Source of the DNA: Actinomycetota bacterium
Lineage (GTDB): Bacteria; Actinomycetota; Coriobacteriia; Anaerosomatales; Anaerosomataceae
Direction: 5' to 3'
Length of the DNA stretch: 64,000 bases
Assembly (NCBI GenBank): GCA_004348925.1
Contig: RCMX01000002.1
Location: forward strand, 368,259-432,258
Shown here: positions 1 to 64,000 of the stretch, in pieces
How positions within the stretch are numbered: position 1 is the first letter of the stretch
Layout of the letters: the number at the start of each line of letters is the position of its first letter
Made by a program: the position numbers and the translations under genes
Notes under the pieces: model-generated
The model's input: the letters and a program-made list of their open reading frames with translations, nothing else
The model's database searches: none
Told to the model about the DNA's origin: nothing

Positions 1-2
1 TC

Positions 3-131
3 GAAAGCCTGCCCGGTTTCGGCAAGGCCAAGGCTGCACGAATCATGGATGAGCTTGAGATCTCCGAGAGCCGCCGCGTGCAGGGTCTGGGCGCGCGCCA
101 GCTTGAGATGCTTATGCAGCGGCTCGGCTGA
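3..131 (+). CDS. mihF: Integration host factor MihF, C-terminal fragment
   Basis: The window opens inside this gene; only the last 42 codons are visible, ending in TGA. The fragment contains the helix-hairpin-helix-like stretch LPGFGKAKAARIMDEL followed by RRVQGLGARQLEMLMQ, typical of actinobacterial integration host factor (not related to the HU-like IHF of Proteobacteria). This small nucleoid protein binds and bends DNA. In many actinobacteria mihF lies directly upstream of gmk and rpoZ, exactly the order seen here, which supports the call despite truncation. Its N-terminus lies outside the window. Confidence 0.85.
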   Translation, partial: ESLPGFGKAKAARIMDELEISESRRVQGLGARQLEMLMQRLG

Positions 132-146
132 GCGCTCCACCCCGGG

Positions 147-707
147 ATGCGCAACGGCAATCTGATCATCATCTCCGGGCCTTCGGGCGCGGGTAAAGGG
201 ACTCTGGTAGAACGTCTTGTGACCAGGGTCCCTGATGTTTGGGTCTCGGTCTCGGCGACCACGCGGTCACCCCGGCCGGGCGAGGTCGACGGCGAGGACT
301 ACATCTTCCTCTCGGCGGATGAGTTCGAGCGCCGCGTGCAGGCCGGCGAGTTCCTCGAGTGGGCGACCGTGCACGGCAACCGCTACGGCACACTTCGCAG
401 CACCGTGGAGGCGAGGATAGCCGAGGGGCGTCAGGTGATACTCGAGATCGACCCGCAGGGCGCGGCGCAGGTAAAGGCGCTCATGCCCGATGCGGTTCTC
501 GTCTTCATCCTTGCACCTTCCATGGAGGAGCTGGAGCGCCGCATTCGTGGTCGCGGTGCCGAGACGGATGAGCAGGTCGCGGTGCGTCTGGCGACCGCCG
601 TCCGCGAGCTCGAACTTGTGGGTACCTATGATTATGTGGTAGAAAACGACGACGTACTCCGCGCCACGGACGAACTCGCGGATATTCTCGGATCCCTCGG
701 CGGATAG
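147..707 (+). CDS. gmk: Guanylate kinase
   Basis: This 186-aa protein has the usual length for guanylate kinase, the cytoplasmic enzyme that phosphorylates GMP or dGMP to the diphosphate with ATP. The P-loop GPSGAGKGTL lies at residues 10-19, followed by the GMP-binding segment SATTRSPRPGEVDGEDY at about 36-52 and a lid region with RIRGRGAETDEQ. The ATG at 147 is preceded by only a weak ribosome-binding sequence, but it places the P-loop at the normal distance from the N-terminus. It sits between mihF (15 nt upstream) and rpoZ (9 nt downstream), a conserved order suggesting a shared transcript. Confidence 0.97.
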   Translation: MRNGNLIIISGPSGAGKGTLVERLVTRVPDVWVSVSATTRSPRPGEVDGEDYIFLSADEFERRVQAGEFLEWATVHGNRYGTLRSTVEARIAEGRQVILEIDPQGAAQVKALMPDAVLVFILAPSMEELERRIRGRGAETDEQVAVRLATAVRELELVGTYDYVVENDDVLRATDELADILGSLGG

Positions 708-716
708 GAAATCCTG

Positions 717-965
717 ATGGTTATCAAGCCTGATATCGACCTGCTGCTATCGAAGGTCGACTCGAAGTACACGCTGTGCATCGTCGCCGCGCGTCGCGCA
801 CGCCAGATCAACGATATGGTCCACGGTGTTCGCGACCAGGCCCTGCTTACGATGGCGGCCTCGCAGATCGCATCGATCACCAGCACCAAGCCGCTCACCC
901 TCGCACTCGAGGAGATCTCGAACGGTGACATCGGCTACGAGCGCACGGCCGAATCGTACAAGTAA
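717..965 (+). CDS. rpoZ: RNA polymerase omega subunit
   Basis: This 82-aa protein matches the omega subunit of RNA polymerase, which helps fold and hold the beta-prime subunit. The segment KYTLCIVAARRARQIND at about residues 17-33 is the conserved core (V-A-x-RAR-I/Q). Later residues include KPLTLALEEISNGDI, the conserved second helix. The ATG lies 9 nt after gmk and is preceded by AGGAAA. The gmk-rpoZ pairing is one of the commonest conserved gene pairs in bacteria. A GC-rich hairpin follows 24 nt after the stop. Confidence 0.96.
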   Translation: MVIKPDIDLLLSKVDSKYTLCIVAARRARQINDMVHGVRDQALLTMAASQIASITSTKPLTLALEEISNGDIGYERTAESYK

Positions 966-989
966 CGCCGCCGCATGGCAGCGTGTGAG

Positions 990-1020
990 GTGCCCCGCAG
1001 CCAACAACGGCGCGGGGCAC
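990..1020 (+). terminator. Terminator-like hairpin after rpoZ
   Basis: A 9-bp GC-rich stem (GTGCCCCGC pairing with GCGGGGCAC) encloses a 13-nt loop. No T-tract follows, so intrinsic termination may be incomplete; thiI starts 23 nt further on. Confidence 0.45.
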
Positions 1021-1042
1021 ACGCATCTTCGGGGGTGAGCGG

Positions 1043-2254
1043 GTGTTCGAACGAGCGGTTCTCGTCCACTACCACGAGATCGCGCTGAAGGGCCGCAACC
1101 GCGGTCGCTTCGAGCGTCAGCTGCAGCAGAACCTCATCGCGGCGGTCGGTGAGCTCTCCACGGTCGGCATCGAGCGCGTCGCAAGCCGCCTCGTCATCCC
1201 GGTCGCGCCGTCGCTTGCCGCCGAGATGCTCGCGCGCGTCTCGGCAGTGCCCGGCGTGAGCTCCGCATCGCTCGCATTCGTCACCTCGCGCGATGCCGCC
1301 GAGATGGAACAGGCCGCGATCCTCGCGGTGCGCGAGGCCGATTCCGCAGCGCGCACGTTCGCTATCGCAGCGCGCCGCTCGGCGACCGATCACGCAGAGC
1401 GGAGCCTCGAGATCAACCGCCGGCTTGGCGCAGCGGTCCAGGCCGAGACCGGTCTTGCCGTGAACCTCGACGCACCCGACGTGCTCTGCCGCGTCGAGGT
1501 CGTGCAGGGCGAGGTCTACACCTACGCGAAACGCGTTGCGGGACCAGGCGGGCTGCCGGTAGGGACGTCGGGCAAGGTCATCGCACTTCTCTCGGCGGGC
1601 ATCGACTCGCCGGTCGCCACCTGGCGCATCATCCGGCGCGGCGCGGTCGCCGTGGGCGTCCACTTCTCGGGCAGGCCGCAGACCGACGACCTCTCGGAGC
1701 GCGTGACCGAGGAAATCGCGGCCGTCCTCGCGCGGACCGGCGGCATGGCGCGCCTCTACGTGGTGCCCTTCGGCGATTTGCAGCGCGAGATCTCGCTCCT
1801 TGCGCCGCCCGATCTCCGCATCCTGCTCTACCGCCGACTCATGATCCGCGTGGCCGAGGCGATCGCTGCCGAGGAACGCGCCGGTGCGCTCGTGACGGGG
1901 GAGAGCCTCGGGCAGGTCGCATCGCAAACGCTTGAGAACATCGCGGCGGTTGATGCCGCGGCAACGCTCCCCGTGCTGCGGCCGCTCGCCGGCCACGACA
2001 AGCAGGAGATCATCGCCGAGGCCCGTCGCATCGGCACCTTCGAGCTTTCGACGCAGCAGCATACCGACTGCTGCACGCTCTTCATGCCGAGAACCCCTGA
2101 GACGCACGCAAAGGTGTGGCAGGTTGAGAAGGGGGAGTCGGACCTCGATGTCGACCGCATGGTGAGCGATGCGCTCGCGTCGCTGTCCTGGACGGACTAC
2201 GCGTGCGTGTCGTACCGCCCTCCCAAACCCCGCCCTCGGAGTGCTACGCTCTAG
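1043..2254 (+). CDS. thiI: tRNA 4-thiouridine synthase ThiI
   Basis: This 403-aa cytoplasmic enzyme transfers sulfur to U8 of tRNA and, in many organisms, to ThiS for thiazole synthesis. The N-terminus (HYHEIALKGRNRGRFERQL) is the ferredoxin-like domain, followed by a THUMP domain to about residue 165. The PP-loop ATP-binding motif is LLSAGIDSPVATW at about 178-190. The C-terminal rhodanese domain of E. coli ThiI is absent, so this is the short form found in most Gram-positive bacteria and archaea. The conserved TDCCTLFMP cysteines, where the short form often keeps a reactive Cys, are present at about residue 345. The GTG start at 1043 has GGGGGTGAG 3 nt upstream. Confidence 0.94.
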   Translation: MFERAVLVHYHEIALKGRNRGRFERQLQQNLIAAVGELSTVGIERVASRLVIPVAPSLAAEMLARVSAVPGVSSASLAFVTSRDAAEMEQAAILAVREADSAARTFAIAARRSATDHAERSLEINRRLGAAVQAETGLAVNLDAPDVLCRVEVVQGEVYTYAKRVAGPGGLPVGTSGKVIALLSAGIDSPVATWRIIRRGAVAVGVHFSGRPQTDDLSERVTEEIAAVLARTGGMARLYVVPFGDLQREISLLAPPDLRILLYRRLMIRVAEAIAAEERAGALVTGESLGQVASQTLENIAAVDAAATLPVLRPLAGHDKQEIIAEARRIGTFELSTQQHTDCCTLFMPRTPETHAKVWQVEKGESDLDVDRMVSDALASLSWTDYACVSYRPPKPRPRSATL

Positions 2255-2257
2255 CAC
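2241..2257. repeat. Short inverted repeat across the thiI stop codon
   Basis: GTGCTA and TAGCAC form 6-bp arms around a 5-nt loop, with the thiI TAG inside the right arm. It could attenuate read-through into the next gene or be a protein-binding site. There is no T-tract. Confidence 0.3.
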
Positions 2258-2297
2258 AGGCGGTGTGTGCCGCCAGGACGTGGACAAGGGGGCAACA

Positions 2298-2684
2298 ATG
2301 TCCAGGTACGTGAAGGACCTCGGCACGGCTATCTCTCGCGACGAGGCGTGGGCGGTCATCACCGCGTATCTCCAGGGTGAAGGATTCGAGTACCGCGACG
2401 AGCGGGGCGAGCAAGTTTGGCGCAAGGGCGTTGGAGCGCTTACGGTGCCGCAGTTCATCAAGGCCGAGCCCGCCGACGGCCTCGTGCACATCGAGGCGTG
2501 GACTGCCGGCTACGCATTCCTTCCCGGAATCTACGTAGGCGAGATGGATCCGACTTCCGGCGTCTGGGGTGCCGCGCCCAAGGCGATGCTCAAGCCCAGG
2601 ATCGCCGAACTCGAGCGCAGGCTGCTCGCGGCGGCGACCGCTCCCGCGCCGGCCACCGCACCACCCTCCGGCGGAGCCGGGTAG
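2298..2684 (+). CDS. Conserved hypothetical protein, 128 aa
   Basis: The ATG at 2298 is preceded by AAGGGGG at a good distance, so the longer upstream reading frame that runs back into thiI is not needed. The protein is soluble, with no signal peptide or membrane helix. Its core (residues 1-105) is mixed alpha/beta with aromatic-rich segments such as EGFEYRDERGEQVWRKG and GYAFLPGIYVGEMD. A helix with ELERRLLAAA precedes a proline/alanine-rich tail. I do not recognise the family. The next gene starts 3 nt after its stop, so the two are probably co-transcribed. Confidence 0.8.
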   Translation: MSRYVKDLGTAISRDEAWAVITAYLQGEGFEYRDERGEQVWRKGVGALTVPQFIKAEPADGLVHIEAWTAGYAFLPGIYVGEMDPTSGVWGAAPKAMLKPRIAELERRLLAAATAPAPATAPPSGGAG

Positions 2685-2687
2685 CGC

Positions 2688-3782
2688 GTGCCGCAGACCT
2701 CGCGCCGCATACTCATCCTCGAGCCGTACTACGGCGGCTCGCATCGCGCCGTACTCGATGCGCTCTTCCCGATGCCTGGCTGGGACGTTGACCTGCTCAC
2801 GCTGCCGCCACGCAAGTGGAAATGGCGCATGCGCGGCGCGGCGATCACAATGGCTGCCGAAGTCGAGCGCCTGTACGCCTCGGGCGCTCGCTGGGACCTT
2901 ATCCTCGCAAGCACGTTTATCAACCTAGCCGAGTTCAAGGGGCTCACGGGCTGCGCGATCGCGGGCGTACCGACCATCGTCTACTTCCACGAGAACCAGC
3001 TCGTCTATCCCGTGCGTCATGAGGCCGAGTGGGATCTCCAGTTCCCGCTCACGAACATCACGAGCGCGCTCGCGGCCGATGCCTGCCTCTTCAACACCCA
3101 GTGGAACCTCGACGCGTTCATCGGCGAGATTCCCGGCTTCCTGAAGCAGTTCCCCGATCACCATCCGGTTGGCGTAGCCGAGCGGATCGCCGCGAAATCC
3201 GAGGTGCTCGCGCCGCCGTTCGACCCCACGCCGTTCTTGGCAGCGCCCACGCGTAGCGCGCGGCCACGCATCGTGTGGCCGCATCGCTGGGAGCACGACA
3301 AGGATCCCGAGGCGTTCTTCTCGGCCATGCACGTGCTTGCTGCCGAAGGACTCGACTTCGAGGTCGCTGTGGCCGGCCAGGCGTTTCGGGAGACGCAGGC
3401 AAGCGTCGAGGCATCGGCAGCGGCGCTCGGCGAGCGGCTCGTGCACCTGGGCGAGCCCGAGGGGAGGGGAGCGTACGCCGCGCTCCTCGGCAGCTCGGAC
3501 ATCGCTGTGTCCACGGCGCAGAACGAGTTCTTCGGCCTGGCGATGCTTGAGGCGTGCTATGCGGGTTGCACGCCCGTTGTGCCCAACCGGCTCGCGTACC
3601 CGGAGCTCTATCCGGAGCAGTACCGCTACGGGAGCCCCGAAGGTCTCGTCGCGCTGGTGCGCTCGCTGATCCTCGAGCGTCCCGAACCGGGCGCTGCCCG
3701 GCACCTGGCCGAGCCATTCACCGCCGAGTCGCTGCAACCGGCGTACGAGGCGGCACTCTCTCGCATCTCCGGTCACCGCTAA
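2688..3782 (+). CDS. tRNA-queuosine alpha-mannosyltransferase-like glycosyltransferase
   Basis: This 364-aa protein carries the N-terminal domain formerly called DUF3524: ILILEPYYGGSHRAVLDAL, then LLTLPPRKWKWRMRGAA and YFHENQLVYPV. These signatures define the GTDC1/QTMAN family, whose vertebrate member mannosylates queuosine-34 of tRNA-Asp with GDP-mannose. A GT4-type Rossmann domain follows (EHDKDPEAFF, then NEFFGLAMLEACYAGCTPVVP near 280-300). The family assignment is firm; the substrate in this organism is inferred. A nucleotidyltransferase/phosphomannomutase fusion at 32-34.6 kb could supply a nucleotide sugar. The GTG start lies 3 nt after the upstream gene, without a strong Shine-Dalgarno sequence, which suggests translational coupling. 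Confidence 0.85.
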   Translation: MPQTSRRILILEPYYGGSHRAVLDALFPMPGWDVDLLTLPPRKWKWRMRGAAITMAAEVERLYASGARWDLILASTFINLAEFKGLTGCAIAGVPTIVYFHENQLVYPVRHEAEWDLQFPLTNITSALAADACLFNTQWNLDAFIGEIPGFLKQFPDHHPVGVAERIAAKSEVLAPPFDPTPFLAAPTRSARPRIVWPHRWEHDKDPEAFFSAMHVLAAEGLDFEVAVAGQAFRETQASVEASAAALGERLVHLGEPEGRGAYAALLGSSDIAVSTAQNEFFGLAMLEACYAGCTPVVPNRLAYPELYPEQYRYGSPEGLVALVRSLILERPEPGAARHLAEPFTAESLQPAYEAALSRISGHR

Positions 3783-3800
3783 GAAGTTCGCCAAAGACAC

Positions 3801-3836
3801 TTGACGGTACTTTGCATCACATACTAGAGTGTGATA
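3801..3836 (+). promoter_or_regulatory. Promoter with PadR-type operator
   Basis: TTGACG at 3801-3806 resembles a -35 box. The partly palindromic ATCACA (3816-3821) / TGTGAT (3830-3835), centred between 3825 and 3826, covers the expected -10 region. ATnnnAT-like dyads with TGTAT/ATACA or TGTGAT arms are typical of PadR regulators, which usually repress their own operon. The site lies 46 nt upstream of the padR start, so autoregulation is the likely role. Confidence 0.6.
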
Positions 3837-3881
3837 CAAGGTAGATGGCACAACAAGCAAGTCCGAAAGGAGGTCGTTCGC

Positions 3882-4229
3882 ATGGGAGAGGCAGATTCGC
3901 GTACCTCGCAGTTCCGCAAGGGCGCTGTCGAGCTTGCGATACTCGCGCTTCTTGCACGCGGCGAGCTCTACGGCGCCGAGATCGTCGACCGCCTTGCGGT
4001 GCTTCCGGGACTGGCGGTGACGTCGGGGACGGTGTATCCGCTCCTGAGCCGCCTCAAGAAGGCGTCGCTGGTGGACTCGGTGTGGCGTGAGTCGCCGGTG
4101 GGACCGCCGCGCAAGTACTACCGGCTGGCCGAGGCGGGCAGCCGCGATCTGGCCGAGATGTCGTCGTCGTGGCGCGATCTGTCGGCAGCCATTGATTCGT
4201 TGCTGGAGGGAGTTGACTCGCATGCCTGA
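3882..4229 (+). CDS. PadR family transcriptional regulator
   Basis: This 115-aa protein is a PadR winged-helix regulator. KGAVELAILALLARGELYGAEIVDRL is the first part of the wHTH, SGTVYPLLSRLKKASLVDS the recognition helix, and GPPRKYYRLAEAG the wing. A C-terminal helix mediates dimerisation. The ATG at 3882 follows a strong AAAGGAGGT. The last 8 nt overlap the next gene. Regulators of this kind commonly repress an adjacent operon made of a DUF1700-type membrane protein and an ABC exporter, as found here. The effector is unknown. Confidence 0.93.
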   Translation: MGEADSRTSQFRKGAVELAILALLARGELYGAEIVDRLAVLPGLAVTSGTVYPLLSRLKKASLVDSVWRESPVGPPRKYYRLAEAGSRDLAEMSSSWRDLSAAIDSLLEGVDSHA

Positions 4230-5142
4230 GAACCTGGAGCTGAAGCAGTACCTCGCCGAGGTCCACTCGGCGTTGGCCGGGCTCCCTGCTGGCGAGCGTG
4301 ACGAGGCTGTCGCAGAGCTTGAAGCGAACCTACTCGCTGACATCGGCCGCCGTGGTGGGAATGAGGCAGCCGAGCACGCAGCGATCGCCGACCTCGGATC
4401 GCCGACCGAGTACGCGGCGGCCGTGCGTGAAGCGTTCGGCCGGGAGAGCACATCGCCACAGCCGCAGGGGCGCATCCTCGGCATGCCGTTCGAATTCCGT
4501 ACGCCCACGGCGAGCACGGTCATGGATCGCATCTGGAACCCATCGGATCCGCGAATCTTCATGCCGAGGACGTTCGGTATCGGCTGGACCATCAACTTCG
4601 GCGCCATCGCCGCACGCCTTGGCTGGATACGGCCGGATGACGTGGAGGAGCGGCCGCTCGAGAACCTGAGCGACGCCGCGCTGTCGGTGGCTGTGACCGT
4701 GCCGGTTTTGATCGGCGTGGCCGTCACCGCGGTGGTCATCGCATTCTGGAGCAGGATGCCCGAGACGATCCCGGTGCACTTCGATGCCGCCGGTGTCGCG
4801 GATGGCTGGGGCTCCAAGACCACCACGTTCGGGATTCTCGTCGCAGTCGCCCTCGGCGCGCCACTTGCGGCGTACCTGTGGGCCTGGACGAGCCGCGCTT
4901 CGAGGGGCACATTCGCCATCGTCGCCACGCTGTCGACGTTCTTCGGCGTACTGGCCGCGACCATCGTCGGCTACACGGTCGCGAATGCGGTGTACGGCGT
5001 CGAGGGATGGTGGATCGGGCTGCTCGTGCTGCTGTGCGTGCTCGTGCCCGGCATCATGTTCTACCTGCTCGCACGTGCGAGCCTCAAGAAGGAATGGAGC
5101 GCCGCACCCGCGGCGCCAGGGAGAGAGAAGGAATCGAAATGA
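4222..5142 (+). CDS. DUF1700/HAAS-DUF1648 membrane protein
   Basis: The 306-aa product begins inside padR (8-nt overlap), so the two are translationally coupled. Residues 1-75 (LKQYLAEVHSALAGLPAGER, then LGSPTEYAAAVREAFG) form the HAAS/DUF1700 helical domain often encoded next to padR. After a linker come a membrane helix (SVAVTVPVLIGVAVTAVVIA), a DUF1648-like segment (PETIPVHFDAAGVADGWGSK) and three more membrane helices. It probably acts in the cytoplasmic membrane as a partner or sensor for the downstream ABC transporter. That role is inferred from context only. Confidence 0.8.
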   Translation: MPENLELKQYLAEVHSALAGLPAGERDEAVAELEANLLADIGRRGGNEAAEHAAIADLGSPTEYAAAVREAFGRESTSPQPQGRILGMPFEFRTPTASTVMDRIWNPSDPRIFMPRTFGIGWTINFGAIAARLGWIRPDDVEERPLENLSDAALSVAVTVPVLIGVAVTAVVIAFWSRMPETIPVHFDAAGVADGWGSKTTTFGILVAVALGAPLAAYLWAWTSRASRGTFAIVATLSTFFGVLAATIVGYTVANAVYGVEGWWIGLLVLLCVLVPGIMFYLLARASLKKEWSAAPAAPGREKESK

Positions 5143-5474
5143 ACGTGACGTCACTGAGCGACCTGTCTGGCACTACCATCGCGCTGATCGTCGCGCTGGT
5201 CGTACTCGAGCTCGGCGTGACCATCTTCGCGCTGGTGCGGCTCATGAAGACGCCGGACGAGCAACTCGTCTTCGGAAAGAAGTGGCCGTGGCTGCTCATC
5301 ATCCTTCTGCTGATGAACTCCTTCATCGGTCCGCTGATCTTCATCGTCGCCGGTCGCAAGCCGGCAGCGGCACAGGATCCGTTCGCGGCGCCCGCGCCCG
5401 ACGCGCCGAAGACGGCTGACCGGGCCGAGCGCGCAGCAGACGTTCTCTACGGCGGCAGTAAGGAAGGCGAGTAG
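5139..5474 (+). CDS. PLDc_N-domain small membrane protein
   Basis: The 111-aa protein starts at an ATGA overlap with the preceding stop. Two hydrophobic segments (TTIALIVALVVLELGVTIFAL and PWLLIILLLMNSFIGPLIFIV) with the intervening Arg-Leu-Met-Lys-Thr-Pro resemble the phospholipase D-nuclease N-terminal (PLDc_N) membrane domain, often a stand-alone protein beside ABC exporters. The C-terminal 40 residues are Ala/Pro-rich and charged, probably cytoplasmic. No phospholipase catalytic HKD motif is present, so it is not an enzyme by itself. Confidence 0.75.
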   Translation: MNVTSLSDLSGTTIALIVALVVLELGVTIFALVRLMKTPDEQLVFGKKWPWLLIILLLMNSFIGPLIFIVAGRKPAAAQDPFAAPAPDAPKTADRAERAADVLYGGSKEGE

Positions 5475-5475
5475 C

Positions 5476-6402
5476 GTGACGGTTCCAGCGATCGAGCTCA
5501 CCGGGCTCGCGAAACACTACGGTTCGTTCCATGCGCTCGACGGCATCGACCTCTTGGTCCCGGAAGGCTCCGTCTTCGGGTTCCTGGGGCCGAACGGGGC
5601 GGGTAAAACGACGACGCTGCGCATCCTCACGGGACTTGCACAGGCGACGTCGGGGAGTGCGAAGGTCTTCGGCAGCGACGTGGCAAGCGCAGGCAACGAC
5701 GTCAGGGCGCGTATCGGCTTCCTGCCGGACGTCCCCGGCTTCTACGACTGGATGACCGCCGAGGAGTTCATGCGCTTCACCGGCAGCCTCTTCGGTATCA
5801 CCGGGTCGACGCTCGAGGATCGCGTGAAGGCGCTTCTCGACCTGGCGGGTCTGGCGGACGTGAGGTCACGCATCGGCGGGTACTCGCGTGGGATGAAGCA
5901 GCGGCTCGGCGTGGCACAGGCGCTCATCAACGCGCCATCGTTGCTCATGCTCGACGAGCCGACCTCGGCGCTTGACCCGATAGGGCGCAAAGAGGTGCTC
6001 GACATGATCGCCTCGCTCGCCGGCCGGACGACCGTCTTCTTCTCGACGCATATCCTCTCCGACGTCGAGCGTGTCTGCGACACGGTCGCGATCCTCGATC
6101 GGGGGCGCGTCGTCGCGCAGGCGCCGATCGAGGAGCTCAAGAGTCGCTACGGCGCGCAGAAGATCGTGCTCGAGGTCACAGCGGCAGCCGATGCGCTCGC
6201 CCGACGCTTCTCGGCCGAAAGCTGGGTGAGCGCGGTCGAGCGGGAGAACCACTCGGTCGTCCTGACGGTGAACGACATCGATGCGGCACGCCGCGAGATC
6301 CCTCCTGCGCTCGTCTCGGAGGGTGCCGGCCTCGCGCGAATGGAAGGTGGCGAAGTCTCCCTCGAGGAAGTCTTCGTCGAGCTTGTGGGAGGTGAGCGGT
6401 AA
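5476..6402 (+). CDS. ABC transporter ATP-binding protein
   Basis: This 308-aa nucleotide-binding subunit has the Walker A motif GPNGAGKTTTLR at about residues 39-50, the ABC signature YSRGMKQRLGVAQAL near 135 and Walker B LLMLDEPTSALDP near 155, then the H-loop STHIL. The 80-residue C-terminal extension is typical of CcmA/NatA-type exporters. The GTG start is 1 nt after the upstream stop and follows AAGGAAG. It should pair with the ABC-2 permease immediately downstream. The PadR/DUF1700 context suggests envelope-stress or drug/peptide export; the substrate cannot be read from sequence. Confidence 0.93.
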   Translation: MTVPAIELTGLAKHYGSFHALDGIDLLVPEGSVFGFLGPNGAGKTTTLRILTGLAQATSGSAKVFGSDVASAGNDVRARIGFLPDVPGFYDWMTAEEFMRFTGSLFGITGSTLEDRVKALLDLAGLADVRSRIGGYSRGMKQRLGVAQALINAPSLLMLDEPTSALDPIGRKEVLDMIASLAGRTTVFFSTHILSDVERVCDTVAILDRGRVVAQAPIEELKSRYGAQKIVLEVTAAADALARRFSAESWVSAVERENHSVVLTVNDIDAARREIPPALVSEGAGLARMEGGEVSLEEVFVELVGGER

Positions 6403-7172
6403 TGCGCGGTTTTGGTGCGTTTCTCGGCAAGGAGCTTCGCGAGATCCTGCGAACGTGGCGCATCTGGGTGCTGCCGGGCATCGTGCTCTTCCTCGCGCTC
6501 AGCGGCCCCATCCTGGCCAAGCTCACGCCGGAGCTGATCCGATCGATGTCCGATGGTGGCGGTCTGGGCGGTGCTGTCATCAACCTGCCGGACCCGACGT
6601 GGCGCGATGCGTACGCGCAGTGGACGAAGAACATCTCGCAGATCGTGACGTGGGCGCTCGTGATCATCCTCGGCGGCATCGTCTCTGCCGAGCGGCGCTC
6701 CGGCACGGCGATCCTCGTGCTCACGAAGCCCGTCTCGCGGCCGGCGTTCATCCTGGCGAAGTTCGCGTCGAACTCGATCTTCCTCGTGGTGACGACCGCT
6801 GTCGGTGCGGTGGCAACGTGGGGCGTGACGTACGCTGTGTTCGCCGAGGCGCCCGTGCGTGTGCTTGCCGAGGCGACCGGCGTGTGGCTCGTGTTCGCGC
6901 TGTTCGTCACGGCGCTGATGACACTCGTCTCGGCGCTCATCGACTCGCAGTCGGGAGCGGCGGGCCTCGGCTTCGGCGCGTTGGTACTGCTCTCGATCGC
7001 GACCCTCTGGGGACCGGCCGTGGAGTACAGCCCTGCCGGCCTGCTGAGCGCTCCCAATGCGGTGCTGTTGGGAACGGACGTGAGCCTGGGGTGGCCGCTA
7101 ACGACCGGCGCGATAGCGGTCGTGCTCCTGGTGTGGGGCGCGGTGCTCGCGTTCGGTCGCAAGGAGCTCTAG
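6402..7172 (+). CDS. ABC-2 type transporter permease
   Basis: The 256-aa membrane protein begins at a 1-nt overlap (TAATG) with the ATPase gene. FGAFLGKELREILRTWRIW is the amphipathic N-terminal elbow helix of ABC-2 permeases, followed by six predicted membrane helices. The ERRSGTAILVLTKPVSR segment after helix 2 is the conserved coupling region of the NatB/NosY-like family. It should form the transmembrane channel of the exporter with the preceding ATPase. It is the last gene of the padR operon, closed by a strong terminator. Confidence 0.9.
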   Translation: MRGFGAFLGKELREILRTWRIWVLPGIVLFLALSGPILAKLTPELIRSMSDGGGLGGAVINLPDPTWRDAYAQWTKNISQIVTWALVIILGGIVSAERRSGTAILVLTKPVSRPAFILAKFASNSIFLVVTTAVGAVATWGVTYAVFAEAPVRVLAEATGVWLVFALFVTALMTLVSALIDSQSGAAGLGFGALVLLSIATLWGPAVEYSPAGLLSAPNAVLLGTDVSLGWPLTTGAIAVVLLVWGAVLAFGRKEL

Positions 7173-7190
7173 CAACACCGTGCAGACACA

Positions 7191-7224
7191 GAAGGCCCCG
7201 GAGAACGCTTCCTCCGGGGCCTTC
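7191..7224. terminator. Bidirectional terminator
   Basis: A 12-bp stem (GAAGGCCCCGGA pairing with TCCGGGGCCTTC) with a 10-nt loop is followed by a T-containing stretch on the + strand. It separates the ABC operon from the convergent rubrerythrin gene and can serve both directions. Confidence 0.85.
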
Positions 7225-7241
7225 ATTCGTTCGTTGAGCGC

Positions 7242-7778
7242 CTAGATGTACGTCATCGCCAGTTCGTCGAGCGTGATGTGGTCCGCCTCGACCGCGCTCA
7301 CGGCCTCCCAGACCTCTCGCAGCCGCGAGCTGGTCGCCCGGGCCGCGAAGTTCGCGTAGAGCGTCGTCGCTCGGTTCTCGCGCGCAAGCGACTCCGCGAT
7401 GTCTCCCGCCCACGAGCCGGTGGTCTCCCCGGGCGTCAACAGGTCGGCCGGCCTCGGCACCCCTGCGAGCTTGCAGAACACCGAGCAGTGCTCGGCCTCC
7501 ACCTTCGCCAGTCGTTTGTATGCCGAGCGGAGCGTGTCGTTGTCTTTACGCTCGGCCATACCCAGGTAGAAGCGCGTGTTGGCGCGCTCGAGCTCGATGG
7601 ATGAATCCAGATCGCCCCGCTCGGTCTCGGTGAGCTCGATTCGGTTGATCGAGGCGTCGTACTCCGTCGGATCCACGAAGAACTCGACGTGCGCGCCGCA
7701 GAATGGGCAGTTGCCCGGTTCTTCGTAGCCCAGGTACGTCTCGCCACATATCCGGCAGCGGAACAACTTCAGTTGCAT
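7242..7778 (-). CDS. Rubrerythrin-like protein with N-terminal rubredoxin-type domain
   Basis: The 178-aa protein starts with a zinc-ribbon/rubredoxin-like domain, CRIC at residues 8-11 and CPFC at 24-27. A ferritin-like four-helix domain follows, with iron-ligand-type residues in ELERANTRFY, KVEAEHCSVF, ESLARENRATTLY and AVEADHITLDEL. The order (rubredoxin first) is that of reverse rubrerythrin. Such proteins reduce hydrogen peroxide in anaerobes, taking electrons from NAD(P)H via rubredoxin partners. On the minus strand the ATG follows GAGGAGCACC. It is a single gene between two terminator/promoter regions. Confidence 0.88.
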   Translation of the reverse strand: MQLKLFRCRICGETYLGYEEPGNCPFCGAHVEFFVDPTEYDASINRIELTETERGDLDSSIELERANTRFYLGMAERKDNDTLRSAYKRLAKVEAEHCSVFCKLAGVPRPADLLTPGETTGSWAGDIAESLARENRATTLYANFAARATSSRLREVWEAVSAVEADHITLDELAMTYI

Positions 7779-7911
7779 GCGGTGCTCCTCTCGGCAGCGG
7801 TGTGTTCGCAGGTCCCGGTTGGCGTTGAATGTCAGGTCACGACTATACTACCCATGACCGGTCGACAGCCCCGCTGTCTCAGTGCTCACGCGAACACGAA
7901 GGGTCCAATGC

Positions 7912-10128
7912 ATGGGAACGCGCGCGCTTGACGGTGCCCCCGCAAAGGGCGGAGGGGCGTATGCCCCGCCTTTGCGTCCGATAGCGCCGGTCGTGGTGTT
8001 GGCACTCTTCTGTTGTGGACTGTATGGCATCCTTCACTCGGTTCCGGATCGCTCCCTGGTGCTTGAGATCGTTCGACAGTCCGCGTACCTTGCACCGTTC
8101 TTCCTGGCTGCCATCGCTTCACTGGTCGCCTATCGCCGTGCGAGCGATCGCGAACGGCGATTGTGGCGCGGCCTCGTGGTCGGCTTGCTGCTCATATCGC
8201 TGAGCGAGGCATATGTGAGCGTGCTCGTCCTGGAGCGGCGCGTGCTCACGCCCGATGCATCGACACTGCCGATGGTGGTGAGCATGATCGCGGCAGTGGT
8301 GCTGATTGCCACGCTGTTCAGGCTCACCGACTTCCGCACGCTGTCACGCTCGGTGGGCGTGAGACACATCATCGATGCTGCCGGCACTAGCCTGCTGCTC
8401 TTCGGAGCAGTGCTCGCGCTATTCGCGGTTCCGATTACCGCGAGGTACCCGGCGTCCGGGGCGATCGACGATCTCGCGGCAGCACTCTACGCCGTACTTG
8501 GCATCCTTATGCTCATCGCGACCGCCGTGAACTTCGCCACTCGCGGCTGGAGTCATTGGCGCGAGTGTGAGCGGCGGGTCATCGTCGGGGTGGGGATCTA
8601 CGGACTCGCGACGGCACTGTGGCCGCTATGGTATCTCGGGTCCGTTCTGAATCGCCCCCTTGCATGGGACGCCATCATCGAGATCATGTGGATGGCAGGC
8701 GCATTCATGGTCTTCTCGGGAGCGGTGACCCGTCTGCGCGTGGAGGGGGCCGACCCGCGGTTCCTCACGCTCCCTCGCATGCGACCCAGACGTCATGGTT
8801 CGCTCTCCATGACGATGCCGACGCTCTTCACGTTCGGCATCCCGCTGTTTGGGTCGATGGCGCTTCTGGGCTCGGCTGACTCGCTCACGAGAACCGCATA
8901 CGCGATCACGGCACTGGGGCTCACGTTCGTCGTGGCCGGTCGCTCTGCCGTGTCCGCCATCGAGAACGAGTTCCTCTTCGACAAAGCCGTGAACGACCCA
9001 CTCACGGAGCTGTACGGGCACCGCTACTTCCACGAGCGACTCAAACTCGAGTTGGAGATGGCCGCTCGCCGCGGAGCCAGGGTGTCGGTGGTGGTGCTCG
9101 ATCTCGACGGCTTCTCGCGGATCAACGGTGCTCACGGGCATGCATTCGGAGACGCCGTTCTTCAGTCGGCCGCAAGCGCGATCCGTGGCGCATGCCGTGC
9201 GTCCGACGTCGTGTGCCGACTGGGAGCCGATGAGTTCGCGATCATCCTTCCCGAGGCCAACGATCCTGATATGACGGGCGTGGCCGAGCGCATACAACAT
9301 GCGCTGCTCGGTGTGGACACCGGGGAGTCAGGTCAGCTGACGGCGTCGATAGGGCTCGCCTCCTACCCGCAAGACAGCGTCGAGCAAGACGATCTTCTCC
9401 GCAAAGCCGACGGTGCGTTGTACTGGGCGAAGTACCACGGAAAGAACCGTGTCGTCGCGTTCGATGAGTCGGTCGTGGAGTCACTGAGCGCAGACGAGCG
9501 CATACGCGTACTCGAGGAGCAATCGCATCTGGGGACGGTGCGCGCCCTCGCGGCGGCGGTCGACGCCCGCGATCCGCTCACGCAGTTCCACTCCCGCAAC
9601 GTGGCGGTTCTCTCGGTCATGCTTGCCGAGGAGGTCGAGTTGGACGAGGGGAAGCGTCAGCTCATCGAGATCGCTGCGCTGCTTCATGATGTCGGGAAGA
9701 TCGGCATCGCCGATCGGGTGCTGCGCAAACGCGGCCCGCTCAACGCGTCAGAGTCGCGCCACATTCGCGAGCATCCCGGTCTTGGCGAGAAGATTCTGCG
9801 CTCGACCCAGCTCGAGGAGATCCTCCCGTGGGTTCGCCATCATCACGAGCGCTGGGACGGCATGGGGTATCCCGACGGGCTGGCGGGGGAGGCGATACCG
9901 ATCGAGGCGCGATTGCTGTGCATCTGCGATGCCTACGACGCCATGACCTCGGGCCGTCCGTACCGGGCCGCGCTCTCTTCGACGGCAGCGTTGCAGGAGC
10001 TCGATCTGTGCATCGGTACCCAGTTCGACCCGGCCCTTACCGAGGCGTTCATCCGGCTTGTCGGGAAGCGACGGCTGCTCCGACCGGGCATGCACTCGGC
10101 TCGCGAGGAGCGTCGGATGAATCCGTAG
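7912..10128 (+). CDS. Membrane GGDEF / HD-GYP c-di-GMP protein
   Basis: I prefer the ATG at 7912, preceded by GAAGGG at 8 nt, over an in-frame GTG at 7882. The 738-aa protein has about eight N-terminal membrane helices (to about residue 355), then a GGDEF domain starting at DPLTELYGHRYFHERL. The signature there is GADEF (about 438-442) rather than GGDEF. A C-terminal HD-GYP phosphodiesterase domain has HDVGKIGIADRVL near 591 and HHERWDGMGYP near 642. HD-GYP domains hydrolyse c-di-GMP to pGpG or GMP; the catalytic HD and GYP motifs are intact. Cyclase activity is uncertain because the first Gly-Gly is Gly-Ala. The membrane part may sense an envelope signal. Confidence 0.92.
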   Translation: MGTRALDGAPAKGGGAYAPPLRPIAPVVVLALFCCGLYGILHSVPDRSLVLEIVRQSAYLAPFFLAAIASLVAYRRASDRERRLWRGLVVGLLLISLSEAYVSVLVLERRVLTPDASTLPMVVSMIAAVVLIATLFRLTDFRTLSRSVGVRHIIDAAGTSLLLFGAVLALFAVPITARYPASGAIDDLAAALYAVLGILMLIATAVNFATRGWSHWRECERRVIVGVGIYGLATALWPLWYLGSVLNRPLAWDAIIEIMWMAGAFMVFSGAVTRLRVEGADPRFLTLPRMRPRRHGSLSMTMPTLFTFGIPLFGSMALLGSADSLTRTAYAITALGLTFVVAGRSAVSAIENEFLFDKAVNDPLTELYGHRYFHERLKLELEMAARRGARVSVVVLDLDGFSRINGAHGHAFGDAVLQSAASAIRGACRASDVVCRLGADEFAIILPEANDPDMTGVAERIQHALLGVDTGESGQLTASIGLASYPQDSVEQDDLLRKADGALYWAKYHGKNRVVAFDESVVESLSADERIRVLEEQSHLGTVRALAAAVDARDPLTQFHSRNVAVLSVMLAEEVELDEGKRQLIEIAALLHDVGKIGIADRVLRKRGPLNASESRHIREHPGLGEKILRSTQLEEILPWVRHHHERWDGMGYPDGLAGEAIPIEARLLCICDAYDAMTSGRPYRAALSSTAALQELDLCIGTQFDPALTEAFIRLVGKRRLLRPGMHSAREERRMNP
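7941..7976. repeat. Hairpin inside the start of the GGDEF/HD-GYP gene
   Basis: CGCAAAGG and CCTTTGCG form the outer stem, and GGGGC and GCCCC the inner stem around GTAT, separated by a small internal loop. It lies about 10 codons after the proposed start, where it encodes a Gly/Ala/Pro-rich segment (GAPAKGGGAYAPPL). It could be a repetitive-palindrome insertion or affect translation. Confidence 0.5.
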
Positions 10129-10154
10129 AGACCCGTCCGGCACTGCTCGACCGT

Positions 10155-11264
10155 CTACAGCGGGTTTGCGGCCAGATGTGCGAAGGTTCCGGCGCGATCG
10201 TCCAGGTGCTCGACGATGTACGTGTGTATGCCCACCACGCGGTTGTGCTCGGCTGCGAGCGCGTTGCGTTCCTCGGCGGCCGCGTTGTACTCGGCGGCTG
10301 CTGCGTTGTAGCTGGCGACAAGGGCGTTGTATCCGGCGCTGTCGCCGGCGGCGAGCAAGGCGTCCATGCGCGACTTCAGGCTCGTCACATTCGGTTGCAG
10401 CGTCTTGAGTCGCGTGTCCGCGGCGTTGATGCGTCCGGCGAGCTCATCCGCGCGCTGCTTGGCAGCGGCAGCCGTCGACAGGATCGTGGTCACCTGCGCT
10501 CCGGCGTCATACCGCTTGGTGCCGTCCCCGAGCTTGAAGACCTGCGGCGCGCTCGTGAGCTTCGTGCCGTTGCCGACGGAGTCCGGCGGCATGCCCACAA
10601 ACCCGCGTGTCGTCGTCTCGATGTATGCGTAGCCGGTATCGCCGTACTCGAGCCCTTCGGCCTTGATTCCCAGCGCGACGTGCTGCTCGGGCCCGAACAG
10701 CAGGATCGCGACGTCGTATCCCTCGCGTGCCAGCAGCCCGCCGAGCAGGAGTGCTTTGTCATCGCAGTCGCCCGCCTGTTGGGCAGCGGTCTCAACCGGG
10801 AACTTCGGCGACAGATTATGCGGGTCCAGCTTGTACTCGAGCGACTGCGCGTACGAAGTCATGAGCTCCACGTACCGGTCGCTATCGAGGCCGGACGCAT
10901 CCCGGATGCCCCGGAACTGGCCGATCATTGCCGAGAAGAACGCGTCCTGGTGCTTCTCGAAGACGAATGCGGGGTAGTAGTCGCTGATCCAGTCGTTCTC
11001 GCGTGCGTTGCCGAAGCGGATGACGCTCTTCTCGGCTTGTTGTGCGCCGACGTAGAGCGGTCCATCGACGACTATCGAGAGCGTGCGAGGCGTCCCCTCG
11101 AAGGTGAAGGTCGTGTCGACGGTGAGGTTTGCGGTGCCGGCGACGGGCGTGATCGAGGGATAGACGACGCCGGTCGGCAGCCGCAGCGTGCCATCCGCAT
11201 TGCAGCCGGCCACGAGTGCGAGCGACAGCGCGAGTGCGACTGCGACGAGCGGACGAACTCGCAT
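10155..11264 (-). CDS. Lipoprotein with transglutaminase-like domain and C-terminal coiled coil
   Basis: The 369-aa product has a lipoprotein signal (hydrophobic stretch then LVAGC, lipidated Cys at about residue 21), placing it outside the membrane. The middle contains QQAGDCDDKALLLGGLLAREGYD, then EQHVALGI and YAYIETT. This Cys...His...Glu/Asp arrangement resembles bacterial transglutaminase-like cysteine proteases. The last 110 residues form an Ala/Glu/Asn-rich coiled coil (RADELAGRINAADTRLKTL, EYNAAAEERNALAAEHNRV). The role may be cleavage or processing of a surface protein; the substrate is unknown. It converges on the GGDEF/HD-GYP gene. Confidence 0.75.
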   Translation of the reverse strand: MRVRPLVAVALALSLALVAGCNADGTLRLPTGVVYPSITPVAGTANLTVDTTFTFEGTPRTLSIVVDGPLYVGAQQAEKSVIRFGNARENDWISDYYPAFVFEKHQDAFFSAMIGQFRGIRDASGLDSDRYVELMTSYAQSLEYKLDPHNLSPKFPVETAAQQAGDCDDKALLLGGLLAREGYDVAILLFGPEQHVALGIKAEGLEYGDTGYAYIETTTRGFVGMPPDSVGNGTKLTSAPQVFKLGDGTKRYDAGAQVTTILSTAAAAKQRADELAGRINAADTRLKTLQPNVTSLKSRMDALLAAGDSAGYNALVASYNAAAAEYNAAAEERNALAAEHNRVVGIHTYIVEHLDDRAGTFAHLAANPL

Positions 11265-11445
11265 GGGACCTCCTCGGGCAATGACGGCACGGCGGTTGCA
11301 CTAGCTGCGATGCCGAGCATACCGCGAATGCGTGGTTTGACGCTCGGTCGGGGCAGTGGTAGAACCAGCAATCGTGTCGCCGTTCGGTCCGGCAGCCTTC
11401 GCGACGCAGCAACATCACTCACGATCCGGAAGGCGGGACCAGTAC

Positions 11446-12444
11446 ATGGCACCCAGGCAGGATGATGTGATAGGCCGGACGCTCGGCACGATCGGGCCGC
11501 GATTGCTCGTGCGCGGCGGGTTCCTCGCATACTTCATCTTCATCTCCATCCGGCTCCTGCAATTCCGGGCGTGGGCGCTCGGCACCGGTGATTTTGTGCC
11601 ACGACCGGAAGCGGTGGCTGGCCTCTTACCGATCGGCTCCTACATGAGCTTCTTCCTGTGGCTCAAGACCGGCTTCTTCGACCCGGTCTTGCCCGCGGGC
11701 ATCGTGATCATCATCGGCGCGCTTGTGACCTCGCTCCTGCTTAAGCGCGGTTTCTGTGGCTGGATCTGTCCGGTCGGCACCGTGTGGGAGGGTGCCGCGT
11801 GGCTGGGCCGAAAGGTTCTCGGCCGTGACAACTTCCGGTTCCCGCGCTGGCTCGACCTCGCGCTTCGTGCGCTGCGTTACGCGCTCGCCGCCGTCGTCAT
11901 GGTCTGGCTCGCGAAAGTGAGCGTTGCCGAGGCGATGAGCTTCCAGCAGACGCCGTACTACGCCACCGTCGATGCGAAGATGCTGCTGCTCTTCGCCGCT
12001 CCGGTCTACCTTGCCGTCATCGCACTCGCGTTCGTGAGCATGATGCTGCTCGGCAACGTGTGGTGTCGCTACCTGTGTCCTCTCGGCGGTGTGTACGGCG
12101 CGTGCGGTGTTGCGTCGGCATGCACCGTCGTCCGCGATGCCGAGAAGTGCATCGACTGCGGCAAGTGCGCCAAGGCGTGCCACGCGGCGGTGCCGGTGGA
12201 TACCCTCACGTCAGTTCGCGCGCCCGAGTGCGACGGCTGCCAGGACTGCGTGCGCGCGTGCCCTGCCGAGGGAGCCCTCACGCCGCGTGTGTTCGGGCGC
12301 TTCGCGTTCCCGTGGTGGGTGTGGCCGCTCGCGGTCGTTGCGGTGTGGCTGCTCGTGTACGGCATCGCGGTTGGGACCGGGCACTGGCACTCGCAGCTGC
12401 CGATCGAGACGTTTGGCCAGTTCATGCGGATTCCGGGGCTGTAG
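11446..12444 (+). CDS. NapH/MauN-type 4Fe-4S membrane electron-transfer protein
   Basis: The ATG at 11446 fits a 332-aa protein with about five membrane helices and a cytoplasmic ferredoxin domain. Two Cys-x3-Cys-Pro motifs (CGWICPVG and CRYLCPLGG) are characteristic of NapH, NosR, CcoG and related quinol dehydrogenases. They are followed by two 4Fe-4S cluster motifs, CIDCGKCAKAC and CDGCQDCVRACP. It probably moves electrons between the quinone pool and periplasmic or cytoplasmic partners. No nap, nos or mau partner is adjacent, so the partner is unknown. The next gene begins 53 nt downstream. Confidence 0.82.
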   Translation: MAPRQDDVIGRTLGTIGPRLLVRGGFLAYFIFISIRLLQFRAWALGTGDFVPRPEAVAGLLPIGSYMSFFLWLKTGFFDPVLPAGIVIIIGALVTSLLLKRGFCGWICPVGTVWEGAAWLGRKVLGRDNFRFPRWLDLALRALRYALAAVVMVWLAKVSVAEAMSFQQTPYYATVDAKMLLLFAAPVYLAVIALAFVSMMLLGNVWCRYLCPLGGVYGACGVASACTVVRDAEKCIDCGKCAKACHAAVPVDTLTSVRAPECDGCQDCVRACPAEGALTPRVFGRFAFPWWVWPLAVVAVWLLVYGIAVGTGHWHSQLPIETFGQFMRIPGL

Positions 12445-12497
12445 ACGCGCATTATCGGGTACGCTCGCATATGTCGGCAACGCGAAGGAGGCGCAGG

Positions 12498-13745
12498 GTG
12501 GAAGCTCGATTCGGGTTCATACCGGTGGCATCGGTGCTCGTTGAAGGTCCCGAGGCGCTCGATCACATCATTGGTGAGTACGCCGTAGCTCTGACCGGAA
12601 TCGGCGGCACGCTCACCAACGTTGACGACATCGGGCAGGACCTGCCCGTCTTCTACCTGCTTGCAACCGGCGGTACCGAGAGCAAAACCCTCGAGCTTGT
12701 CGAGCGTCGCCAGAAGGCGGTTCCCGGCGAACCCGTGTTCATCCTTGCGCACCCCGGCAACAACTCGCTGCCTGCTGCGCTCGAGGTGCTCGCGAAGCTG
12801 CACCAGGACGGCCTCAAGGGCCGCATCATCTATCTGAACGCTGCCGATGACGCCGTGGCCCTCGCCGCGATCCACAGCGCCGCCATCGATCTTGGCGTGC
12901 GTCGGACGCTGCATGCGGCGAAGGTCGGTCTTGTCGGCGCTCCATCGGACTGGCTCGTGGCCAGCATGCCGAGCGGCAAGGTCGTGAACGAGGTCTGGGG
13001 TCCGGAAGTGTATCCCATCAACCTGGGCGACCTTGTCGGTCGTATTGCGAACGTCACTGACGAGGCCGCCGGCGCGGCTGCCGACGCGCTCGTGGGTGCT
13101 GCTACCGGATGTGTGGAGCCCACGCGCGAGGACCTGCTCGACGTAGCGCGCGTGAGCCAGGCGCTCAAGCAGCTTGTCGTCGACCGCCGACTGAACGCGC
13201 TTACCGTGCGTTGCTTCGACCTCGTCCTCAGCATGAAGACCACCGGCTGCTTCGCGCTTGCGGAGCTCACCGACGCCGGCGTCATCGCCGGCTGTGAGGG
13301 CGACATCGTCACGACCGTCGGTCTCATGTGGGCGCGGCTCATGACGGGCACCACGCCATGGATGGCCAACCCCGCACAGCTCGATGAGGCCGCGAACGCG
13401 CTCTGGCTCGCGCACTGCACCGTGCCGCGCAGCATGGTCGAGAGCTACCGCCTGCGCTCGCACTTCGAGTCGGGTCTCGGCGTGGGCATTCAGGGCGTTC
13501 TCCCGAACAGCCCCGTCACGCTTGTGCGCATCGGAGGCACGCGCATGGAGCGCATCTGGATCGCCGAGGGCGCGATCGTGCGTTCAGGCGATGCCGAGAA
13601 CCTGTGCCGCACGCAAGCGTACGTCGAGCTCTCGGACGGCTCCGTGAGCGACCTGCTCACGGAGCCGCTCGGCAACCACATCGTGCTCGTGCCGGGACAT
13701 CACGCTGCGCGCCTGCGCTCGTGGTGGGAGACGATGATCGGGTAG
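12498..13745 (+). CDS. L-fucose/arabinose isomerase-fold protein, function unknown
   Basis: I choose GTG 12498, 6 nt after GAAGGAGG, over an ATG at 12471. The 415-aa cytoplasmic protein resembles the fucose-isomerase-like superfamily: an N-terminal alpha/beta domain (VFYLLATGGTESKTLELVER, PVFILAHPGNNSLPAALEVL) and a C-terminal domain with GCEGDIVTTVGLMWARLMTG and FGLxx-like LRSHFESGLGVGIQG. Members of this superfamily include real sugar isomerases and many proteins of unknown role. No sugar transporter or kinase gene is adjacent, so a catabolic sugar role has no contextual support. Confidence 0.65.
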   Translation: MEARFGFIPVASVLVEGPEALDHIIGEYAVALTGIGGTLTNVDDIGQDLPVFYLLATGGTESKTLELVERRQKAVPGEPVFILAHPGNNSLPAALEVLAKLHQDGLKGRIIYLNAADDAVALAAIHSAAIDLGVRRTLHAAKVGLVGAPSDWLVASMPSGKVVNEVWGPEVYPINLGDLVGRIANVTDEAAGAAADALVGAATGCVEPTREDLLDVARVSQALKQLVVDRRLNALTVRCFDLVLSMKTTGCFALAELTDAGVIAGCEGDIVTTVGLMWARLMTGTTPWMANPAQLDEAANALWLAHCTVPRSMVESYRLRSHFESGLGVGIQGVLPNSPVTLVRIGGTRMERIWIAEGAIVRSGDAENLCRTQAYVELSDGSVSDLLTEPLGNHIVLVPGHHAARLRSWWETMIG

Positions 13746-13754
13746 CGTCGCCTG

Positions 13755-14645
13755 CTAGCCGCCGAATGCCGCGATCGTGGCCGAGATGTCCCTCGGCTTC
13801 TCGGCATGCTTCCACATTGGGCGATCGAGCTGCGGCAGGCCGTCCTGGTACGTGAAGGATTCCGGCTCCTCGAAGAAGACGCCGATCGGAATCTTGCACT
13901 CGTCGGGCGCGCACGTGAGCTCGTGGAAGGTTGACATCGAAAGATCGAACGCCTTCGTGCGGTCGGTGGGGTCGTAGTCGGGCAGTTCCTCGATCTTGTA
14001 GACGCGGTCGCGGAACCACGAGAAGGTGTTCATCTTGTTCCAGGTCACGCAGGGCTGATACACGTCCACCACCGAGAATCCCTCGTGCATGATCGCGCGC
14101 TTGTAGATCTCCTTGAGGTGCGGGATGTCGCCCGCGAACGCGCGCGCCACGAACGTCGCACCCTGCGCGACCGCCACGCCGACCGGGTTCACCGGCTCCT
14201 CGACGACCCCGCCCGGGGTGCTCGGCGTGCGCATGAACTGGTCGGAGGTAGGCGAGGCCTGGCCGGTCGTGAGGCCGTAGATCTGGTTGTTGTGGAAGAT
14301 CGCGGTCATGTCGATGTTGCGGCGCACCGAGTGGATGAAGTGGTTGCCGCCGATGCCGTAACCGTCGCCGTCACCCATCTCCACGATTACCTTCAGATCC
14401 GGCCGCGTGAGCGCGAGCCCGGTCGCAACCGGCAGCGCGCGTCCGTGGAGGCCGTGGAAGCCCTGTACGTTGTAGAAGTCGGCGCCGTTGCCGTGGCAGC
14501 CGATACCCCACACCATCGCGAGTTCCTCGGCGGGGATAGCGAGTTCCTCGATCGCTTCCTTGAGCGCGCGGAACATGCCGAAGTTGCCACATCCGGGGCA
14601 CCAGGTGGGCTTCATGCTGCTTTCAAGCTCCTTGGCGGTTGGCAT
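13755..14645 (-). CDS. korB: 2-oxoacid:ferredoxin oxidoreductase, beta subunit
   Basis: This 296-aa subunit binds thiamine diphosphate and one 4Fe-4S cluster. CPGC lies at residues 16-19, with further Cys at 50 (GIGCHGN) and near 198 (YQPCVTWN). The TPP motif is GDGDGYGIGGNHF near 92-104, followed by NNQIYGLTTGQASPT, a signature of the beta subunits. With the alpha subunit it converts 2-oxoglutarate, or a related 2-oxoacid, and CoA to acyl-CoA, CO2 and reduced ferredoxin in the cytoplasm. It lies 1 nt downstream of korA in the same operon. Specificity for 2-oxoglutarate is likely from the fused alpha subunit type but is not proven by sequence. Confidence 0.92.
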   Translation of the reverse strand: MPTAKELESSMKPTWCPGCGNFGMFRALKEAIEELAIPAEELAMVWGIGCHGNGADFYNVQGFHGLHGRALPVATGLALTRPDLKVIVEMGDGDGYGIGGNHFIHSVRRNIDMTAIFHNNQIYGLTTGQASPTSDQFMRTPSTPGGVVEEPVNPVGVAVAQGATFVARAFAGDIPHLKEIYKRAIMHEGFSVVDVYQPCVTWNKMNTFSWFRDRVYKIEELPDYDPTDRTKAFDLSMSTFHELTCAPDECKIPIGVFFEEPESFTYQDGLPQLDRPMWKHAEKPRDISATIAAFGG

Positions 14646-14646
14646 C

Positions 14647-16407
14647 TTACAGCACCTCCTTCACGCGTGCGACGATCTGCTCGGGTGTGAACGGCCGCCC
14701 GTCGTAGCGGTGAAGCGTGTTCTCAACGGGCAGCAGGCATTCCTGCCGCACGAGGCCTTCAAGCTGCCCCGTGAAGTTGCCTTCCACGAGCAGCGACTTG
14801 GGCACCGCGCCGAGAAACGCCGCGACCTCCTCGGCGGGGAACGGGAAGACGGTCACGACCTGCATGAGCGCGGCTTTCACACCCTCACGCTCCAGCATAC
14901 GTGCAGCTTCGCGCGCGGGGCCTTTCGTGGTGCCGAAGAAGAGCAGCCCGACATCGGCTTCATCGGGCGGTGCGCCAAAGAGCGCTGGCGGCGGGACGAG
15001 CGTCCGCGCCAGGTTGAGCTTGCGCATCCGTTTCTCGTTTTGCGCGATGCGGACCTCCGCCGGTTCGCCTGCCGAGCCGAAACCGTATTCGTCATGCTCG
15101 TAGGAGTTGCCGAGTTGGTTCGCGCCGTGCACACCCGGAAGCGCGCGGACCGACACACCGTCCTCGGTCACTTTGTAGCGGAGGTAGCGCCCGTCGGCGC
15201 CTTTCGCCTCGGCGGGAACCTCGCCCTCGGTCACGAGCTTGCCGCGGTCGATCACGACCTTTGAGAGGTCGTAGGCGGGTGTGGACTGCCGGTTGTCCGA
15301 GAGGTAGCTGTCGCCGAGGATGACCACCGGCGTCTGGAGCTGGTCGGCGAGGTTGAACGCCTTCCACGTGAGCTCGAATGCGTCCTCGCGGTCCCCCGGC
15401 GCAAGGACCACGCGCGGGAATTCGCCCTGAGCGGCGTGGATGACGTAGCGCAGGTCCGACTGCTCGGTCCACGTCGGAAGCCCTGTGGCGGGCCCTGGAC
15501 GCGTGAGAACGCCCACCACGACGGCGCTCTCGCTCGCACCGGCCATGCCGAACGCCTCGACCATGAGCGCGAAGCCGCCACCGGCCGAGGCCGTCATCGC
15601 ACGCGTGCCGCCGAATGCGGCTCCGACGACCATGTTCATGGCGGCGATCTCGTCCTCGGTGTGTTTCACGACTACGCCGTACTCGCGCTCGTGTGCCGCC
15701 ATGAAGTGCAGGATGGAGGAAGCAGGTGTCATCGGGTAGGCGGCGTAGAAGCCGACACCCGCTGCGAGCGCTCCCATGCCGACGGCTTCGTTGCCGTCCA
15801 CCAGGATGCGTCTCGGCGCTCCCTCGATCGGCGCAAGCCTCACGAAGAAGTCCGGACATGCAGCGACGGCCGCATCGCAGCCCGCCTGCGCCGCGGCGAC
15901 GTTGTTCTCGGCAATCTCGGGGGCCTTCTTCGCGAACTGCTTGTGCAGCGAGTCGCCCAGGTACGTGAGCGGGAACCCGACGATGCCGAGAAGCGCCCCA
16001 AGGGCGACCGTATTGCGCATGATCTTGCCGCCTGCGTCGCGGGCGATGTCGGTGAGCGGGACAGCGACGGCCTGCAGGCGCGCCGGGACCTCCTCGGCGG
16101 GGAAGTCCGCTGGGTCGAAGATGACCGCGCCGCCATCGACGAGCTCCCGGTGGTGTAGGTCGAGCGTCTCGCGGTTGAGGCAGATGAGCACGTCGACTGG
16201 TTCCACATGCGAGTAGACCGGCTCGGCGCTCACACGCAGGAGGTAGTTGTTGTGACCGCCGCGGATGAGCGACGGGTACTCGGTGAGGTCGAACGTCTCA
16301 AGTCCTGCGTCGACGAAGGAGCGGGCGAGCATCTGACCGGCGGCCTTGATGCCAAAGCCGGCTTCGCCGCCGATGCGGACGCGGAGTTCGGTGGGTGCCT
16401 GGGGCAT
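14647..16407 (-). CDS. korA: 2-oxoacid:ferredoxin oxidoreductase, fused gamma-alpha subunit
   Basis: The 586-aa protein fuses a gamma domain (residues 1-190: RVRIGGEAGFGIKAAGQMLAR, TEYPSLIRGGHNN) to an alpha subunit starting near GNEAVGMGALAAGVGFYAAYPMTPASS. The pyrimidine-binding alpha domain has EDEIAAMNMVVGAAFGGTRAMTASAGGGF. Fused alpha chains of this size are typical of actinobacterial KorA. It forms the enzyme with KorB, coded immediately downstream, and links 2-oxoacid oxidation to low-potential ferredoxin. The minus-strand ATG is preceded by GAGGAGG. Both genes point away from coaBC. Confidence 0.93.
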   Translation of the reverse strand: MPQAPTELRVRIGGEAGFGIKAAGQMLARSFVDAGLETFDLTEYPSLIRGGHNNYLLRVSAEPVYSHVEPVDVLICLNRETLDLHHRELVDGGAVIFDPADFPAEEVPARLQAVAVPLTDIARDAGGKIMRNTVALGALLGIVGFPLTYLGDSLHKQFAKKAPEIAENNVAAAQAGCDAAVAACPDFFVRLAPIEGAPRRILVDGNEAVGMGALAAGVGFYAAYPMTPASSILHFMAAHEREYGVVVKHTEDEIAAMNMVVGAAFGGTRAMTASAGGGFALMVEAFGMAGASESAVVVGVLTRPGPATGLPTWTEQSDLRYVIHAAQGEFPRVVLAPGDREDAFELTWKAFNLADQLQTPVVILGDSYLSDNRQSTPAYDLSKVVIDRGKLVTEGEVPAEAKGADGRYLRYKVTEDGVSVRALPGVHGANQLGNSYEHDEYGFGSAGEPAEVRIAQNEKRMRKLNLARTLVPPPALFGAPPDEADVGLLFFGTTKGPAREAARMLEREGVKAALMQVVTVFPFPAEEVAAFLGAVPKSLLVEGNFTGQLEGLVRQECLLPVENTLHRYDGRPFTPEQIVARVKEVL

Positions 16408-16516
16408 GCGTGCCTCCTCGGTGGGTGAGGGTGTACTTGGAGGTTATTCCCAACTGCCGGCGCCGCGGGCGCGCAGAACGCGCATCGGTGTATCCTTATC
16501 GCCTGAGGAGGTACGG

Positions 16517-17731
16517 ATGAGCGCGAAGCGCGAACAGCAGACCATCGTTGTCGGGGTGACCGGCGGCATCGGCGCGTACAAGGCGTGCGAGCTCGTCCGC
16601 GACCTCATGCGTCGCGGGTTCCGCGTGAAGGTCGTCATGACCGAGGCCGCCACGCGCTTTGTCACGCCGCTCACCTTCCGCACGCTTACAGGCGAGCCGG
16701 TCGCCGTCTCGCTCTGGGCCGACGAGCCGGAGTCCAAGGTCCACCACATCTCCCTTGCCGAGGAAGCCGACGTTGTCGTTCTGGCGCCGTGCACCGCCAA
16801 CGTGATCGCCAAGCTGGCGCACGGCCGAGCGGACGACATGCTCACCACCACCGTGCTTGCCGCCGAGGCGCCCGTGATCGTGGCGCCGGCGATGAACACG
16901 CACATGTGGCGCAAGGACGTCACCCAGGCGAATGTCTCGGCGCTTCGTGCTCGCGGATTCGTCTTCATCGAGCCCGGCAGGGGCGCGCTTGCATGCGGCG
17001 ACGTGGGCGAGGGACGGCTTGCGGATCCGGCTACCATCGCCGATGCCGCCGAAGCTGAGGCACGCCGCGCGCGCGACCTCGCGGGCGTGCACGTGCTCGT
17101 GACGGCCGGTCCCACGCATGAGCCGCTCGATCCCGTGCGCTTCATCGGGAACCGCTCTTCGGGCAAGACCGGCTTCGCTATCGCCGAGGAGGCCGCCCGC
17201 CGGGGCGCGCGCGTCTCGCTCGTTACCGGCCCCGTCTCGCTGCCCGACCCGTTCGGCGTCGAGGTCGTGCGCGTCACGACCGCACTCCAAATGCGCGCCG
17301 CCGCCTTCGCGCGCTTCGAGGCCGCCGACGTCGTGATCGCCTCGGCGGCCGTCGCCGACTTCCGGCCCGCCGCCTTCGCAAGCGGCAAGATCAAGAAGTC
17401 CGACGCACCCGATGCCGTCGCGCTGGCACGCAACCCCGACATCCTCGCCGAGCTTGGCGACGCGAACGCCGGCCGCGCCATCCTGGTCGGATTCGCCGCC
17501 GAGACAAGCGACATCGTCGCCTACGCGCGTGAGAAGCTCGCCTCGAAGCACCTCGACCTTGTGGTGGCCAACGACGTCTCCGGCGAGCTCGGTTTCGAGA
17601 CCGAGGAGAACCGCGTCGTTTTCGTCTCGGCCGACGCTGCCGAGGAGCGCCCGGTGCTCGACAAGCGCGTCATCGCCCGCGAGCTTCTCGACCGCGTGGC
17701 CGCGCTGGTGAGCGCCCGCAGGGCACGCTAG
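16517..17731 (+). CDS. coaBC: Bifunctional phosphopantothenoylcysteine decarboxylase / phosphopantothenate-cysteine ligase
   Basis: The 404-aa cytoplasmic protein carries both middle steps of coenzyme A synthesis. The N-terminal flavoprotein domain (VGVTGGIGAYKACELVRDL, APAMNTHMW near 120) decarboxylates phosphopantothenoylcysteine. The C-terminal CoaB domain (VTAGPTHEPLDPVRFIGNRSSGK, ASAAVADFRP, then IKKSD) joins cysteine to phosphopantothenate using CTP. Length and domain order are normal. ATG 16517 follows GAGGAGGT; longer upstream frames lack such a site. It is divergent from korBA, with a short shared intergenic region. Confidence 0.95.
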   Translation: MSAKREQQTIVVGVTGGIGAYKACELVRDLMRRGFRVKVVMTEAATRFVTPLTFRTLTGEPVAVSLWADEPESKVHHISLAEEADVVVLAPCTANVIAKLAHGRADDMLTTTVLAAEAPVIVAPAMNTHMWRKDVTQANVSALRARGFVFIEPGRGALACGDVGEGRLADPATIADAAEAEARRARDLAGVHVLVTAGPTHEPLDPVRFIGNRSSGKTGFAIAEEAARRGARVSLVTGPVSLPDPFGVEVVRVTTALQMRAAAFARFEAADVVIASAAVADFRPAAFASGKIKKSDAPDAVALARNPDILAELGDANAGRAILVGFAAETSDIVAYAREKLASKHLDLVVANDVSGELGFETEENRVVFVSADAAEERPVLDKRVIARELLDRVAALVSARRAR

Positions 17732-17872
17732 CGGCCCCTGCAGCCGCACACCATCTACACAGCTTCTTCCCGGGTTTGGCACCGCGCTTGCGTAGTGTGT
17801 GCCTTGTGCCCACCCTCCGGGTTCGTTCGCGGAGGTGTTTCGGGCGGTCCTGTACCCGGCCCACGGAGGCTT

Positions 17873-18811
17873 ATGAGTACGATCACGCGGCGCTTTGCGT
17901 CGACCATCACCGCGGCGTTCATGCTTGCCGCACTCGCGTTCCCGATGAACGCCTCGGCTGCCATCACGCAGCCGACACCTGCCACGCTCAGCGTGGCCGA
18001 CGCGAAAGCGCGTCTTGCCTCGGCAGAGGCATCACTCACGGCAGCGCACACGCGCATCGCCGACATCCAGGCCGACATCGCCATCTACTCGCTCGCGATC
18101 TCCCGGGCCGAGGCGTTGCAGCCACAGACCCCCTCCGAGGGTGTCGTCCAGATACTCAAAGCGTACGCTGCGCCGTTCTCGGACACCCTCATGGCGGAAA
18201 CCGAGGCCACGCTTGATGCTGCGACGCGTTTGGACGCGCTTCGAGCGAGCAAGGAGGCCGCAGTCGCTGGACTCGACGCCGCCGCGGCCGAAGCCCACGA
18301 GCTTGCACGCTCGGTCGCCGCGTCGCTCGATGTCGTGCAGCGTGCTGAGCGCGTCGCAGTCGAACGCGCGGCTGCCGCGAAGGCGGCCCGCGACGCCGCT
18401 CGGGCGGAGCTTGCGGAGCGCGTCGGCATCTTCCCGGTGGCCGGCGTCAACAGCTACGTCGACAGCTGGGGCTTCGCGCGTAGCGGCGGACGCGGTCATA
18501 AAGGCGCCGACATCATGGCCGAGGCAGGAACGCCGGTGGTGGCCGTGAAAAACGGCACCGTTCGTGTGAAGAACAACCGTCTCGGTGGCCTGTGCATCTA
18601 TCTCACCGCAGATGATGGCACCGAGTACTACTATGCGCACCTCTCGAGCATCGCGCGTACGACAGGACGCGTGACAGCGGGGGAGCGCATCGGAGCTGTG
18701 GGCAGTTCGGGGAATGCGAGCCCGAGCGCACCGCATCTCCACTTCGAGATCCATCCCGGTGGCGGGTCACCGGTCAACCCGTACGGGGCACTCAAGCTGA
18801 TGATCGACTAG
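17873..18811 (+). CDS. M23 (LytM) family peptidoglycan peptidase with coiled coil
   Basis: The 312-aa protein has an N-terminal signal peptide ([17 protein letters not shown]) and is probably secreted. An Ala-rich coiled coil spans about residues 35-185. The M23 domain has its zinc ligands in place: His209 and Asp213 (HKGAD), and His288/His290 (HLH), with His256 (YAH) as a further active-site His. It should cleave peptide cross-links in peptidoglycan during growth or division. The ATG at 17873 is preceded by GGAGG at short spacing. It is monocistronic, ahead of the tRNA-Pro gene. Confidence 0.88.
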
Positions 18812-18898
18812 CAGCGCGGTGCATTTCGCGCGCTACTCCCTTGAACCGATACCCCTCGACCCTTACTATGGGTACTCGCTGCTCGCGAGGGCGGTTAT

Positions 18899-18975
<77 letters not shown>

Positions 18976-18982
18976 GCACTTA

Positions 18983-19008
18983 TTCGAGGCACCCTTCGGG
19001 GTGCCTCG
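18983..19008 (+). terminator. tRNA-Pro terminator; copy 1 of a 26-bp repeat
   Basis: A 10-bp stem (CGAGGCACCC / GGGTGCCTCG) is capped by a TTCG tetraloop and followed by TTT. Exactly the same 26 bp occur at 24508-24533, the other end of the heliorhodopsin segment. Confidence 0.88.
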
Positions 19009-19154
19009 TTTGCGTCTAGGCGCGGGAGTGGGCGCAACACGGCCTCGAACTCGGTTGCAGATTCGTCTCGTCGTTGTTTGGCCGCACCGAAGGCGGATTG
19101 CGACGGCGGGAACTCCGCCGCGGTCCCACGATTGGCACGCCCTCTGCTAATCCC

Positions 19155-19167
19155 TACCAATATGGTA
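19155..19167. promoter_or_regulatory. 13-bp palindrome upstream of the DsbA-like gene
   Basis: TACCA-ATA-TGGTA is a perfect odd palindrome in a short AT-rich patch 38 nt before the proposed TTG start. It could be an operator. The adjacent GGTAATGATTTTCG only loosely resembles Fur/Zur half-sites. Confidence 0.35.
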
Positions 19168-19205
19168 ATGATTTTCGTCGACTTCAGGAAGCGGGCGGAA
19201 TCGCA

Positions 19206-20081
19206 TTGACCCACGCTATCGAGATCGTCGCCTACACCGACCCGTACTGCACGTGGTGCTGGGGCTCCGAGCCAATGCTCAGGCATCTGCAGGAGAGCTA
19301 CAGCGAGCAGATCACGATCAGGTCCGTGATGGGAGGGCTTGTGGAGGATTTCGGCAGTTTCCGCGACCCGATGAACTCCATCGGTGGCGGCGACGCCTCC
19401 ATCCAGCCGATCGCCGATCACTGGATCGAGGCGTCTGTGCGCCACGGTATGCCCGTAAACACAGCCGAGTTCCTGAAGGCCCCGTTCAGATCGACGTGGC
19501 CCTCGAACATCGCCTATGAGGCTGCAAACCTCCAGGATGAGTCCGTTGCGACTAGGTACCTTCGGCGTTTGCGTGAGTCTGCGGCGACCGAGAGCAACGA
19601 CCTCGGTGACCCCGAGGTGCTTGCGGACCTCGCCCGGGAGGTCGGGTTGGACCGCGCGCGGTTCCTGGTCGACTTCAATGGTCGTGCCCGCGATGCATTC
19701 GCTCGAGATCGACTGGAGTGCATACAGCGAGGTGTGCATGGATTCCCGACCTTCCTCGTCACGGCTAATGGCAAGGATCGGCTCGCCCGAGGCTATCGGT
19801 CCTACGAACAGATGGTCGGGCTGATCGACCTACTCGCTGGCGAACCCGTCGAACGTCGAGAGCCCGACTTCGATGACCTCGGAGTCCTCGACTTCGTTGA
19901 GAAGTACGGTAGCGCGGCAGTGCGCGAGGTGGCTGAGGTCTTCGGGGTATCCGATACTGAGGCCAAGGCGGCTCTAGGCCGACTCGTCGCAGCCGGTGCG
20001 CTTGCGTTGCCTGAGCCCGGCCTGCTGTATCGAACTCCCGCTTCTGTCGCCTGCGATCCTGCGACGGGGCGATGCGTGTAG
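19206..20081 (+). CDS. DsbA/thioredoxin-5-like protein with C-terminal winged-helix extension
   Basis: No in-frame ATG exists before the conserved region, so I take TTG 19206, giving 291 aa. The thioredoxin-fold part has an active-site C-T-W-C at residues 15-18 (YTDPYCTWCWGSEP) and GVHGFPTFLV (cis-Pro loop) near 178-187, as in the FrnE/SpxH branch of DsbA-like proteins. No signal peptide is present, so it is cytoplasmic. After about residue 215 a separate region (VLDFVEKYGSAAVREVAEVFGV, KAALGRLVAAGAL) looks like a winged helix. The C-terminus ends in a Cys pair, CDPATGRC. It may be a thiol oxidoreductase or redox sensor; DNA binding is inference. A strong terminator follows. Confidence 0.8.
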   Translation: MTHAIEIVAYTDPYCTWCWGSEPMLRHLQESYSEQITIRSVMGGLVEDFGSFRDPMNSIGGGDASIQPIADHWIEASVRHGMPVNTAEFLKAPFRSTWPSNIAYEAANLQDESVATRYLRRLRESAATESNDLGDPEVLADLAREVGLDRARFLVDFNGRARDAFARDRLECIQRGVHGFPTFLVTANGKDRLARGYRSYEQMVGLIDLLAGEPVERREPDFDDLGVLDFVEKYGSAAVREVAEVFGVSDTEAKAALGRLVAAGALALPEPGLLYRTPASVACDPATGRCV

Positions 20082-20172
20082 CCCCGCAGTTGCCCCACTC
20101 GGTAGCGAGCGCGTTTCCGAAGTCCGACCAGCGCTTGACAGGGCATGGCTACCGATGTGCTCCTGACGAAGG

Positions 20173-20200
20173 AACGGGACGGCCATCTGGCCGTCCCGTT
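20173..20200 (+). terminator. Terminator after the DsbA-like gene
   Basis: A 13-bp stem (AACGGGACGGCCA / TGGCCGTCCCGTT) has a 2-nt centre and ends in TT before TCGCG. It closes the DsbA-like transcript about 90 nt after its stop. Confidence 0.8.
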
Positions 20201-20247
20201 TCGCGTTCGCACACAGCGGTATCGGCCGCATGATCGTCGTCTTCTCG

Positions 20248-20253
20248 TATACT
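20248..20253 (+). promoter_or_regulatory. Possible -10 box for the lipoprotein gene
   Basis: TATACT lies 82 nt upstream of the lipoprotein ATG and just after the preceding terminator. No convincing -35 box is seen at the normal distance. Confidence 0.35.
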
Positions 20254-20334
20254 GAGCCTGTGCTTGGACGGCGGCTCGATCCGAACTTGCTGTCCTTCGG
20301 TCTTGAGTAGTCGAACCTACGAAGGAGGCGTTGC

Positions 20335-21150
20335 ATGAATCGCATTGCGCTGCTGGCCCTGGTCCTGCTGCTCGCGTTCTCCGTCGCGGGCTGTTCCGCC
20401 GCGAGCGAGCCCGCCGCATCGCCGGGCGGCACCCCCAAGGCCGCCACCGAGGCTCCCACGGAGTGGGCGGTGCAGTTGCTCGACGGGTTCCCTGAAGACG
20501 CCGTGCCGCTCTACAAGCCGGACCTGCTCGATACTGCGTCCTACTCGGTCCGCAACGACCCGCAGTACGCTGCCGTAGAGGGCGGGCTCCGCAACATCCA
20601 CCATGTGGTGTATCAGACTTCGACACCAACAGCCGAGGTGCTCGAGCACTACCTCGGCCTCATGAGCGCAACCACGGACGACGACGCGTCTGACGGCGCC
20701 ATCGAGGGCACGATCGGCAAGTACACCGTTTGGGTTAACACCACCGAGGAGAGCAGCTACAACGCGGTTTACATGAGCGTTGACCTGCCCAAGGCCGAGG
20801 TGACAAAGACAAACCCGTTCTACGCCGACTATCCGGCCGATCTGGTGGAGGTGCCGGGCGAGTTCGTCTTCTTCGAGGATAAGTACTACGAGTACATCAA
20901 CCGCGGCACGGATATGGCCTACTGGCGGCAGTTCGACATCGCTGACCGGGACACTACGAAAGGCCCCGACCTCTCGCTCGACGATGTGTATGCCTACTAT
21001 CAGGAGCGTTACGGAGACAAGCCTGAGTTCGCCATCAACCGGGACGTGCGCCAGATGACGTGGAAGGATGGCAACTACTCCATCGTCATGGCCTTCTACG
21101 AAGGTGGCGGCCGCGGTGTGCTGGAGATCGGCTGGGATTGGGTGCAGTAG
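20335..21150 (+). CDS. Hypothetical lipoprotein, 271 aa
   Basis: The ATG follows GAAGGAGG. The signal peptide ends in the lipobox FSVAGC, so Cys20 should be lipidated and the protein anchored outside the membrane. A short Ala/Pro/Ser linker leads into two halves that look alike in composition and pattern. Each contains a VPLYKPDLL- or VEVPGEFVFFEDKYYEY-type start, a VLEHYLGLM- or VYAYYQERY-type helix, and a KYTVWVNT- or NYSIVMAFYE-type strand. This suggests an internal duplication. Tyr and acidic residues are abundant. I do not recognise a catalytic motif or family. It has its own terminator and promoter-like sequence. Confidence 0.8.
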   Translation: MNRIALLALVLLLAFSVAGCSAASEPAASPGGTPKAATEAPTEWAVQLLDGFPEDAVPLYKPDLLDTASYSVRNDPQYAAVEGGLRNIHHVVYQTSTPTAEVLEHYLGLMSATTDDDASDGAIEGTIGKYTVWVNTTEESSYNAVYMSVDLPKAEVTKTNPFYADYPADLVEVPGEFVFFEDKYYEYINRGTDMAYWRQFDIADRDTTKGPDLSLDDVYAYYQERYGDKPEFAINRDVRQMTWKDGNYSIVMAFYEGGGRGVLEIGWDWVQ

Positions 21151-21518
21151 ATCCATCGCCCGGGAGTCGCGACGCTTGCATCGCTTGATCATCCAAGCGG
21201 TCACGGAGGCTGGCACTCCGTCGAAGCAGCGAATGAAGAGCATGTGAACCGACATGCTTCTCGCGCGTAAGCGGGACCCCGGTGGGGTCCCGCTTCGGTT
21301 TCCTGAGGCGGCAGCCAACTGGCCTTCATCCTCACCCATGGTGTAGTGCTGGCGACCGCGAAGCATTAGAAATCCTCGCCGAGAACGTGTTAGATTCAAC
21401 ATGTCCACGCTGTCTGGTGGCTCGATGCCGCCAGTGGCCTCTCCGGACAACGGTGTCGCCTCACGTGCTGACACGTCTGTCTGATGCCATGCGAGTTTAG
21501 TCCGAGGAGGGCTTTGCT
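21151..21518. other. Intergenic region, 368 bp
   Basis: Apart from the terminator at 21269-21295 I see no gene here. The last 25 nt hold the GAGGAGG site for the next gene. A weakly symmetrical AT-rich patch (GTGTTAGATTCAACAT, about 21388-21403) might be part of a promoter. Confidence 0.5.
21269..21295 (+). terminator. Terminator after the lipoprotein gene
   Basis: A 12-bp stem (AAGCGGGACCCC / GGGGTCCCGCTT) with a GGT loop is followed by CGGTTTCC. It lies about 120 nt after the lipoprotein stop. Confidence 0.8.
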
Positions 21519-21929
21519 ATGCACGGTCAAAGAACAACATCGGTTGAGCGGAAGCGTGTCGGCAGTGGCACTGCGCGCCGCGGAGGCACCGGCCCTGGCG
21601 GCCCCGTCGTCCTGACGATGCCGGCAGACACGCGAAAGCGCCTCACCGCGCTGTATCGCGCACGTGATGAGGCTGATGCCGCACGTCACGCATCCGGGGA
21701 GCAAAGAGGCCGATCGAGCATCTGGGCCACATGCGTGCGGCGCCTTGAACTGGGCCAGGAGGTGTACGAGACGTATCGTGTGCTGGCCGCAGCGGGTGTC
21801 GAGATGCCTGCCGAGACCGCGTCCTTGCTCGCGGGGCTCCCGAACGATTGGCAGCAGATCTGCCACATCGACGAGTCGGGTGTCGTCAGGACCGCATCGG
21901 TCAAAGCGAGGGTGCGCTCAGGTCGATGA
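21519..21929 (+). CDS. Hypothetical basic protein, 136 aa
   Basis: The ATG follows GAGGAGG at 8 nt. The first 30 residues are Arg/Gly/Thr-rich and probably unstructured. A helical region follows: VVLTMPADTRKRLTALYRARDEAD, then WATCVRRLELGQEVYETYRVLAAAGVEMP. The pattern of a short beta-like strand followed by two helices recalls ribbon-helix-helix proteins, but I cannot confirm this. The protein is strongly basic and could bind nucleic acid. No partner gene overlaps it. It lies in the segment between the two identical terminators. Confidence 0.65.
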   Translation: MHGQRTTSVERKRVGSGTARRGGTGPGGPVVLTMPADTRKRLTALYRARDEADAARHASGEQRGRSSIWATCVRRLELGQEVYETYRVLAAAGVEMPAETASLLAGLPNDWQQICHIDESGVVRTASVKARVRSGR

Positions 21930-22043
21930 AGCGAACGGCGCGGCGTCAGGTCTCATGCGTTGCCGTCGGCGCCAGCGAAGCGAATTGCCAGCACAAGAGC
22001 GCGATCAGTGCCGCGTTGAGCGGAGAAGTGCCGCTTGTTAAGA

Positions 22044-22067
22044 ATACTTCCATGATGGAGATAGTAT
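22044..22067 (+). promoter_or_regulatory. Nested inverted repeat with -10-like box
   Basis: ATACT-TCCAT-G-ATGGA-GAT-AGTAT forms an outer 5-bp and inner 5-bp dyad with a 3-nt bulge. Its right end overlaps TAGTAT (22062-22067), a good -10 hexamer positioned 7 nt before the ATG at 22075. A repressor bound here would block that promoter. Confidence 0.4.
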
Positions 22068-22074
22068 CGCGGGT

Positions 22075-22215
22075 ATGAACGCTCCAGGCACACCGCTCCC
22101 GATGACCATTGTCGGACGTGATGCTGAGGTGGCCTCCGCGGCGGATCGCGCTGAGATCGTTGAGCCCCTGTGTTCCCACATGGGCGCGGCGTTGCGTTTC
22201 ACCGAGCAGTGGTAG
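22075..22215 (+). CDS. Possible small leaderless ORF, 46 aa
   Basis: The ATG begins 7 nt after TAGTAT, the geometry of leaderless actinobacterial transcripts, and the frame runs 46 codons to TAG. The product (MNAPGTPLPMTIVGRDAEVA... ending in RFTEQW) has no recognised family, no signal peptide and no Shine-Dalgarno sequence. It could be a regulatory leader peptide, a remnant of a longer gene, or chance. Confidence 0.25.
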   Translation: MNAPGTPLPMTIVGRDAEVASAADRAEIVEPLCSHMGAALRFTEQW

Positions 22216-22324
22216 CGAGGACGCCTCGGTGATCGCGGGTTTCCTGGAGCGCCTCGTGTGCTCGATGCGTTCTGCGTCACCGATGTAGGGTTTCCCCCGG
22301 TACTCACCGGGTCAGGGCATAGCG

Positions 22325-23101
22325 ATGAGAGGGGTTGACGTGGCTGTAGACGAAGCGAGGTTCAAGCGGCTCAGGATCTACAACGTGGTGATGGGGCTCT
22401 TCCACCTGCTGCAGGGAGCGGCGATCGTCGCACTCCGTGAGCCCTACGACATCCAGGTGACGGCGTCGTGGTTGAATCAGCGCCCCGGGCCTCTCGTCTA
22501 CGGCACCCCGCAGCCGTACTTCACGTTCGATCTCGGTCTGGGGGTGGCGCTCTTCCTGTTCTTCTCGGCGGCTGCGCACTTCATCATCGCGGGACCCGCA
22601 TACGCGAAGTACGTCGATGGCCTGAAGAAGGGCCACAACTACTTCCGCTGGATGGAGTATGCGTTCAGTTCCTCGCTCATGGTGGTGCTGATCGCCGCGC
22701 TCGTGTCGATCACCGATATCGCCGCGCTCATCGGGATCTTCGGTGCGAACATGTCGATGATCCTGTTCGGATGGCTCATGGAGAAGTACGAGAAGCCGGG
22801 CAAGCCCGATTGGACGGCGTTCATTTTCGGCTGCGTTGCCGGCATCTTCCCGTGGCTGGCGATCGCCGACTATCTGTGGGGTCCGGGCGCGAGCGACATG
22901 ACCCCGAGCTTCGTGTACTGGATCTTCGTGTCGATGTTCGTCTTCTTCAACAGCTTCGCTGTCAACCAGGTGCTGCAGTACAAGCAAGTGGGGAAGTGGA
23001 AGGACTACCTCTTCGGCGAGTCGTCCTACGTGTTTCTGAGCCTCGCTGCGAAATCTCTGCTTGCGTGGCTCGTGTTCGCCAACGTGCTCATCCCGCAGTA
23101 G
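22325..23101 (+). CDS. Heliorhodopsin
   Basis: The 258-aa protein has seven predicted membrane helices and family-specific motifs. These are LFHLLQG in helix A (His27), AAAHF (His85), the helix C segment WMEYAFSSSL (Glu111, expected counterion), FGCVAGIFPWL, FVFFNSFAVNQVLQY, GKWKDYLFGE, and SLAAKSLLAW in helix G, with Lys243 as the expected retinal Schiff-base lysine. All align with the key residues of heliorhodopsin 48C12 (His23, His80, Glu107, Lys241). Heliorhodopsins sit inverted in the membrane relative to other rhodopsins, have slow photocycles and are thought to be sensory or enzyme-regulating. The ATG at 22325 or GTG at 22340 (after GAGAGGGG) may be used. No retinal-synthesis gene is in the window. 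Confidence 0.95.
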   Translation: MRGVDVAVDEARFKRLRIYNVVMGLFHLLQGAAIVALREPYDIQVTASWLNQRPGPLVYGTPQPYFTFDLGLGVALFLFFSAAAHFIIAGPAYAKYVDGLKKGHNYFRWMEYAFSSSLMVVLIAALVSITDIAALIGIFGANMSMILFGWLMEKYEKPGKPDWTAFIFGCVAGIFPWLAIADYLWGPGASDMTPSFVYWIFVSMFVFFNSFAVNQVLQYKQVGKWKDYLFGESSYVFLSLAAKSLLAWLVFANVLIPQ

Positions 23102-23231
23102 GAGGAGCCGAGCGCAACGGTTTGGCGGGAGTCGCTGCATCAACGAGTGTGTCTGCTTGCGCGTCGAGCAGCCTCCGGTCTTGGCAGTGTCGGGCGGACG
23201 GCGTGATGCCGCAGTGACGATTGGAGCAGGT

Positions 23232-24179
23232 ATGAGCACGCACAGCCCGTGGGCGTCTCTCCCGTATCACGAGTGGTCGTCCACGAAGCGTACGCTGCAG
23301 ATGACCCTGCAGATGCTCGGAAAGCTCAAGCTCGCGCTGCTCCCGCCCCAGCCCGAGTGGCTACACACCGCGCTTCAGGTCACGGCGCATGGCTGGACGA
23401 CCGGGGCGGTGCCGACGGGCGACGGTAGGCTGATCGAGGGCGGTGTCGACGTGTTCGCCGGCACGGTATGGCTGCAGGTGAGCGATGGCCGTCGTGAGGA
23501 TCTCGGCCTCCCCGATACGAGCGTCGCATCCGTATGGTCGTGGTTCACACGGACTCTCGGTGCGCTCGATGTCGAGGCCGACCTGTGGGAGAAGCCCCAG
23601 GAGGTCGCTGATACGACGCCGTTCTCCGAGAACACACACGATGCGACGTTCGTCGTCGAACATGCGCAGCGATTCCATTCGGTGCTCGCCGGTGTGCAAA
23701 GCATCTTCGAGGAATTCCGCTCGGAATACTTCGGTCGCAGTGGAGTGCAGTTCTGGTGGGGCGCGTTTGACCTGGCGGTGTTGCTCTTCAACGGCAAACA
23801 CGCGGTCGCTCCAGATGACCGAGGCTACATAATGCGCTACGACCTCGACGCCGAGCACCTCAATGCCGGCTTCTGGCCCGGTGACGATGAGTCGCCGCAG
23901 CCGGTCTTCTACGCGTACCTTGTGCCGCAGCCGCCCGGCTGCGCGCTGGCACAGCTCGATGCCGATGGGGCTGCATGGATCGAGCAGATGGGTGAGTGGG
24001 TGCTGCCCTACGAGGTCGTACGCACTTCCCCGCAACCTGCGGTGCTTCTACGCTCATTCCTGGATAGCGCGTACCGCCTCGCCGGAGAACTTGGCGGGTG
24101 GGACCTCGCGGACTTCAGGTACGTCAAACCGTTGGTTTCGTCACGGAATGCCCGGCCACGAACGGTGAGTGAGAGATGA
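23232..24179 (+). CDS. DUF5996 family protein
   Basis: The ATG at 23232 follows GGAGCAGG, giving 315 aa. The N-terminus (WASLPYHEWSSTKRTLQMTLQMLGKLKLALLPPQPEWLHTALQVTAHGWTTG, split over residues 6-57) is characteristic of DUF5996. Further on are VQFWWGAFDLAVLLFNGK and WPGDDESPQPVFYAYLVPQP. The protein has no signal peptide or membrane helix and is Trp-rich. Its biochemical role is unknown. It overlaps the next gene by 4 nt (ATGA), so the two are translationally coupled, and it lies 130 nt after heliorhodopsin on the same strand. Confidence 0.85.
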   Translation: MSTHSPWASLPYHEWSSTKRTLQMTLQMLGKLKLALLPPQPEWLHTALQVTAHGWTTGAVPTGDGRLIEGGVDVFAGTVWLQVSDGRREDLGLPDTSVASVWSWFTRTLGALDVEADLWEKPQEVADTTPFSENTHDATFVVEHAQRFHSVLAGVQSIFEEFRSEYFGRSGVQFWWGAFDLAVLLFNGKHAVAPDDRGYIMRYDLDAEHLNAGFWPGDDESPQPVFYAYLVPQPPGCALAQLDADGAAWIEQMGEWVLPYEVVRTSPQPAVLLRSFLDSAYRLAGELGGWDLADFRYVKPLVSSRNARPRTVSER

Positions 24180-24439
24180 ACACATGTCAGCACTTGAGCA
24201 CGGTCCCTGTCCCTGAACCCGAGGCAGGGACTCAAGGATGCCAGGAATGCCTTGCGATCGGTCAGAGCTGGGTGCACTTGCGCAAATGCCTCATCTGCGG
24301 CCACGTGGGGTGTTGCGACCAGTCGATAGGGAAGCACGCGACCGAGCATGCGAAGGAGTCGGGCCACGCCGTGATCCGCTCGTTCGAGCCAGGTGAGCGT
24401 TGGCGCTACTGCTATACAGATGAGTTGTTCATGGAGTAG
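24176..24439 (+). CDS. UBP-type zinc finger protein
   Basis: This 87-aa protein is almost entirely a zf-UBP domain. The metal-ligand-type residues are Cys4/His6, Cys22/Cys25 (CQEC), Cys38/Cys41 (CLIC), Cys46 and His54/His58/His64 (HATEHAKESGH). In eukaryotes this fold binds the C-terminal Gly-Gly of free ubiquitin. Stand-alone bacterial versions are known but their ligand is not. No ubiquitin-like, E1 or deubiquitinase gene is visible nearby. It starts within the DUF5996 stop (ATGA), so the two proteins are probably made together. Confidence 0.9.
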   Translation: MNTCQHLSTVPVPEPEAGTQGCQECLAIGQSWVHLRKCLICGHVGCCDQSIGKHATEHAKESGHAVIRSFEPGERWRYCYTDELFME

Positions 24440-24507
24440 GCACCGCACAGTGGCGTCCGGACGACGCGGCCGCTGCTAGACGCAGCGGGCACGTCCGCCA
24501 TTTGCAC

Positions 24508-24533
24508 TTCGAGGCACCCTTCGGGGTGCCTCG
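24508..24533 (+). terminator. Terminator, copy 2 of the 26-bp repeat
   Basis: This is identical to 18983-19008, with the same 10-bp stem and TTCG loop, but is followed by ATGCATG rather than a T-tract. It lies 69 nt after the UBP zinc-finger stop and closes that transcript. Confidence 0.8.
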
Positions 24534-24582
24534 ATGCATGTCACCCCATCCCGCTCTGAGTGTGCCGAGTCAGTAAGCCGTG

Positions 24583-24598
24583 GTTAGCAAGAGCTAAC
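24583..24598. promoter_or_regulatory. Inverted repeat GTTAGC-AAGA-GCTAAC
   Basis: Perfect 6-bp arms surround a 4-nt centre in an AT-richer stretch 42 nt before the next gene. Outer GTGGT and ACCAC further extend the symmetry. This is a likely operator for the small stress-gene cluster downstream. Confidence 0.5.
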
Positions 24599-24639
24599 TA
24601 AGGGTAAAGACCACGTAACACTCAGAGAGGAGTCGTGAG

Positions 24640-25092
24640 ATGCCAGAGTTCGTCAGCGTTCCGGTGCCGGTCGATCGCGTCCAGGAAGTGTACGAGCTTC
24701 TCTCGCGAGAGACCATTCGATCGTCGTCCGAGCGCCAGAGCGCCAGTCTCGATCGAGCCAACACCTGGTCGGAGCCGCTCATTGATCGGATGTATGTCGA
24801 ATCATCATCCGCGATGCGGCGGATTCTCCATGCGATCGCTGAAGCATCGCCTGGCTGGGTCACAACCACCGATATCGCAACCGCGTCCGGCCTGACACCG
24901 CGTCAGGTTGTGGCCTCCCTCGGGCCCTTTGAGAAGCGCGTCCGGGGCAGGTACGCGATGAACGGCTGGCCGTTCGAGGCCCGGCAATTCGTTGACGCAG
25001 GCATATTCAAGTACTCCATGTCGCCAGAAACGGCAGATAGGATCGTCACATTGGCATCGCATGTTCGGCAGCGTGAGGAGGGCACTGCATAG
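24640..25092 (+). CDS. Hypothetical protein with predicted winged helix, 150 aa
   Basis: The ATG follows GAGAGGAGT. The N-terminus EFVSVPVPVDRVQEVYELLSRE resembles the opening of some small actinobacterial proteins with a beta-strand/helix motif. Residues 55-125 look like a winged helix (SSAMRRILHAIAEASPGWVTTTDIATASGLTPRQVVASLGPFEKR). It could be a transcriptional regulator of the next genes, fitting the inverted repeat just upstream. I cannot name the family with confidence (possibly DUF6416-like). Confidence 0.65.
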   Translation: MPEFVSVPVPVDRVQEVYELLSRETIRSSSERQSASLDRANTWSEPLIDRMYVESSSAMRRILHAIAEASPGWVTTTDIATASGLTPRQVVASLGPFEKRVRGRYAMNGWPFEARQFVDAGIFKYSMSPETADRIVTLASHVRQREEGTA

Positions 25093-25163
25093 CGCTCGGC
25101 GCAGAAGGGTGTCGCGATTCGCGCGGCTATGAACTGCACTTCCTGCTTGAAGGAGGAATCACC

Positions 25164-25307
25164 ATGTTGTGGACCATCTTCGTGATCCTTGTAGTCCTGT
25201 GGCTGCTCGGGTTCAGCTTCAACATCGGCGGCGGACTCATCCACGCCCTGCTTGTGATCGCACTGATCGTGCTCGTGTACAACCTGGTTACCGGTCGCCG
25301 TTCGTAG
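25164..25307 (+). CDS. Lmo0937-like small membrane protein, 47 aa
   Basis: A 47-codon gene follows a strong GAAGGAGG. It encodes two hydrophobic helices (MLWTIFVILVVLWLLGFSF and GGLIHALLVIALIVLVYNL) joined by an Asn-Ile-Gly-Gly-Gly turn, ending RRS. This is the pattern of the Lmo0937 family of tiny membrane proteins often induced in general stress. It is too short for routine gene finders. Neighbouring YggT and CsbD genes support a stress role. Confidence 0.85.
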   Translation: MLWTIFVILVVLWLLGFSFNIGGGLIHALLVIALIVLVYNLVTGRRS

Positions 25308-25388
25308 GCGTTCGGAGTCCGCAGCCGGATGCACCGCGTCCGCGGGATCAGGCTTCAGACTCCCGACAATGAGAGGAGCTTTGACGCA

Positions 25389-25796
25389 ATGAATAATGCA
25401 AGAGCAGTCTCTTCAGACCGCCGCAGTCAAGTGCACACCGAAGTGCGCGCACCGATGGAGGTCGTCGTTTCACGAGTCATCATGTTCGTGTTCGGCGTGA
25501 TCGAGGTGTTCATCGGGATCCGCTTCGTGCTGGTACTGCTCGGTGCCAATGCCGAGGCCGGGTTCGTGAAGCTCGTTCATGGCATCTCGGGAATCTTCAT
25601 GGCGCCCTTCGTCGCGATTTTCAACACGCAGGAGGCCGGAGGAGCCGTGTTCGAATGGAGTGCGCTCGTGGCCATCGCCGTGTACGCCCTTGTCGCCTGG
25701 GGTCTCATCGCGCTTATCCGTGCGGTGAACCCGCGTCAACAGTCGGAGACGGTCGAGCGCATAGAGTCCAACGACGATAGCGTCGCACAGCAGTAA
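25389..25796 (+). CDS. YggT-like membrane protein
   Basis: The ATG at 25389 lies 10 nt after AGGAG, giving 135 aa. The protein has a polar N-terminus, a helix VVVSRVIMFVFGVIEVFIGIRFVLVLLG and the HGISGIFMAPFVAIF segment seen in YggT/YlmG-type proteins. A second membrane helix (ALVAIAVYALVAWGLIALI) and an acidic tail complete it. It is probably an inner-membrane protein of unknown role. It stands between two stress-type small genes, not in the usual ftsZ-proximal location of ylmG, so it is more likely part of an envelope stress set. Confidence 0.75.
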   Translation: MNNARAVSSDRRSQVHTEVRAPMEVVVSRVIMFVFGVIEVFIGIRFVLVLLGANAEAGFVKLVHGISGIFMAPFVAIFNTQEAGGAVFEWSALVAIAVYALVAWGLIALIRAVNPRQQSETVERIESNDDSVAQQ

Positions 25797-25817
25797 GTCC
25801 ATCAGACGGAGGTCACA

Positions 25818-26090
25818 GTGGGATACGACGACAAGATCAAGAATGCGGTCGATGTGGCGAGAGGGAAGGCAAAGGAGCTCGTCGGCGAAGCGACCGACAG
25901 CGAAGAGCTTCAGGCTGAGGGCAAGCTCGATCAGGCCTCGGCGAAGTCAAGGCAGGCCGTCGAGGCCGTGAACGATGAGCTCAAGGACACGATCGGCGAG
26001 GTACGCGACAGACTCGCAAGCAAAGTCGGGGAATTGGGCGACAAGGTCGCCCGCACAGCCGACAGCATCAAGCAGCGGTCGGAGCGCTAG
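25818..26090 (+). CDS. CsbD-like stress protein
   Basis: The GTG at 25818 follows ACGGAGGT. The 90-aa protein has the CsbD pattern (KIKNAVDVARGKAKELVGEATDSEELQAEGK over residues 5-35) followed by amphipathic helix repeats (KDTIGEVRDRLASKVGELGDKVARTADSIK). It is highly charged and has no hydrophobic core, typical of hydrophilic, stress-induced proteins under sigma-B-like control in Gram-positives. The exact function of CsbD is unknown. It ends 13 nt before the convergent ABC-F gene. Confidence 0.9.
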   Translation: MGYDDKIKNAVDVARGKAKELVGEATDSEELQAEGKLDQASAKSRQAVEAVNDELKDTIGEVRDRLASKVGELGDKVARTADSIKQRSER

Positions 26091-26102
26091 GAACCCGATG
26101 TG

Positions 26103-27902
26103 TCAGGAGAGCTTTTCGGAGAGTTCGACCCACGCGTCCTCGAGGACGGCGATCTCAAGCTCAACCTCATGCACGCGAGCCTGAACATCCCCAAGGGCCA
26201 CGTAGTCCGAAGGATCCACCTGTAGCAGTTCAGCTCGAATCGCTTCGGCTCTCGTGCCAAGCGATTCGAGCTTGCGTTCTGTTGCGGCTAGTTCCTTCTT
26301 GAGCGCGCGCTCGACGCCGGACGGCAGTGCGCTCTGAGCGTTCCCGGCTTTGGGCACTCGCCTGGATTCCAGAGAGGCGGATTCCGATCGCTCCCCATCC
26401 CGAGCATCCAGCAGCCGCAGGTACTCGTCCACACCACCCGGTAGATGTCGCACGGTGCCATCGAAGAGCGCGAACTGGTCGTCAGTGACGCGTTCCATCA
26501 GGTGCCGGTCGTGGGTTATCAGCAGAAGCGTTCCGGGCCAACCGTCGAGCAGACTCTCCAACACCGCGAGCATATCGGTATCGAGGTCGTTGTCCGGCTC
26601 GTCGAGAATCAGGACATTCGGCTGGTCGAGCAGCACCAGCATCAGCTGGAGTCGCCGCTTCTGGCCGCCCGAGAGGTCTGAGACGTACGCCGAGAGATGC
26701 GTGGGCTCGAATCCGAGCCGCTCCAGGAGCTGTGCGGGAGTCAGCTCTCGGCCCTCGAACTCGTAACGGGTCTTGTAGCGCGCGAGGAGCTCCCGCACGC
26801 GCTTGCCGTCATGGGCCGCCAGCTCGTCGAGGTGCTGCGAGAGCATGGCGAACCTAACCGTGGAGCCGACCTTCACGGTGCCCGATGTCGGTTCCAGAGC
26901 GCCCTGGATGACCCGCAAGAGCGTCGTCTTGCCGGAGCCGTTCTCGCCGAGGATGCCGAATCGATCGCCGGGGCCGATATGCCACGTCACATGGTCGAGC
27001 ACGGTGTTCTCGCCGAACCGCTCTGTCACGTTGGTCAGATCGACGACCTGCTTGCCCAGACGGGACATCGCGGTGCGCCTAAGCTCAAGCGAATCCCGAA
27101 GCGGAGGTTCGTTGTCGATCAGCGCGTGAGCGGCCGCGACACGGAACTTCGGCTTGGTAGACCGCGCCTGGGCACCTCGCGACAGCCACGCGAGCTCCTT
27201 GCGCATGATGTTCCGGCGCTTCTGCTCGGCGGTCATGGCCGCCTCTGCACGCTCCACGCGCTGAAGAACGTACGCCGAGTACCCGCCCTCGAACTGCTCG
27301 ACCCGTTCGTGGTGCACCTCCCACATGCCGAGACAGACCTCGTCAAGGAACCAGCGGTCGTGTGTAACAACCAGCAGGGCACCCGACTTCTTCGGCCAGC
27401 GTGTCTTGAGGTGTTCTGCGAGCCAGGCGATCGCGTGTACGTCCAGGTGGTTGGTGGGCTCGTCAAGCATGAGCACGTCACAGTCAGCGATGAGCACGCG
27501 CGCGAGGTCGACACGCCGTCGCTGACCGCCTGAGAGCTCACCGATGCGACCGTTCCACGGGAGGTCTCTAGCGAGCCCATTGATGATGCTCCGGATCCGG
27601 GAATCCGACGCCCAGAGATGCTCGGGCATGTCGCCGACCACGGCCCGGGCGATGGTCGCGTCAGGATCGAGTGCATCGGCCTGCTCGAGCACATGGATCG
27701 CGGTCCCTCCGCGACGCATCACTCGGCCATTGTCGGGGTCAAGCGCGCCCGAGAGCAGTGACAGCAGCGTCGACTTCCCGTCGCCATTGCCACCGACGAT
27801 ACCGACTCGGTCACCCTCGTTGATGCCGAGGGTGACCGAGTCGAAGACCCTCTTCGTCGGATACTCAAGACGGACGTTCTCACATCCCAGCAGATACGCC
27901 AC
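26103..27902 (-). CDS. ABC-F family ATPase (Uup-like)
   Basis: This 599-aa soluble protein has two ABC ATPase domains and no membrane segment. Walker A motifs are GGNGDGKSTLL (near 38) and GENGSGKTTLL (near 321). Signatures are LSGGQRRRVDLARVL and LSGGQKRRLQLMLVL, and Walker B motifs CDVLMLDEPTNHLD and VLILDEPDNDLD. A C-terminal coiled coil (LKKELAATERKLESLGTRAEAIRAEL) is as in Uup. ABC-F proteins act on the ribosome, rescuing stalled complexes or giving antibiotic protection. Uup itself is also linked to DNA repair and ribosome assembly. The first Walker A has Asp in place of the usual Ser/Ala. Confidence 0.93.
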   Translation of the reverse strand: MAYLLGCENVRLEYPTKRVFDSVTLGINEGDRVGIVGGNGDGKSTLLSLLSGALDPDNGRVMRRGGTAIHVLEQADALDPDATIARAVVGDMPEHLWASDSRIRSIINGLARDLPWNGRIGELSGGQRRRVDLARVLIADCDVLMLDEPTNHLDVHAIAWLAEHLKTRWPKKSGALLVVTHDRWFLDEVCLGMWEVHHERVEQFEGGYSAYVLQRVERAEAAMTAEQKRRNIMRKELAWLSRGAQARSTKPKFRVAAAHALIDNEPPLRDSLELRRTAMSRLGKQVVDLTNVTERFGENTVLDHVTWHIGPGDRFGILGENGSGKTTLLRVIQGALEPTSGTVKVGSTVRFAMLSQHLDELAAHDGKRVRELLARYKTRYEFEGRELTPAQLLERLGFEPTHLSAYVSDLSGGQKRRLQLMLVLLDQPNVLILDEPDNDLDTDMLAVLESLLDGWPGTLLLITHDRHLMERVTDDQFALFDGTVRHLPGGVDEYLRLLDARDGERSESASLESRRVPKAGNAQSALPSGVERALKKELAATERKLESLGTRAEAIRAELLQVDPSDYVALGDVQARVHEVELEIAVLEDAWVELSEKLS

Positions 27903-28008
27903 TCAGCGATCCTCATTTCCGTCAGTACCGATGGATGCGCCAGGCGCGATCCGCTTCACCACACAGGATACAGCTCTCAGGCACGCGTATCCGACTCCCT
28001 GGATCGGA

Positions 28009-28037
28009 TTGACGCCTGTCGCTGCATTCAGCATGAT
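28009..28037 (+). promoter_or_regulatory. Likely promoter of the cytochrome gene
   Basis: TTGACG (28009-28014), a 17-bp spacer and CATGAT (28032-28037) fit a sigma-70-type promoter. It lies 67 nt upstream of the cytochrome start. Confidence 0.55.
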
Positions 28038-28104
28038 TCACATAACTTCGCGGGTACCTCCGCTCGTTTGATCGCCGTGCCGCACAGGAGATTGGGGAGT
28101 CGCC

Positions 28105-29136
28105 GTGCATGATCGCACCCTACTGAGAGCGTCACTCGTGTCGTTCATCGCACTCTTCGTCGTAGCAGCGTTTCCTCTCGTCGCGGTGGCCGACACGACT
28201 TCCGGCTATCTGGATTGGACCGATACGTACGGGACCGACACTCCCCACAACGGATTCACCACGTCGTCCACGAAGTGCGCCGTGTGTCATTCAGTGCACA
28301 AGGCACCAGCGGCTGGGGAGCTGCTTCTTCGCACGACAGGCGAGGACGCTTGCGTGTACTGCCATATCTCCAGTACGACGGGACTCATCGGCATCTACGA
28401 CGGAGACACGAGCCTGTACGTCGACGACAACAGGAACAATCACAGCCTCGACGGTGGTGCGCCATGTATCGGGTGTCACTCCGTTCATGGTGCCGATACC
28501 TACACAGGCAAGATCGCGAGCAAGATCCTGAAGCGTCTGCCGATCCAGCCCGAATTCGTTCGCATGTTCTCGGAGACCAACGACGCCGAGTACCTCTACA
28601 CGCTCGATACAGACGACACCGTCGTCGGTGCGCCGCCGTACGACTGGGAAGAGTGGGGCGGTGCCAAAGACGTGCAGCAGACTGCCTTCTGCACCGGCTG
28701 CCACCCGTACTTCACGCGCGCTTCCGAGGATGAGATCACGACAGATCGCATGATGGTCGATGGCGCTATCTCCACCGAGACCACCTCGTTCGCCTCGCAT
28801 CCGATGAAGCGCTACTGGGGCGACGCCGACATGAACATCGATTTCGTGGCGGCAGGATCGTCTCTTCCCACATCGACACAAGTCGCCGGAATGAGCACGA
28901 ACGGTTGCTACCGCTGCCACGGCGAGGGTGACTACACCAACCGCGGCCCCGGTGCCTGGGAGTCGAGTTTCCCGCACTTCACGGCCACCCGGCAGCGGTT
29001 CCTCTCATCGAGCGATGCGGACGGCAACTGGCTGACAGACACGCCCGACTCTTCCTCGGACGGCACATGCTTCCATTGCCATCTCGGCTATACGGACGCT
29101 GACGGCAATCCGGCTGGAGTCGGCGTCAGCTACTAG
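28105..29136 (+). CDS. Hexaheme c-type cytochrome
   Basis: The 343-aa protein begins at GTG after GGGGAG and has an N-terminal signal peptide (VSFIALFVVAAFPLVAVA). Six CxxCH heme-attachment sites are present: CAVCH, CVYCH, CIGCH, CTGCH, CYRCH and CFHCH. Additional His residues (VHK, SVHGAD, SHPMK) could serve as distal ligands. The protein would be exported and carry electrons outside the membrane. Spacing of the first three motifs resembles doubled-CxxCH proteins such as NrfH/OmcI-like cytochromes, but I do not see a named family. It is monocistronic, with its own promoter-like sequence and terminator. No cytochrome c maturation genes lie in the window. Confidence 0.9.
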   Translation: MHDRTLLRASLVSFIALFVVAAFPLVAVADTTSGYLDWTDTYGTDTPHNGFTTSSTKCAVCHSVHKAPAAGELLLRTTGEDACVYCHISSTTGLIGIYDGDTSLYVDDNRNNHSLDGGAPCIGCHSVHGADTYTGKIASKILKRLPIQPEFVRMFSETNDAEYLYTLDTDDTVVGAPPYDWEEWGGAKDVQQTAFCTGCHPYFTRASEDEITTDRMMVDGAISTETTSFASHPMKRYWGDADMNIDFVAAGSSLPTSTQVAGMSTNGCYRCHGEGDYTNRGPGAWESSFPHFTATRQRFLSSSDADGNWLTDTPDSSSDGTCFHCHLGYTDADGNPAGVGVSY

Positions 29137-29166
29137 CGTTCGCGCCAACGCCAGGCAGCCCTGGAA

Positions 29167-29199
29167 GGGTTCCGCCCGCTATCCTGCGGGACCCGTTTT
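29167..29199 (+). terminator. Terminator after the cytochrome gene
   Basis: A 9-bp stem with one G-T pair (GGGTTCCGC / GCGGGACCC) encloses a 10-nt loop and is followed by GTTTTC. It lies 30 nt after the cytochrome stop. Confidence 0.75.
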
Positions 29200-29242
29200 C
29201 GTGTCAGGGCACCGATACATGATGTTCTGGCAAGGGGTTCGC

Positions 29243-30421
29243 ATGGTAGTCTTCTGCAAATCGAGCGATAGGACACAAGTGCGACGTTCCGAGCGGAGTC
29301 AGGCGATTCGAGCGCGGGCTGCAGCAACTGCTGCACCCGGACCTCGGCGCGCGTCCGCACCTCGCCGGACCCCGCAGAAGCGGGGGAGTGTGATCCGGGT
29401 CTTCGGCGCGATCGTCGTGCTGCTCATCGTTGCGGCGTTCGTCGCCGTCGCTGTCGGCTGGAGCATGTTGAACAGGCCTGCGGTCGAGGTCGCAGCCGGC
29501 GCTCCCGTCGAGGTTGAGATCGCGAGCGGCTCCTCCACCGCGGCGATTGCCGAGAAGCTCGCATCGGCGGGCGTCGTGGAGAATGCGCTCATGTTTCGCC
29601 TACAGTCCCGCCTGACCGAGTCCGATGGACTGCTGCGCGCCGGTGTGTACACGTTTTCCACGGGCATGCCCTATGACCTCGTGCTGGAGAAGCTCAAGAT
29701 CGGTCCCGACATCGTGTTCTACGACGTTCCGATCCCCGAGGGCTTCACCGCCAGGCAGATCGCCGAGCGCTTTACCGCTCGTGCGCAGATCCCTGAGGCC
29801 GAGCTTCTCGCACTGGTGACCGGTGGCGCTGGCGAGTTCGCCGCCGACCACCCCTATCTTGAGAACGCGTACGGTGATTCGCTCGAGGGGTTCTTGTTCC
29901 CTGCGACGTATCGTGTGAAAGAGGGCACCTCGGCCCGCGACGTCGTCGAGATGATGCTCGACAAGTTCGATTCGGTGATCGCGGGCATCGACATGTCGTA
30001 TGCGAAGTCGAAGAACCTGGACCTTCGTGACGTGGTGATCATCGCTTCGATCCTGGAGCGTGAATCGAAGATCCAGAAGGAATTCCCCCTGGTCTCGTCC
30101 GTCATCTACAACCGGCTGGCGAAGCCGATGCGGCTGCAGCTGTGCGCCACGGTGCTCTACAAGTTGCCCGAGGGAACCACGAAGCTCACCAACGCGGACA
30201 CGAAGCTCGACAGCCCGTACAACACCTACATCCATGACGGCCTGCCCGTCGGACCGATCAGCAATCCGGGACTCGCGGCGCTTACGGCCGCCGCTGCGCC
30301 TGCCAAGACGGACTACTACTACTACGTCTTGACCGGCAAGGATGGTTCGCAGACGTTCGCGTCCACGTACGATGAGTTCCTGAGAGCGAAGCAGGTCTAT
30401 CAGAACGTGTTCGGCGACTAA
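29243..30421 (+). CDS. mltG: Endolytic murein transglycosylase MltG
   Basis: I take ATG 29243, 5 nt after AAGGGG, giving 392 aa. After a basic cytoplasmic N-terminus there is one membrane helix (IRVFGAIVVLLIVAAFVAVAV), then a LysM-like region (VEIASGSSTAAIAEKLASAGVV) and the YceG catalytic domain. Key segments are LEGFLFPATYRV, IIASILERESK (the Glu is the expected catalytic acid) and SPYNTYIHDGLPVGPISNPG. MltG cleaves nascent glycan strands and sets their length. In many bacteria it is linked to ruvX, which is not seen here. Confidence 0.93.
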   Translation: MVVFCKSSDRTQVRRSERSQAIRARAAATAAPGPRRASAPRRTPQKRGSVIRVFGAIVVLLIVAAFVAVAVGWSMLNRPAVEVAAGAPVEVEIASGSSTAAIAEKLASAGVVENALMFRLQSRLTESDGLLRAGVYTFSTGMPYDLVLEKLKIGPDIVFYDVPIPEGFTARQIAERFTARAQIPEAELLALVTGGAGEFAADHPYLENAYGDSLEGFLFPATYRVKEGTSARDVVEMMLDKFDSVIAGIDMSYAKSKNLDLRDVVIIASILERESKIQKEFPLVSSVIYNRLAKPMRLQLCATVLYKLPEGTTKLTNADTKLDSPYNTYIHDGLPVGPISNPGLAALTAAAAPAKTDYYYYVLTGKDGSQTFASTYDEFLRAKQVYQNVFGD

Positions 30422-30497
30422 TCCCACGCGTCCGTCTGGTCGTGCCCCTCTGCTATCCTTGCAGGTACGTGCTGTGCATTCTCGACCGGGGGACACG

Positions 30498-31451
30498 ATG
30501 GCTGCGCATATCACCGTACGCTGGATCGATCACGGGACCCTCCGAGCTGACGGACTGGAATCGCTTCCTGACACGCTGACGGGCGCCGTCTGGATCGACG
30601 TCGTCGATGTCGATCAGGACTCATTGGCCGCGGTCGCCGCACGGTTCTCGCTCCCGCCGCTTGCTGTCGAGGACTGTCTGCACTTCCCGCAACGTCCCAA
30701 GATCGATGCGTATCCTGACGTGACGTTTCTCATCTGGTTGCTCCCCGGGTTGGTATCCGGCGATGGCATCGCATCTCAGGAACTCGATGTCTTCCTCGGA
30801 GAGGAGCACCTCGTGACGGTGCACCGAGAGAAGATCGACGTCATCGACCGTGTCGCCGCGCACGCGGAGGAGTATCTGAAGCGAGGCGTGGAGTGGACGC
30901 TGCACGCCATTCTGGATACCGCGGTCGATGAGGTCTTCCCGGTCATCGAGTCGCTTTCGGACGAGCTGGAGGAGCTCGAGGACCTCATGTTGTCCGATGC
31001 GCGTCCAACGAATCTCCAGCGGCTCTACGCTGCAAAGCGTGCACTGGTCCAATTGCACAAGGTGATTGGGCCCGAGCGCGATGTCGTGCGAGGTCTGGCG
31101 CGTCTCGAAGCGTTCGTCGAGCCGGCGGCGTACATGTACTTCCAGGACATCGGCGATCATCTGGCGCGTGTGGCCGATCAGGTTGACACCTACCGGGATG
31201 TTGCGTCCGGGACTATGGACATCTACCTGTCATCGGTCAGCAACCGTATGAACGCCATCATGAAGCAACTGACGATCATCGCCACCATCTTCATGCCATT
31301 GACGCTCATCTCGGGCATATACGGAATGAACGTGGTGAAGGGGATGTGGCCGCCGATCGCTGCCGCATGGTCCTTCCCGGCGATCATCGGCGTGATGCTG
31401 ATGATCACCGTATGGATGCTGTGGTACTTCAAGAGGAGAGACTGGTGGTAG
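30498..31451 (+). CDS. corA: CorA-type magnesium/divalent cation transporter
   Basis: The 317-aa protein starts at ATG 30498 after GGGGGAC. It has a long cytoplasmic alpha/beta N-terminal domain (VEDCLHFPQRPKIDAYPDVTF, VHREKIDVIDRV), a long stalk helix and two C-terminal membrane helices. The signature YGMNVVKG sits between the two helices; GMN is the selectivity motif of CorA channels. The end of the gene overlaps the next start by 7 nt, so the two are translationally coupled. Confidence 0.93.
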   Translation: MAAHITVRWIDHGTLRADGLESLPDTLTGAVWIDVVDVDQDSLAAVAARFSLPPLAVEDCLHFPQRPKIDAYPDVTFLIWLLPGLVSGDGIASQELDVFLGEEHLVTVHREKIDVIDRVAAHAEEYLKRGVEWTLHAILDTAVDEVFPVIESLSDELEELEDLMLSDARPTNLQRLYAAKRALVQLHKVIGPERDVVRGLARLEAFVEPAAYMYFQDIGDHLARVADQVDTYRDVASGTMDIYLSSVSNRMNAIMKQLTIIATIFMPLTLISGIYGMNVVKGMWPPIAAAWSFPAIIGVMLMITVWMLWYFKRRDWW

Positions 31452-32038
31452 AAGAGGGTACGGAGGAGGTTCACTCCGGGATCTACTCGGTGGCGAACCT
31501 GATCACGGTGTTGCGCCTGTTGTTGGTCCCGTTCTTCTTCGCGATGCTCATTCGCGATTCGGAACGGGCGCGTCTTGCGGCGTTCGCCCTGTACGCGCTG
31601 GCGGCCTCGACGGACTGGATCGACGGCCAGATCGCCCGTCGCACGCATACGGTGACACAGGTCGGCAAGATCATCGATCCGCTGGTCGATCGCCTGCTGC
31701 TCGCTTCCGGCGTTATCGGCTTGTACATCATCGGTGAGCTGCCGTTGTGGATTCCGGTCGTGCTCGTGTTCCGAGACGTGTACCTGCTCTACGGCTCGTA
31801 CGTGCTTGAGAAGCACAGGATCATCTTGCCTGTCACTTACATCGGCAAGATCACGACCGCCATACTGCTGACCGGGTTCTCCTCGCTGATCGCGGGCTGG
31901 CCGGTCGTCTCGGGAACGGTGCTCGGACTCTGGCTTGTCTACGGGGGCATGGTGCTTTCCTTCATAACGGCCATCAAGTACACGTTCAGCGCGAAAGCCG
32001 CACTCGACAAGGCAAAGGCCGCAACCCGTTCGGTGTAG
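31445..32038 (+). CDS. CDP-alcohol phosphatidyltransferase
   Basis: GTG 31445 lies inside the corA stop region and follows AGAGGAGAG, giving 197 aa. The catalytic motif DG-x2-AR-x8-G-x3-D-x3-D is complete in WIDGQIARRTHTVTQVGK and IIDPLVDRLL (about residues 56-82). Six membrane helices are predicted. The enzyme joins CDP-diacylglycerol to an alcohol such as glycerol 3-phosphate (PgsA) or a related acceptor in the membrane. The exact acceptor cannot be told from the motif. Confidence 0.87.
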   Translation: MVEEGTEEVHSGIYSVANLITVLRLLLVPFFFAMLIRDSERARLAAFALYALAASTDWIDGQIARRTHTVTQVGKIIDPLVDRLLLASGVIGLYIIGELPLWIPVVLVFRDVYLLYGSYVLEKHRIILPVTYIGKITTAILLTGFSSLIAGWPVVSGTVLGLWLVYGGMVLSFITAIKYTFSAKAALDKAKAATRSV

Positions 32039-32063
32039 GTAGTCACCCAGACAGGGAAAGGGC

Positions 32064-34577
32064 GTGCCGGTGAAGGCAGTCATCATGGCGGGGGGCGAGG
32101 GAACGCGCCTGCGTCCGCTGACGAGCACGCGCCCCAAGCCGATGGTCCCGATCGTCAACCAGCCGGTCATGGAGCACATTCTCGGGCTCGTGAAACACCA
32201 CGGCATAACCGAGGTGGTTGCGACGCTGGCGTTCATGCCGCAGGTCATCGAAGACTACTTCGGCGATGGTGAAGAGTGGGGCACGACCATCACGTATGCG
32301 GTCGAAGAGTCCCCGCTCGGCACCGCGGGCTCGGTCAAGAATGCCGAGGAGGCCCTTAGAGGCGAGCCGTTCGTCGTCATATCGGGTGATGCGCTTACCG
32401 ACATAGATATCACCGAGGTCATCGCGTTCCACGCGTCCCATGACGGTCCGGTCACCATCGCGCTCACAAGGGTTCCGGACCCGCTCGACTTCGGCGTCGT
32501 GATCATCGGTGACGACGGCAAGGTCCAGCGGTTTCTTGAGAAGCCCACGTGGGGCCAGGTGTTCTCGGACACGATCAATACCGGCATCTACGTGCTCGAT
32601 CCGATCGTCTTCGACTTCATTCCCGAAGGGACGCCGTACGACTTCTCGTCCGAGCTGTTCCCGGCGCTCATGGCAGCAGGGCACAGCCTCTACGGGTTCG
32701 TGGCGGACGGGTACTGGTGCGATGTGGGTAGCCTGGATTCGTACGTGGAGGTTCACCGGGATATCCTCGACGGCAAGGCGCGCATCTACGTCCCCGGTGC
32801 GAAGGCGCGCAACGACGTCTGGGTGGGCAAGGGTGCTGACGTCGATCCCGGCGCCGTCATCGGGAGCAAGGTCGTTATCGGCGCCAACACACGGGTCCGC
32901 GCTGGCGCACACCTCGATGACTACACCATCATCGGCGACAACTGCCTCGTCGGCGCGGACACGGTCCTGGAGCACTCGATCATATGGTCGGACTCATTCA
33001 TCGGAGCCGGTTCCGAGGTGCGTGGTGCTGTAGTATGTCGCGGCGTCGATATCCGCGCGCGCGCTCGGATCGAACCTGGCGCCGCTATCGGTGATGCGAC
33101 GGTGGTAGGGCACGGCGCGATCGTCGGCAACGGGGTGCAGGTCTACCCGTACAAGCGCATCGAGTCGGGTGCGCTTGTGACGTCGTCTCTTATCTGGGAG
33201 AGCACCGGGATCCGCTCACTGTTCGGCGCGGATGGCATCGCGGGTCTCGTCAACATCGACATCACCCCAGAGCTAGCGCTCAGAGTCGCGCAGGCGTTCG
33301 GCAGTATCCTTCCGAGCAAGGCCCATGTGGTGGTGAGCCGCGACTCCAGTCGGGGCGCACGTATGGTGAAACGGGCGATCGTGGCGGGGTTGAACTCGAC
33401 CGGCAACCACGTTCGCGACCTGCGTGTTGCTTCTCCCGGTATCACGCGGTTCACGACACGCGATACGCGCTGCGAGGGCGGCGTTCACGTCTGCGCCTCG
33501 ACGAAGGATCCGCAGACGCTGGAATTGCACTTTTACGACAAGGCCGGGATCGACCTTGCGCCCTGGATAGAGAAGAAGGTTGAGCGCCTCTACTTCCGTC
33601 AGGAGTTCCGGCGTGCGTTCTTCGGCGAGATCGGTGAGATCATCTATCCGCCGAGGGCGCTCGAGTACTACACGGCTGGACTCATGGAAGCGCTCGACGG
33701 AACCGCGGCACTGATGTCGCGGCGGCAGACGATCGTGGTCGACATGGGAATGAGCCCGGCGTCGTTCGTGTTGCCGCAGGTAGCGGGACGATGGGACGTC
33801 GAAGTCATCGCTTTGCGGCCGTTCGTCGACTCTGAGAGCACGGCATCGTCGGATTCAGGACGGGACGAAGTCCTCGGCCAGATCGCGCGCTCCATGGATG
33901 TGTTCCAGGCGGATCTCGGCTTGTCGATGGACGGCACCGCCGAGCGCATCATGCTGGTGAGCGGGAGTGGGCGGGTACTGGATGCTGACACCGCGCTGCA
34001 CGCGATGCTGTACATGTGGTGCCGCACTGACCGGAGCGATCGATGTGTTGCCGTCCCGCTCACGGCTTCGCGTGTAATCGAGTCGATCGCCAATGAGACG
34101 GGACACTGCGTCTCGCGCGTTGGAACCTCCCGGCGGTCCCTCTCGGCTGCGGCACTGCACCCGGAGATCGGATTCGCCGGCTCGCAGACCGGCGGATTTG
34201 TGTTCCCGGCGTTCCTCGCGTCGTACGACGCGGTTATGAGTCTCGGCATGACCCTGCGTATGCTGGATCGGCTCGGCATGACGCTCGATGATGTCGTCGA
34301 CGCACTCCCGCCGTTCCACCTACGCAAGCGACAGGTGCTCTGTCCGTTCGACCGCAAAGGCGCCGTCATGCGGCAGATGGCCGAGTTCGGCCAGCACCGC
34401 GAGGTCGAGATGACCGAAGGGGTGCGTGTGGCCGAGGACGGTGGCTGGGCGCTCGTGCTTCCTCATGCGAGCGACGCGATCGTCGAAGTGTTCACCGAGG
34501 GTGACTCAGATGGTCTGGCGGACTCCATCGCGGACCGCTATGTCGGTCTTGTTGAGGCTGCGATTCGCGAGGAGTAG
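32064..34577 (+). CDS. Nucleotidyltransferase / phosphomannomutase-like fusion
   Basis: The 837-aa protein has an N-terminal sugar-1-phosphate nucleotidyltransferase domain ([25 protein letters not shown], residues 5-29; [10 protein letters not shown] near 112), then left-handed beta-helix hexapeptide repeats (about 245-360). A C-terminal phosphohexomutase-like domain runs from about 380 to the end. This architecture occurs in actinobacteria and cyanobacteria, annotated as mannose-1-phosphate guanylyltransferase/phosphomannomutase. The mutase active-site SHNP-type loop is not recognisable; the region reads [17 protein letters not shown] and [17 protein letters not shown]. Mutase activity is therefore doubtful. 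GTG 32064 or 32070 may be the start. Confidence 0.85.
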
Positions 34578-34688
34578 CCGCGTCGGCGCAGTCCTTGCTG
34601 GTAACACCATCGTGTCGCCCGCGCGGTTCTTCGTGCACGTCCTGTATACTTCACCAGGCCTTGAGTACCCATTCACATAAGGACGAGG

Positions 34689-36590
34689 ATGACTGAGATC
34701 ACCGAGACAGAAACGCCGATGATCGACGAGCCGACTTCTGAGTCGGGACGCGTGCGTTCGCGGAGTCGGACGCACCATGCTCCGAAGCGTGGACTCGCGG
34801 GGTGGTTGGCTGGCATGCCTGTCGGCGCCCGCTGGGCGGTGCTCGTCAGCGCGACGCTCGTCGTGCTCCTGTTGCTTGCCGTCGGTGTCGACCTTGGGCT
34901 CTCGGCCGGACGCATCCATCCGGGCGTCCGGGTCGCCGGTGTGGCTGTGGGCGGGATGACACGCACGGAGGCCGTCTCGGCCATCGACGCGGGCATCAAG
35001 CCGCTCCTCGAGCGTCCGGTGCAGGTGACGGCCGAAGCGGATTCCTGGGATCTCACCGCCGCACAGGTCGGTGCGTCGGTCGATGCTTCTGCCCTGGCGA
35101 CGGCCGCGTACGGTATCGGCCGGGGTGCCGGGTTCGGTGGCGTGGTCGGCGAGCGTCTTGCTGCGTGGTTCGGCCGCGAGGATATCGCTTTGGCTGTGGG
35201 CGTCGATGAGGCGCTCTTGAGCAACGTGCTCGGGCAGATCGACGAGGCTGTCGGCGTTGCACCGATCGATGCGTCTGTCGAGGTCACCGGTACGGAGGTC
35301 CGTCTGGTGCCGTCAACTGACGGCAAGGGCATCGACAGGACTGCGGCGCGCGAGCGAATCCTCAAAGCGTTCGCGTCCGAGCAGCGCGCTGTCGACATCG
35401 AACTCGTCACGCGCGGTGCGGCAATCAACGAAGAAGGCGCACGTGCGGCCTATGATACGGCGCTGAAGATGGTGGGCGGCCCGCTGACGCTCGTCTATGA
35501 CAAGAAGAAGTGGGACGTCTCGGCCGAGACTATCGGCGGGTGGCTGGCGTTTCGTTCGACCGGCGCGACGGCGAGCGCCGAACCCGGTTCGGGCTCACTT
35601 GAGTGCTACCTCGACAGCGCGGAGGTGTCTGCAACCGTCGTGCCGCTTGTGAAGGAAGTCGGCAAGGTGGCGAAGGACGCCACATTCAAGGTGTCCAACG
35701 GCACCGTGAGCATCGTGCCGGCACAGGACGGTCTTGGCGTCGACGCGGAGGATCTTGCCGCACGCCTTGTACAGGCGCTGACCGGGGACGGTGAGCGTGT
35801 TGCCGAGCTCGCGATGAAGCGCGTCGAACCGTCTATCACCACCGATATGGCGAAGAGCATGGGCATTTCCACCCGCCTTGCGACGTACACGACCACGTAT
35901 GCCGCCAGCAACAAGCCGCGAGTCAACAACATCCATCTCCTGGCGGACGCGCTTGACGGCACGCTCATCCCACCGGGAGGCGTCTTCTCGTTCAACGGGA
36001 CTATCGGGCCGAGAACCGCCGAGAAGGGGTATCAGGAGGCCAACGCCATCGTGAACGGCAAGTTGGTGCCGCAGCTTGGCGGCGGCGTCTGCCAGATCGG
36101 AACGACGATCTTCAACACCGTGTTCTTCTCGGGCCTTCCGGTCGTCGAGCGGCATAATCACTCGCTCTACATCAGTCACTATCCCAAAGGTCGCGACGCC
36201 ACGGTGTCGTGGGGCGGACCGGACTTCAAGTTCAGAAACGACACCGAGAACTGGATTCTTGTTGCGACCGCGTACTCGAACTCCTCGGTGACCGTATCGC
36301 TGTACGGTACGGAAACCGGCTACAAGGTCGACTACCAGACCGGCGCGTTCACCAACACCGTCGCCTTCCCGGTGCGCGAGATCAAGGATGCTACGCTCCC
36401 TGTGGGGACGAAGGTCGTTGATGAGAAGGGCGTTAGCGGTCGTTCTGTCATCGTGACGCGTATCGTGAAGAAGAACGGCGCGGTTATCCGCACGGATACC
36501 TTCAAGTCGGTGTACAAGCCGTCCGAAGAGGTCGTCCGTGTCGGCACGAAGGTCGTCAAGCCCTCGACGCCATCTACGACAACGCCGTAG
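34689..36590 (+). CDS. VanW family protein with G5 domain
   Basis: This 633-aa protein begins at ATG after AAGGACGAGG. A cytoplasmic basic stretch precedes a membrane anchor (WAVLVSATLVVLLLLAVGVDL, about 50-70). Two peptidoglycan-binding-4-type domains cover roughly 80-380. The VanW domain (about 415-540) includes LLADALDGTLIPPGGVFSFN, GGGVCQIGTTIFNTVF and HNHSLYISHYPKGRDATV. A G5 domain ends the protein. VanW-type proteins are envelope-associated, linked with peptidoglycan, but their chemistry is unknown. It is not associated with vancomycin resistance genes here. Confidence 0.9.
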   Translation: MTEITETETPMIDEPTSESGRVRSRSRTHHAPKRGLAGWLAGMPVGARWAVLVSATLVVLLLLAVGVDLGLSAGRIHPGVRVAGVAVGGMTRTEAVSAIDAGIKPLLERPVQVTAEADSWDLTAAQVGASVDASALATAAYGIGRGAGFGGVVGERLAAWFGREDIALAVGVDEALLSNVLGQIDEAVGVAPIDASVEVTGTEVRLVPSTDGKGIDRTAARERILKAFASEQRAVDIELVTRGAAINEEGARAAYDTALKMVGGPLTLVYDKKKWDVSAETIGGWLAFRSTGATASAEPGSGSLECYLDSAEVSATVVPLVKEVGKVAKDATFKVSNGTVSIVPAQDGLGVDAEDLAARLVQALTGDGERVAELAMKRVEPSITTDMAKSMGISTRLATYTTTYAASNKPRVNNIHLLADALDGTLIPPGGVFSFNGTIGPRTAEKGYQEANAIVNGKLVPQLGGGVCQIGTTIFNTVFFSGLPVVERHNHSLYISHYPKGRDATVSWGGPDFKFRNDTENWILVATAYSNSSVTVSLYGTETGYKVDYQTGAFTNTVAFPVREIKDATLPVGTKVVDEKGVSGRSVIVTRIVKKNGAVIRTDTFKSVYKPSEEVVRVGTKVVKPSTPSTTTP

Positions 36591-36626
36591 GCCGCGTTGG
36601 GGGAGACATGATCGAAGGGGGAGGGC

Positions 36627-37931
36627 GTGTTCCAGCCTGATTTCGAGGCGATGTCTCGCACGGATCTCGAGGCGCTGCAGCTTGAGCGACTGAGCAACAC
36701 GCTCGATCGCGTGTACGAGCGCGTCGCGTCGTACCGTGCGAAGTTCGATGAAGCGGGAGTGCATCCAAGCATGGTGCGCTCCCTTGCGGATCTCGCCTCG
36801 CTTCCGTTTACCGTGAAGGACGATCTGCGGGCCGCCTACCCGTACGGCATGTTCGCTGCTCCCATGCGCGATATCGTGCGGGTGCATTCGTCGTCGGGAA
36901 CGACGGGTCAGGTCACCGTCGTCGGCTACACCAGGGGCGACATCGACCGATGGGGCGATCTCATGGCGCGCACGCTTGCCTCGGCGGGAGCGACCGCCGA
37001 CGATATCGTGCAGATCAGCTACGGATACGGGCTGTTCACCGGTGGTCTTGGCGTGCACTATGGCTCCGAGCGTCTCGGTGCGGCAACGATTCCGATCTCG
37101 GGCGGCAATACGAAGCGCCAGATACAGGTGATGAAGGATTTCGGGGTGACCGTCCTCGCCGCCACACCGTCGTACGCCCTGCTGCTTGCCGAGACTGCGC
37201 TCGAGATGGGGATCGACCCTCGCGACTTGCCGCTGAAAGCGGGAGTCTTCGGCGCAGAGCCGTGGAGCGAGAACATGCGAACGCAGCTGGAGGAGGCGCT
37301 CGGCATCCTGGCGATCGATATCTACGGCCTGTCCGAGGTGCTCGGCCCTGGAGTGGCTGCCGAGTGTGAGTGCAAGCACGGGCTGCATGTCAACGAGGAT
37401 CACTTCATCATCGAGATCATCGATCCCGCGACGCTGCAGCCGGTGCCCGACGGTGAGATGGGCGAGGTCGTCTTCACGACGATCACCAAGGAGGGCATAC
37501 CGGTCATCCGCTATCGCACGCGGGATATCTCCCGGATCGTTCCGGGGTCGTGCTCGTGCGGGCGGACCTTTCGCCGCATGCAGCGTGTCAGCGGACGCAC
37601 CGATGACATGCTCATCATCCGGGGAGTCAACGTCTTCCCGAGCCAGATCGAACAGGTGCTCACCGGCATTCCGGGCGTCGCACCGCACTATCAGGTCGTG
37701 CTCAAGAAGCGTGGGTCGCTCGATCACGTCGAAGTGCATGTGGAAGTCGGCCCCGACTTCGCGTTCGACGAGATCAAGGCGCTCGAGCATCTGCAACGAC
37801 GTGTCGGCGCTGAGATCGCCTCGGCGCTGGCCATCTCGATCGAGGTCAAGCTTGTGGAGCCGAAGTCGATCCAGCGCAGCGAGGGCAAGGCGAAGCGCGT
37901 CCTGGATCTGCGCAGCGAGGGGAGTGAGTGA
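36627..37931 (+). CDS. paaK: Phenylacetate-CoA ligase-like AMP-forming enzyme (copy 1)
   Basis: The 434-aa protein is an adenylate-forming ligase of the PaaK group. [17 protein letters not shown] (near residue 90) is the ATP loop, with [15 protein letters not shown] near 232 and [22 protein letters not shown] near 323. PaaK joins phenylacetate or other arylacetates to CoA with ATP in the cytoplasm. A GTG start follows GGGGGAGGG. It lies 3 nt before an ACT-domain gene, the same pairing (separated by liv genes) as the second paaK at 59.4 kb. The true substrate may be indoleacetate, phenylacetate or another product of amino-acid oxidation. Confidence 0.9.
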
Positions 37932-37934
37932 CCG

Positions 37935-38366
37935 ATGATCGAACAGGTCTCCGTCTTTCTTGAGAACAAGAGCGGTCGCCTCGCAGAACTGACGAGGGTC
38001 CTCGGCGACGCGGGCATCAACATGCGTGCGCTGATGGTGGCGGACACTGCGGAGTTCGGTGTGGTGCGCCTCATCTGCGATCGGCCGAGGCACGCCCTCC
38101 AGGTGCTGGAGGCGAGCGGATTCGGTGCTTCGGTTACCGAAGTCATCGCGGTAGCGGTACCCGATCGTCCCGGTGGGCTGGCCGACGTGCTTGAGTCGCT
38201 CGGGTCGGGGGGCCTCAACGTGGAGTACGCATACTGTTTCGTGGAACCCAGCGGAGACGCAGCGGTCGACATATTCCGGGTCGATGATCCGGCGTCCGCG
38301 AAGTCAGCTTTGGTGTCGGCGGGTATCGTCGTCGTGGAACCGGGCGCGCTCTACGTCGCTGACTAG
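37935..38366 (+). CDS. Tandem ACT-domain protein (copy 1)
   Basis: The 143-aa protein consists of two ACT domains. The first is VSVFLENKSGRLAELTRVLGDAGINMRALMVADT and the second starts near VIAVAVPDRPGGLADVLESLGSGGLNVEYAYCF. ACT domains bind amino acids and act as allosteric sensors. No enzyme is attached, so it may bind and regulate the neighbouring PaaK or an unlinked partner. It starts 3 nt after paaK and overlaps the convergent gene by 4 nt. It resembles the ACT protein at 54.4 kb in length and pattern. Confidence 0.9.
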   Translation: MIEQVSVFLENKSGRLAELTRVLGDAGINMRALMVADTAEFGVVRLICDRPRHALQVLEASGFGASVTEVIAVAVPDRPGGLADVLESLGSGGLNVEYAYCFVEPSGDAAVDIFRVDDPASAKSALVSAGIVVVEPGALYVAD

Positions 38367-39199
38367 GCCTCTGCTGGCGTCTCTGTCGGGCCGCACACGT
38401 CTTCGACGCGAGACTCGGGCGCCGGGTCCAGTGATCGGGCCAGGTCGCAGATCGCGGCTGAGTCACCGGGGCATCCCAGAGGGGTGGACGTAACGGATTC
38501 ATCCCTCGCGCCGAGCAGTTCACGGACCGAACGGCGAATGCGGTCGCTTGCGATGTCGGCGCCTGCCTTGGGTGTCTGCGGCAGCATGATGATGAACCGC
38601 CCGTCGCCCAGGTAGCCCACATCGTCGACGAGTCGCACGTCGTTGCGGATGTGCGTCGCCACCCGGCGCAGCAGGAGACGCTGACGCGAGGGCCGTAGAT
38701 CAGCAAGTAGTCCCGGAGCCAGACTGAGGATGGCGATCGAGAACGGCGTCTGGTACCGCTGAAACTGCCCGAGACCGCTCTTCAGCAACTGCGAGCAGTA
38801 GGTCCGGTTGTAGACCTGAGTGTGTTCATCGAGCATGGAGTTGCTGTCTATTCGTGCGAAGATGTACTTGATTCTGCCGAAGAACTCTCCGCCGATGATG
38901 CCCACAAGCGCGTAGGTCAACGCCCGTGTCACGATCATGGCGATGAGATTCTGGGTTGGCCCGAGCGTGCTGAGAAGCGGGATCCTCAGGATTACATACA
39001 CCAGGATCGCGGCGAAAGCCGCGACCGACCCTCCGTCACGACCCCAGTGCAGCGCCGCCGTAAGGACGCCGAGTATGAGCAGCTGCGCGATGACTTCCTG
39101 CCACGACACGGTCGCCGAATCCGGCCCGAGGATCACACTTCCGATGATGACGATGACGCCAAGGGCGATCATGAGCACTTCGAATCGCGAGTACTTCAA
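38363..39199 (-). CDS. Membrane protein with degenerate GGDEF domain
   Basis: A TTG start is preceded by AAGGAGG at 8 nt. The 278-aa protein has about four N-terminal membrane helices (FEVLMIALGVIVIIGSVIL, VIAQLLILGVLTAALHW, then TRALTYALVGIIGGEFFG). A GGDEF-like domain follows, from DEHTQVYNRTYCSQLLKSGLGQFQRYQTPFSIAIL (split 125-160). The active-site loop reads VGYLGDGRFIIMLP, that is GDGRF instead of GGDEF, so cyclase activity is not expected. It may bind GTP or a partner, or sense a signal. It is followed by an Ala/Pro/Glu-rich tail. Confidence 0.8.
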   Translation of the reverse strand: MKYSRFEVLMIALGVIVIIGSVILGPDSATVSWQEVIAQLLILGVLTAALHWGRDGGSVAAFAAILVYVILRIPLLSTLGPTQNLIAMIVTRALTYALVGIIGGEFFGRIKYIFARIDSNSMLDEHTQVYNRTYCSQLLKSGLGQFQRYQTPFSIAILSLAPGLLADLRPSRQRLLLRRVATHIRNDVRLVDDVGYLGDGRFIIMLPQTPKAGADIASDRIRRSVRELLGARDESVTSTPLGCPGDSAAICDLARSLDPAPESRVEDVCGPTETPAEA

Positions 39200-39241
39200 C
39201 GTAGGGTCCTCCTTGGACTCCGTGGTCGAGCCGGGTGCGTC

Positions 39242-39601
39242 TTACGGGAACGGGTGGTTCGGGCAGATGATGCTGCCTGTGGCCGGATCGAAGGTGAGTG
39301 GCGCCTTGTCCAGCGGGCACACGCTGATGAATTCCCACGTGTTCGCATAGTCGTCAAGGAACTCGATCGAAGTCGTGTTTGGGAGACTGCCGCCATGCTG
39401 GGCACGATAGATATTCGCGGCGTCGTAGAGCGTCCGTTGGTTGGCGAGGCAGGCGGCCTGGGCGGCCCGCGTCGACATGGAGCGGTACGAGACTATGGCG
39501 ATAGTCGCAAGGATTCCCATGATGAGGACGACGACCATCAGTTCGACAATAGTGAAGCCGCGATCGCGCTCGCTGTTGTCAACACTTCCGTGAAACCCCA
39601 C
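39242..39601 (-). CDS. Type IV pilin-like protein (prepilin N-terminal motif)
   Basis: The 119-aa product starts at GTG after GGGGGAG. RGFTIVELMVVVLIMGILATIAI at residues 14-36 is a prepilin peptidase site (Gly/Phe) with the hydrophobic helix used for assembly; Glu5 of the mature chain is present. Three Cys residues lie in the mature part (AACLANQ, ISVCPLDK, IICPNHP). CPLD and the final CPNH could form a disulfide, as in pseudopilins. No other pilus or secretion genes are in the window, so this is an isolated pilin. It lies just upstream of the degenerate GGDEF gene on the same strand. Confidence 0.88.
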   Translation of the reverse strand: MGFHGSVDNSERDRGFTIVELMVVVLIMGILATIAIVSYRSMSTRAAQAACLANQRTLYDAANIYRAQHGGSLPNTTSIEFLDDYANTWEFISVCPLDKAPLTFDPATGSIICPNHPFP

Positions 39602-39770
39602 GTGATTCTCCCCCGAACGAACGGTACCCCGGTGACAACGCGAGTATAGTCGATAGCTTTCGCGCAGTCAGTTCATCGGCATCGTGACGATGACACCTGA
39701 GGCCTCGGCATCGCGGTTGCGAAACCACTACAATGTGACACTGTCCCGCTCATCGCTCCCGGAGAAGCCG

Positions 39771-41021
39771 ATGCTCGTTCGCAGTTCGCCCCCTGGCCGC
39801 AGCCTTCTCGGCGTGACTGTCGTGCTCTCCGTATCGTTGGTGTTCGCCTCTCCGGCTCTGGCCGAGATACGAGGAACCGACCTCGTGGGGGAACGCCAGG
39901 TCGTCGCGGCACCCGACATGCAGGCTGTTGCGCCTGACATGACGACGCCGGCAGCCGTCCTTGCGACCTCCGACGGCCAACTGCTGTGGGCGCGCGAGCC
40001 GAACGCCGAACGAGCGATGGCGAGCACCACCAAGATCATGACGGCGATCGTGGTCCTCGAGGCAGTATCGGACCTTGCCGAGATGGTCACGGTTCCTCCT
40101 GAAGCGGCGAGGGTCGGGGAGGCGGACGTCGGACTGAATGCTGGCCAGAAGCTCAGCGTGCGCCAGCTGCTTGAGGCGATGCTCGTTCACTCGGGCAATG
40201 ACGCGGCGACGACGCTTGCCGTGCACGTGGGTGGGTCGATACAAGGATTCGTCGACCTTATGAATGAGAAGGCACTGAGCCTGAACCTCGAGCACACCAA
40301 CTTCACGAACCCACACGGTCTCGACGATCCTGACCACCACACGACAGCTGCCGATCTGGCCATCATGGCCCAATATGCGATGAGCAAGCCTACATTTCGG
40401 GAGATGGTCGGGAAGAGAACGGTCGACGTCCCGGCGGGTCGCACGACACAGCGATTCGAAGCCAGTAACCTGCTTCTCGGGGCGTATGACGGTGCGACCG
40501 GAGTGAAGACCGGGTGGACGAACGATGCCGGCTACTGCCTCGTCGCCTCGGCGAAGCGCGGTGGGATCGAGCTGTTCGCCGTGATCTTGGGAACGAAGAC
40601 CGAGAACGCACGGTTCGTTCAGGCCAGGAGGTTGCTGGATTGGGGCTTCGCGCACTATGGGGTCCGTGAGGTCGCAAGCGCCGAGACGACCACCGCGCTG
40701 GTCGCGGTGACCGACTACCTGGATCTAACGGTCCCTGCAGTCGTGGCCGAGACAACATCCACTCCCGTGTTCGACGTGCTCGGCGAGGTCAGCACGCGTG
40801 CGAGCGTGGCCGATGAACTTAGGGCTCCCGTTGCGAGGGGCCAACGTCTGGGGACACTCAGTGTCGAACAGGGCGGCAGGCTGATCGCCCAGGTTCCGAT
40901 CGTCTCGGCAGTGGACGTCCCGGCACCGGGCGGTTGGGAGCGCTTCAAGATTGGCGTGACGCGCCTGTGGCGCAGGGTATTCGGCGGGCAATTGCGGGCT
41001 CAGACGGTGAACGTGCCGTGA
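39771..41021 (+). CDS. dacF: D-alanyl-D-alanine carboxypeptidase (peptidase S11)
   Basis: ATG 39771 follows GGAGAAG and places a signal peptide (LLGVTVVLSVSLVFASPALA) at the N-terminus of a 416-aa protein. The penicillin-binding motifs are complete: S85-T-T-K88, S141-G-N143 and K246-T-G248. This low-molecular-weight PBP trims the terminal D-Ala from peptidoglycan pentapeptides outside the membrane. The C-terminal domain and amphipathic tail (PGGWERFKIGVTRLWRRVF) probably anchor it to the membrane. gcvT begins 20 nt downstream. Confidence 0.93.
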   Translation: MLVRSSPPGRSLLGVTVVLSVSLVFASPALAEIRGTDLVGERQVVAAPDMQAVAPDMTTPAAVLATSDGQLLWAREPNAERAMASTTKIMTAIVVLEAVSDLAEMVTVPPEAARVGEADVGLNAGQKLSVRQLLEAMLVHSGNDAATTLAVHVGGSIQGFVDLMNEKALSLNLEHTNFTNPHGLDDPDHHTTAADLAIMAQYAMSKPTFREMVGKRTVDVPAGRTTQRFEASNLLLGAYDGATGVKTGWTNDAGYCLVASAKRGGIELFAVILGTKTENARFVQARRLLDWGFAHYGVREVASAETTTALVAVTDYLDLTVPAVVAETTSTPVFDVLGEVSTRASVADELRAPVARGQRLGTLSVEQGGRLIAQVPIVSAVDVPAPGGWERFKIGVTRLWRRVFGGQLRAQTVNVP

Positions 41022-41041
41022 CTGACGAAGAAGGGATCATC

Positions 41042-42148
41042 ATGACGGAGGAGTTGCTGCGAACACCGCTGTATCAGGAGCACCTGGCGCTCGATGCTCG
41101 CATCGTGCCGTTTGCCGGGTGGGAGATGCCCGTGCAGTATGCCGGCATCATCGAGGAGCATAAGGCGGTGCGCTCGGCTGTCGGCATCTTCGATGTCTGT
41201 CATATGGCCGAGTTCCGCTTCTTCGGGTTCGATGCGTTCGATGCGCTGCAGTCGATCGTCACGAACGACCTGCACAAGATCGATGAGCTCGGAAGCGCGC
41301 TCTATACCGTCATGTGCGACGAGGACGGCGGCATCATCGACGATCTCATCGTGTATCACACAGGCGATCTGGAGTACCTCATCATCGCCAACGCGGCGAA
41401 CCGTCAGACCGACTGGGATTGGATCACGTCGCATCTTCCCGAAGGAGTCGAAGCTGTCGATGAATCGGATCGCACGGGGCTCATCGCCGTGCAAGGTCCA
41501 CGTGCACTCGAGGTGATCGCGAGCCTCGCGGGGGAGGGGTTCGTGCCGCCGGCGCGGTTCCATATCGCCGAGGCACGGCTGGAGAACATCCCGGTCCTGC
41601 TCGCTCGGACGGGCTATACCGGCGAGGACGGTGTCGAGATCGTCTGCCACGTGGATCACGCGGTCGCTGTCTGGCGTCTGCTGCTCTCATTTGCCGAGGT
41701 CACACCATGTGGGCTCGGGGCCAGGGATACGCTCAGGCTTGAGATGGGCTACCCGTTGTACGGCAGCGACATGGACCGCGGCGTCGATCCTGTCTCGGCG
41801 GGGCTGGGCTGGGTCGTTCCGAAGGCGAAGACAGGTTACATCGGTGCCGATGCGGTCGCACGGGTGCGGGACGCCGGACCCGCACGCAAGCTCGTGGGCC
41901 TCCAGGTGTCGGAGGGTGTTCCGCGCCATGAGTATCCCGTGTTGCACGAAGGCACGGAGGTGGGTAAGGTTGCAGGCGGTACGTACTCACCGACGCTCGG
42001 CCACGGCATCGCGACGGCATACGTTCCCGCGGAGCTCTCCGCGCCCGGCACGGAACTTCGGATCGCGATTCGCCGCAAGGAGGTCGCCGCCACCGTCGTG
42101 CGGCCACCGTTCGTCAAGCAGACGTCACTCTCGGCGCCTTCGTCGTAG
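41042..42148 (+). CDS. gcvT: Glycine cleavage system T protein (aminomethyltransferase)
   Basis: The 368-aa protein transfers the aminomethyl group from lipoyl-GcvH to tetrahydrofolate, releasing ammonia. Conserved segments include [56 protein letters not shown] and [18 protein letters not shown] (the Asp is the catalytic base in the family). ATG 41042 has GAAGAAGGG upstream; a GTG at 41018 overlapping the dacF stop is an alternative. It opens the gcvT-H-PA-PB-lplA run. Dihydrolipoamide dehydrogenase (gcvL) is absent and must be elsewhere. Confidence 0.95.
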
Positions 42149-42176
42149 ACAGACACCCGAAAGGAGCACAACCCGA

Positions 42177-42560
42177 ATGTATCCAAAGGATCTCAAGTAC
42201 GACAAAGAGCACGAGTGGGTCAAAGTCGACGGTGACGTCGCCATCATCGGCATCAGCGACTTCGCGCAGGATCAACTTGGCGAGGTCGTCTACGTCGATC
42301 TGCCGTCGGTTGGCGATGAGGTCGCTGCTGGCGAGAGCTTCGGAGAGATCGAATCGGTGAAGTCCGTGTCCGAGCTCTTCTCGCCGCTCACCGGCGAGAT
42401 CGTCGAGGTCAACGACGCCCTGGGTGACGCCCCCGAGACCGTCAACGAAGACGCGTACGGCGACGGCTGGATGCTCAAGATCAAGATGGCCGATGCTGCC
42501 GAGGTCGACGAGCTCATGTCCGCCGAGGAGTACGAAGCCTTCATCGCCGAGGAAGCCTAG
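42177..42560 (+). CDS. gcvH: Glycine cleavage system H protein
   Basis: This 127-aa lipoyl carrier shuttles the aminomethyl group between the P, T and L proteins. The lipoylated lysine is in ESFGEIESVKSVSELFSP (about residue 63). The N-terminal DLKYDKEHEWVKVDGDVAIIGISD and C-terminal acidic helix are typical. The ATG follows AAAGGAG. gcvPA starts 3 nt downstream. The downstream lipoate ligase gene probably provides its cofactor. Confidence 0.97.
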   Translation: MYPKDLKYDKEHEWVKVDGDVAIIGISDFAQDQLGEVVYVDLPSVGDEVAAGESFGEIESVKSVSELFSPLTGEIVEVNDALGDAPETVNEDAYGDGWMLKIKMADAAEVDELMSAEEYEAFIAEEA

Positions 42561-42563
42561 GGC

Positions 42564-43892
42564 ATGCGCTTCATACCGGTGTCTTGCGAGCAGCGTGAGA
42601 CCATGCTGCACGCCGTCGGTGCGCGCACCGTCGACGAGCTTTTCGAAGTCATACCCGCGAGCGTTCGCCTGGCGCGGCCGCTTGCGTTACCACCCGGCAT
42701 GAGCGAGATCGACCTGGCAGCCGAGATCGAGGCGCTCGCCGCCTCTAACACGGGCGGTCTGGTGTCGTTCCTCGGCGGTGGCTGCTACGACCACTACGTC
42801 CCGGCCATCGTGGACGACGTCGTGAGTAAACCCGAGTTCTTCACGGCCTACACGCCGTACCAACCGGAGATCAGCCAGGGCACGCTGCAGGCCATCTACG
42901 AGTACCAGTCGATGATCTGTGCGCTCACCGGCATGGATGTCGCGAACGCGTCGATGTATGACGGCGCGACCGCGTTCGTCGAGGCGGCGCTCATGGCGGC
43001 ACGTGTGACGAAGCGGCATCGCGTCGTCGTGAGCGCCGCGGTTCATCCGGAGTGGCGCGCGGTGCTCGACACCTATGCCGAGTCGGGCATGATCGAAGTG
43101 GTGACCTGCCCCGCAGAGTGGGGGACAACCGACCATGCCGCACTCGCCGCACTCGCTACCGACGCCGCTGCGATCCTCGTGGCGTCGCCGTCGTTCCTCG
43201 GGTGCGTCGAAGACGTCGCCGCCATCGGGACGCTCGCTCACGATGCGGGGGCGCTACTGGTGGTGGCGGCCAACCCGATACTGCTCGGCGTGATGGAAGC
43301 CCCGGGGGTGCTCGGCGCGGACATCGTTGTGGGCGAGGGACAGCCGCTTGGCAATGCGATGTCGTTCGGTGGACCAGGATTCGGCTTCTTCGCTTGTAGG
43401 GAGCAGTTCATCCGTCAGATGCCGGGGCGTATCGCGGGGCGCACCAAGGACGTCGATGGACGCCAGGGCTTCGTGCTCACGATGCAAACCCGTGAGCAGC
43501 ACATCCGGCGCGAGAAGGCGACCTCCAACATCTGCTCGAACCACGCGCTCAATGCGCTTGCCGCCGGAGTCTATCTGGCGTCGGTCGGCACCGTGGGTCT
43601 CGAGGGGATCGGCCGTGCGTGCATCGCCAAGGCGCACTACCTGCGTGACGCACTCATCGCGACCGGCAATTTCTCGGCGGTGAGCGATGCGCCGTTCGGC
43701 AACGAGTTCGCGCTGCGCTACGACGGCGATGTCGGTGCGATGCAGCACGCGCTGCTCGAGCGCGGCTTCCTCGCGGGCGTCGACCTGTCGCGCTTCGGGG
43801 ACGAGTTCGCGGGCATGGTGCTCTTTGCTGTGACCGAGAAGCGCACGCGTGCGCAGATGGACCGCTTCATCGGAGAGGTGGTGTCGCTGTGA
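42564..43892 (+). CDS. gcvPA: Glycine dehydrogenase (decarboxylating) subunit 1
   Basis: The 442-aa protein is the N-terminal half of a split P protein. [15 protein letters not shown] opens it, and [39 protein letters not shown] is recognisable at 73-111. [22 protein letters not shown] segment lies near 262. With GcvPB it forms the PLP enzyme that decarboxylates glycine and loads the aminomethyl group on GcvH. It overlaps gcvPB by 4 nt. Split P proteins are usual in anaerobic and Gram-positive bacteria. Confidence 0.96.
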
Positions 43893-45367
43893 GCGAGCAC
43901 ATGAAGCGCGAAGCGGTGGCCCGCCCGCTGATCTTCGAGATCGGTTCGCCTGAATCTCGCTGCGTCGATGCGCCCGCGCTCGACGTGCCGGATGTCGACT
44001 TGGGTGTCGTGCTCGGCTCCGGTGCCCGCTCGCGCGCGGTACGACTACCGCACGTGACCGAGATCGAGATCGCCCGGCACTACCAGCACCTCGCAAGCGT
44101 GAACTTCGGTGTCGACAGCGGGTTCTACCCGCTCGGCTCCTGCACCATGAAGTACAACCCGCGCATCGATGAGTGGGCGAGTCGTTTGCCGGGATTCGCC
44201 GGGATCCATCCATACCAGCCGGTCGAGACGGTTCAGGGCGCGCTCGGACTCATGCACGGTCTCCAGGAGGCGCTCGGAGAGATCTCCGGCCTACCGGCCG
44301 TATCGCTGCAGCCGGCCGCGGGAGCGCACGGCGAGCTTACCGCGCTTATGGCGATCCGCGAGTATCACGTGGCCAACGGTGACGCACGCAAGCGCGTCAT
44401 CATTCCCGACACCGCGCACGGTACCAACCCTGCCACCGTCGCGATGTGCGGCTACTCGGTCACCCAGGTCCCGAGCAACGACCGCGGAGGTGTCGATCTC
44501 GTCGCGCTTCAAGCGGCGCTCGACACGGACGTGGCGGCTCTGATGCTCACCAATCCGAACACGCTCGGTCTGTTCGACGAGAACATCGCCGAGATCACTG
44601 GCATGGTGCATGCGGTCGGCGCGCTCGCGTACTGCGATGGCGCGAACCTGAACGCTATCCTCGGCAAGGTTCGTCCGGGTGACATGGGATTCGATGCGAT
44701 GCACATCAACCTGCACAAGACGTTCGCGACGCCGCACGGTGGCGGCGGACCGGGCGCGGGTCCCGTGTGCGTCAACGAGATGCTCGCCGAGTTCCTGCCG
44801 GGTCCGGTCGTGGTGAAGGATGCAGACGGAACCTTCACCCTGACGACCCCCGCTCGTTCGATCGGACGTGTGAAGGCGTTCCTCGGCAATTTCGGCGTCC
44901 TCGTCCGCGCATACACGTACATCCGTGCGCTTGGAGCAGAGGGGGTCACCGAGGTCGCCGAGCAGGCCGTCCTCTCGGCGAACTACCTCAAAGAACGTCT
45001 GCGTGGTGCGTTCGACCTCGCATACGACCGCACGTGTATGCACGAGTTCGTGCTCTCGGGCGAACGGCAGCGTAAACAGCATGGCGTGCGGACGCTGGAT
45101 ATGGCCAAGCGCTTGCTCGACCACGGCGTCCATCCGCCGACGGTGTACTTCCCGCTGCTCGTTCACGAGGCGATTATGATAGAGCCCACCGAGACGGAGA
45201 GCCTGGAAGTCCTCGACGAGTTCGTGGATGCGATGCTGGCCATCGCTCGCGAGGTGGAGGAGGACCCCGAGATGCTTCACGAGGCGCCGTATACGACGCC
45301 GGTGCGTCGGCTCGACGAGGCCGCTGCGGTCAAGCAACCCGATCTTGCGTGGAAGCCCGCGGAGTAG
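43889..45367 (+). CDS. gcvPB: Glycine dehydrogenase (decarboxylating) subunit 2
   Basis: This 492-aa subunit carries the PLP-binding lysine in [22 protein letters not shown] (about residues 271-292). Other signatures are [18 protein letters not shown] and [16 protein letters not shown]. It pairs with GcvPA. A GTG start lies within the gcvPA stop (GTGA), so translation is coupled. The C-terminal segment ends normally at about 490 residues, so no truncation is seen. Confidence 0.96.
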
Positions 45368-45388
45368 CTCCAGGAGGCGCTGCCACGC

Positions 45389-46159
45389 GTGCAGACATGG
45401 CGATTCATACAGGACGGCCCGCAGGACGGCGCATGGAACATGGCCGTCGACCGGGCCGTCCTTGCGTCTCACGTTGCTGGCGAGACTCCTCCGACCCTGC
45501 GTGTGTACTGGTGGCGTGTGCCGACAGTCACCCTCGGGAGGTTCCAGTCGGTCAATGACGTCGACCTCATGTACTGCACGATGCGAGGCTTCGATGTCGT
45601 GCGCCGCCCGACCGGCGGCCGGGGTGTGCTGCACGACGACGAAGTGACCTACTCGGTAGTCGCCGGAACCGCTGACGGCCTGCCACGCGGCGTCAGTGCC
45701 AGCTACAAGCTCCTGTGCGGTGCGCTTGCGACAGCGTATCGGTCCCTCGGGGTCCCCGCCGCTCTCACGGCTCGCGCCAAAGGCGACAAGGGTGCGGGAG
45801 CATGCTATCTGCACGCGACCCCGGCCGATCTGTCACTCGGCGCCGCGAAGCTATCTGGCAGCGCCCAGGTGTGGGAGCACGAGTCGGTGCTGCAGCACGG
45901 GTCGTTCGTTCGAAGCCGGGACGTCGATGCCGAGGCGTCCGTTTTCCGTCTCGGCGAGGGGGGCTCTGGTCGGTTGCGTGCCGGTACGGCGACATTGACC
46001 GACGCTCTCGGTGTGGCTCCGGGACGGGAATCGGTTATCGCCGCAGTCCGCGATGCCTTCGAGTCCGCTCTCGGAATCAGACTCGAAGACGGGCCGTTGA
46101 CCGATGCGGAACGACGATCAGCGGAGGCCTCCGTCGACGGCTTCAGACTCGTCTCATGA
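45389..46159 (+). CDS. lplA: Lipoate-protein ligase A
   Basis: The 256-aa cytoplasmic protein attaches lipoate to target lysines, most likely of the GcvH encoded upstream. VVRRPTGGRGVLHDDEVTYSVV (about residues 70-92) is the family signature. KLSGSAQVWEHESVLQHGSF follows near 155 and contains the adenylate-contacting Lys. GTG 45389 is preceded by CAGGAGG at a rather long 12-nt spacing. It lies 21 nt after gcvPB and ends the gcv run. There is no LplB-like C-terminal domain, so activity may need a partner or be an octanoyl/lipoyl transferase-type activity. Confidence 0.9.
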   Translation: MQTWRFIQDGPQDGAWNMAVDRAVLASHVAGETPPTLRVYWWRVPTVTLGRFQSVNDVDLMYCTMRGFDVVRRPTGGRGVLHDDEVTYSVVAGTADGLPRGVSASYKLLCGALATAYRSLGVPAALTARAKGDKGAGACYLHATPADLSLGAAKLSGSAQVWEHESVLQHGSFVRSRDVDAEASVFRLGEGGSGRLRAGTATLTDALGVAPGRESVIAAVRDAFESALGIRLEDGPLTDAERRSAEASVDGFRLVS

Positions 46160-46208
46160 GGGTCGAGGTAAGGCCGAGGTAGAGGCGGGTGGTGTCGGTG
46201 CTTTCTGC

Positions 46209-46214
46209 TACAAT
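46209..46214 (+). promoter_or_regulatory. -10 box upstream of the rsiG-like gene
   Basis: TACAAT lies 41 nt before the ATG at 46256, with the expected start site near 46221. No clear -35 box is present. An ATG at 46221 opens a 6-codon frame ending 46241, which may be chance. Confidence 0.5.
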
Positions 46215-46255
46215 CCGGGTATGGGACGCAGGGTTCCCTGACACTGGGAGGGGCG

Positions 46256-46576
46256 ATGGGCGAGGACAAGAAGCGCAACATCGATGATGCGCTGCTCAAC
46301 CTCGAGGACAAGTCAGTGGAGGAGCTCCGAGAGCTGCTCGACGACCTGTACGAAGACGAGCAGAAGGTCAGCTATCGCAGACGGGTGCTTCACGGGAAGA
46401 TCGACATCCTCCGTGCCGAGCTGGTTCGTCGCCTCAAGTCTCAGCGGGAGTCCGGCGGGGACGTGGTATCGGGTCACGACATCGAGCGTCTCATCGATAT
46501 CATGTCGAGCGACTTGCACGGAGTATCGAAGTTCGACGTCGCCGCCATCGACGAGAACGATGACTGGGACGACTAG
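46256..46576 (+). CDS. rsiG: RsiG-like anti-sigma factor (c-di-GMP-binding motif)
   Basis: The 106-aa protein matches the RsiG family, which in Streptomyces holds sigma-WhiG inactive when loaded with c-di-GMP. After a helical N-terminus (SVEELRELLDDLYEDEQKV), the binding helix SYRRRVLHGKIDILRAELVRRL carries the signature E-x3-S-x2-R-x3-Q-x3-D as Glu35, Ser39, Arg42, His46 and Asp50. Only the Gln is replaced, by His. One copy of the motif is visible, like single-motif homologues that act as dimers. ATG 46256 follows GGGAGGGG. c-di-GMP binding by this variant is inferred, and no whiG/fliA gene is in the window. Confidence 0.85.
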   Translation: MGEDKKRNIDDALLNLEDKSVEELRELLDDLYEDEQKVSYRRRVLHGKIDILRAELVRRLKSQRESGGDVVSGHDIERLIDIMSSDLHGVSKFDVAAIDENDDWDD

Positions 46577-46618
46577 GCCGACAACGCCGCGGAACGTATG
46601 AAGTCACAAGGAGGAAGC

Positions 46619-46879
46619 GTGTCGACTGTTGCTGAGAAGATCCAGGCGTTTCTGAACGATCTCGCTATCGATGTCATCGAGGAGCGCGTGGTGGAGTACG
46701 TGATCCGTGAGGTGCACAACGGCAGGAAGCTCGCCGATGCGCTCCACGATCCGTACGTGAAGAACCGTCTGAGCGAAGAGAAGCTCGCCCGCGTGCTTGA
46801 GAACCCGGAGATCGGTGCGGCACTCGAAGAGCAGATCGCGCAGTCGTTCAAGAAGCGCGAGTTTGGCTTTCTGGAGTAG
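46619..46879 (+). CDS. Small conserved hypothetical protein, 86 aa
   Basis: GTG 46619 follows AAGGAGG; the ATG at 46598 lacks such a site. The protein is predicted all-helical and charged: STVAEKIQAFLNDLAIDVIEERVVEYVIREVHNG, then KLADALHDPYVKNRLSEEKLARVLENPEIGAALEEQ. No signal peptide or membrane helix is present. I do not recognise the family. It lies between the rsiG-like and FHA genes, with 42-nt and 39-nt gaps, so all may be one transcript. Confidence 0.75.
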   Translation: MSTVAEKIQAFLNDLAIDVIEERVVEYVIREVHNGRKLADALHDPYVKNRLSEEKLARVLENPEIGAALEEQIAQSFKKREFGFLE

Positions 46880-46918
46880 AACGCGCCTCATCCCTGCACA
46901 GTGATAGAGGTGGTCGGT

Positions 46919-47365
46919 ATGGACAGATGTCCCGCTTGCGACAGCAGTGTGAGCGCAGATGATCGCGTCTGCGCATCCTGTGGCGCCCGCCTTGTGGGAG
47001 CAACAGCATCCTTCGAACCCGTCGCCGCCGAACAGATCGCTGGCGTTCCCGAGGGTGCGCACGGCGAAGGTCCCGTGCTTGTCGTGCACAAGGGAGCCGA
47101 GATCGGGGAGCGCTTCTACATCGACGATGATGAATTGTCGGTAGGCCGTGATCCCGAGTCTGCGATCTTCCTGAACGATGTCACCGTCTCGCGCAGTCAC
47201 GCCCGGCTCCGTCGCTCCCCGGAAGGCGTCACGGTTGAGGACGCCGGGTCGCTCAACGGAACCTACGTGAACGACGTGCTGGTCGACAAGGCGCTCCTCC
47301 ACGATGGTGACTCGCTGCAGATCGGACGATTCCGGATGATCTACCTCTCCGGAGGAGGCGCATAG
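46919..47365 (+). CDS. Zinc-ribbon plus FHA domain protein (GarA-like position)
   Basis: I choose ATG 46919 after AGAGGTGG, giving 148 aa. The N-terminus is a zinc ribbon (CPAC at 4-7, CASC at 18-21). The FHA domain has LSVGRDPESAIFLNDVTVSRSHARL and VEDAGSLNGTYVND, which are the conserved GR, SRxHA and NG residues for phosphothreonine binding. It partners with the MerR gene immediately downstream. In Mycobacterium the equivalent FHA protein GarA lies between gcvH and the MerR gene. The ETTS phosphosite of GarA is not visible here. Confidence 0.9.
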   Translation: MDRCPACDSSVSADDRVCASCGARLVGATASFEPVAAEQIAGVPEGAHGEGPVLVVHKGAEIGERFYIDDDELSVGRDPESAIFLNDVTVSRSHARLRRSPEGVTVEDAGSLNGTYVNDVLVDKALLHDGDSLQIGRFRMIYLSGGGA

Positions 47366-47366
47366 A

Positions 47367-48077
47367 ATGGCTGGTTCTCACCGCGAATACATGACGATCG
47401 GCGAGGTCGTCGAGAAGCTCACCGAGCAGTATCCCGACCTCTCCATCTCGAAGATCCGCTTTCTCGAAGACGAGGGTCTGGTGTCGCCCGAACGCACGGG
47501 CGGTGGATACCGCAAGTTCCATCCGGCTGACGTCTCACGTATAGAGCTTGTGCTTCGACTGCAAAAGGAACACTTCATGCCGCTCGCGGTGATTCGCGAG
47601 AAGCTGAAAGACATAGACAAGGGTCGCGTTCCGCCGGAGCTGCAGCCGGCGGTCTCGCGCAGTGAGGCTATGCCGCTACCCCTCGATGAAGCGGAGGCGG
47701 TCCCTGTCTCGCAGGCACCGGATGTGCTCGGCCTGCCGACATCGTTTGTGAAGGAACTCTCCGACTTCGGGCTGGTGGGTCTTGTTTCGGGCGAACGCGG
47801 CGACGAAATCGTTGGCTCTGATATCGCGATCGCGCATGCGTGCTGGGATCTGCGCAAGTTCGGCATCGAGCCTCGCCACCTCCGCATGTATGAGACGTTC
47901 GCTGAGCGTGAGGCAACGTTCTTCTCCCAGGCCCTGATGCCGTCGGTGCGGCACCGCACGCCGGAGATTCGACAGAAGCTCATGGACACCCTGAACGAGC
48001 TGATGGAGCTCACCGGCGCACTGAAGCGGTCCATGCTCCATCGCGCGCTGGCGCGCGTGTTCGACGATGTCATGTAG
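47367..48077 (+). CDS. ftsR: MerR family regulator (FtsR-like)
   Basis: The 236-aa protein has an N-terminal MerR winged helix: YMTIGEVVEKLTEQYPDLSISKIRFLEDEGLVSPERTGGGYRKFHPADVSRIELVLRLQ across residues 7-66. A longer C-terminal part has two further helical regions (AHACWDLRKFGIEPRHLRMYETFAERE, LNELMELTGALKRSML). This form matches the actinobacterial MerR next to garA, called FtsR in Corynebacterium, where it activates ftsZ. The target here is inferred by analogy. ATG follows GGAGGAGG inside the FHA gene end. Confidence 0.85.
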   Translation: MAGSHREYMTIGEVVEKLTEQYPDLSISKIRFLEDEGLVSPERTGGGYRKFHPADVSRIELVLRLQKEHFMPLAVIREKLKDIDKGRVPPELQPAVSRSEAMPLPLDEAEAVPVSQAPDVLGLPTSFVKELSDFGLVGLVSGERGDEIVGSDIAIAHACWDLRKFGIEPRHLRMYETFAEREATFFSQALMPSVRHRTPEIRQKLMDTLNELMELTGALKRSMLHRALARVFDDVM

Positions 48078-48083
48078 GGTGCC

Positions 48084-48527
48084 ATGACGGAACCGACGGA
48101 CGCGTCCGGTGAGTCGCTGCCTGTCTCGGCCAGAGTCGCAGGCATCAGTTTCGCGCATCCGAGCGAACGTGTGGCGGCTCAGATACTCGACTTCTATCGC
48201 ATCGCATGGGAGTACGAGCCGCGGTCGTTTCCCATCGAGTGGGACGGTGATGGGAACGTCATCGCTTCGTTCGCGCCGGACTTCTATCTCCCGGACTTCG
48301 GCTTGTTCATCGAACTGACGACGATGAACCAGAAGCTCGTCACGAAGAAGAACCGAAAGGTACGGCGCCTCAAAGAGCTCTACCCGGAGATCAACATCAA
48401 GATCCTCTATCAGAAGGACTTTCGCCGCCTTCTGTTCAAGTACGGGATTCCGGTGCAGGAGCGGTCTCATAGCGAAGGCGGCGGACTCGACGCTGCAGCT
48501 GATGCGACGCCGGAGTCTGACGCGTGA
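48084..48527 (+). CDS. Putative PD-(D/E)XK-type hypothetical protein, 147 aa
   Basis: The 147-aa protein starts 6 nt after merR and overlaps hpt by 4 nt. The central FAPDFYLPDFGLFIELTTMNQKLV and KVRRLKELYPEINIKILYQKDF resemble the PD...(D/E)xT...K arrangement of the restriction-endonuclease fold, with Asp and Glu in place. The N- and C-terminal ends look disordered. Its job is unknown; it could be a repair-type or RNA-processing nuclease. I have not verified a full catalytic triad. Confidence 0.7.
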   Translation: MTEPTDASGESLPVSARVAGISFAHPSERVAAQILDFYRIAWEYEPRSFPIEWDGDGNVIASFAPDFYLPDFGLFIELTTMNQKLVTKKNRKVRRLKELYPEINIKILYQKDFRRLLFKYGIPVQERSHSEGGGLDAAADATPESDA

Positions 48528-49072
48528 AGGGGTATCACGCATTCCATGATCCGGCGCTTGAGGGCGTTTTGTACTCGGCCGAGGACATCGCCGAGATCGT
48601 GGCACGGCTGGGCGCCCGGATCACCGCCGACTACCGCGGACGCGATCTCGCTCTCGTGACGGTGCTACGCGGCGGGATCGTGTTCATTGCCGATCTCTGC
48701 CGGGCGATCGACCTTCCGCTGACACTCGACTTCCTCGCAGTCTCCGCGTACGGCGACGGCGGTGGTGTGGTCCGGATCACGAAAGACCTCGATGACTCCA
48801 TCGCCGGCCGAGACGTGCTTGTGGTGGAAGACATAATCGACACCGGTCTCACGCTCAACTACCTGTTGGGCGTGCTACGACAGCGCAAACCGGCGAGCAT
48901 GGCCGTGTGCACGCTGTTCGACAAGGACGTGCGCCGGATCGCCGATCTGTCCATCGACTACGTTGGCACGCGAATCCCGGATCGATTCGTTGTCGGGTAC
49001 GGAATGGACCTCGGCGGACGATATCGCAACCTGCCGTTCCTGGCGACTATCCACGATGGTGTGATGGGCTGA
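48524..49072 (+). CDS. hpt: Hypoxanthine phosphoribosyltransferase
   Basis: The 182-aa protein salvages hypoxanthine and guanine to nucleotides with PRPP. The PRPP-binding motif is VLVVEDIIDTGLTLNYLL near 103-120. ITADYRGRDLALVTVLRGGIVFIADL and PDRFVVGYGMDLGGRYRNLPFL are also family signatures. The GTG start lies in the previous stop. It overlaps the channel gene by 1 nt. Confidence 0.94.
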   Translation: MKGYHAFHDPALEGVLYSAEDIAEIVARLGARITADYRGRDLALVTVLRGGIVFIADLCRAIDLPLTLDFLAVSAYGDGGGVVRITKDLDDSIAGRDVLVVEDIIDTGLTLNYLLGVLRQRKPASMAVCTLFDKDVRRIADLSIDYVGTRIPDRFVVGYGMDLGGRYRNLPFLATIHDGVMG

Positions 49073-50058
49073 TGCCGCGCCGCGTCATCATAGCTGCATC
49101 GCTCCTGGCCGCAGTGCTAACGGTGGGTACGATCGGCTACCAGGTGCTCGAGGGCTGGGGCATTCTCGACTCGCTCTATATGACGGTTATAACGATTGCG
49201 ACCGTTGGGTATCGGGAAGTCGCGCCGCTCTCGGATGCCGGGAGGATCTTCACCATCGCTCTCATCTTCGCCGGAGTGGGCGGCATAGCCTATTCCTTCG
49301 GAGCGATCATCGAGTTCATGGTGGAAGGGCACCTGCGGACACTTCTGGAAGGACGCCGCATGCACAAGCGCATCAGCGAACTGTCGGATCATCATATCGT
49401 CGTCGGCATCGGCCGCGTCGGTTCGGTCGTTGCGAGGTCGTTCGCCGACGAAGGCGTCACCTTCGTCGTTGTCGATAGCTGTGAGGAGTGCATCCTGGCG
49501 GCCGAGGAGGCGGGCTGGCTCTTCGTGCGGGGGGACGCGACGGATGAGGCGGTGCTCAAGGAGGCCGGGGTCGAGCGGGCGAAAGGACTCGTGACGGCCG
49601 TCGACACCGATGCTGACAACCTGTTTGTTGCCCTCACCGCCCGGTCGCTCAACCCGTCGATCTACATCGTCGCGCGGTCTTCCTCTGTGGTGTCCGAGGC
49701 GAAGATCTTGCGCTCGGGCGCCGACAAGGTGCTGACGCCGAATGTCATCGGCGGTCGACGCATGGCCGACATGGTCCTTCATCCCGTGGTCTCGGACTAC
49801 CTGGACGTTGTGACGCACGGTGACGAGATCGAATTCCGCTTGGATTCCCTCACGGTCGGTGCCTCATCCGCGCTGCTAGGGAAGTCGATCCGAGAAGCGC
49901 GGATCCGGGACCGCACCGGGGCGTACATCCTTGCCGTTCGCTCGCCGGCCGGCGTTCTCAACACGAATCCTCCTGCCGAGACGGTCCTTGCCGCGGGGGA
50001 TGAGCTGGTGGTGCTCGGTACCCGCGCGCAGCTTGCTACGCTCGGCTCACAGCTCTAG
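49072..50058 (+). CDS. Potassium channel with TrkA-N/TrkA-C (RCK) domains
   Basis: The 328-aa protein has two membrane helices flanking a pore helix and filter (MTVITIATVGYREVAPL near 37-53, TVGY filter), a channel of the MthK/YugO type. A TrkA-N NAD-binding domain follows (HIVVGIGRVGSVVARSFADEGV near 107-128). A TrkA-C domain is at the end (DSLTVGASSALLGKSIREAR). Such channels conduct K+ and are gated by cytoplasmic ligands. The ATG overlaps the hpt stop. Confidence 0.92.
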   Translation: MPRRVIIAASLLAAVLTVGTIGYQVLEGWGILDSLYMTVITIATVGYREVAPLSDAGRIFTIALIFAGVGGIAYSFGAIIEFMVEGHLRTLLEGRRMHKRISELSDHHIVVGIGRVGSVVARSFADEGVTFVVVDSCEECILAAEEAGWLFVRGDATDEAVLKEAGVERAKGLVTAVDTDADNLFVALTARSLNPSIYIVARSSSVVSEAKILRSGADKVLTPNVIGGRRMADMVLHPVVSDYLDVVTHGDEIEFRLDSLTVGASSALLGKSIREARIRDRTGAYILAVRSPAGVLNTNPPAETVLAAGDELVVLGTRAQLATLGSQL

Positions 50059-50131
50059 TCGCACTAGTTATCATGGCGGTTCCGCGCTACTGTGGAACGC
50101 GTGTTCCGACCGCTTCAAGAAGGAGACGCTC

Positions 50132-50647
50132 GTGGATCTGTCTACGTATATTCGCGATATCCCGGACTTCCCCAAAGAAGGCATCATATTCAAGGACATC
50201 ACGCCACTGCTGGCGAGCCCTGAGGGCTTCCGTGGCGCCATCGACACCATCGCAGAGGCGTTCGTCGACGCGGGGATCACCAAGGTGCTCGGTGCCGAGG
50301 CACGAGGCTTCATCTTCGGCGGCGCCCTCGCGTACAAACTGGGTGCTGGCTTTGTGCCGGCCCGTAAACCCGGCAAGCTGCCCTGGACGACCACCAAGGC
50401 CGAATATGCACTGGAGTATGGCACCGACTCACTCGAGATCCACGCCGACGCGCTGGAGCCGGACGACGTGGTGCTGATCGTCGATGACGTTCTTGCCACC
50501 GGCGGCACCGCCGCCGCGAAGAACGCGCTCGTCTCGGCGACGGGTGCCCGCACGGCGGGGTTCGCCTTCCTCATCGAGCTGGACTTCCTCGGAGGTCGCG
50601 ATAAACTCGGCGATTCCAAGATCATCTCGCTGATCCACGTCGACTAG
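50132..50647 (+). CDS. apt: Adenine phosphoribosyltransferase
   Basis: GTG 50132 follows AAGGAG, giving a 171-aa cytoplasmic enzyme that converts adenine and PRPP to AMP. The PRPP-binding loop is DDVVLIVDDVLATGGTAAAK (near 117-136). DIPDFPKEGIIFKDITPLL (residues 8-26) and GAEARGFIFGGALAYKLGAGFVPARK are diagnostic. Length is normal. With hpt 1 kb upstream it makes a purine-salvage pair. The gap before it contains a small inverted repeat (GTTCC/GGAAC). Confidence 0.96.
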   Translation: MDLSTYIRDIPDFPKEGIIFKDITPLLASPEGFRGAIDTIAEAFVDAGITKVLGAEARGFIFGGALAYKLGAGFVPARKPGKLPWTTTKAEYALEYGTDSLEIHADALEPDDVVLIVDDVLATGGTAAAKNALVSATGARTAGFAFLIELDFLGGRDKLGDSKIISLIHVD

Positions 50648-50804
50648 CGAGGATCGATCTGCGTGCATGCGAAGAGACACTGCTGGATGCCCGGCGGTGT
50701 CTCTGCCTCGGTCGACTGTGGTACTATCCGAGGTGTATGCGTTGGAACCTCGGTCGACCGACCGCCCTCTTGACGTAGCTTGCAGACGCAGTTGGAGGTG
50801 CATC

Positions 50805-51923
50805 GTGCGGTCCACATTTGTGAGTCACCCCTGGCGTGCGCTGCTTCCTTGCGCGATCGCCATCACCCTGCTTCTTGGCACGGTCCCGGCCTCGGCTGAG
50901 CCCGGCAATGCTGCTATCGAGCAGAAGCGCAGCGAAGCGAATGCCGCGCAGGACAAGCTCGAGGCGATGGCTACAGAACTCGAGGTGCAGGTCGAGGCGT
51001 ACAACGCCATTTCCGAGGCGCTGGACAAGACGCGCGAGGACATCCGGCGCACGCGCATCGATCTGGAGAACGCGAACCGGGACCTTGCCGAGGCGCAGGC
51101 GCGATTGGGTGACCGCGCTGCCGCCATCTACAAGGAGGGACGTACGAGCGTTCTTGGCGTTTTGCTCGGGACGACGTCCTTCGAGGACTTCGTCAGCCGC
51201 GTCGATCTCCTGACCCGTATCAACAGAAGCGATGCCGAGCTCGTCGCGCAGGTAAAGACGTCCAAGACTCAGGTCGAGGCGCTTGAGGCCTCCCTGGTGA
51301 ATCGCGAGGCCGAGCAGGTCGCGCTCAAGACCGAGACCGAGACGCGAGCAAAGGGCATCGAGGCGCAGATCGCGAAGCAGGAGGCCTACGTCGCCTCGCT
51401 CAACGCTGAGGTGAAGTCCCTCATCAAGGCTGAACAGGAGCGTCAGGCGAAGTTGGCCGCAGAGAGGGCGGCGCAGGCTGCGGCGTTGGCGGCCCGCGGT
51501 TCGGGCGGCCGACCGCCGACTTCCGAGGGGAGCCTGCCGCCCGGCCATCCCGAGGCCGTGGGTATCGCGCTTCAGTACCTCGGCGTGCCCTACAAGTGGG
51601 GCGGTTCTTCACCCTCTGGATTCGACTGCTCGGGCCTGTGCCAGTACGTGTATAGGCAGCTTGGCATAGCGCTACCACGGACAAGTCGGAGTCAGTACAA
51701 CGCCGGGGCGCACATCGCCCCGGATCGTATCGACCTGTTGCGCGCTGGCGACCTCGTCTTCTTCGGCACCGGTGGTGACGCGTCGCGGATACACCATGTC
51801 GGAATCTACGTAGGAAACGGGAACTACGTCCATGCGCCGAGCACCGGCGACGTCGTGAAGGTCTCGTCGCTTACCGATCGCATCCTCAAGAACGGCGACT
51901 ACGTCGGAGCGTCACGCTTCTAG
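50805..51923 (+). CDS. NlpC/P60 peptidoglycan hydrolase with coiled coil
   Basis: I choose GTG 50805 after GGAGGT (372 aa). A signal peptide (ALLPCAIAITLLLGTVPASA) precedes a long coiled coil (about residues 36-240), as in RipC/CwlO-type hydrolases. The C-terminal NlpC/P60 domain has Cys275 (GFDCSG), His331 and His343 as the catalytic set. It should cut peptidoglycan stem peptides (D-Glu to mDAP/Lys). Coiled-coil hydrolases of this type are often activated by FtsEX, which is not in the window. It is monocistronic. TACTAT about 80 nt upstream could be a -10 box. Confidence 0.92.
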   Translation: MRSTFVSHPWRALLPCAIAITLLLGTVPASAEPGNAAIEQKRSEANAAQDKLEAMATELEVQVEAYNAISEALDKTREDIRRTRIDLENANRDLAEAQARLGDRAAAIYKEGRTSVLGVLLGTTSFEDFVSRVDLLTRINRSDAELVAQVKTSKTQVEALEASLVNREAEQVALKTETETRAKGIEAQIAKQEAYVASLNAEVKSLIKAEQERQAKLAAERAAQAAALAARGSGGRPPTSEGSLPPGHPEAVGIALQYLGVPYKWGGSSPSGFDCSGLCQYVYRQLGIALPRTSRSQYNAGAHIAPDRIDLLRAGDLVFFGTGGDASRIHHVGIYVGNGNYVHAPSTGDVVKVSSLTDRILKNGDYVGASRF

Positions 51924-51925
51924 GG

Positions 51926-51941
51926 TCGGGGACGTCCCCGA
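51926..51941. repeat. Perfect 16-bp palindrome after the NlpC gene
   Basis: TCGGGGACGTCCCCGA lies 2 nt after the stop. With no loop it is a poor terminator by itself; it may be a protein-binding site or help end transcription. Confidence 0.5.
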
Positions 51942-52047
51942 AAGCCATTCTCGGCGCCCTCGGCGTGCGCTCTTTGCATGCTTTGCTGTGCTATGATTCA
52001 GCGAATTCCGCTCATTCTCGGCGGGTATCCGTTCTGGAGGTGACCGT

Positions 52048-53802
52048 TTGGCGCGCTCACTTATGTCGGGGAACGAGGCGGTTGCGCGGGGAGCATGGGA
52101 ATCCGGAGTCTTCGTCGGGGTGGGGTACCCCGGAACGCCGTCTACCGAAGTCCTCGAGAACCTTTCGAAATACGATGACGTCACCTGTCAGTGGGCGCCG
52201 AATGAGAAGGTGGCCGCGGAAGTGGGCGCCGGGGTCAGCTACGGCGGCAAGCGCACGCTGGTGACGATGAAGCACGTGGGTCTGAACGTCGCCGCCGATC
52301 CGCTCTTCACGTTGTCATACATCGGCGTTGGCGGCGGCTACGTTCTGCTCGTCGCTGACGACCCCGGGATGCATTCGAGTCAGAACGAGCAGGATAGTCG
52401 CAACTACGCTGCGTTCGCCAAGGTGCCGATGCTTGAGCCTTCAGACAGCCAGGAAGCTCTCGACTTCACGCGTGCTGCCTTCGAAATCTCCGAGCAGTTC
52501 GACACGCCCGTTCTCATTCGCTCGACCACTCGTATCTCGCACTCGAAGAGCCTCGTGGAAGTCGGGGAGCGCAACACGGTCGCCTCGGCGGAGTTCAAAC
52601 AGCATCCCGGCAAGTGGGTGATGATGCCGGCGAACGCGCGCGCTCGCCGGGTGGATCTCGAGGCGCGAATGGAGCGGCTTTCCGCATTCTCCAATGAATG
52701 CGATCTGAACCGGATCGAGATGAGAGACCCGGCTCTCGGGGTCGTCGTTTCAGGGATCGTGTACGAGTATGTGCGTGAAGCACTCCCAGAGGCTTCGATT
52801 CTCAAGATCGGCATGGTGAATCCGCTGCCGGAGGCTTTGATCACCGAGTTCGCGTCCAAGGTCGACCGGCTCGCCGTGGTTGAGGAACTCGACCCGTACC
52901 TCAGTTCAAGGCTGAGGTCTCTCGGGATCGACGTCGTCGAGACCGGACTCTCCACGATCGGTGAACTGACACCGGGGTTGATCTCGCGTGCGTTCGGTGC
53001 AACGACCCCGGAACTCCGGGATGAGATAAGCGACCTGCCGCCGCGGCCACCGTTGCTGTGTCCCGGCTGCCCTCATCGCGGTGTGTACTGGGCTCTCGGG
53101 AAGCTGAAGGCGGTCGTCACCGGCGACATCGGATGCTACACGCTTGGTGCATTGCCGCCTCTCTCGGCGATGGACACGTGCGTTTGCATGGGTGCAAGCG
53201 TTGGGATGGCGCATGGTCTTGGTATCACCGGTGCAGCCGAGGGGCGGCCCGTCGTCGGCGTCATAGGCGACTCTACATTCGCCCATTCGGGCATCACCGG
53301 CGTGCTGGACATGGTGTACAACGGTGCCGCGGGCACCATCGTGATCCTCGACAATCGGACGACTGCGATGACGGGTCACCAGGGCAATCCCGTTTCGGGC
53401 AAGACGCTTTCCGGAGCACCGGCTCCCGCGCTCGATCTTGCTGCGCTGTGCAGCGCGCTCGGGGTCGATTCCGTGCGTACGGTCGATCCGCTCGACATGA
53501 CCGCCACGCTGGCCGTGCTCACCGAGGAGACGAAGCGCGACACGCTGAGCGTGATCATCGCGAAGTCGCCGTGTGCGCTCATCGTTCGTTCCGATGCCGA
53601 TCCCGTCGCCATCGATGAGGAGCTCTGCACGAGATGCGGCGTCTGCGTGCGCCTCGGCTGTCCCGCGATCATGAAGCTTCCATCGGGGCAGCCGGTGATC
53701 GACACCGCCATCTGCGTTGGATGCGGACAGTGCGTGCAGGTCTGCCGCTACGATGCGATCGTCACCGTGGGCCCGGCGTGTGACTTCGGAGGTGGTCTGT
53801 GA
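52048..53802 (+). CDS. iorA: Indolepyruvate:ferredoxin oxidoreductase, alpha subunit
   Basis: The TTG at 52048 follows TGGAGGTGA, giving 584 aa. Signatures include GVGYPGTPSTEVLEN, KHVGLNVAADPL, and PGCPHRGVYWALGKLKAVVTGDIGCYTLGALPPL, followed by the TPP-binding GDSTFAHSGITGVLDMVYN. Two C-terminal ferredoxin clusters are CTRCGVCVRLGCP and CVGCGQCVQVC. With IorB it oxidises arylpyruvates (indole-, phenyl-, hydroxyphenylpyruvate) from aromatic amino acids, giving arylacetyl-CoA, CO2 and reduced ferredoxin. It opens a run of nine genes. Confidence 0.95.
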   Translation: MARSLMSGNEAVARGAWESGVFVGVGYPGTPSTEVLENLSKYDDVTCQWAPNEKVAAEVGAGVSYGGKRTLVTMKHVGLNVAADPLFTLSYIGVGGGYVLLVADDPGMHSSQNEQDSRNYAAFAKVPMLEPSDSQEALDFTRAAFEISEQFDTPVLIRSTTRISHSKSLVEVGERNTVASAEFKQHPGKWVMMPANARARRVDLEARMERLSAFSNECDLNRIEMRDPALGVVVSGIVYEYVREALPEASILKIGMVNPLPEALITEFASKVDRLAVVEELDPYLSSRLRSLGIDVVETGLSTIGELTPGLISRAFGATTPELRDEISDLPPRPPLLCPGCPHRGVYWALGKLKAVVTGDIGCYTLGALPPLSAMDTCVCMGASVGMAHGLGITGAAEGRPVVGVIGDSTFAHSGITGVLDMVYNGAAGTIVILDNRTTAMTGHQGNPVSGKTLSGAPAPALDLAALCSALGVDSVRTVDPLDMTATLAVLTEETKRDTLSVIIAKSPCALIVRSDADPVAIDEELCTRCGVCVRLGCPAIMKLPSGQPVIDTAICVGCGQCVQVCRYDAIVTVGPACDFGGGL

Positions 53803-54395
53803 TGAGCAAGGTGACCACCGTCGTCCTCGTCGGTGTGGGCGGACAGGGGACGATCCTCGCCGGTGACGTGATCGCGAAAGTCGCTGTCGCCGAGGGTCAT
53901 GATGTCAAGCTCTCCGAAGTCCACGGAATGGCCCAGCGAGGCGGTTCTGTGGACACGGTCGTTCGTTTCGGCGAGAAGGTCCATGCGCCCATCATCGACA
54001 CCGGCGTCGCTGATCATCTCATCGCATTCGAGATCACCGAGGCCGCCCGCAAGCTGCAGTACCTGTCGAAGACGGGACGTCTCGTCGTAAACAGTCGCAC
54101 CATCCAGCCGCTGCCGGTTCTCACGGGTGCGGTCGGACCGGCGCAGGGCGTCGAAGCCGAGCTCCAGTATGAGGGAGCGGTGTTCATCGATGCGGAGGCC
54201 CTTGCGTGCGAAGCAGGAAGTCCCCGATCGGCGAACGTCGTTCTGCTGGGTGCCGCGTCGTTCGGGTTGCCGTTTGCCGAGAAGACCTGGCGGGACGTCA
54301 TTGCCGGCCGCGTGCCACCGAAGACCGTTGAAGCCAACCTCCGTGCGTTCGATCTGGGTCGCGCAGCGTGTGCGAAAGGGGTGTGTGATCTGTGA
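53802..54395 (+). CDS. iorB: Indolepyruvate:ferredoxin oxidoreductase, beta subunit
   Basis: The 197-aa partner of IorA (VVLVGVGGQGTILAGDVIAKVAVAEGHDVKLSEVHGMAQRGGSVDTVVRFG over residues 6-57) shares the gamma-type domain of 2-oxoacid oxidoreductases. LLGAASFGLPFAEKTW is conserved near 148. ATG 53802 overlaps the iorA stop by 1 nt; GTG 53799 is an alternative. The gene overlaps the ACT-domain gene by 4 nt. Confidence 0.94.
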   Translation: MSKVTTVVLVGVGGQGTILAGDVIAKVAVAEGHDVKLSEVHGMAQRGGSVDTVVRFGEKVHAPIIDTGVADHLIAFEITEAARKLQYLSKTGRLVVNSRTIQPLPVLTGAVGPAQGVEAELQYEGAVFIDAEALACEAGSPRSANVVLLGAASFGLPFAEKTWRDVIAGRVPPKTVEANLRAFDLGRAACAKGVCDL

Positions 54396-54817
54396 ACGAG
54401 ATGAGCGTCAAGCAGTTGTCGGTGTTCATCGAGAACAAATCCGGCCGCGTCAGCGAAGTCACGGGCATCCTCGGAGAGAGCGGCATCAACATACGCGGCT
54501 TCTCGGTATCGGACACGGCGGAGTTCGGGATCCTCCGACTCATCGTCGATCGGCCCGAAGACGCCGCCCATGCTCTGCGTGCTGCCGGCTTCACAGTGCG
54601 GGAGGACGACGTCATCTGTATCGATCTGCCGGATGTACCGGGTGGTCTTGCCGGCGTTCTCAAACTGGTGTCGGACGCCGGAGTCAACATCGAGTACGTG
54701 TACTCGCTCATCGCCACCTACGTCGTGGTGAATGTGGCTGACGTCGAGCGGGCGCTCCACCTGCTTGCCGACAAGCCGGTGCGGCTGGTCGGTCAGGCGG
54801 AGATCGCGTCTGCGTGA
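54392..54817 (+). CDS. Tandem ACT-domain protein (copy 2)
   Basis: The 141-aa protein repeats two ACT domains (LSVFIENKSGRVSEVTGILGESGINIRGFSVSDT and DDVICIDLPDVPGGLAGVLKLVSDAGVNIEYVYSL). It resembles the protein at 37.9 kb in length and pattern. It lies between the ior and liv genes, suggesting an amino-acid-sensing function for this pathway. The GTG start overlaps iorB by 4 nt. Its exact partner is unknown. Confidence 0.9.
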   Translation: MNEMSVKQLSVFIENKSGRVSEVTGILGESGINIRGFSVSDTAEFGILRLIVDRPEDAAHALRAAGFTVREDDVICIDLPDVPGGLAGVLKLVSDAGVNIEYVYSLIATYVVVNVADVERALHLLADKPVRLVGQAEIASA

Positions 54818-54855
54818 GTTGGGGGTCCACGGGGAATCGGGGAGCGGAGGGCGCG

Positions 54856-56046
54856 ATGAAGACACGGCGGAGCGTGCTTGCAACGGTGCTGGTCGCCCTG
54901 CTCATGGCTGCGGCCCTCTCGGGCTGCTCGGGCAAGGGCAACGGCGGATCCAAGGCGGGCGAGGGGGGCGACGCACCATATCGAATCGGTGCCATCGTGT
55001 CCCTCACGGGCAGCTACGCGGGACTCGGTACGCCTGAGCAGAAGGCGATCGAGATGGAGATGAAGCGTATCAACGATGCCGGCGGTATCAACGGTCGTCA
55101 GGTCGAAGTGATCTTCGAAGACGACGCGACCGATCCCGCGAAGGCGCAGGCAGCCGTTGCACGGCTCCTTGAGCAGGAGAACGTCATCGCGGTCATCGGC
55201 GCTACCGGCACGAGCCAGACGATGGCACTGCGGGACGATATCGACCGCGCTGGCGTTCCCCAGGTCTCGATGGCCGGGGGGTCGGTCATCACCGCCGAGT
55301 TCGACAAGAACGTCTTTCAGACGCCCTGGCCGAACCGGATCGTCGTCCCGTTCACCTTGAGGGCGCTCAAGGACCGGGGCCTGGTGGACGTCGCAGTCAT
55401 CTCCGATACGGGGGGATACGGCAAGGACGGGCATGATCTGATCCTGAAAGGTGCGACAGTCGCCGGCGTGAAGATCGTTGCCGATGAGACGTTCAACCCC
55501 GGCGACACCGATATGACTGCGCAGCTCACCAAGATCAAGTCCGCCTCGCCAGATGTCGTTCTCCTGTGGAACGCCGGCAAGGAGGCGGCGATCGTCGCGA
55601 AGAACATCAAGCAGCTCGGCATGGCGGTGCCGCTTGTCGGCAGCCCCGGCAACGGTCGACGCGAGTTCATCGAGGGAGCGGGCGATGCCGCTGACGGATT
55701 CCGTTTCGCTGCCGGAAAGATACTCGTTCCCGAGGCGTACGGCGAGGGCACGCCCGCGTTTCAGGTCGCCAAGAAGTTCATCGCGGACTACTCCTTCGCG
55801 TACGGGGTCGCTCCGGACATCTTCGCCGGCCACGCATTCGATGCGTTCCTTGTCGTGACGGACGCGCTCAGGCGGATCGAGGGGGAGGCGACTCCCGCAT
55901 CGTTGCGAGACGCCATCGAGGCGACCGACGGGCTCGTGGGTGTTGGCGGTACCTTCGCATACAGCGCCGAGGACCACAACGGTCTGACCGAAGAGGAGCT
56001 TGTCTTCTATCGTATCGAGGGCTCGACATGGGTGCTCGACAAGTGA
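54856..56046 (+). CDS. livK: Branched-chain amino acid ABC transporter, substrate-binding lipoprotein
   Basis: The 396-aa protein has a lipobox (AALSGC) and a Leu/Ile/Val-type periplasmic binding fold (YRIGAIVSLTGSYAGLGTPEQKAIEMEMKRINDAGGINGRQVEVIFEDDATDPAKAQAA over 43-101). Sequence features such as IGATGTSQT and SGxxGxG-like segments are typical. It captures substrate outside the membrane for LivHMGF. The substrate is a branched or aromatic amino acid or arylacetate; the ior context favours aromatic. ATG 54856 follows GGAGGG. Confidence 0.92.
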   Translation: MKTRRSVLATVLVALLMAAALSGCSGKGNGGSKAGEGGDAPYRIGAIVSLTGSYAGLGTPEQKAIEMEMKRINDAGGINGRQVEVIFEDDATDPAKAQAAVARLLEQENVIAVIGATGTSQTMALRDDIDRAGVPQVSMAGGSVITAEFDKNVFQTPWPNRIVVPFTLRALKDRGLVDVAVISDTGGYGKDGHDLILKGATVAGVKIVADETFNPGDTDMTAQLTKIKSASPDVVLLWNAGKEAAIVAKNIKQLGMAVPLVGSPGNGRREFIEGAGDAADGFRFAAGKILVPEAYGEGTPAFQVAKKFIADYSFAYGVAPDIFAGHAFDAFLVVTDALRRIEGEATPASLRDAIEATDGLVGVGGTFAYSAEDHNGLTEEELVFYRIEGSTWVLDK

Positions 56047-56067
56047 CGACATTCGCCCGGGTGATCG

Positions 56068-56946
56068 ATGAGTAGCTCGGAGCTGTTGCAGTTCCTGATA
56101 TCGGGACTTCAGAGCGGTGCGATCTATGCGCTCGTCGGTCTCGGGTTTACACTCGTCTATGCATCCACCGGCATCATCAACTTCGCCCAGGGCGAGTTCT
56201 TCATGTTGGGCGGCGTGCTCGCCGTTGCCGGCGTGCGTATCGGACTCCCGCTGCCGCTAGCGATAGTGGCAGCCGTTGTGATCTCGGCGGGGGTCGGGGT
56301 GGCGATGGAGCGCATCGCCCTCCGGCCGCGACGGGACTCCGGTGCGCTCGTGCTCATCATCATCACGATCGGTGTGTCGATGGTACTGAAGTCCGTGGCG
56401 CGGCACGCCTTCGGACCGAACGAGATGGCGCTACCGGCATTCACGCCGGGACCTCCGGTGCTGCTCCTCGGTGCGGCGATCGACCGGCAGGTGCTCTGGA
56501 TCTGGGGCCTGACGCTCGTGGCAGTCATCGGCCTGACGCTCCTGTACACCAGGACGAGACTGGGTCGAGCGATGCGCGCGACCTCGCTCAGTCACGATGC
56601 CGCTCGCCTCATGGGCATCGATACCGCTGGCGTTGTCATGATCTCGTTCGGCCTGGCTGCGGCACTCGGGGCCCTGGGCGGTGCGGCGGTGGCGCCGCTG
56701 ACGCAGACAGCCTTCGATGCCGGTGCCCGGGCGGGCCTCAAGGGTTTCGCAGCTGCCATTCTCGGCGGGCTGGGCAACCCGATCGCCGCAGTGCTCGGAG
56801 GACTCGTTCTGGGGGTGCTGGAGAGTCTCTCCGTCGCATTCATCTCAAGCACGTACAAGGACGCCATCTCTCTGGTGCTGCTGCTGGCAGTGCTGTTCCT
56901 GCGTCCGCAGGGGCTGCTCGGCAAGAGCGGAAGGGAGAAGGTGTGA
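56068..56946 (+). CDS. livH: Branched-chain amino acid ABC transporter permease LivH
   Basis: The 292-aa membrane protein has about eight helices. IYALVGLGFTLVYASTGIINFAQGEFFMLGG (residues 18-48) is the signature. RATSLSHDAARLMGIDTAGVVMISFGLAAALGALGG contains the EAA-like coupling loop. It forms the translocation channel with LivM. The ATG is 21 nt after livK and it overlaps livM by 4 nt. Confidence 0.95.
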   Translation: MSSSELLQFLISGLQSGAIYALVGLGFTLVYASTGIINFAQGEFFMLGGVLAVAGVRIGLPLPLAIVAAVVISAGVGVAMERIALRPRRDSGALVLIIITIGVSMVLKSVARHAFGPNEMALPAFTPGPPVLLLGAAIDRQVLWIWGLTLVAVIGLTLLYTRTRLGRAMRATSLSHDAARLMGIDTAGVVMISFGLAAALGALGGAAVAPLTQTAFDAGARAGLKGFAAAILGGLGNPIAAVLGGLVLGVLESLSVAFISSTYKDAISLVLLLAVLFLRPQGLLGKSGREKV

Positions 56947-57932
56947 AGCGCGTGTCCAGACGTCTCGTCGGCACGATCGCGCCTGTCCTTGCCGTGATGG
57001 TCGTGCTGGCACTACCGCTGGTGACCACCGATCGCTATTTGTTCAAAGTACTCACGTTCGTCGGCCTGAACCTCATCGTGGTCGCCGGTCTTGCGTTGCT
57101 CTTCGGCTACGCCGGGCAGATCTCGCTCGGACACGCGGCTTTCTTCGGCATCGGTGCCTACACGGTCGGGTATCTTACTGCAGATGGAGCGGTTCCCTGG
57201 CTGATCGCGACGTTGGCAGCGACGGTGCTCGCCGCACTGGTCGGATTCACGCTGGCTCTGCCGATGCTTCGGCTGAAAGGCCACTATCTCGGCATGGCCA
57301 CGCTGGGGTTTAGCGAGATAATGACCGTCCTGTTCGTTGAAGCGCGCGGTATCACCGGCGGCAACGACGGCCTGCGGGGAATTCCATATCCGGTGTTGGG
57401 GCCGTTCAAGATCGCCACTCCGGGTGGCGTGTATCTTCTCGTGTGGATCACGGCGATCATCGTTCTCGTTCTCGCCGGGAATCTGGTGCGCACGCGTCCG
57501 GGCCGAGCTTTGAGAGCGCTTCATGGCGCCGAGCTCGGTGCCCAGGCGTGCGGTATCGACACAGGACGGCTGCGGGTTCAGGTCTTTGCGCTCTCGGCCG
57601 GTCTCGCCGGCCTTGCCGGTGCCCTCTACGCGAGTTCGGTGGGCTACGTATCGCCGACGACGTTCTCGCTTGAGTTCTCGGTGCTGCTCGTGGCGATGAT
57701 CGTCCTCGGCGGCACGGGGTCCATCGCGGGCCCGGTCGCGGCCTGCGTCGGGTTGACGCTGCTCCCATACGTCGACGCGCTCATTCCGGGGCTGCCGAGA
57801 GAGGCCGTCTCCTTCCTGCAGGACTGGGAGGCCGATATCGCGGGCATCGTGATGATCCTGGTGCTCCTGTTCGCGCCCGGCGGTGTTGCGGGTCTGATCC
57901 GATCGATGACGCGAGCAGGTGACTCGCGATGA
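56943..57932 (+). CDS. livM: Branched-chain amino acid ABC transporter permease LivM
   Basis: The 329-aa protein has eight to ten membrane helices with LFGYAGQISLGHAAFFGIGAYTVGY (about 54-78). GRALRALHGAELGAQACGIDTGRLRVQVFALSAGLAGLAGALYAS is the coupling loop. It pairs with LivH. A GTG start overlaps livH. It overlaps livG by 4 nt. Confidence 0.95.
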   Translation: MKRVSRRLVGTIAPVLAVMVVLALPLVTTDRYLFKVLTFVGLNLIVVAGLALLFGYAGQISLGHAAFFGIGAYTVGYLTADGAVPWLIATLAATVLAALVGFTLALPMLRLKGHYLGMATLGFSEIMTVLFVEARGITGGNDGLRGIPYPVLGPFKIATPGGVYLLVWITAIIVLVLAGNLVRTRPGRALRALHGAELGAQACGIDTGRLRVQVFALSAGLAGLAGALYASSVGYVSPTTFSLEFSVLLVAMIVLGGTGSIAGPVAACVGLTLLPYVDALIPGLPREAVSFLQDWEADIAGIVMILVLLFAPGGVAGLIRSMTRAGDSR

Positions 57933-58699
57933 CGGTGCTAGCGACCAGGGGGCTCTCCAGACGATTCGGCGGCCTCGTTGCTGTCGATGATGTCTCATTC
58001 GACGTCCATGCCGGGATGATCAAGGCGCTCATCGGACCGAATGGTGCCGGGAAGAGCACGTTGTTCAACCTGTTGACCGGCTTCGATAGACCTGACGCCG
58101 GCGATATCTCATTCCTCGGCGCATCGATCCTCGGGTGGGCACCGCATCGAGTGGTGCGGGCCGGCATAGCGCGCACGTTCCAGAACACGCAGCTGTTCGA
58201 TGAGATGACGGTGGCTGAGAACGTCCTGGTGGGGATGCACACGTGTCTTCGAGCGGGATTCGCCGAAGGATCGCTCCGGCTGCCCGCCACGAAAGCGAGC
58301 GAGCGAGCCGCAGTCGAGCAGGCGTGCCGACTCCTGCGGCTTGTGGGCGCCGACCGGTTCGCCGATTCGCCGGGTGCCGATGTGCCGCATGGTGTGCGAC
58401 GACTCGTGGAGATTGCGCGCGCGCTTGCCTCGAATCCGAAGCTTCTGTTGCTCGATGAGCCCGCCGCCGGATTGAACAACGCCGAGACGCACGCCCTTGC
58501 GACGTGCCTTCGGCGGATCCAGGCCGACGGGACTACGATTCTCATCGTGGAGCACGACATGGGTCTTGTGATGGAGATATCCGACGAGATCATCGTACTC
58601 GATCGTGGTCGGAAGATAGCCGAGGGTCCGCCACTGCTCATTCAGAAGGATGCGGCGGTTATCGAGGCATATCTTGGCGAGGTGATCGCGGATGCCTGA
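57929..58699 (+). CDS. livG: Branched-chain amino acid ABC transporter ATPase LivG
   Basis: The 256-aa ATPase has Walker A GPNGAGKSTLFNLLTGF near residue 36 and Walker B LLLLDEPAAGLN near 170. The C-loop reads DVPHGVRRLVEIARAL rather than the usual LSYGQ-type signature. The change in this C-loop is unusual but the rest is intact. The family C-terminal helix (DAAVIEAYLGE) is present. It energises the LivHM channel. Confidence 0.93.
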   Translation: MTVLATRGLSRRFGGLVAVDDVSFDVHAGMIKALIGPNGAGKSTLFNLLTGFDRPDAGDISFLGASILGWAPHRVVRAGIARTFQNTQLFDEMTVAENVLVGMHTCLRAGFAEGSLRLPATKASERAAVEQACRLLRLVGADRFADSPGADVPHGVRRLVEIARALASNPKLLLLDEPAAGLNNAETHALATCLRRIQADGTTILIVEHDMGLVMEISDEIIVLDRGRKIAEGPPLLIQKDAAVIEAYLGEVIADA

Positions 58700-59423
58700 T
58701 CAGCTGCTCTCGGTGCAGGGACTCGATGTCGGGTACGGGCGGGTCCCTGTCGTTCGCGCAGCGTCGCTTGATGTCGCCTGCGGCGAGATCGTCACCATTA
58801 TCGGCGCGAATGGATCAGGCAAGTCCACGTTGCTCAAGGCCGTTGCAGGACTGCTTCGGCCGTCTGCGGGTCACGTAATGCTCGACGGTGAAGATGTGAC
58901 AGGGCTGGCGCCCGAGCGACTGGTGCGCAAAGGACTCGCCTTTGTGCCGGAGGGTCGTATGCTCTTCGGGCCGATGTCCGTCTCCGAGAACCTCGCACTC
59001 GGCGCGCACACGCGCCGTGCGGCCGCTGAAGTGGCGACGGACCTGGCACGGGTGCATGCGCTCTTCCCCGTGCTTGCCGATCGTGCCGGACAGCCCGCTG
59101 CAACGCTCTCGGGTGGTGAGCAGCAGATGTTGGCGATTGCCCGCGCCCTGATGTCGCGGCCTCGCATCCTGCTGCTTGATGAGCCGTCGCTCGGCCTTGC
59201 TCCGAAGGTGATCGCGGACATCTTCGGCGTGCTGGATGCATTGCGCGCGGAAGGTCTCGGCATCGTGCTCGTTGAGCAGGATGCGAACCTTGCGCTCAGA
59301 CATGCGCAGCACGGTCACGTGATGCGTTCCGGTCGCGTGGTGATGAGCGGGACTGCCGCCGAGCTCGCAGGCAACGACGACGTGCGCCTTATCTACCTTG
59401 GCGTATGGCACGGAGACGAGTAG
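58692..59423 (+). CDS. livF: Branched-chain amino acid ABC transporter ATPase LivF
   Basis: The 243-aa ATPase has Walker A GANGSGKSTLLKAVAGLL near 37, signature LSGGEQQMLAIARALM near 138 and Walker B LLLDEPSLGLAP near 162. It overlaps livG by 8 nt. The downstream paaK begins 9 nt later. It works as a heterodimer with LivG. Confidence 0.94.
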   Translation: MPDQLLSVQGLDVGYGRVPVVRAASLDVACGEIVTIIGANGSGKSTLLKAVAGLLRPSAGHVMLDGEDVTGLAPERLVRKGLAFVPEGRMLFGPMSVSENLALGAHTRRAAAEVATDLARVHALFPVLADRAGQPAATLSGGEQQMLAIARALMSRPRILLLDEPSLGLAPKVIADIFGVLDALRAEGLGIVLVEQDANLALRHAQHGHVMRSGRVVMSGTAAELAGNDDVRLIYLGVWHGDE

Positions 59424-59432
59424 GGGGAAGCG

Positions 59433-60737
59433 ATGCCGATCTGGAACGCCGAGTACGAATCCATGCCAAGAGATGAGCTTGCCGCGCTTCAGCTGAGGCG
59501 ATTGCAGGCTACTGTCGATTGGGTGTACGAGCGCGTCCCGTTCTACAGGGATGCCCTTGATGCCGCCGGTGTTCGCCCGCGTGACATCCGCTCGCTCGAA
59601 GACGTACGTCGCCTGCCGATGACGGACAAGACGGCGCTGCGCGACACATACCCGTACGGGATGTTCGCGGTCCCGCTCGAGCAGGTCGTCCGCGTGCACA
59701 GCTCGTCGGGAACGACAGGCAAGCCGATCGTGGTCGGATACACGAAGGGTGACCTCAACACGTGGTCAGAGCTCACGGCGCGGATCGCCTCCGCAGCAGG
59801 CGTGACGGCTGCCGATCGGGTGCAGATGGCGTTCCTCTACGGCATGTTCACCGGCGGATGGGGCATGCACTACGGCATCGAACGTGTTGGCGCGACGGTG
59901 TTTCCTGCGGGTGCCGGGAACACCGAACGACAGCTCTTGATGATGCAGGACTTCGGTACCACTGCACTCGTATGCACCCCGAGCTACGCGCTCTACATCG
60001 CGGAAGTGGCCGAGAAGGCCGGAATCGATGTCCGCGCGCTCCCACTGCGCGTGGGACTCTTCGGCGGGGAGCCCTCGGGCGAGGGCATGCGCGAGGAGAT
60101 CGAGAAGCGCCTGGGAATTCTTGCCACCGACAACTACGGACTCTCCGAGGTCATGGGACCGGGCGTCTCCGGGGAGTGTGAACACCAATGCGGCTTGCAC
60201 ATGGCCGAGGACCACTTCCTGTTCGAGGTCGTCCATCCCGAAACCGGCGAACCTGTCGCAGAAGGGGAGGAGGGCGAACTCATCATCACGACGCTGACCA
60301 AAGAGGCCTTTCCGGTGCTCCGGTATCGAACGCACGACCTCACCGTGATCGACACTTCGATCTGCGCCTGCGGACGTACGCTCGCGCGCATGCGCAAGGT
60401 TCGTGCGCGAACCGACGATATGCTGATCATACGCGGGGTCAATGTGTTCCCGTCCCAGATCGAGGACGTGCTCTTCAAGATCGAGGGTGTGCAGCCGCAC
60501 TATCTGATCGTTATCGACCGCGACGGAGCAATGGACGACATCGAGGTTCGAATCGAGGTCGCCGAGGAGATATTCTCGGATGTGATGGCGGATATGGTCG
60601 CGTTCACCAAGAACGTAGCCGAGCGCATCTACGCGGTCATCGGGCTCCATGCCCGGGTGCGGTTGGTAGAAGCTGGTACTATAGAGCGAACCGCCGGCAA
60701 GGCGAGGCGCGTTGTGGACAACCGCCGGACGGAGTAG
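59433..60737 (+). CDS. paaK: Phenylacetate-CoA ligase-like AMP-forming enzyme (copy 2)
   Basis: The 434-aa protein is homologous to the 36.6-kb copy (same length and motifs). [17 protein letters not shown] lies near 90, YGLSEVMGPGVSGEC near 232 and [22 protein letters not shown] near 324. Located after ior and liv genes, it probably activates an imported or released arylacetate to its CoA ester. In reverse it could conserve energy from the IOR product. The ATG follows AGGGGGAAG. Confidence 0.92.
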   Translation: MPIWNAEYESMPRDELAALQLRRLQATVDWVYERVPFYRDALDAAGVRPRDIRSLEDVRRLPMTDKTALRDTYPYGMFAVPLEQVVRVHSSSGTTGKPIVVGYTKGDLNTWSELTARIASAAGVTAADRVQMAFLYGMFTGGWGMHYGIERVGATVFPAGAGNTERQLLMMQDFGTTALVCTPSYALYIAEVAEKAGIDVRALPLRVGLFGGEPSGEGMREEIEKRLGILATDNYGLSEVMGPGVSGECEHQCGLHMAEDHFLFEVVHPETGEPVAEGEEGELIITTLTKEAFPVLRYRTHDLTVIDTSICACGRTLARMRKVRARTDDMLIIRGVNVFPSQIEDVLFKIEGVQPHYLIVIDRDGAMDDIEVRIEVAEEIFSDVMADMVAFTKNVAERIYAVIGLHARVRLVEAGTIERTAGKARRVVDNRRTE

Positions 60738-60764
60738 GCGTTCGCGGCTGACTGGAGGAATCGG

Positions 60765-61307
60765 GTGTCCCAGGGTGTGACCATCGCTCTGATCGTCGTC
60801 GTGGCCTTGCTCGTCGTCGCGGGCCTGGTCGTCGCCGGCATCTTCCTGTGGCGACGCACGGTGCGTCGCTATGTGGTCACCCTTATCGGGAAGCGCGAAG
60901 GTGTGCAGGCAGCGTTCAAGACCGTGGAGAACCTCGTGGGAGCGCTGTCAAAGGCGACCGACGGGGAGTTGGTCGCTTTCGCCCTCGACGCCTCGGCCGA
61001 GCAGCGCAAGACGCTCGAGGAGGTCGCGGATCAGATGGGCATACTGGCCGACGAGCTTGCGACCATGCCTCTGCCGAAGGATCTGTACGATGCCGCGAAT
61101 GAACTCGCTGATGCGGCCAGTGAGCTGATGCGACAAACGGGCGGTCTCACCGGCAAAGAGGGCATCGAAGCCCTCGATGCGCTCGCAGAGATCGATCTTG
61201 GACGCGTTCGAACACATGTCGATGAGGGCGTCCGCCTTCTCGGCGAGCAGGCGGAGCGCTACGACGTTGATGACACGGCAGTATACGGAGGCGGTCTGTA
61301 CATCTAG
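60765..61307 (+). CDS. Membrane-anchored hypothetical protein, 180 aa
   Basis: GTG 60765 follows GGAGGAA. An N-terminal membrane helix (VTIALIVVVALLVVAGLVVAGIFLW) anchors a helical cytoplasmic domain (about residues 35-180) rich in Ala/Glu/Leu. Segments are KREGVQAAFKTVENLVGAL, LEEVADQMGILADEL, LYDAANELADAASELM and EALAEID-type heptads. No catalytic motif is seen. The gene may be part of the same transcript as paaK (28-nt gap). Confidence 0.75.
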   Translation: MSQGVTIALIVVVALLVVAGLVVAGIFLWRRTVRRYVVTLIGKREGVQAAFKTVENLVGALSKATDGELVAFALDASAEQRKTLEEVADQMGILADELATMPLPKDLYDAANELADAASELMRQTGGLTGKEGIEALDALAEIDLGRVRTHVDEGVRLLGEQAERYDVDDTAVYGGGLYI

Positions 61308-61332
61308 GCCGGCGGTCGAAGGAGGGGACAGC

Positions 61333-61767
61333 ATGACGCAATCGCGGCCGATAGGCACCGATGAGCTTGCGCGTCTCGGTCGGCGACTTGGTGCGTGGGT
61401 GCTGCTCGTCATCCTTGTCTTCATCGCCTACAGCTGGTACAGCGACTACAGAGGCGCCGCCAGGAGCGTTCCCACCGCAGGGACGAGTAGGGAGACCACG
61501 CAGTCTGCCGAGCCGACCGAGGGTGCGGACCCGAGCGGGGAGGGGAGCACGACGGACAGCGCGACGACACCCGTCGTCATCGTGATGACAGAGGGGCTGA
61601 ACCTGCGAGCGAAGCCGATGACCAGCTCCGATGTCATCAAGAAGCTGAAAAGGGGCACGGCGCTGGAACTGCTCGAAACGGCGAACGGCTGGTATCGGGT
61701 ACGCGATGATGCGGGCGATGAAGGCTGGGTCGCGGCGGGCGGCAACTATACCGAACTGTCCAAGTGA
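61333..61767 (+). CDS. Membrane-anchored bacterial SH3-domain protein
   Basis: ATG 61333 follows GGAGGGG. The 144-aa product has a membrane helix (LGAWVLLVILVFIAYSWY), a Ser/Thr/Glu-rich linker, and a C-terminal SH3b domain (TEGLNLRAKPMTSSDVIKKLKRGTALELLETANGWYRVRDDAGDEGWVAA over 86-135). SH3b domains bind peptidoglycan or cell-surface ligands. It is probably exposed outside the membrane. It has a 26-nt spacing from the preceding gene. Confidence 0.85.
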   Translation: MTQSRPIGTDELARLGRRLGAWVLLVILVFIAYSWYSDYRGAARSVPTAGTSRETTQSAEPTEGADPSGEGSTTDSATTPVVIVMTEGLNLRAKPMTSSDVIKKLKRGTALELLETANGWYRVRDDAGDEGWVAAGGNYTELSK

Positions 61768-61784
61768 TAGTGGGAGGGACCTCG

Positions 61785-62102
61785 ATGGGGCGCAAGGTCA
61801 TCGGAAGCGCAGGGGAGTTCTACAGACTGCGTGTGAAGCACGTCGACGAGGGCGACTCCCCTGATCTTGAATGGCGCGAGGACATCCTGTGGCGTCGACC
61901 TCCCTCAGAGCGGCTTGCCGAGGAAGAGGTGTATCGCGTTGAGGCGGTCGAATTCGACAACGATGACGCCGTCACGGTTCTGGCGCGGTTCGGCTCACAA
62001 GACGAAGCATACTCGTGGCTTGAGGCTGCAGAAGACGATCTCGGCGAGATGACCAACACGGAGTTTGAAGACGCGTACTTCCCGCAACCCTCTGAACGGT
62101 GA
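61785..62102 (+). CDS. Hypothetical acidic protein, 105 aa
   Basis: ATG 61785 follows GGAGGGA; the GTG at 61764 is less likely. The small soluble protein contains EFYRLRVKHVDEGDSPDLEWREDILWRRPPSE, then EEVYRVEAVEFDNDDAVTVLARFGSQDEAYSWLEAAEDDL and EDAYFPQ. It is acidic, with a repeated E/D-rich beta pattern. I do not recognise it. It closes the run begun at paaK and lies just before a gap with a promoter. Confidence 0.7.
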   Translation: MGRKVIGSAGEFYRLRVKHVDEGDSPDLEWREDILWRRPPSERLAEEEVYRVEAVEFDNDDAVTVLARFGSQDEAYSWLEAAEDDLGEMTNTEFEDAYFPQPSER

Positions 62103-62199
62103 CGCCCGGGGCGTCTCTCCGTCGTCTCAAACGTCTACCGGCAGTGGATGCCGATTCCGCGGTCTCGTTCGACAGGGTGTCGGTGGGCAAATAGTGAAC

Positions 62200-62230
62200 T
62201 TGACATAAGATGTATTATCCGGCGTACAAC
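62200..62230 (+). promoter_or_regulatory. Possible promoter of unknown transcript
   Basis: A perfect -35 TTGACA (62200-62205) is followed after 18-19 nt by GTACAA/TACAAC, a fair -10. The stretch between them (ATAA-GATGTA-TTAT) is AT-rich with weak symmetry. Confidence 0.4.
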
Positions 62231-62331
62231 GCGTGGTTGACCACGATGAGCGTGGGAACGGATCGGGACACGGCAGTCGCATCCTACCAGGTGCATCGCT
62301 GCAGTCAGAGACACGCCTGACGCAGATGAAG

Positions 62332-62369
62332 CGGCCCCGGACCGCGTCGTCATGCGCAGCCCGGGGCCG
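62332..62369 (-). terminator. Hairpin downstream of uraA
   Basis: A 9-bp stem (CGGCCCCGG / CCGGGGCCG) encloses a 20-nt loop. It sits 62 nt beyond the uraA stop on the minus strand and could stop that transcript, or one from the + strand promoter upstream. There is no clean T-tract. Confidence 0.5.
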
Positions 62370-62430
62370 TCAGTATCGAGCGCGCGTGCCGCGCTTCGCA
62401 GCCCGGCACGCGGTCACTCCTGCGGGACTC

Positions 62431-63741
62431 CTACTTCTCGGCAGCCGCTGCCTCGGCTTGCAGCTCACCGCTGAAGTCCGGTGACTCGACCATCAGCCCT
62501 TCGGATTCCTTCGGAAGGATAAGGTTGAGGATGATCCCCAGCAGTGTCGCGGCAGCCATGCCTGGGAGCACGTAGTCGCCGATCGGAATGACGGTGCCCG
62601 TGCTCTCCATGCCGATGCCGATGACCAACACGACGCTCGACAGGATCAGGTTGCGGCTATGGCTGTAGTCGATGCCGCTCTCAACCAGGAGCCTGAGGCC
62701 GGAACTCGCGATGAGACCGAACAGCAGAAGCGAGATGCCGCCCATGACCGGGACCGGTATCGACTGTATGAGGAACTTGAGCTTCGGCACGAAGCCGCCG
62801 ATGAAGAAGGCCAGTGCACCTGCCCACCAGAACACCTGCGTGGCGTACACCTTGGTCACGGCCATGACGCCGATGTTCTCGGCGTAGGTAGTGGACGGCG
62901 TGCCACCTACCATCGCTGACAGAGCAGTCGCGAGACCATCGCCTGCGAGAGACTCGGGCAGCATCGGTGTGAAGTCCTTGCCGACGATCTCATTGACGAC
63001 CAGGAGGTGTCCGATGTGTTCGATGATGACGACGAATGCGACCGGGGCGATGATGAGGATCGCGCCGAAGTCGAACTTCGGATACGTGAGGGTCGGAAGA
63101 CCGATCCAGGCAGCCTCCATGACCGGTTTGAAATCGACCATGCCCATCGGGATGGCGATCAGATAGCCGGCGATGATGCCGAGCAGGATCGGAATGGTCG
63201 CCATGAAGCCCTTGAAGTAGCTCGAGAAGATGATGGCTGCGGCCAGCGTGGCCAGAGCGAGCAACAGGTTCTTGATGGCAAAAGCGTCACCGGCACCCTT
63301 CGTAGCCATGCCGACAGCAACGCCGGCGAGACCGAGGCCGATGACGATGACGACCGCACCGACCAGCGCGGGTGGCAGCACCTTATTGAGCCAACCGGTC
63401 CCGAACGCTTTGATGAGCAGCGCGACGACGACGTAGACCAGACCGGCGACGACGAGGCCTCCAAGCGCCTGCGGGATGCCCTTGGTGGTCGCTACGGCGA
63501 TGATCGGGCCGATGAAGGCGAACGACGACCCCAGATAGCTTGGAATCTTGCCGCGCGTCAGCAGCAGGTACAGAATCGTGCCAGCGCCGGAGGTCATGAT
63601 GGCGACCGACGGGTCGAGACCGGTGAGAAGCGGGACGAGCACCGTCGCGCCGAACATGGCCATCAAGTGCTGGAACGCCAAGGGAACGGCCTGAAGGAGC
63701 GGAAGCTTCTCGTCGGTTTGAATCTCTCTGCGATCAGACAT
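62431..63741 (-). CDS. uraA: Uracil/xanthine permease (NCS2/SLC23 family)
   Basis: The 436-aa protein has about 14 membrane helices. PLAFQHLMAMFGATVLVPLLTGLDPSVAIMTSGAGTILYLLLTRGKIPSYLGSSFAFI (residues 21-78) is the UraA signature, with HLL and EHIGHLL around 255-261 (substrate-contact region). GLIASSGLRLLV and a late QxxxG-like stretch follow. It imports uracil (or another nucleobase) by proton symport. It starts 10 nt after the stop of the upstream permease, so they form an operon. Confidence 0.93.
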   Translation of the reverse strand: MSDRREIQTDEKLPLLQAVPLAFQHLMAMFGATVLVPLLTGLDPSVAIMTSGAGTILYLLLTRGKIPSYLGSSFAFIGPIIAVATTKGIPQALGGLVVAGLVYVVVALLIKAFGTGWLNKVLPPALVGAVVIVIGLGLAGVAVGMATKGAGDAFAIKNLLLALATLAAAIIFSSYFKGFMATIPILLGIIAGYLIAIPMGMVDFKPVMEAAWIGLPTLTYPKFDFGAILIIAPVAFVVIIEHIGHLLVVNEIVGKDFTPMLPESLAGDGLATALSAMVGGTPSTTYAENIGVMAVTKVYATQVFWWAGALAFFIGGFVPKLKFLIQSIPVPVMGGISLLLFGLIASSGLRLLVESGIDYSHSRNLILSSVVLVIGIGMESTGTVIPIGDYVLPGMAAATLLGIILNLILPKESEGLMVESPDFSGELQAEAAAAEK

Positions 63742-63751
63742 ACTGCTCCCC

Positions 63752-64000
63752 TTAGCCTGCGACGACGAGCTTCTGGATGGCGGGCAGGATGAAGCTGACG
63801 ATGAAGGCGACGCTTACGATCCACATGAGCCAGTGGACTTCCTTGGCCTTTCCGTGGAACACCTTGATAAGGACGTAGCTGATGAAGCCGAGCCCGATGC
63901 CGTAGCTGATGTTGTACGTGAGCGGGATGCCGACGATCGTCAGGAACGCAGGGAACGCTTCTTCGAAGTCAGTCCACGGGATATCCCGCACGCTCCCCAT
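63752..64000 (-). CDS. AzgA-like guanine/hypoxanthine permease, C-terminal fragment
   Basis: The window ends inside this gene, leaving the final 82 residues. GSVRDIPWTDFEEAFPAFLTIVGIPLTYNISYGIGLGFISYVLIKV and VHWLMWIVSVAFIVSFILP match the last membrane helices of the AzgA branch of NCS2 permeases. It probably imports hypoxanthine, guanine or adenine and is co-transcribed with uraA. The rest lies outside the window. Confidence 0.85.
   Translation of the reverse strand: MGSVRDIPWTDFEEAFPAFLTIVGIPLTYNISYGIGLGFISYVLIKVFHGKAKEVHWLMWIVSVAFIVSFILPAIQKLVVAG

Follow-up and report, generated by a model that had tools for sequence, protein, structure and literature searches.

Genes at the locus

The window, that is, the whole 64,000 nt stretch of DNA that was analyzed, contains an open reading frame at 22325-23101 on the plus strand, encoding 258 amino acids from ATG 22325, which an earlier note had described as a heliorhodopsin (HeR) gene. 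The reading frame exists as described, with a corrected start codon. HeR probably starts at GTG 22340 rather than at ATG 22325, because in the alignment of close relatives an ATG or GTG start is found at the position of GTG 22340 or close to it, the upstream ATG is missing from most of these relatives, and the ribosome-binding-like run GAGAGGGG (22327..22334, +) is located 5' of the GTG. A purine-rich run is likewise placed in several relatives, and GAGAGGGG is the likely ribosome-binding site of the GTG start. The revised coding sequence, 22340..23101 (+), encodes 253 amino acids and is based on the Pfam and PDB matches, the conserved start column and the AlphaFold2 (AF2) model. With the GTG start the residue numbers drop by 5 (Lys243 becomes Lys238); the numbers used here count from ATG 22325 unless stated otherwise. 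A search for a sigma-70 promoter upstream of HeR found none.

The next gene downstream, separated by a gap of 130 bp, encodes a DUF5996 protein (23232..24179, +; PF19459, E=1.7e-80). Genomes G012 and G003 share the HeR surroundings with the window; according to synteny, DUF5996 is not conserved as a HeR neighbor except in G003. A small zf-UBP zinc-finger protein (24176-24439), with a ubiquitin-related domain in a bacterium, overlaps the end of the DUF5996 gene, and a multiheme c-type cytochrome with paired CXXCH motifs, possibly a component of extracellular electron transfer, is encoded at 28138-29136. The metabolic genes named as context in the earlier note are present, namely a rubrerythrin-like gene (7242-7778), GcvT (41018-42148), GcvPA (42564-43892) and 2-oxoacid:ferredoxin oxidoreductase-type genes (52063-54395). 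All of them are more than 14 kb away from HeR and are not its operon partners. The ferredoxin and glycine-cleavage genes are uninformative as to what HeR senses; no neighbor is conserved across the order.

Neighbor clustering of 38 HeR loci and a Pfam search of 106 neighbors revealed no partner gene common to the order. The most common neighbor domains belong to histidine kinases (HATPase_c, 7 of 106; HisKA, 6 of 106), these being raw counts without a background rate. DUF1295 (steroid 5-alpha-reductase-like) proteins account for 5 of the 106 neighbors (L121 9003-9908, L124 8886-9761, L133 5418-6269); they come from several lineages and are near HeR, though not always adjacent to it. In the congener G020 (L117) HeR extends to 8729 and is followed on the same strand, about 10 bp downstream, by a GGDEF protein with a Tll0287-like sensor domain (8742-9989). 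Judged by this arrangement, the diguanylate cyclase is a possible candidate for a cyclic-di-GMP output of HeR, for G020 only.

Host organism

The host genome (G000; 2.25 Mb, 7 contigs, 99.2% complete) carries one HeR and belongs to the order Anaerosomatales (OPB41), class Coriobacteriia, phylum Actinomycetota. The two described isolates of the order are obligate anaerobes (PMC9686372), and in 35 of the order's 41 HeR carriers the searches for a COX1-family and a bd oxidase found neither. The earlier assignment to an apparently anaerobic lineage thus holds for the order, but is too strong for the host itself, because its genome has an operon for a cbb3-type oxidase (CcoN, a protein that fuses CcoO with a multi-heme c part, and small subunits) and a photolyase gene, the latter on contig C6 and not on the HeR contig. 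By its gene content the host is better called microaerobic-capable. In the cbb3 operon (L152, G000:C6:24000-40000; 6951-10795) the CcoO-like part is joined to several further CxxCH heme sites, a fusion that looks unusual.

Two associations with lifestyle were considered and rejected. A link between HeR presence and oxidase loss (raw p=0.03-0.04) vanishes when stratified by family (p=0.93). Photolyase as a sign of light exposure, encoded in 18 of 35 genomes with intact HeR versus 5 of 28 without HeR (p=0.008), gave p=0.21 in a CMH test by family.

Classification and predicted structure

The sole Pfam match of the protein is Heliorhodopsin, PF18761 (E=9.8e-94; 314 bits, cut-off 26.7), which covers profile positions 1-242 of 242. 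The PDB matches are six HeR sequences, the best of which is 48C12 (E=1e-70). The type-1 (bacteriorhodopsin) profile PF01036 matches neither the protein nor any other in its own genome, and a type-1 microbial rhodopsin was rejected on this ground and because the motif is SxxxK, not DxxxK.

His27, Ser81, His85, Glu111, Ser239 and Lys243 align with His23, Ser76, His80, Glu107, Ser237 and Lys241 of 48C12, which bears out the four residues singled out previously as diagnostic (His27, His85, Glu111, Lys243). The codons of His27 (22403..22405, +), His85 (22577..22579, +) and Glu111 (22655..22657, +), the last corresponding to the Schiff-base counterion Glu107 of 48C12, encode residues that are invariant in the order. 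The SxxxK motif with the predicted retinal-binding lysine, S239-L-A-A-K243, is encoded at 23039..23053 (+) by the same alignment, and its lysine is kept in all 34 members of the order that have helix 7. The HeR of G066 (L140 4938-5918) covers profile positions 1-197 only, with helix 7 and the lysine missing, perhaps owing to a frameshift. The 15 residues listed for the Schiff-base and hydrogen-bond network of 48C12 (PMC9726877) are invariant wherever present among 35 HeRs of the order, the last four being absent solely in one damaged copy.

The AF2 model, built from an input alignment of 45 HeRs, has a pLDDT of 92, a pTM of 0.87 and seven helices, with a predicted beta hairpin between helices A and B (strands 42-47 and 63-69). 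In a Foldseek search with this model the top solved folds were all HeRs (TM 0.87-0.91; 48C12, 6su3, TM 0.90), followed by type-1 rhodopsins at TM of about 0.5-0.6. Lysine and arginine in the loops number 14 inside versus 2 outside, which fits the inverted orientation with the N-terminus inside. With the Pfam match, the predicted fold, the diagnostic residues and the tree in agreement, the gene is, virtually beyond doubt, a genuine heliorhodopsin, as the earlier note had proposed.

Distribution and phylogeny

HeR is present in 41 of the 69 Anaerosomatales genomes and missing from 28; 35 of the carriers have a full or nearly full gene and six have fragments, some of them cut by contig ends. None was found in the 229 genomes of other Coriobacteriia sampled, and a search of viral contigs for a related HeR found none. 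In the phylogeny suggested by the earlier note, a HeR tree that contained no type-1 rhodopsins, the window HeR falls inside the known heliorhodopsins, in the actinobacterial part together with 48C12 (SH-aLRT 100 for the 59-row branch). Of the order's sequences, 36 of 37 form one group (support 89) nested among actinobacterial HeRs; it divides into part A (20 rows, support 100), which includes the window HeR, and part B. The HeR of G009, a single-contig genome of the same family (L122, 7896-8741), is very divergent; it is placed apart from the order group on a long branch, and the genome carries no HeR that belongs to the order clade. G067 has two HeRs (L138, L094), one from each subclade.

The sister of the window HeR is that of G051, a genome of another family (support 99), while those of the congeners G017 and G018 fall in part B, and DNA homology between the window and G051 is restricted to the gene (22295-23101, 87% identity). 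Together these observations suggest a single-gene transfer of HeR within the order. The closest non-identical HeR pairs have dN/dS values of 0.08-0.29, indicating purifying selection. Truncated or shortened copies were found inside contigs in G003, G056, G040 and G037; what remains in G003 is at most the C-terminal third. Judging by the truncated copies at L142, L143, L144 and L146, several lineages appear to be losing the gene, G003 among them at the locus that corresponds to that in the window.

Retinal genes

Profile searches detected phytoene synthase (PF00494), Blh/Brp (BCD; PF15461) and RPE65-type carotenoid oxygenase (PF03055) each in none of the 69 Anaerosomatales genomes. The search covered these three families. 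Named control genomes matched PF00494 and PF03055, and the HeR carriers outside the order served as control for PF15461. Of these carriers (n=36), 25 have PF00494 and 10 have PF15461. The resulting contrast for PF00494 among HeR carriers, 0 of 41 in the order versus 25 of 36 outside (Fisher p=5e-12), ignores genome kinship and, because the genomes are related, is an illustration and not a model-based test. A type-1 rhodopsin was not found in the order either, the single PF01036 match being the HeR of G007. The known final retinal-forming enzymes are dioxygenases and need O2, so that an anaerobe could not run them.

The earlier note had found no crtY, brp or blh gene for retinal in the window, had suggested that retinal would be made elsewhere or scavenged, and had proposed a search of the full genome. 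That search, carried out on the 99%-complete genome and on all 69 genomes of the order, supports and extends the suggestion. As no genome of the order has the known retinal-making genes, Anaerosomatales must either get retinal from outside or use HeR in an unexpected way. Judging from the invariance of the 15-residue network, the photochemical parts of these HeRs show no sign of relaxation, though no genome makes retinal by a known route.

That exogenous retinal can charge a HeR is evident from the discovery of 48C12, which turned E. coli red on plates containing retinal (PMC9385722). In Saccharibacteria rhodopsins work although retinal genes are lacking (PMC9296517), and Actinomarinales have rhodopsins without retinal synthesis of their own (PMC7771536). 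HeR carriers without a complete retinal pathway are already known from scattered groups, since Actinomarinales and Bathyarchaeota are such carriers (PMC7771536, PMC7110647). In the accessible parts of the literature searched, supplementary lists of surveys aside, no account was found of HeR without retinal genes as an order-wide pattern in a lineage that is mostly anaerobic; within the same limits, no source joined heliorhodopsin with OPB41 or Anaerosomatales, and the single paper that named Coriobacteriia had them as reference genomes only.

Proposed function

By analogy with characterized members of the family, the protein is probably a sensory-type HeR that is charged with scavenged retinal. 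It is a canonical HeR, predicted to have seven helices, a cytoplasmic N-terminus and an extracellular A-B beta hairpin. Retinal would be expected on Lys243 (Lys238 from the GTG), with Glu111 as counterion. As in 48C12, light would isomerize the retinal, the Schiff-base proton would reach the His27/His85 pair by way of Glu111, and the hydrogen-bond network, once rearranged, would pass the signal on to a putative partner, so that the protein would act as a sensor or regulator and not as an ion pump. The retinal would most likely be taken up from outside, because neither the genome nor the rest of the order has phytoene synthase or either of the two known retinal-forming oxygenases, the latter being O2-dependent. 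We know of no retinal uptake system, and this counts against scavenging. The lack of a conserved partner beside the gene and the fading of the photolyase link, which would have spoken for light exposure, weigh against the proposed reading too.

Alternatively, the HeRs of this order may need no retinal and act as apo-protein scaffolds, or may be receptors that bind another aldehyde or a lipid. The missing retinal genes would fit such a role, as would the intact HeR of MAG Yes46-06 (G007). In the Yessentuki study the genotypes Yes75-02 and Yes09-04 are named after its wells (PMC11708057), and by the same naming Yes46-06 would come from well 46, a dark aquifer 686 m deep. Since light and fresh retinal are unexpected at 686 m, light sensing is hard to reconcile with this copy, unless the cells or the gene originate from surface recharge or the sample was mixed. 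However, the chromophore lysine, the counterion and the proton-relay residues are conserved; a scaffold could dispense with part of this set, although a ligand receptor might keep some. On balance a role without retinal is unlikely. Similarly doubtful is the wider notion that in Anaerosomatales, whose members mostly live without oxygen and in part in dark subsurface water, selection maintains HeR for a ligand which is not retinal of the cell's own making. HeR would then be the receptor of a retinoid from the environment or of another aldehyde, or else a light-independent sensor.

HeR could also be a recent chance acquisition or a selfish cassette heading for loss, without function in the order. 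The homology with G051, which covers the gene alone and crosses families, the shortened copies in four genomes and the 28 genomes without HeR would be expected from this, but one old clade extends across most HeR-bearing families (subclade support 100), its dN/dS is low and its catalytic network is invariant, which makes such an origin quite improbable. Rather less credible still is that the organism produces retinal itself, with enzymes that bear no relation to phytoene synthase, Blh/Brp or RPE65, possibly without O2. Selection retains every Schiff-base residue even though the three known families are absent throughout, as such a pathway would explain; to our knowledge no such pathway exists, and the loss of phytoene synthase removes all C40 carotenoid routes that we know of. 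It is simpler for a rhodopsin to be supplied with retinal by uptake, for which there is a precedent (PMC9296517). A light-driven ion pump or channel is very improbable, because most HeRs tested, including the two nearest solved relatives, 48C12 and TaHeR, transport no ions, although proton-transporting viral HeRs exist (PMC9385722).

The favored reading, a sensory HeR supplied with retinal from outside, bears on a family whose function is still debated. An old, common and selected HeR without known chromophore genes separates having HeR from making retinal, and a HeR gene alone does not justify inferring light use. The order raises the questions of the chromophore's origin and of the use that a mostly anaerobic cell makes of light, and it offers a clean test system in isolates grown with and without retinal, in light versus dark.

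Comparison with known heliorhodopsin systems

The HeR-glutamine synthetase, HeR-photolyase and HeR-ABC transporter systems (PMC9529153, PMC9769723, PMC11109279) involve the same receptor family and have a reported regulatory role, whereas none of these partners was found beside the window HeR, the photolyase gene being on contig C6. The Bathyarchaeota HeRs (PMC7110647) resemble those of Anaerosomatales in that they occur in uncultured mangrove-sediment archaea with an incomplete retinal pathway; they differ in belonging to another domain and in that a few of the MAGs have crtY or retinol dehydrogenase, while Anaerosomatales lack phytoene synthase order-wide. The Actinomarinales HeRs (PMC7771536) likewise have actinobacterial carriers without retinal synthesis genes, but these are aerobic, live in sunlit marine waters and also carry a proton-pumping rhodopsin, whereas no type-1 rhodopsin was found in Anaerosomatales. 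TaHeR of Thermoplasmatales (PDB 6is6, 7u55) shares the predicted fold, the key residues and 40% identity with the window HeR, but is archaeal and located deeper in the tree. With 48C12 of a freshwater actinobacterium (PDB 6su3, 6uh3) the window HeR shares about 48% identity, the predicted fold (TM 0.90), the counterion, the His pair, the SxxxK lysine and the hydrogen-bond network. The order clade is nevertheless a separate branch, and its carriers lack the carotenoid and retinal families searched for, whereas a Planktophila MAG that was sampled as a carrier in the 48C12 clade has PF00494 as well as PF15461.
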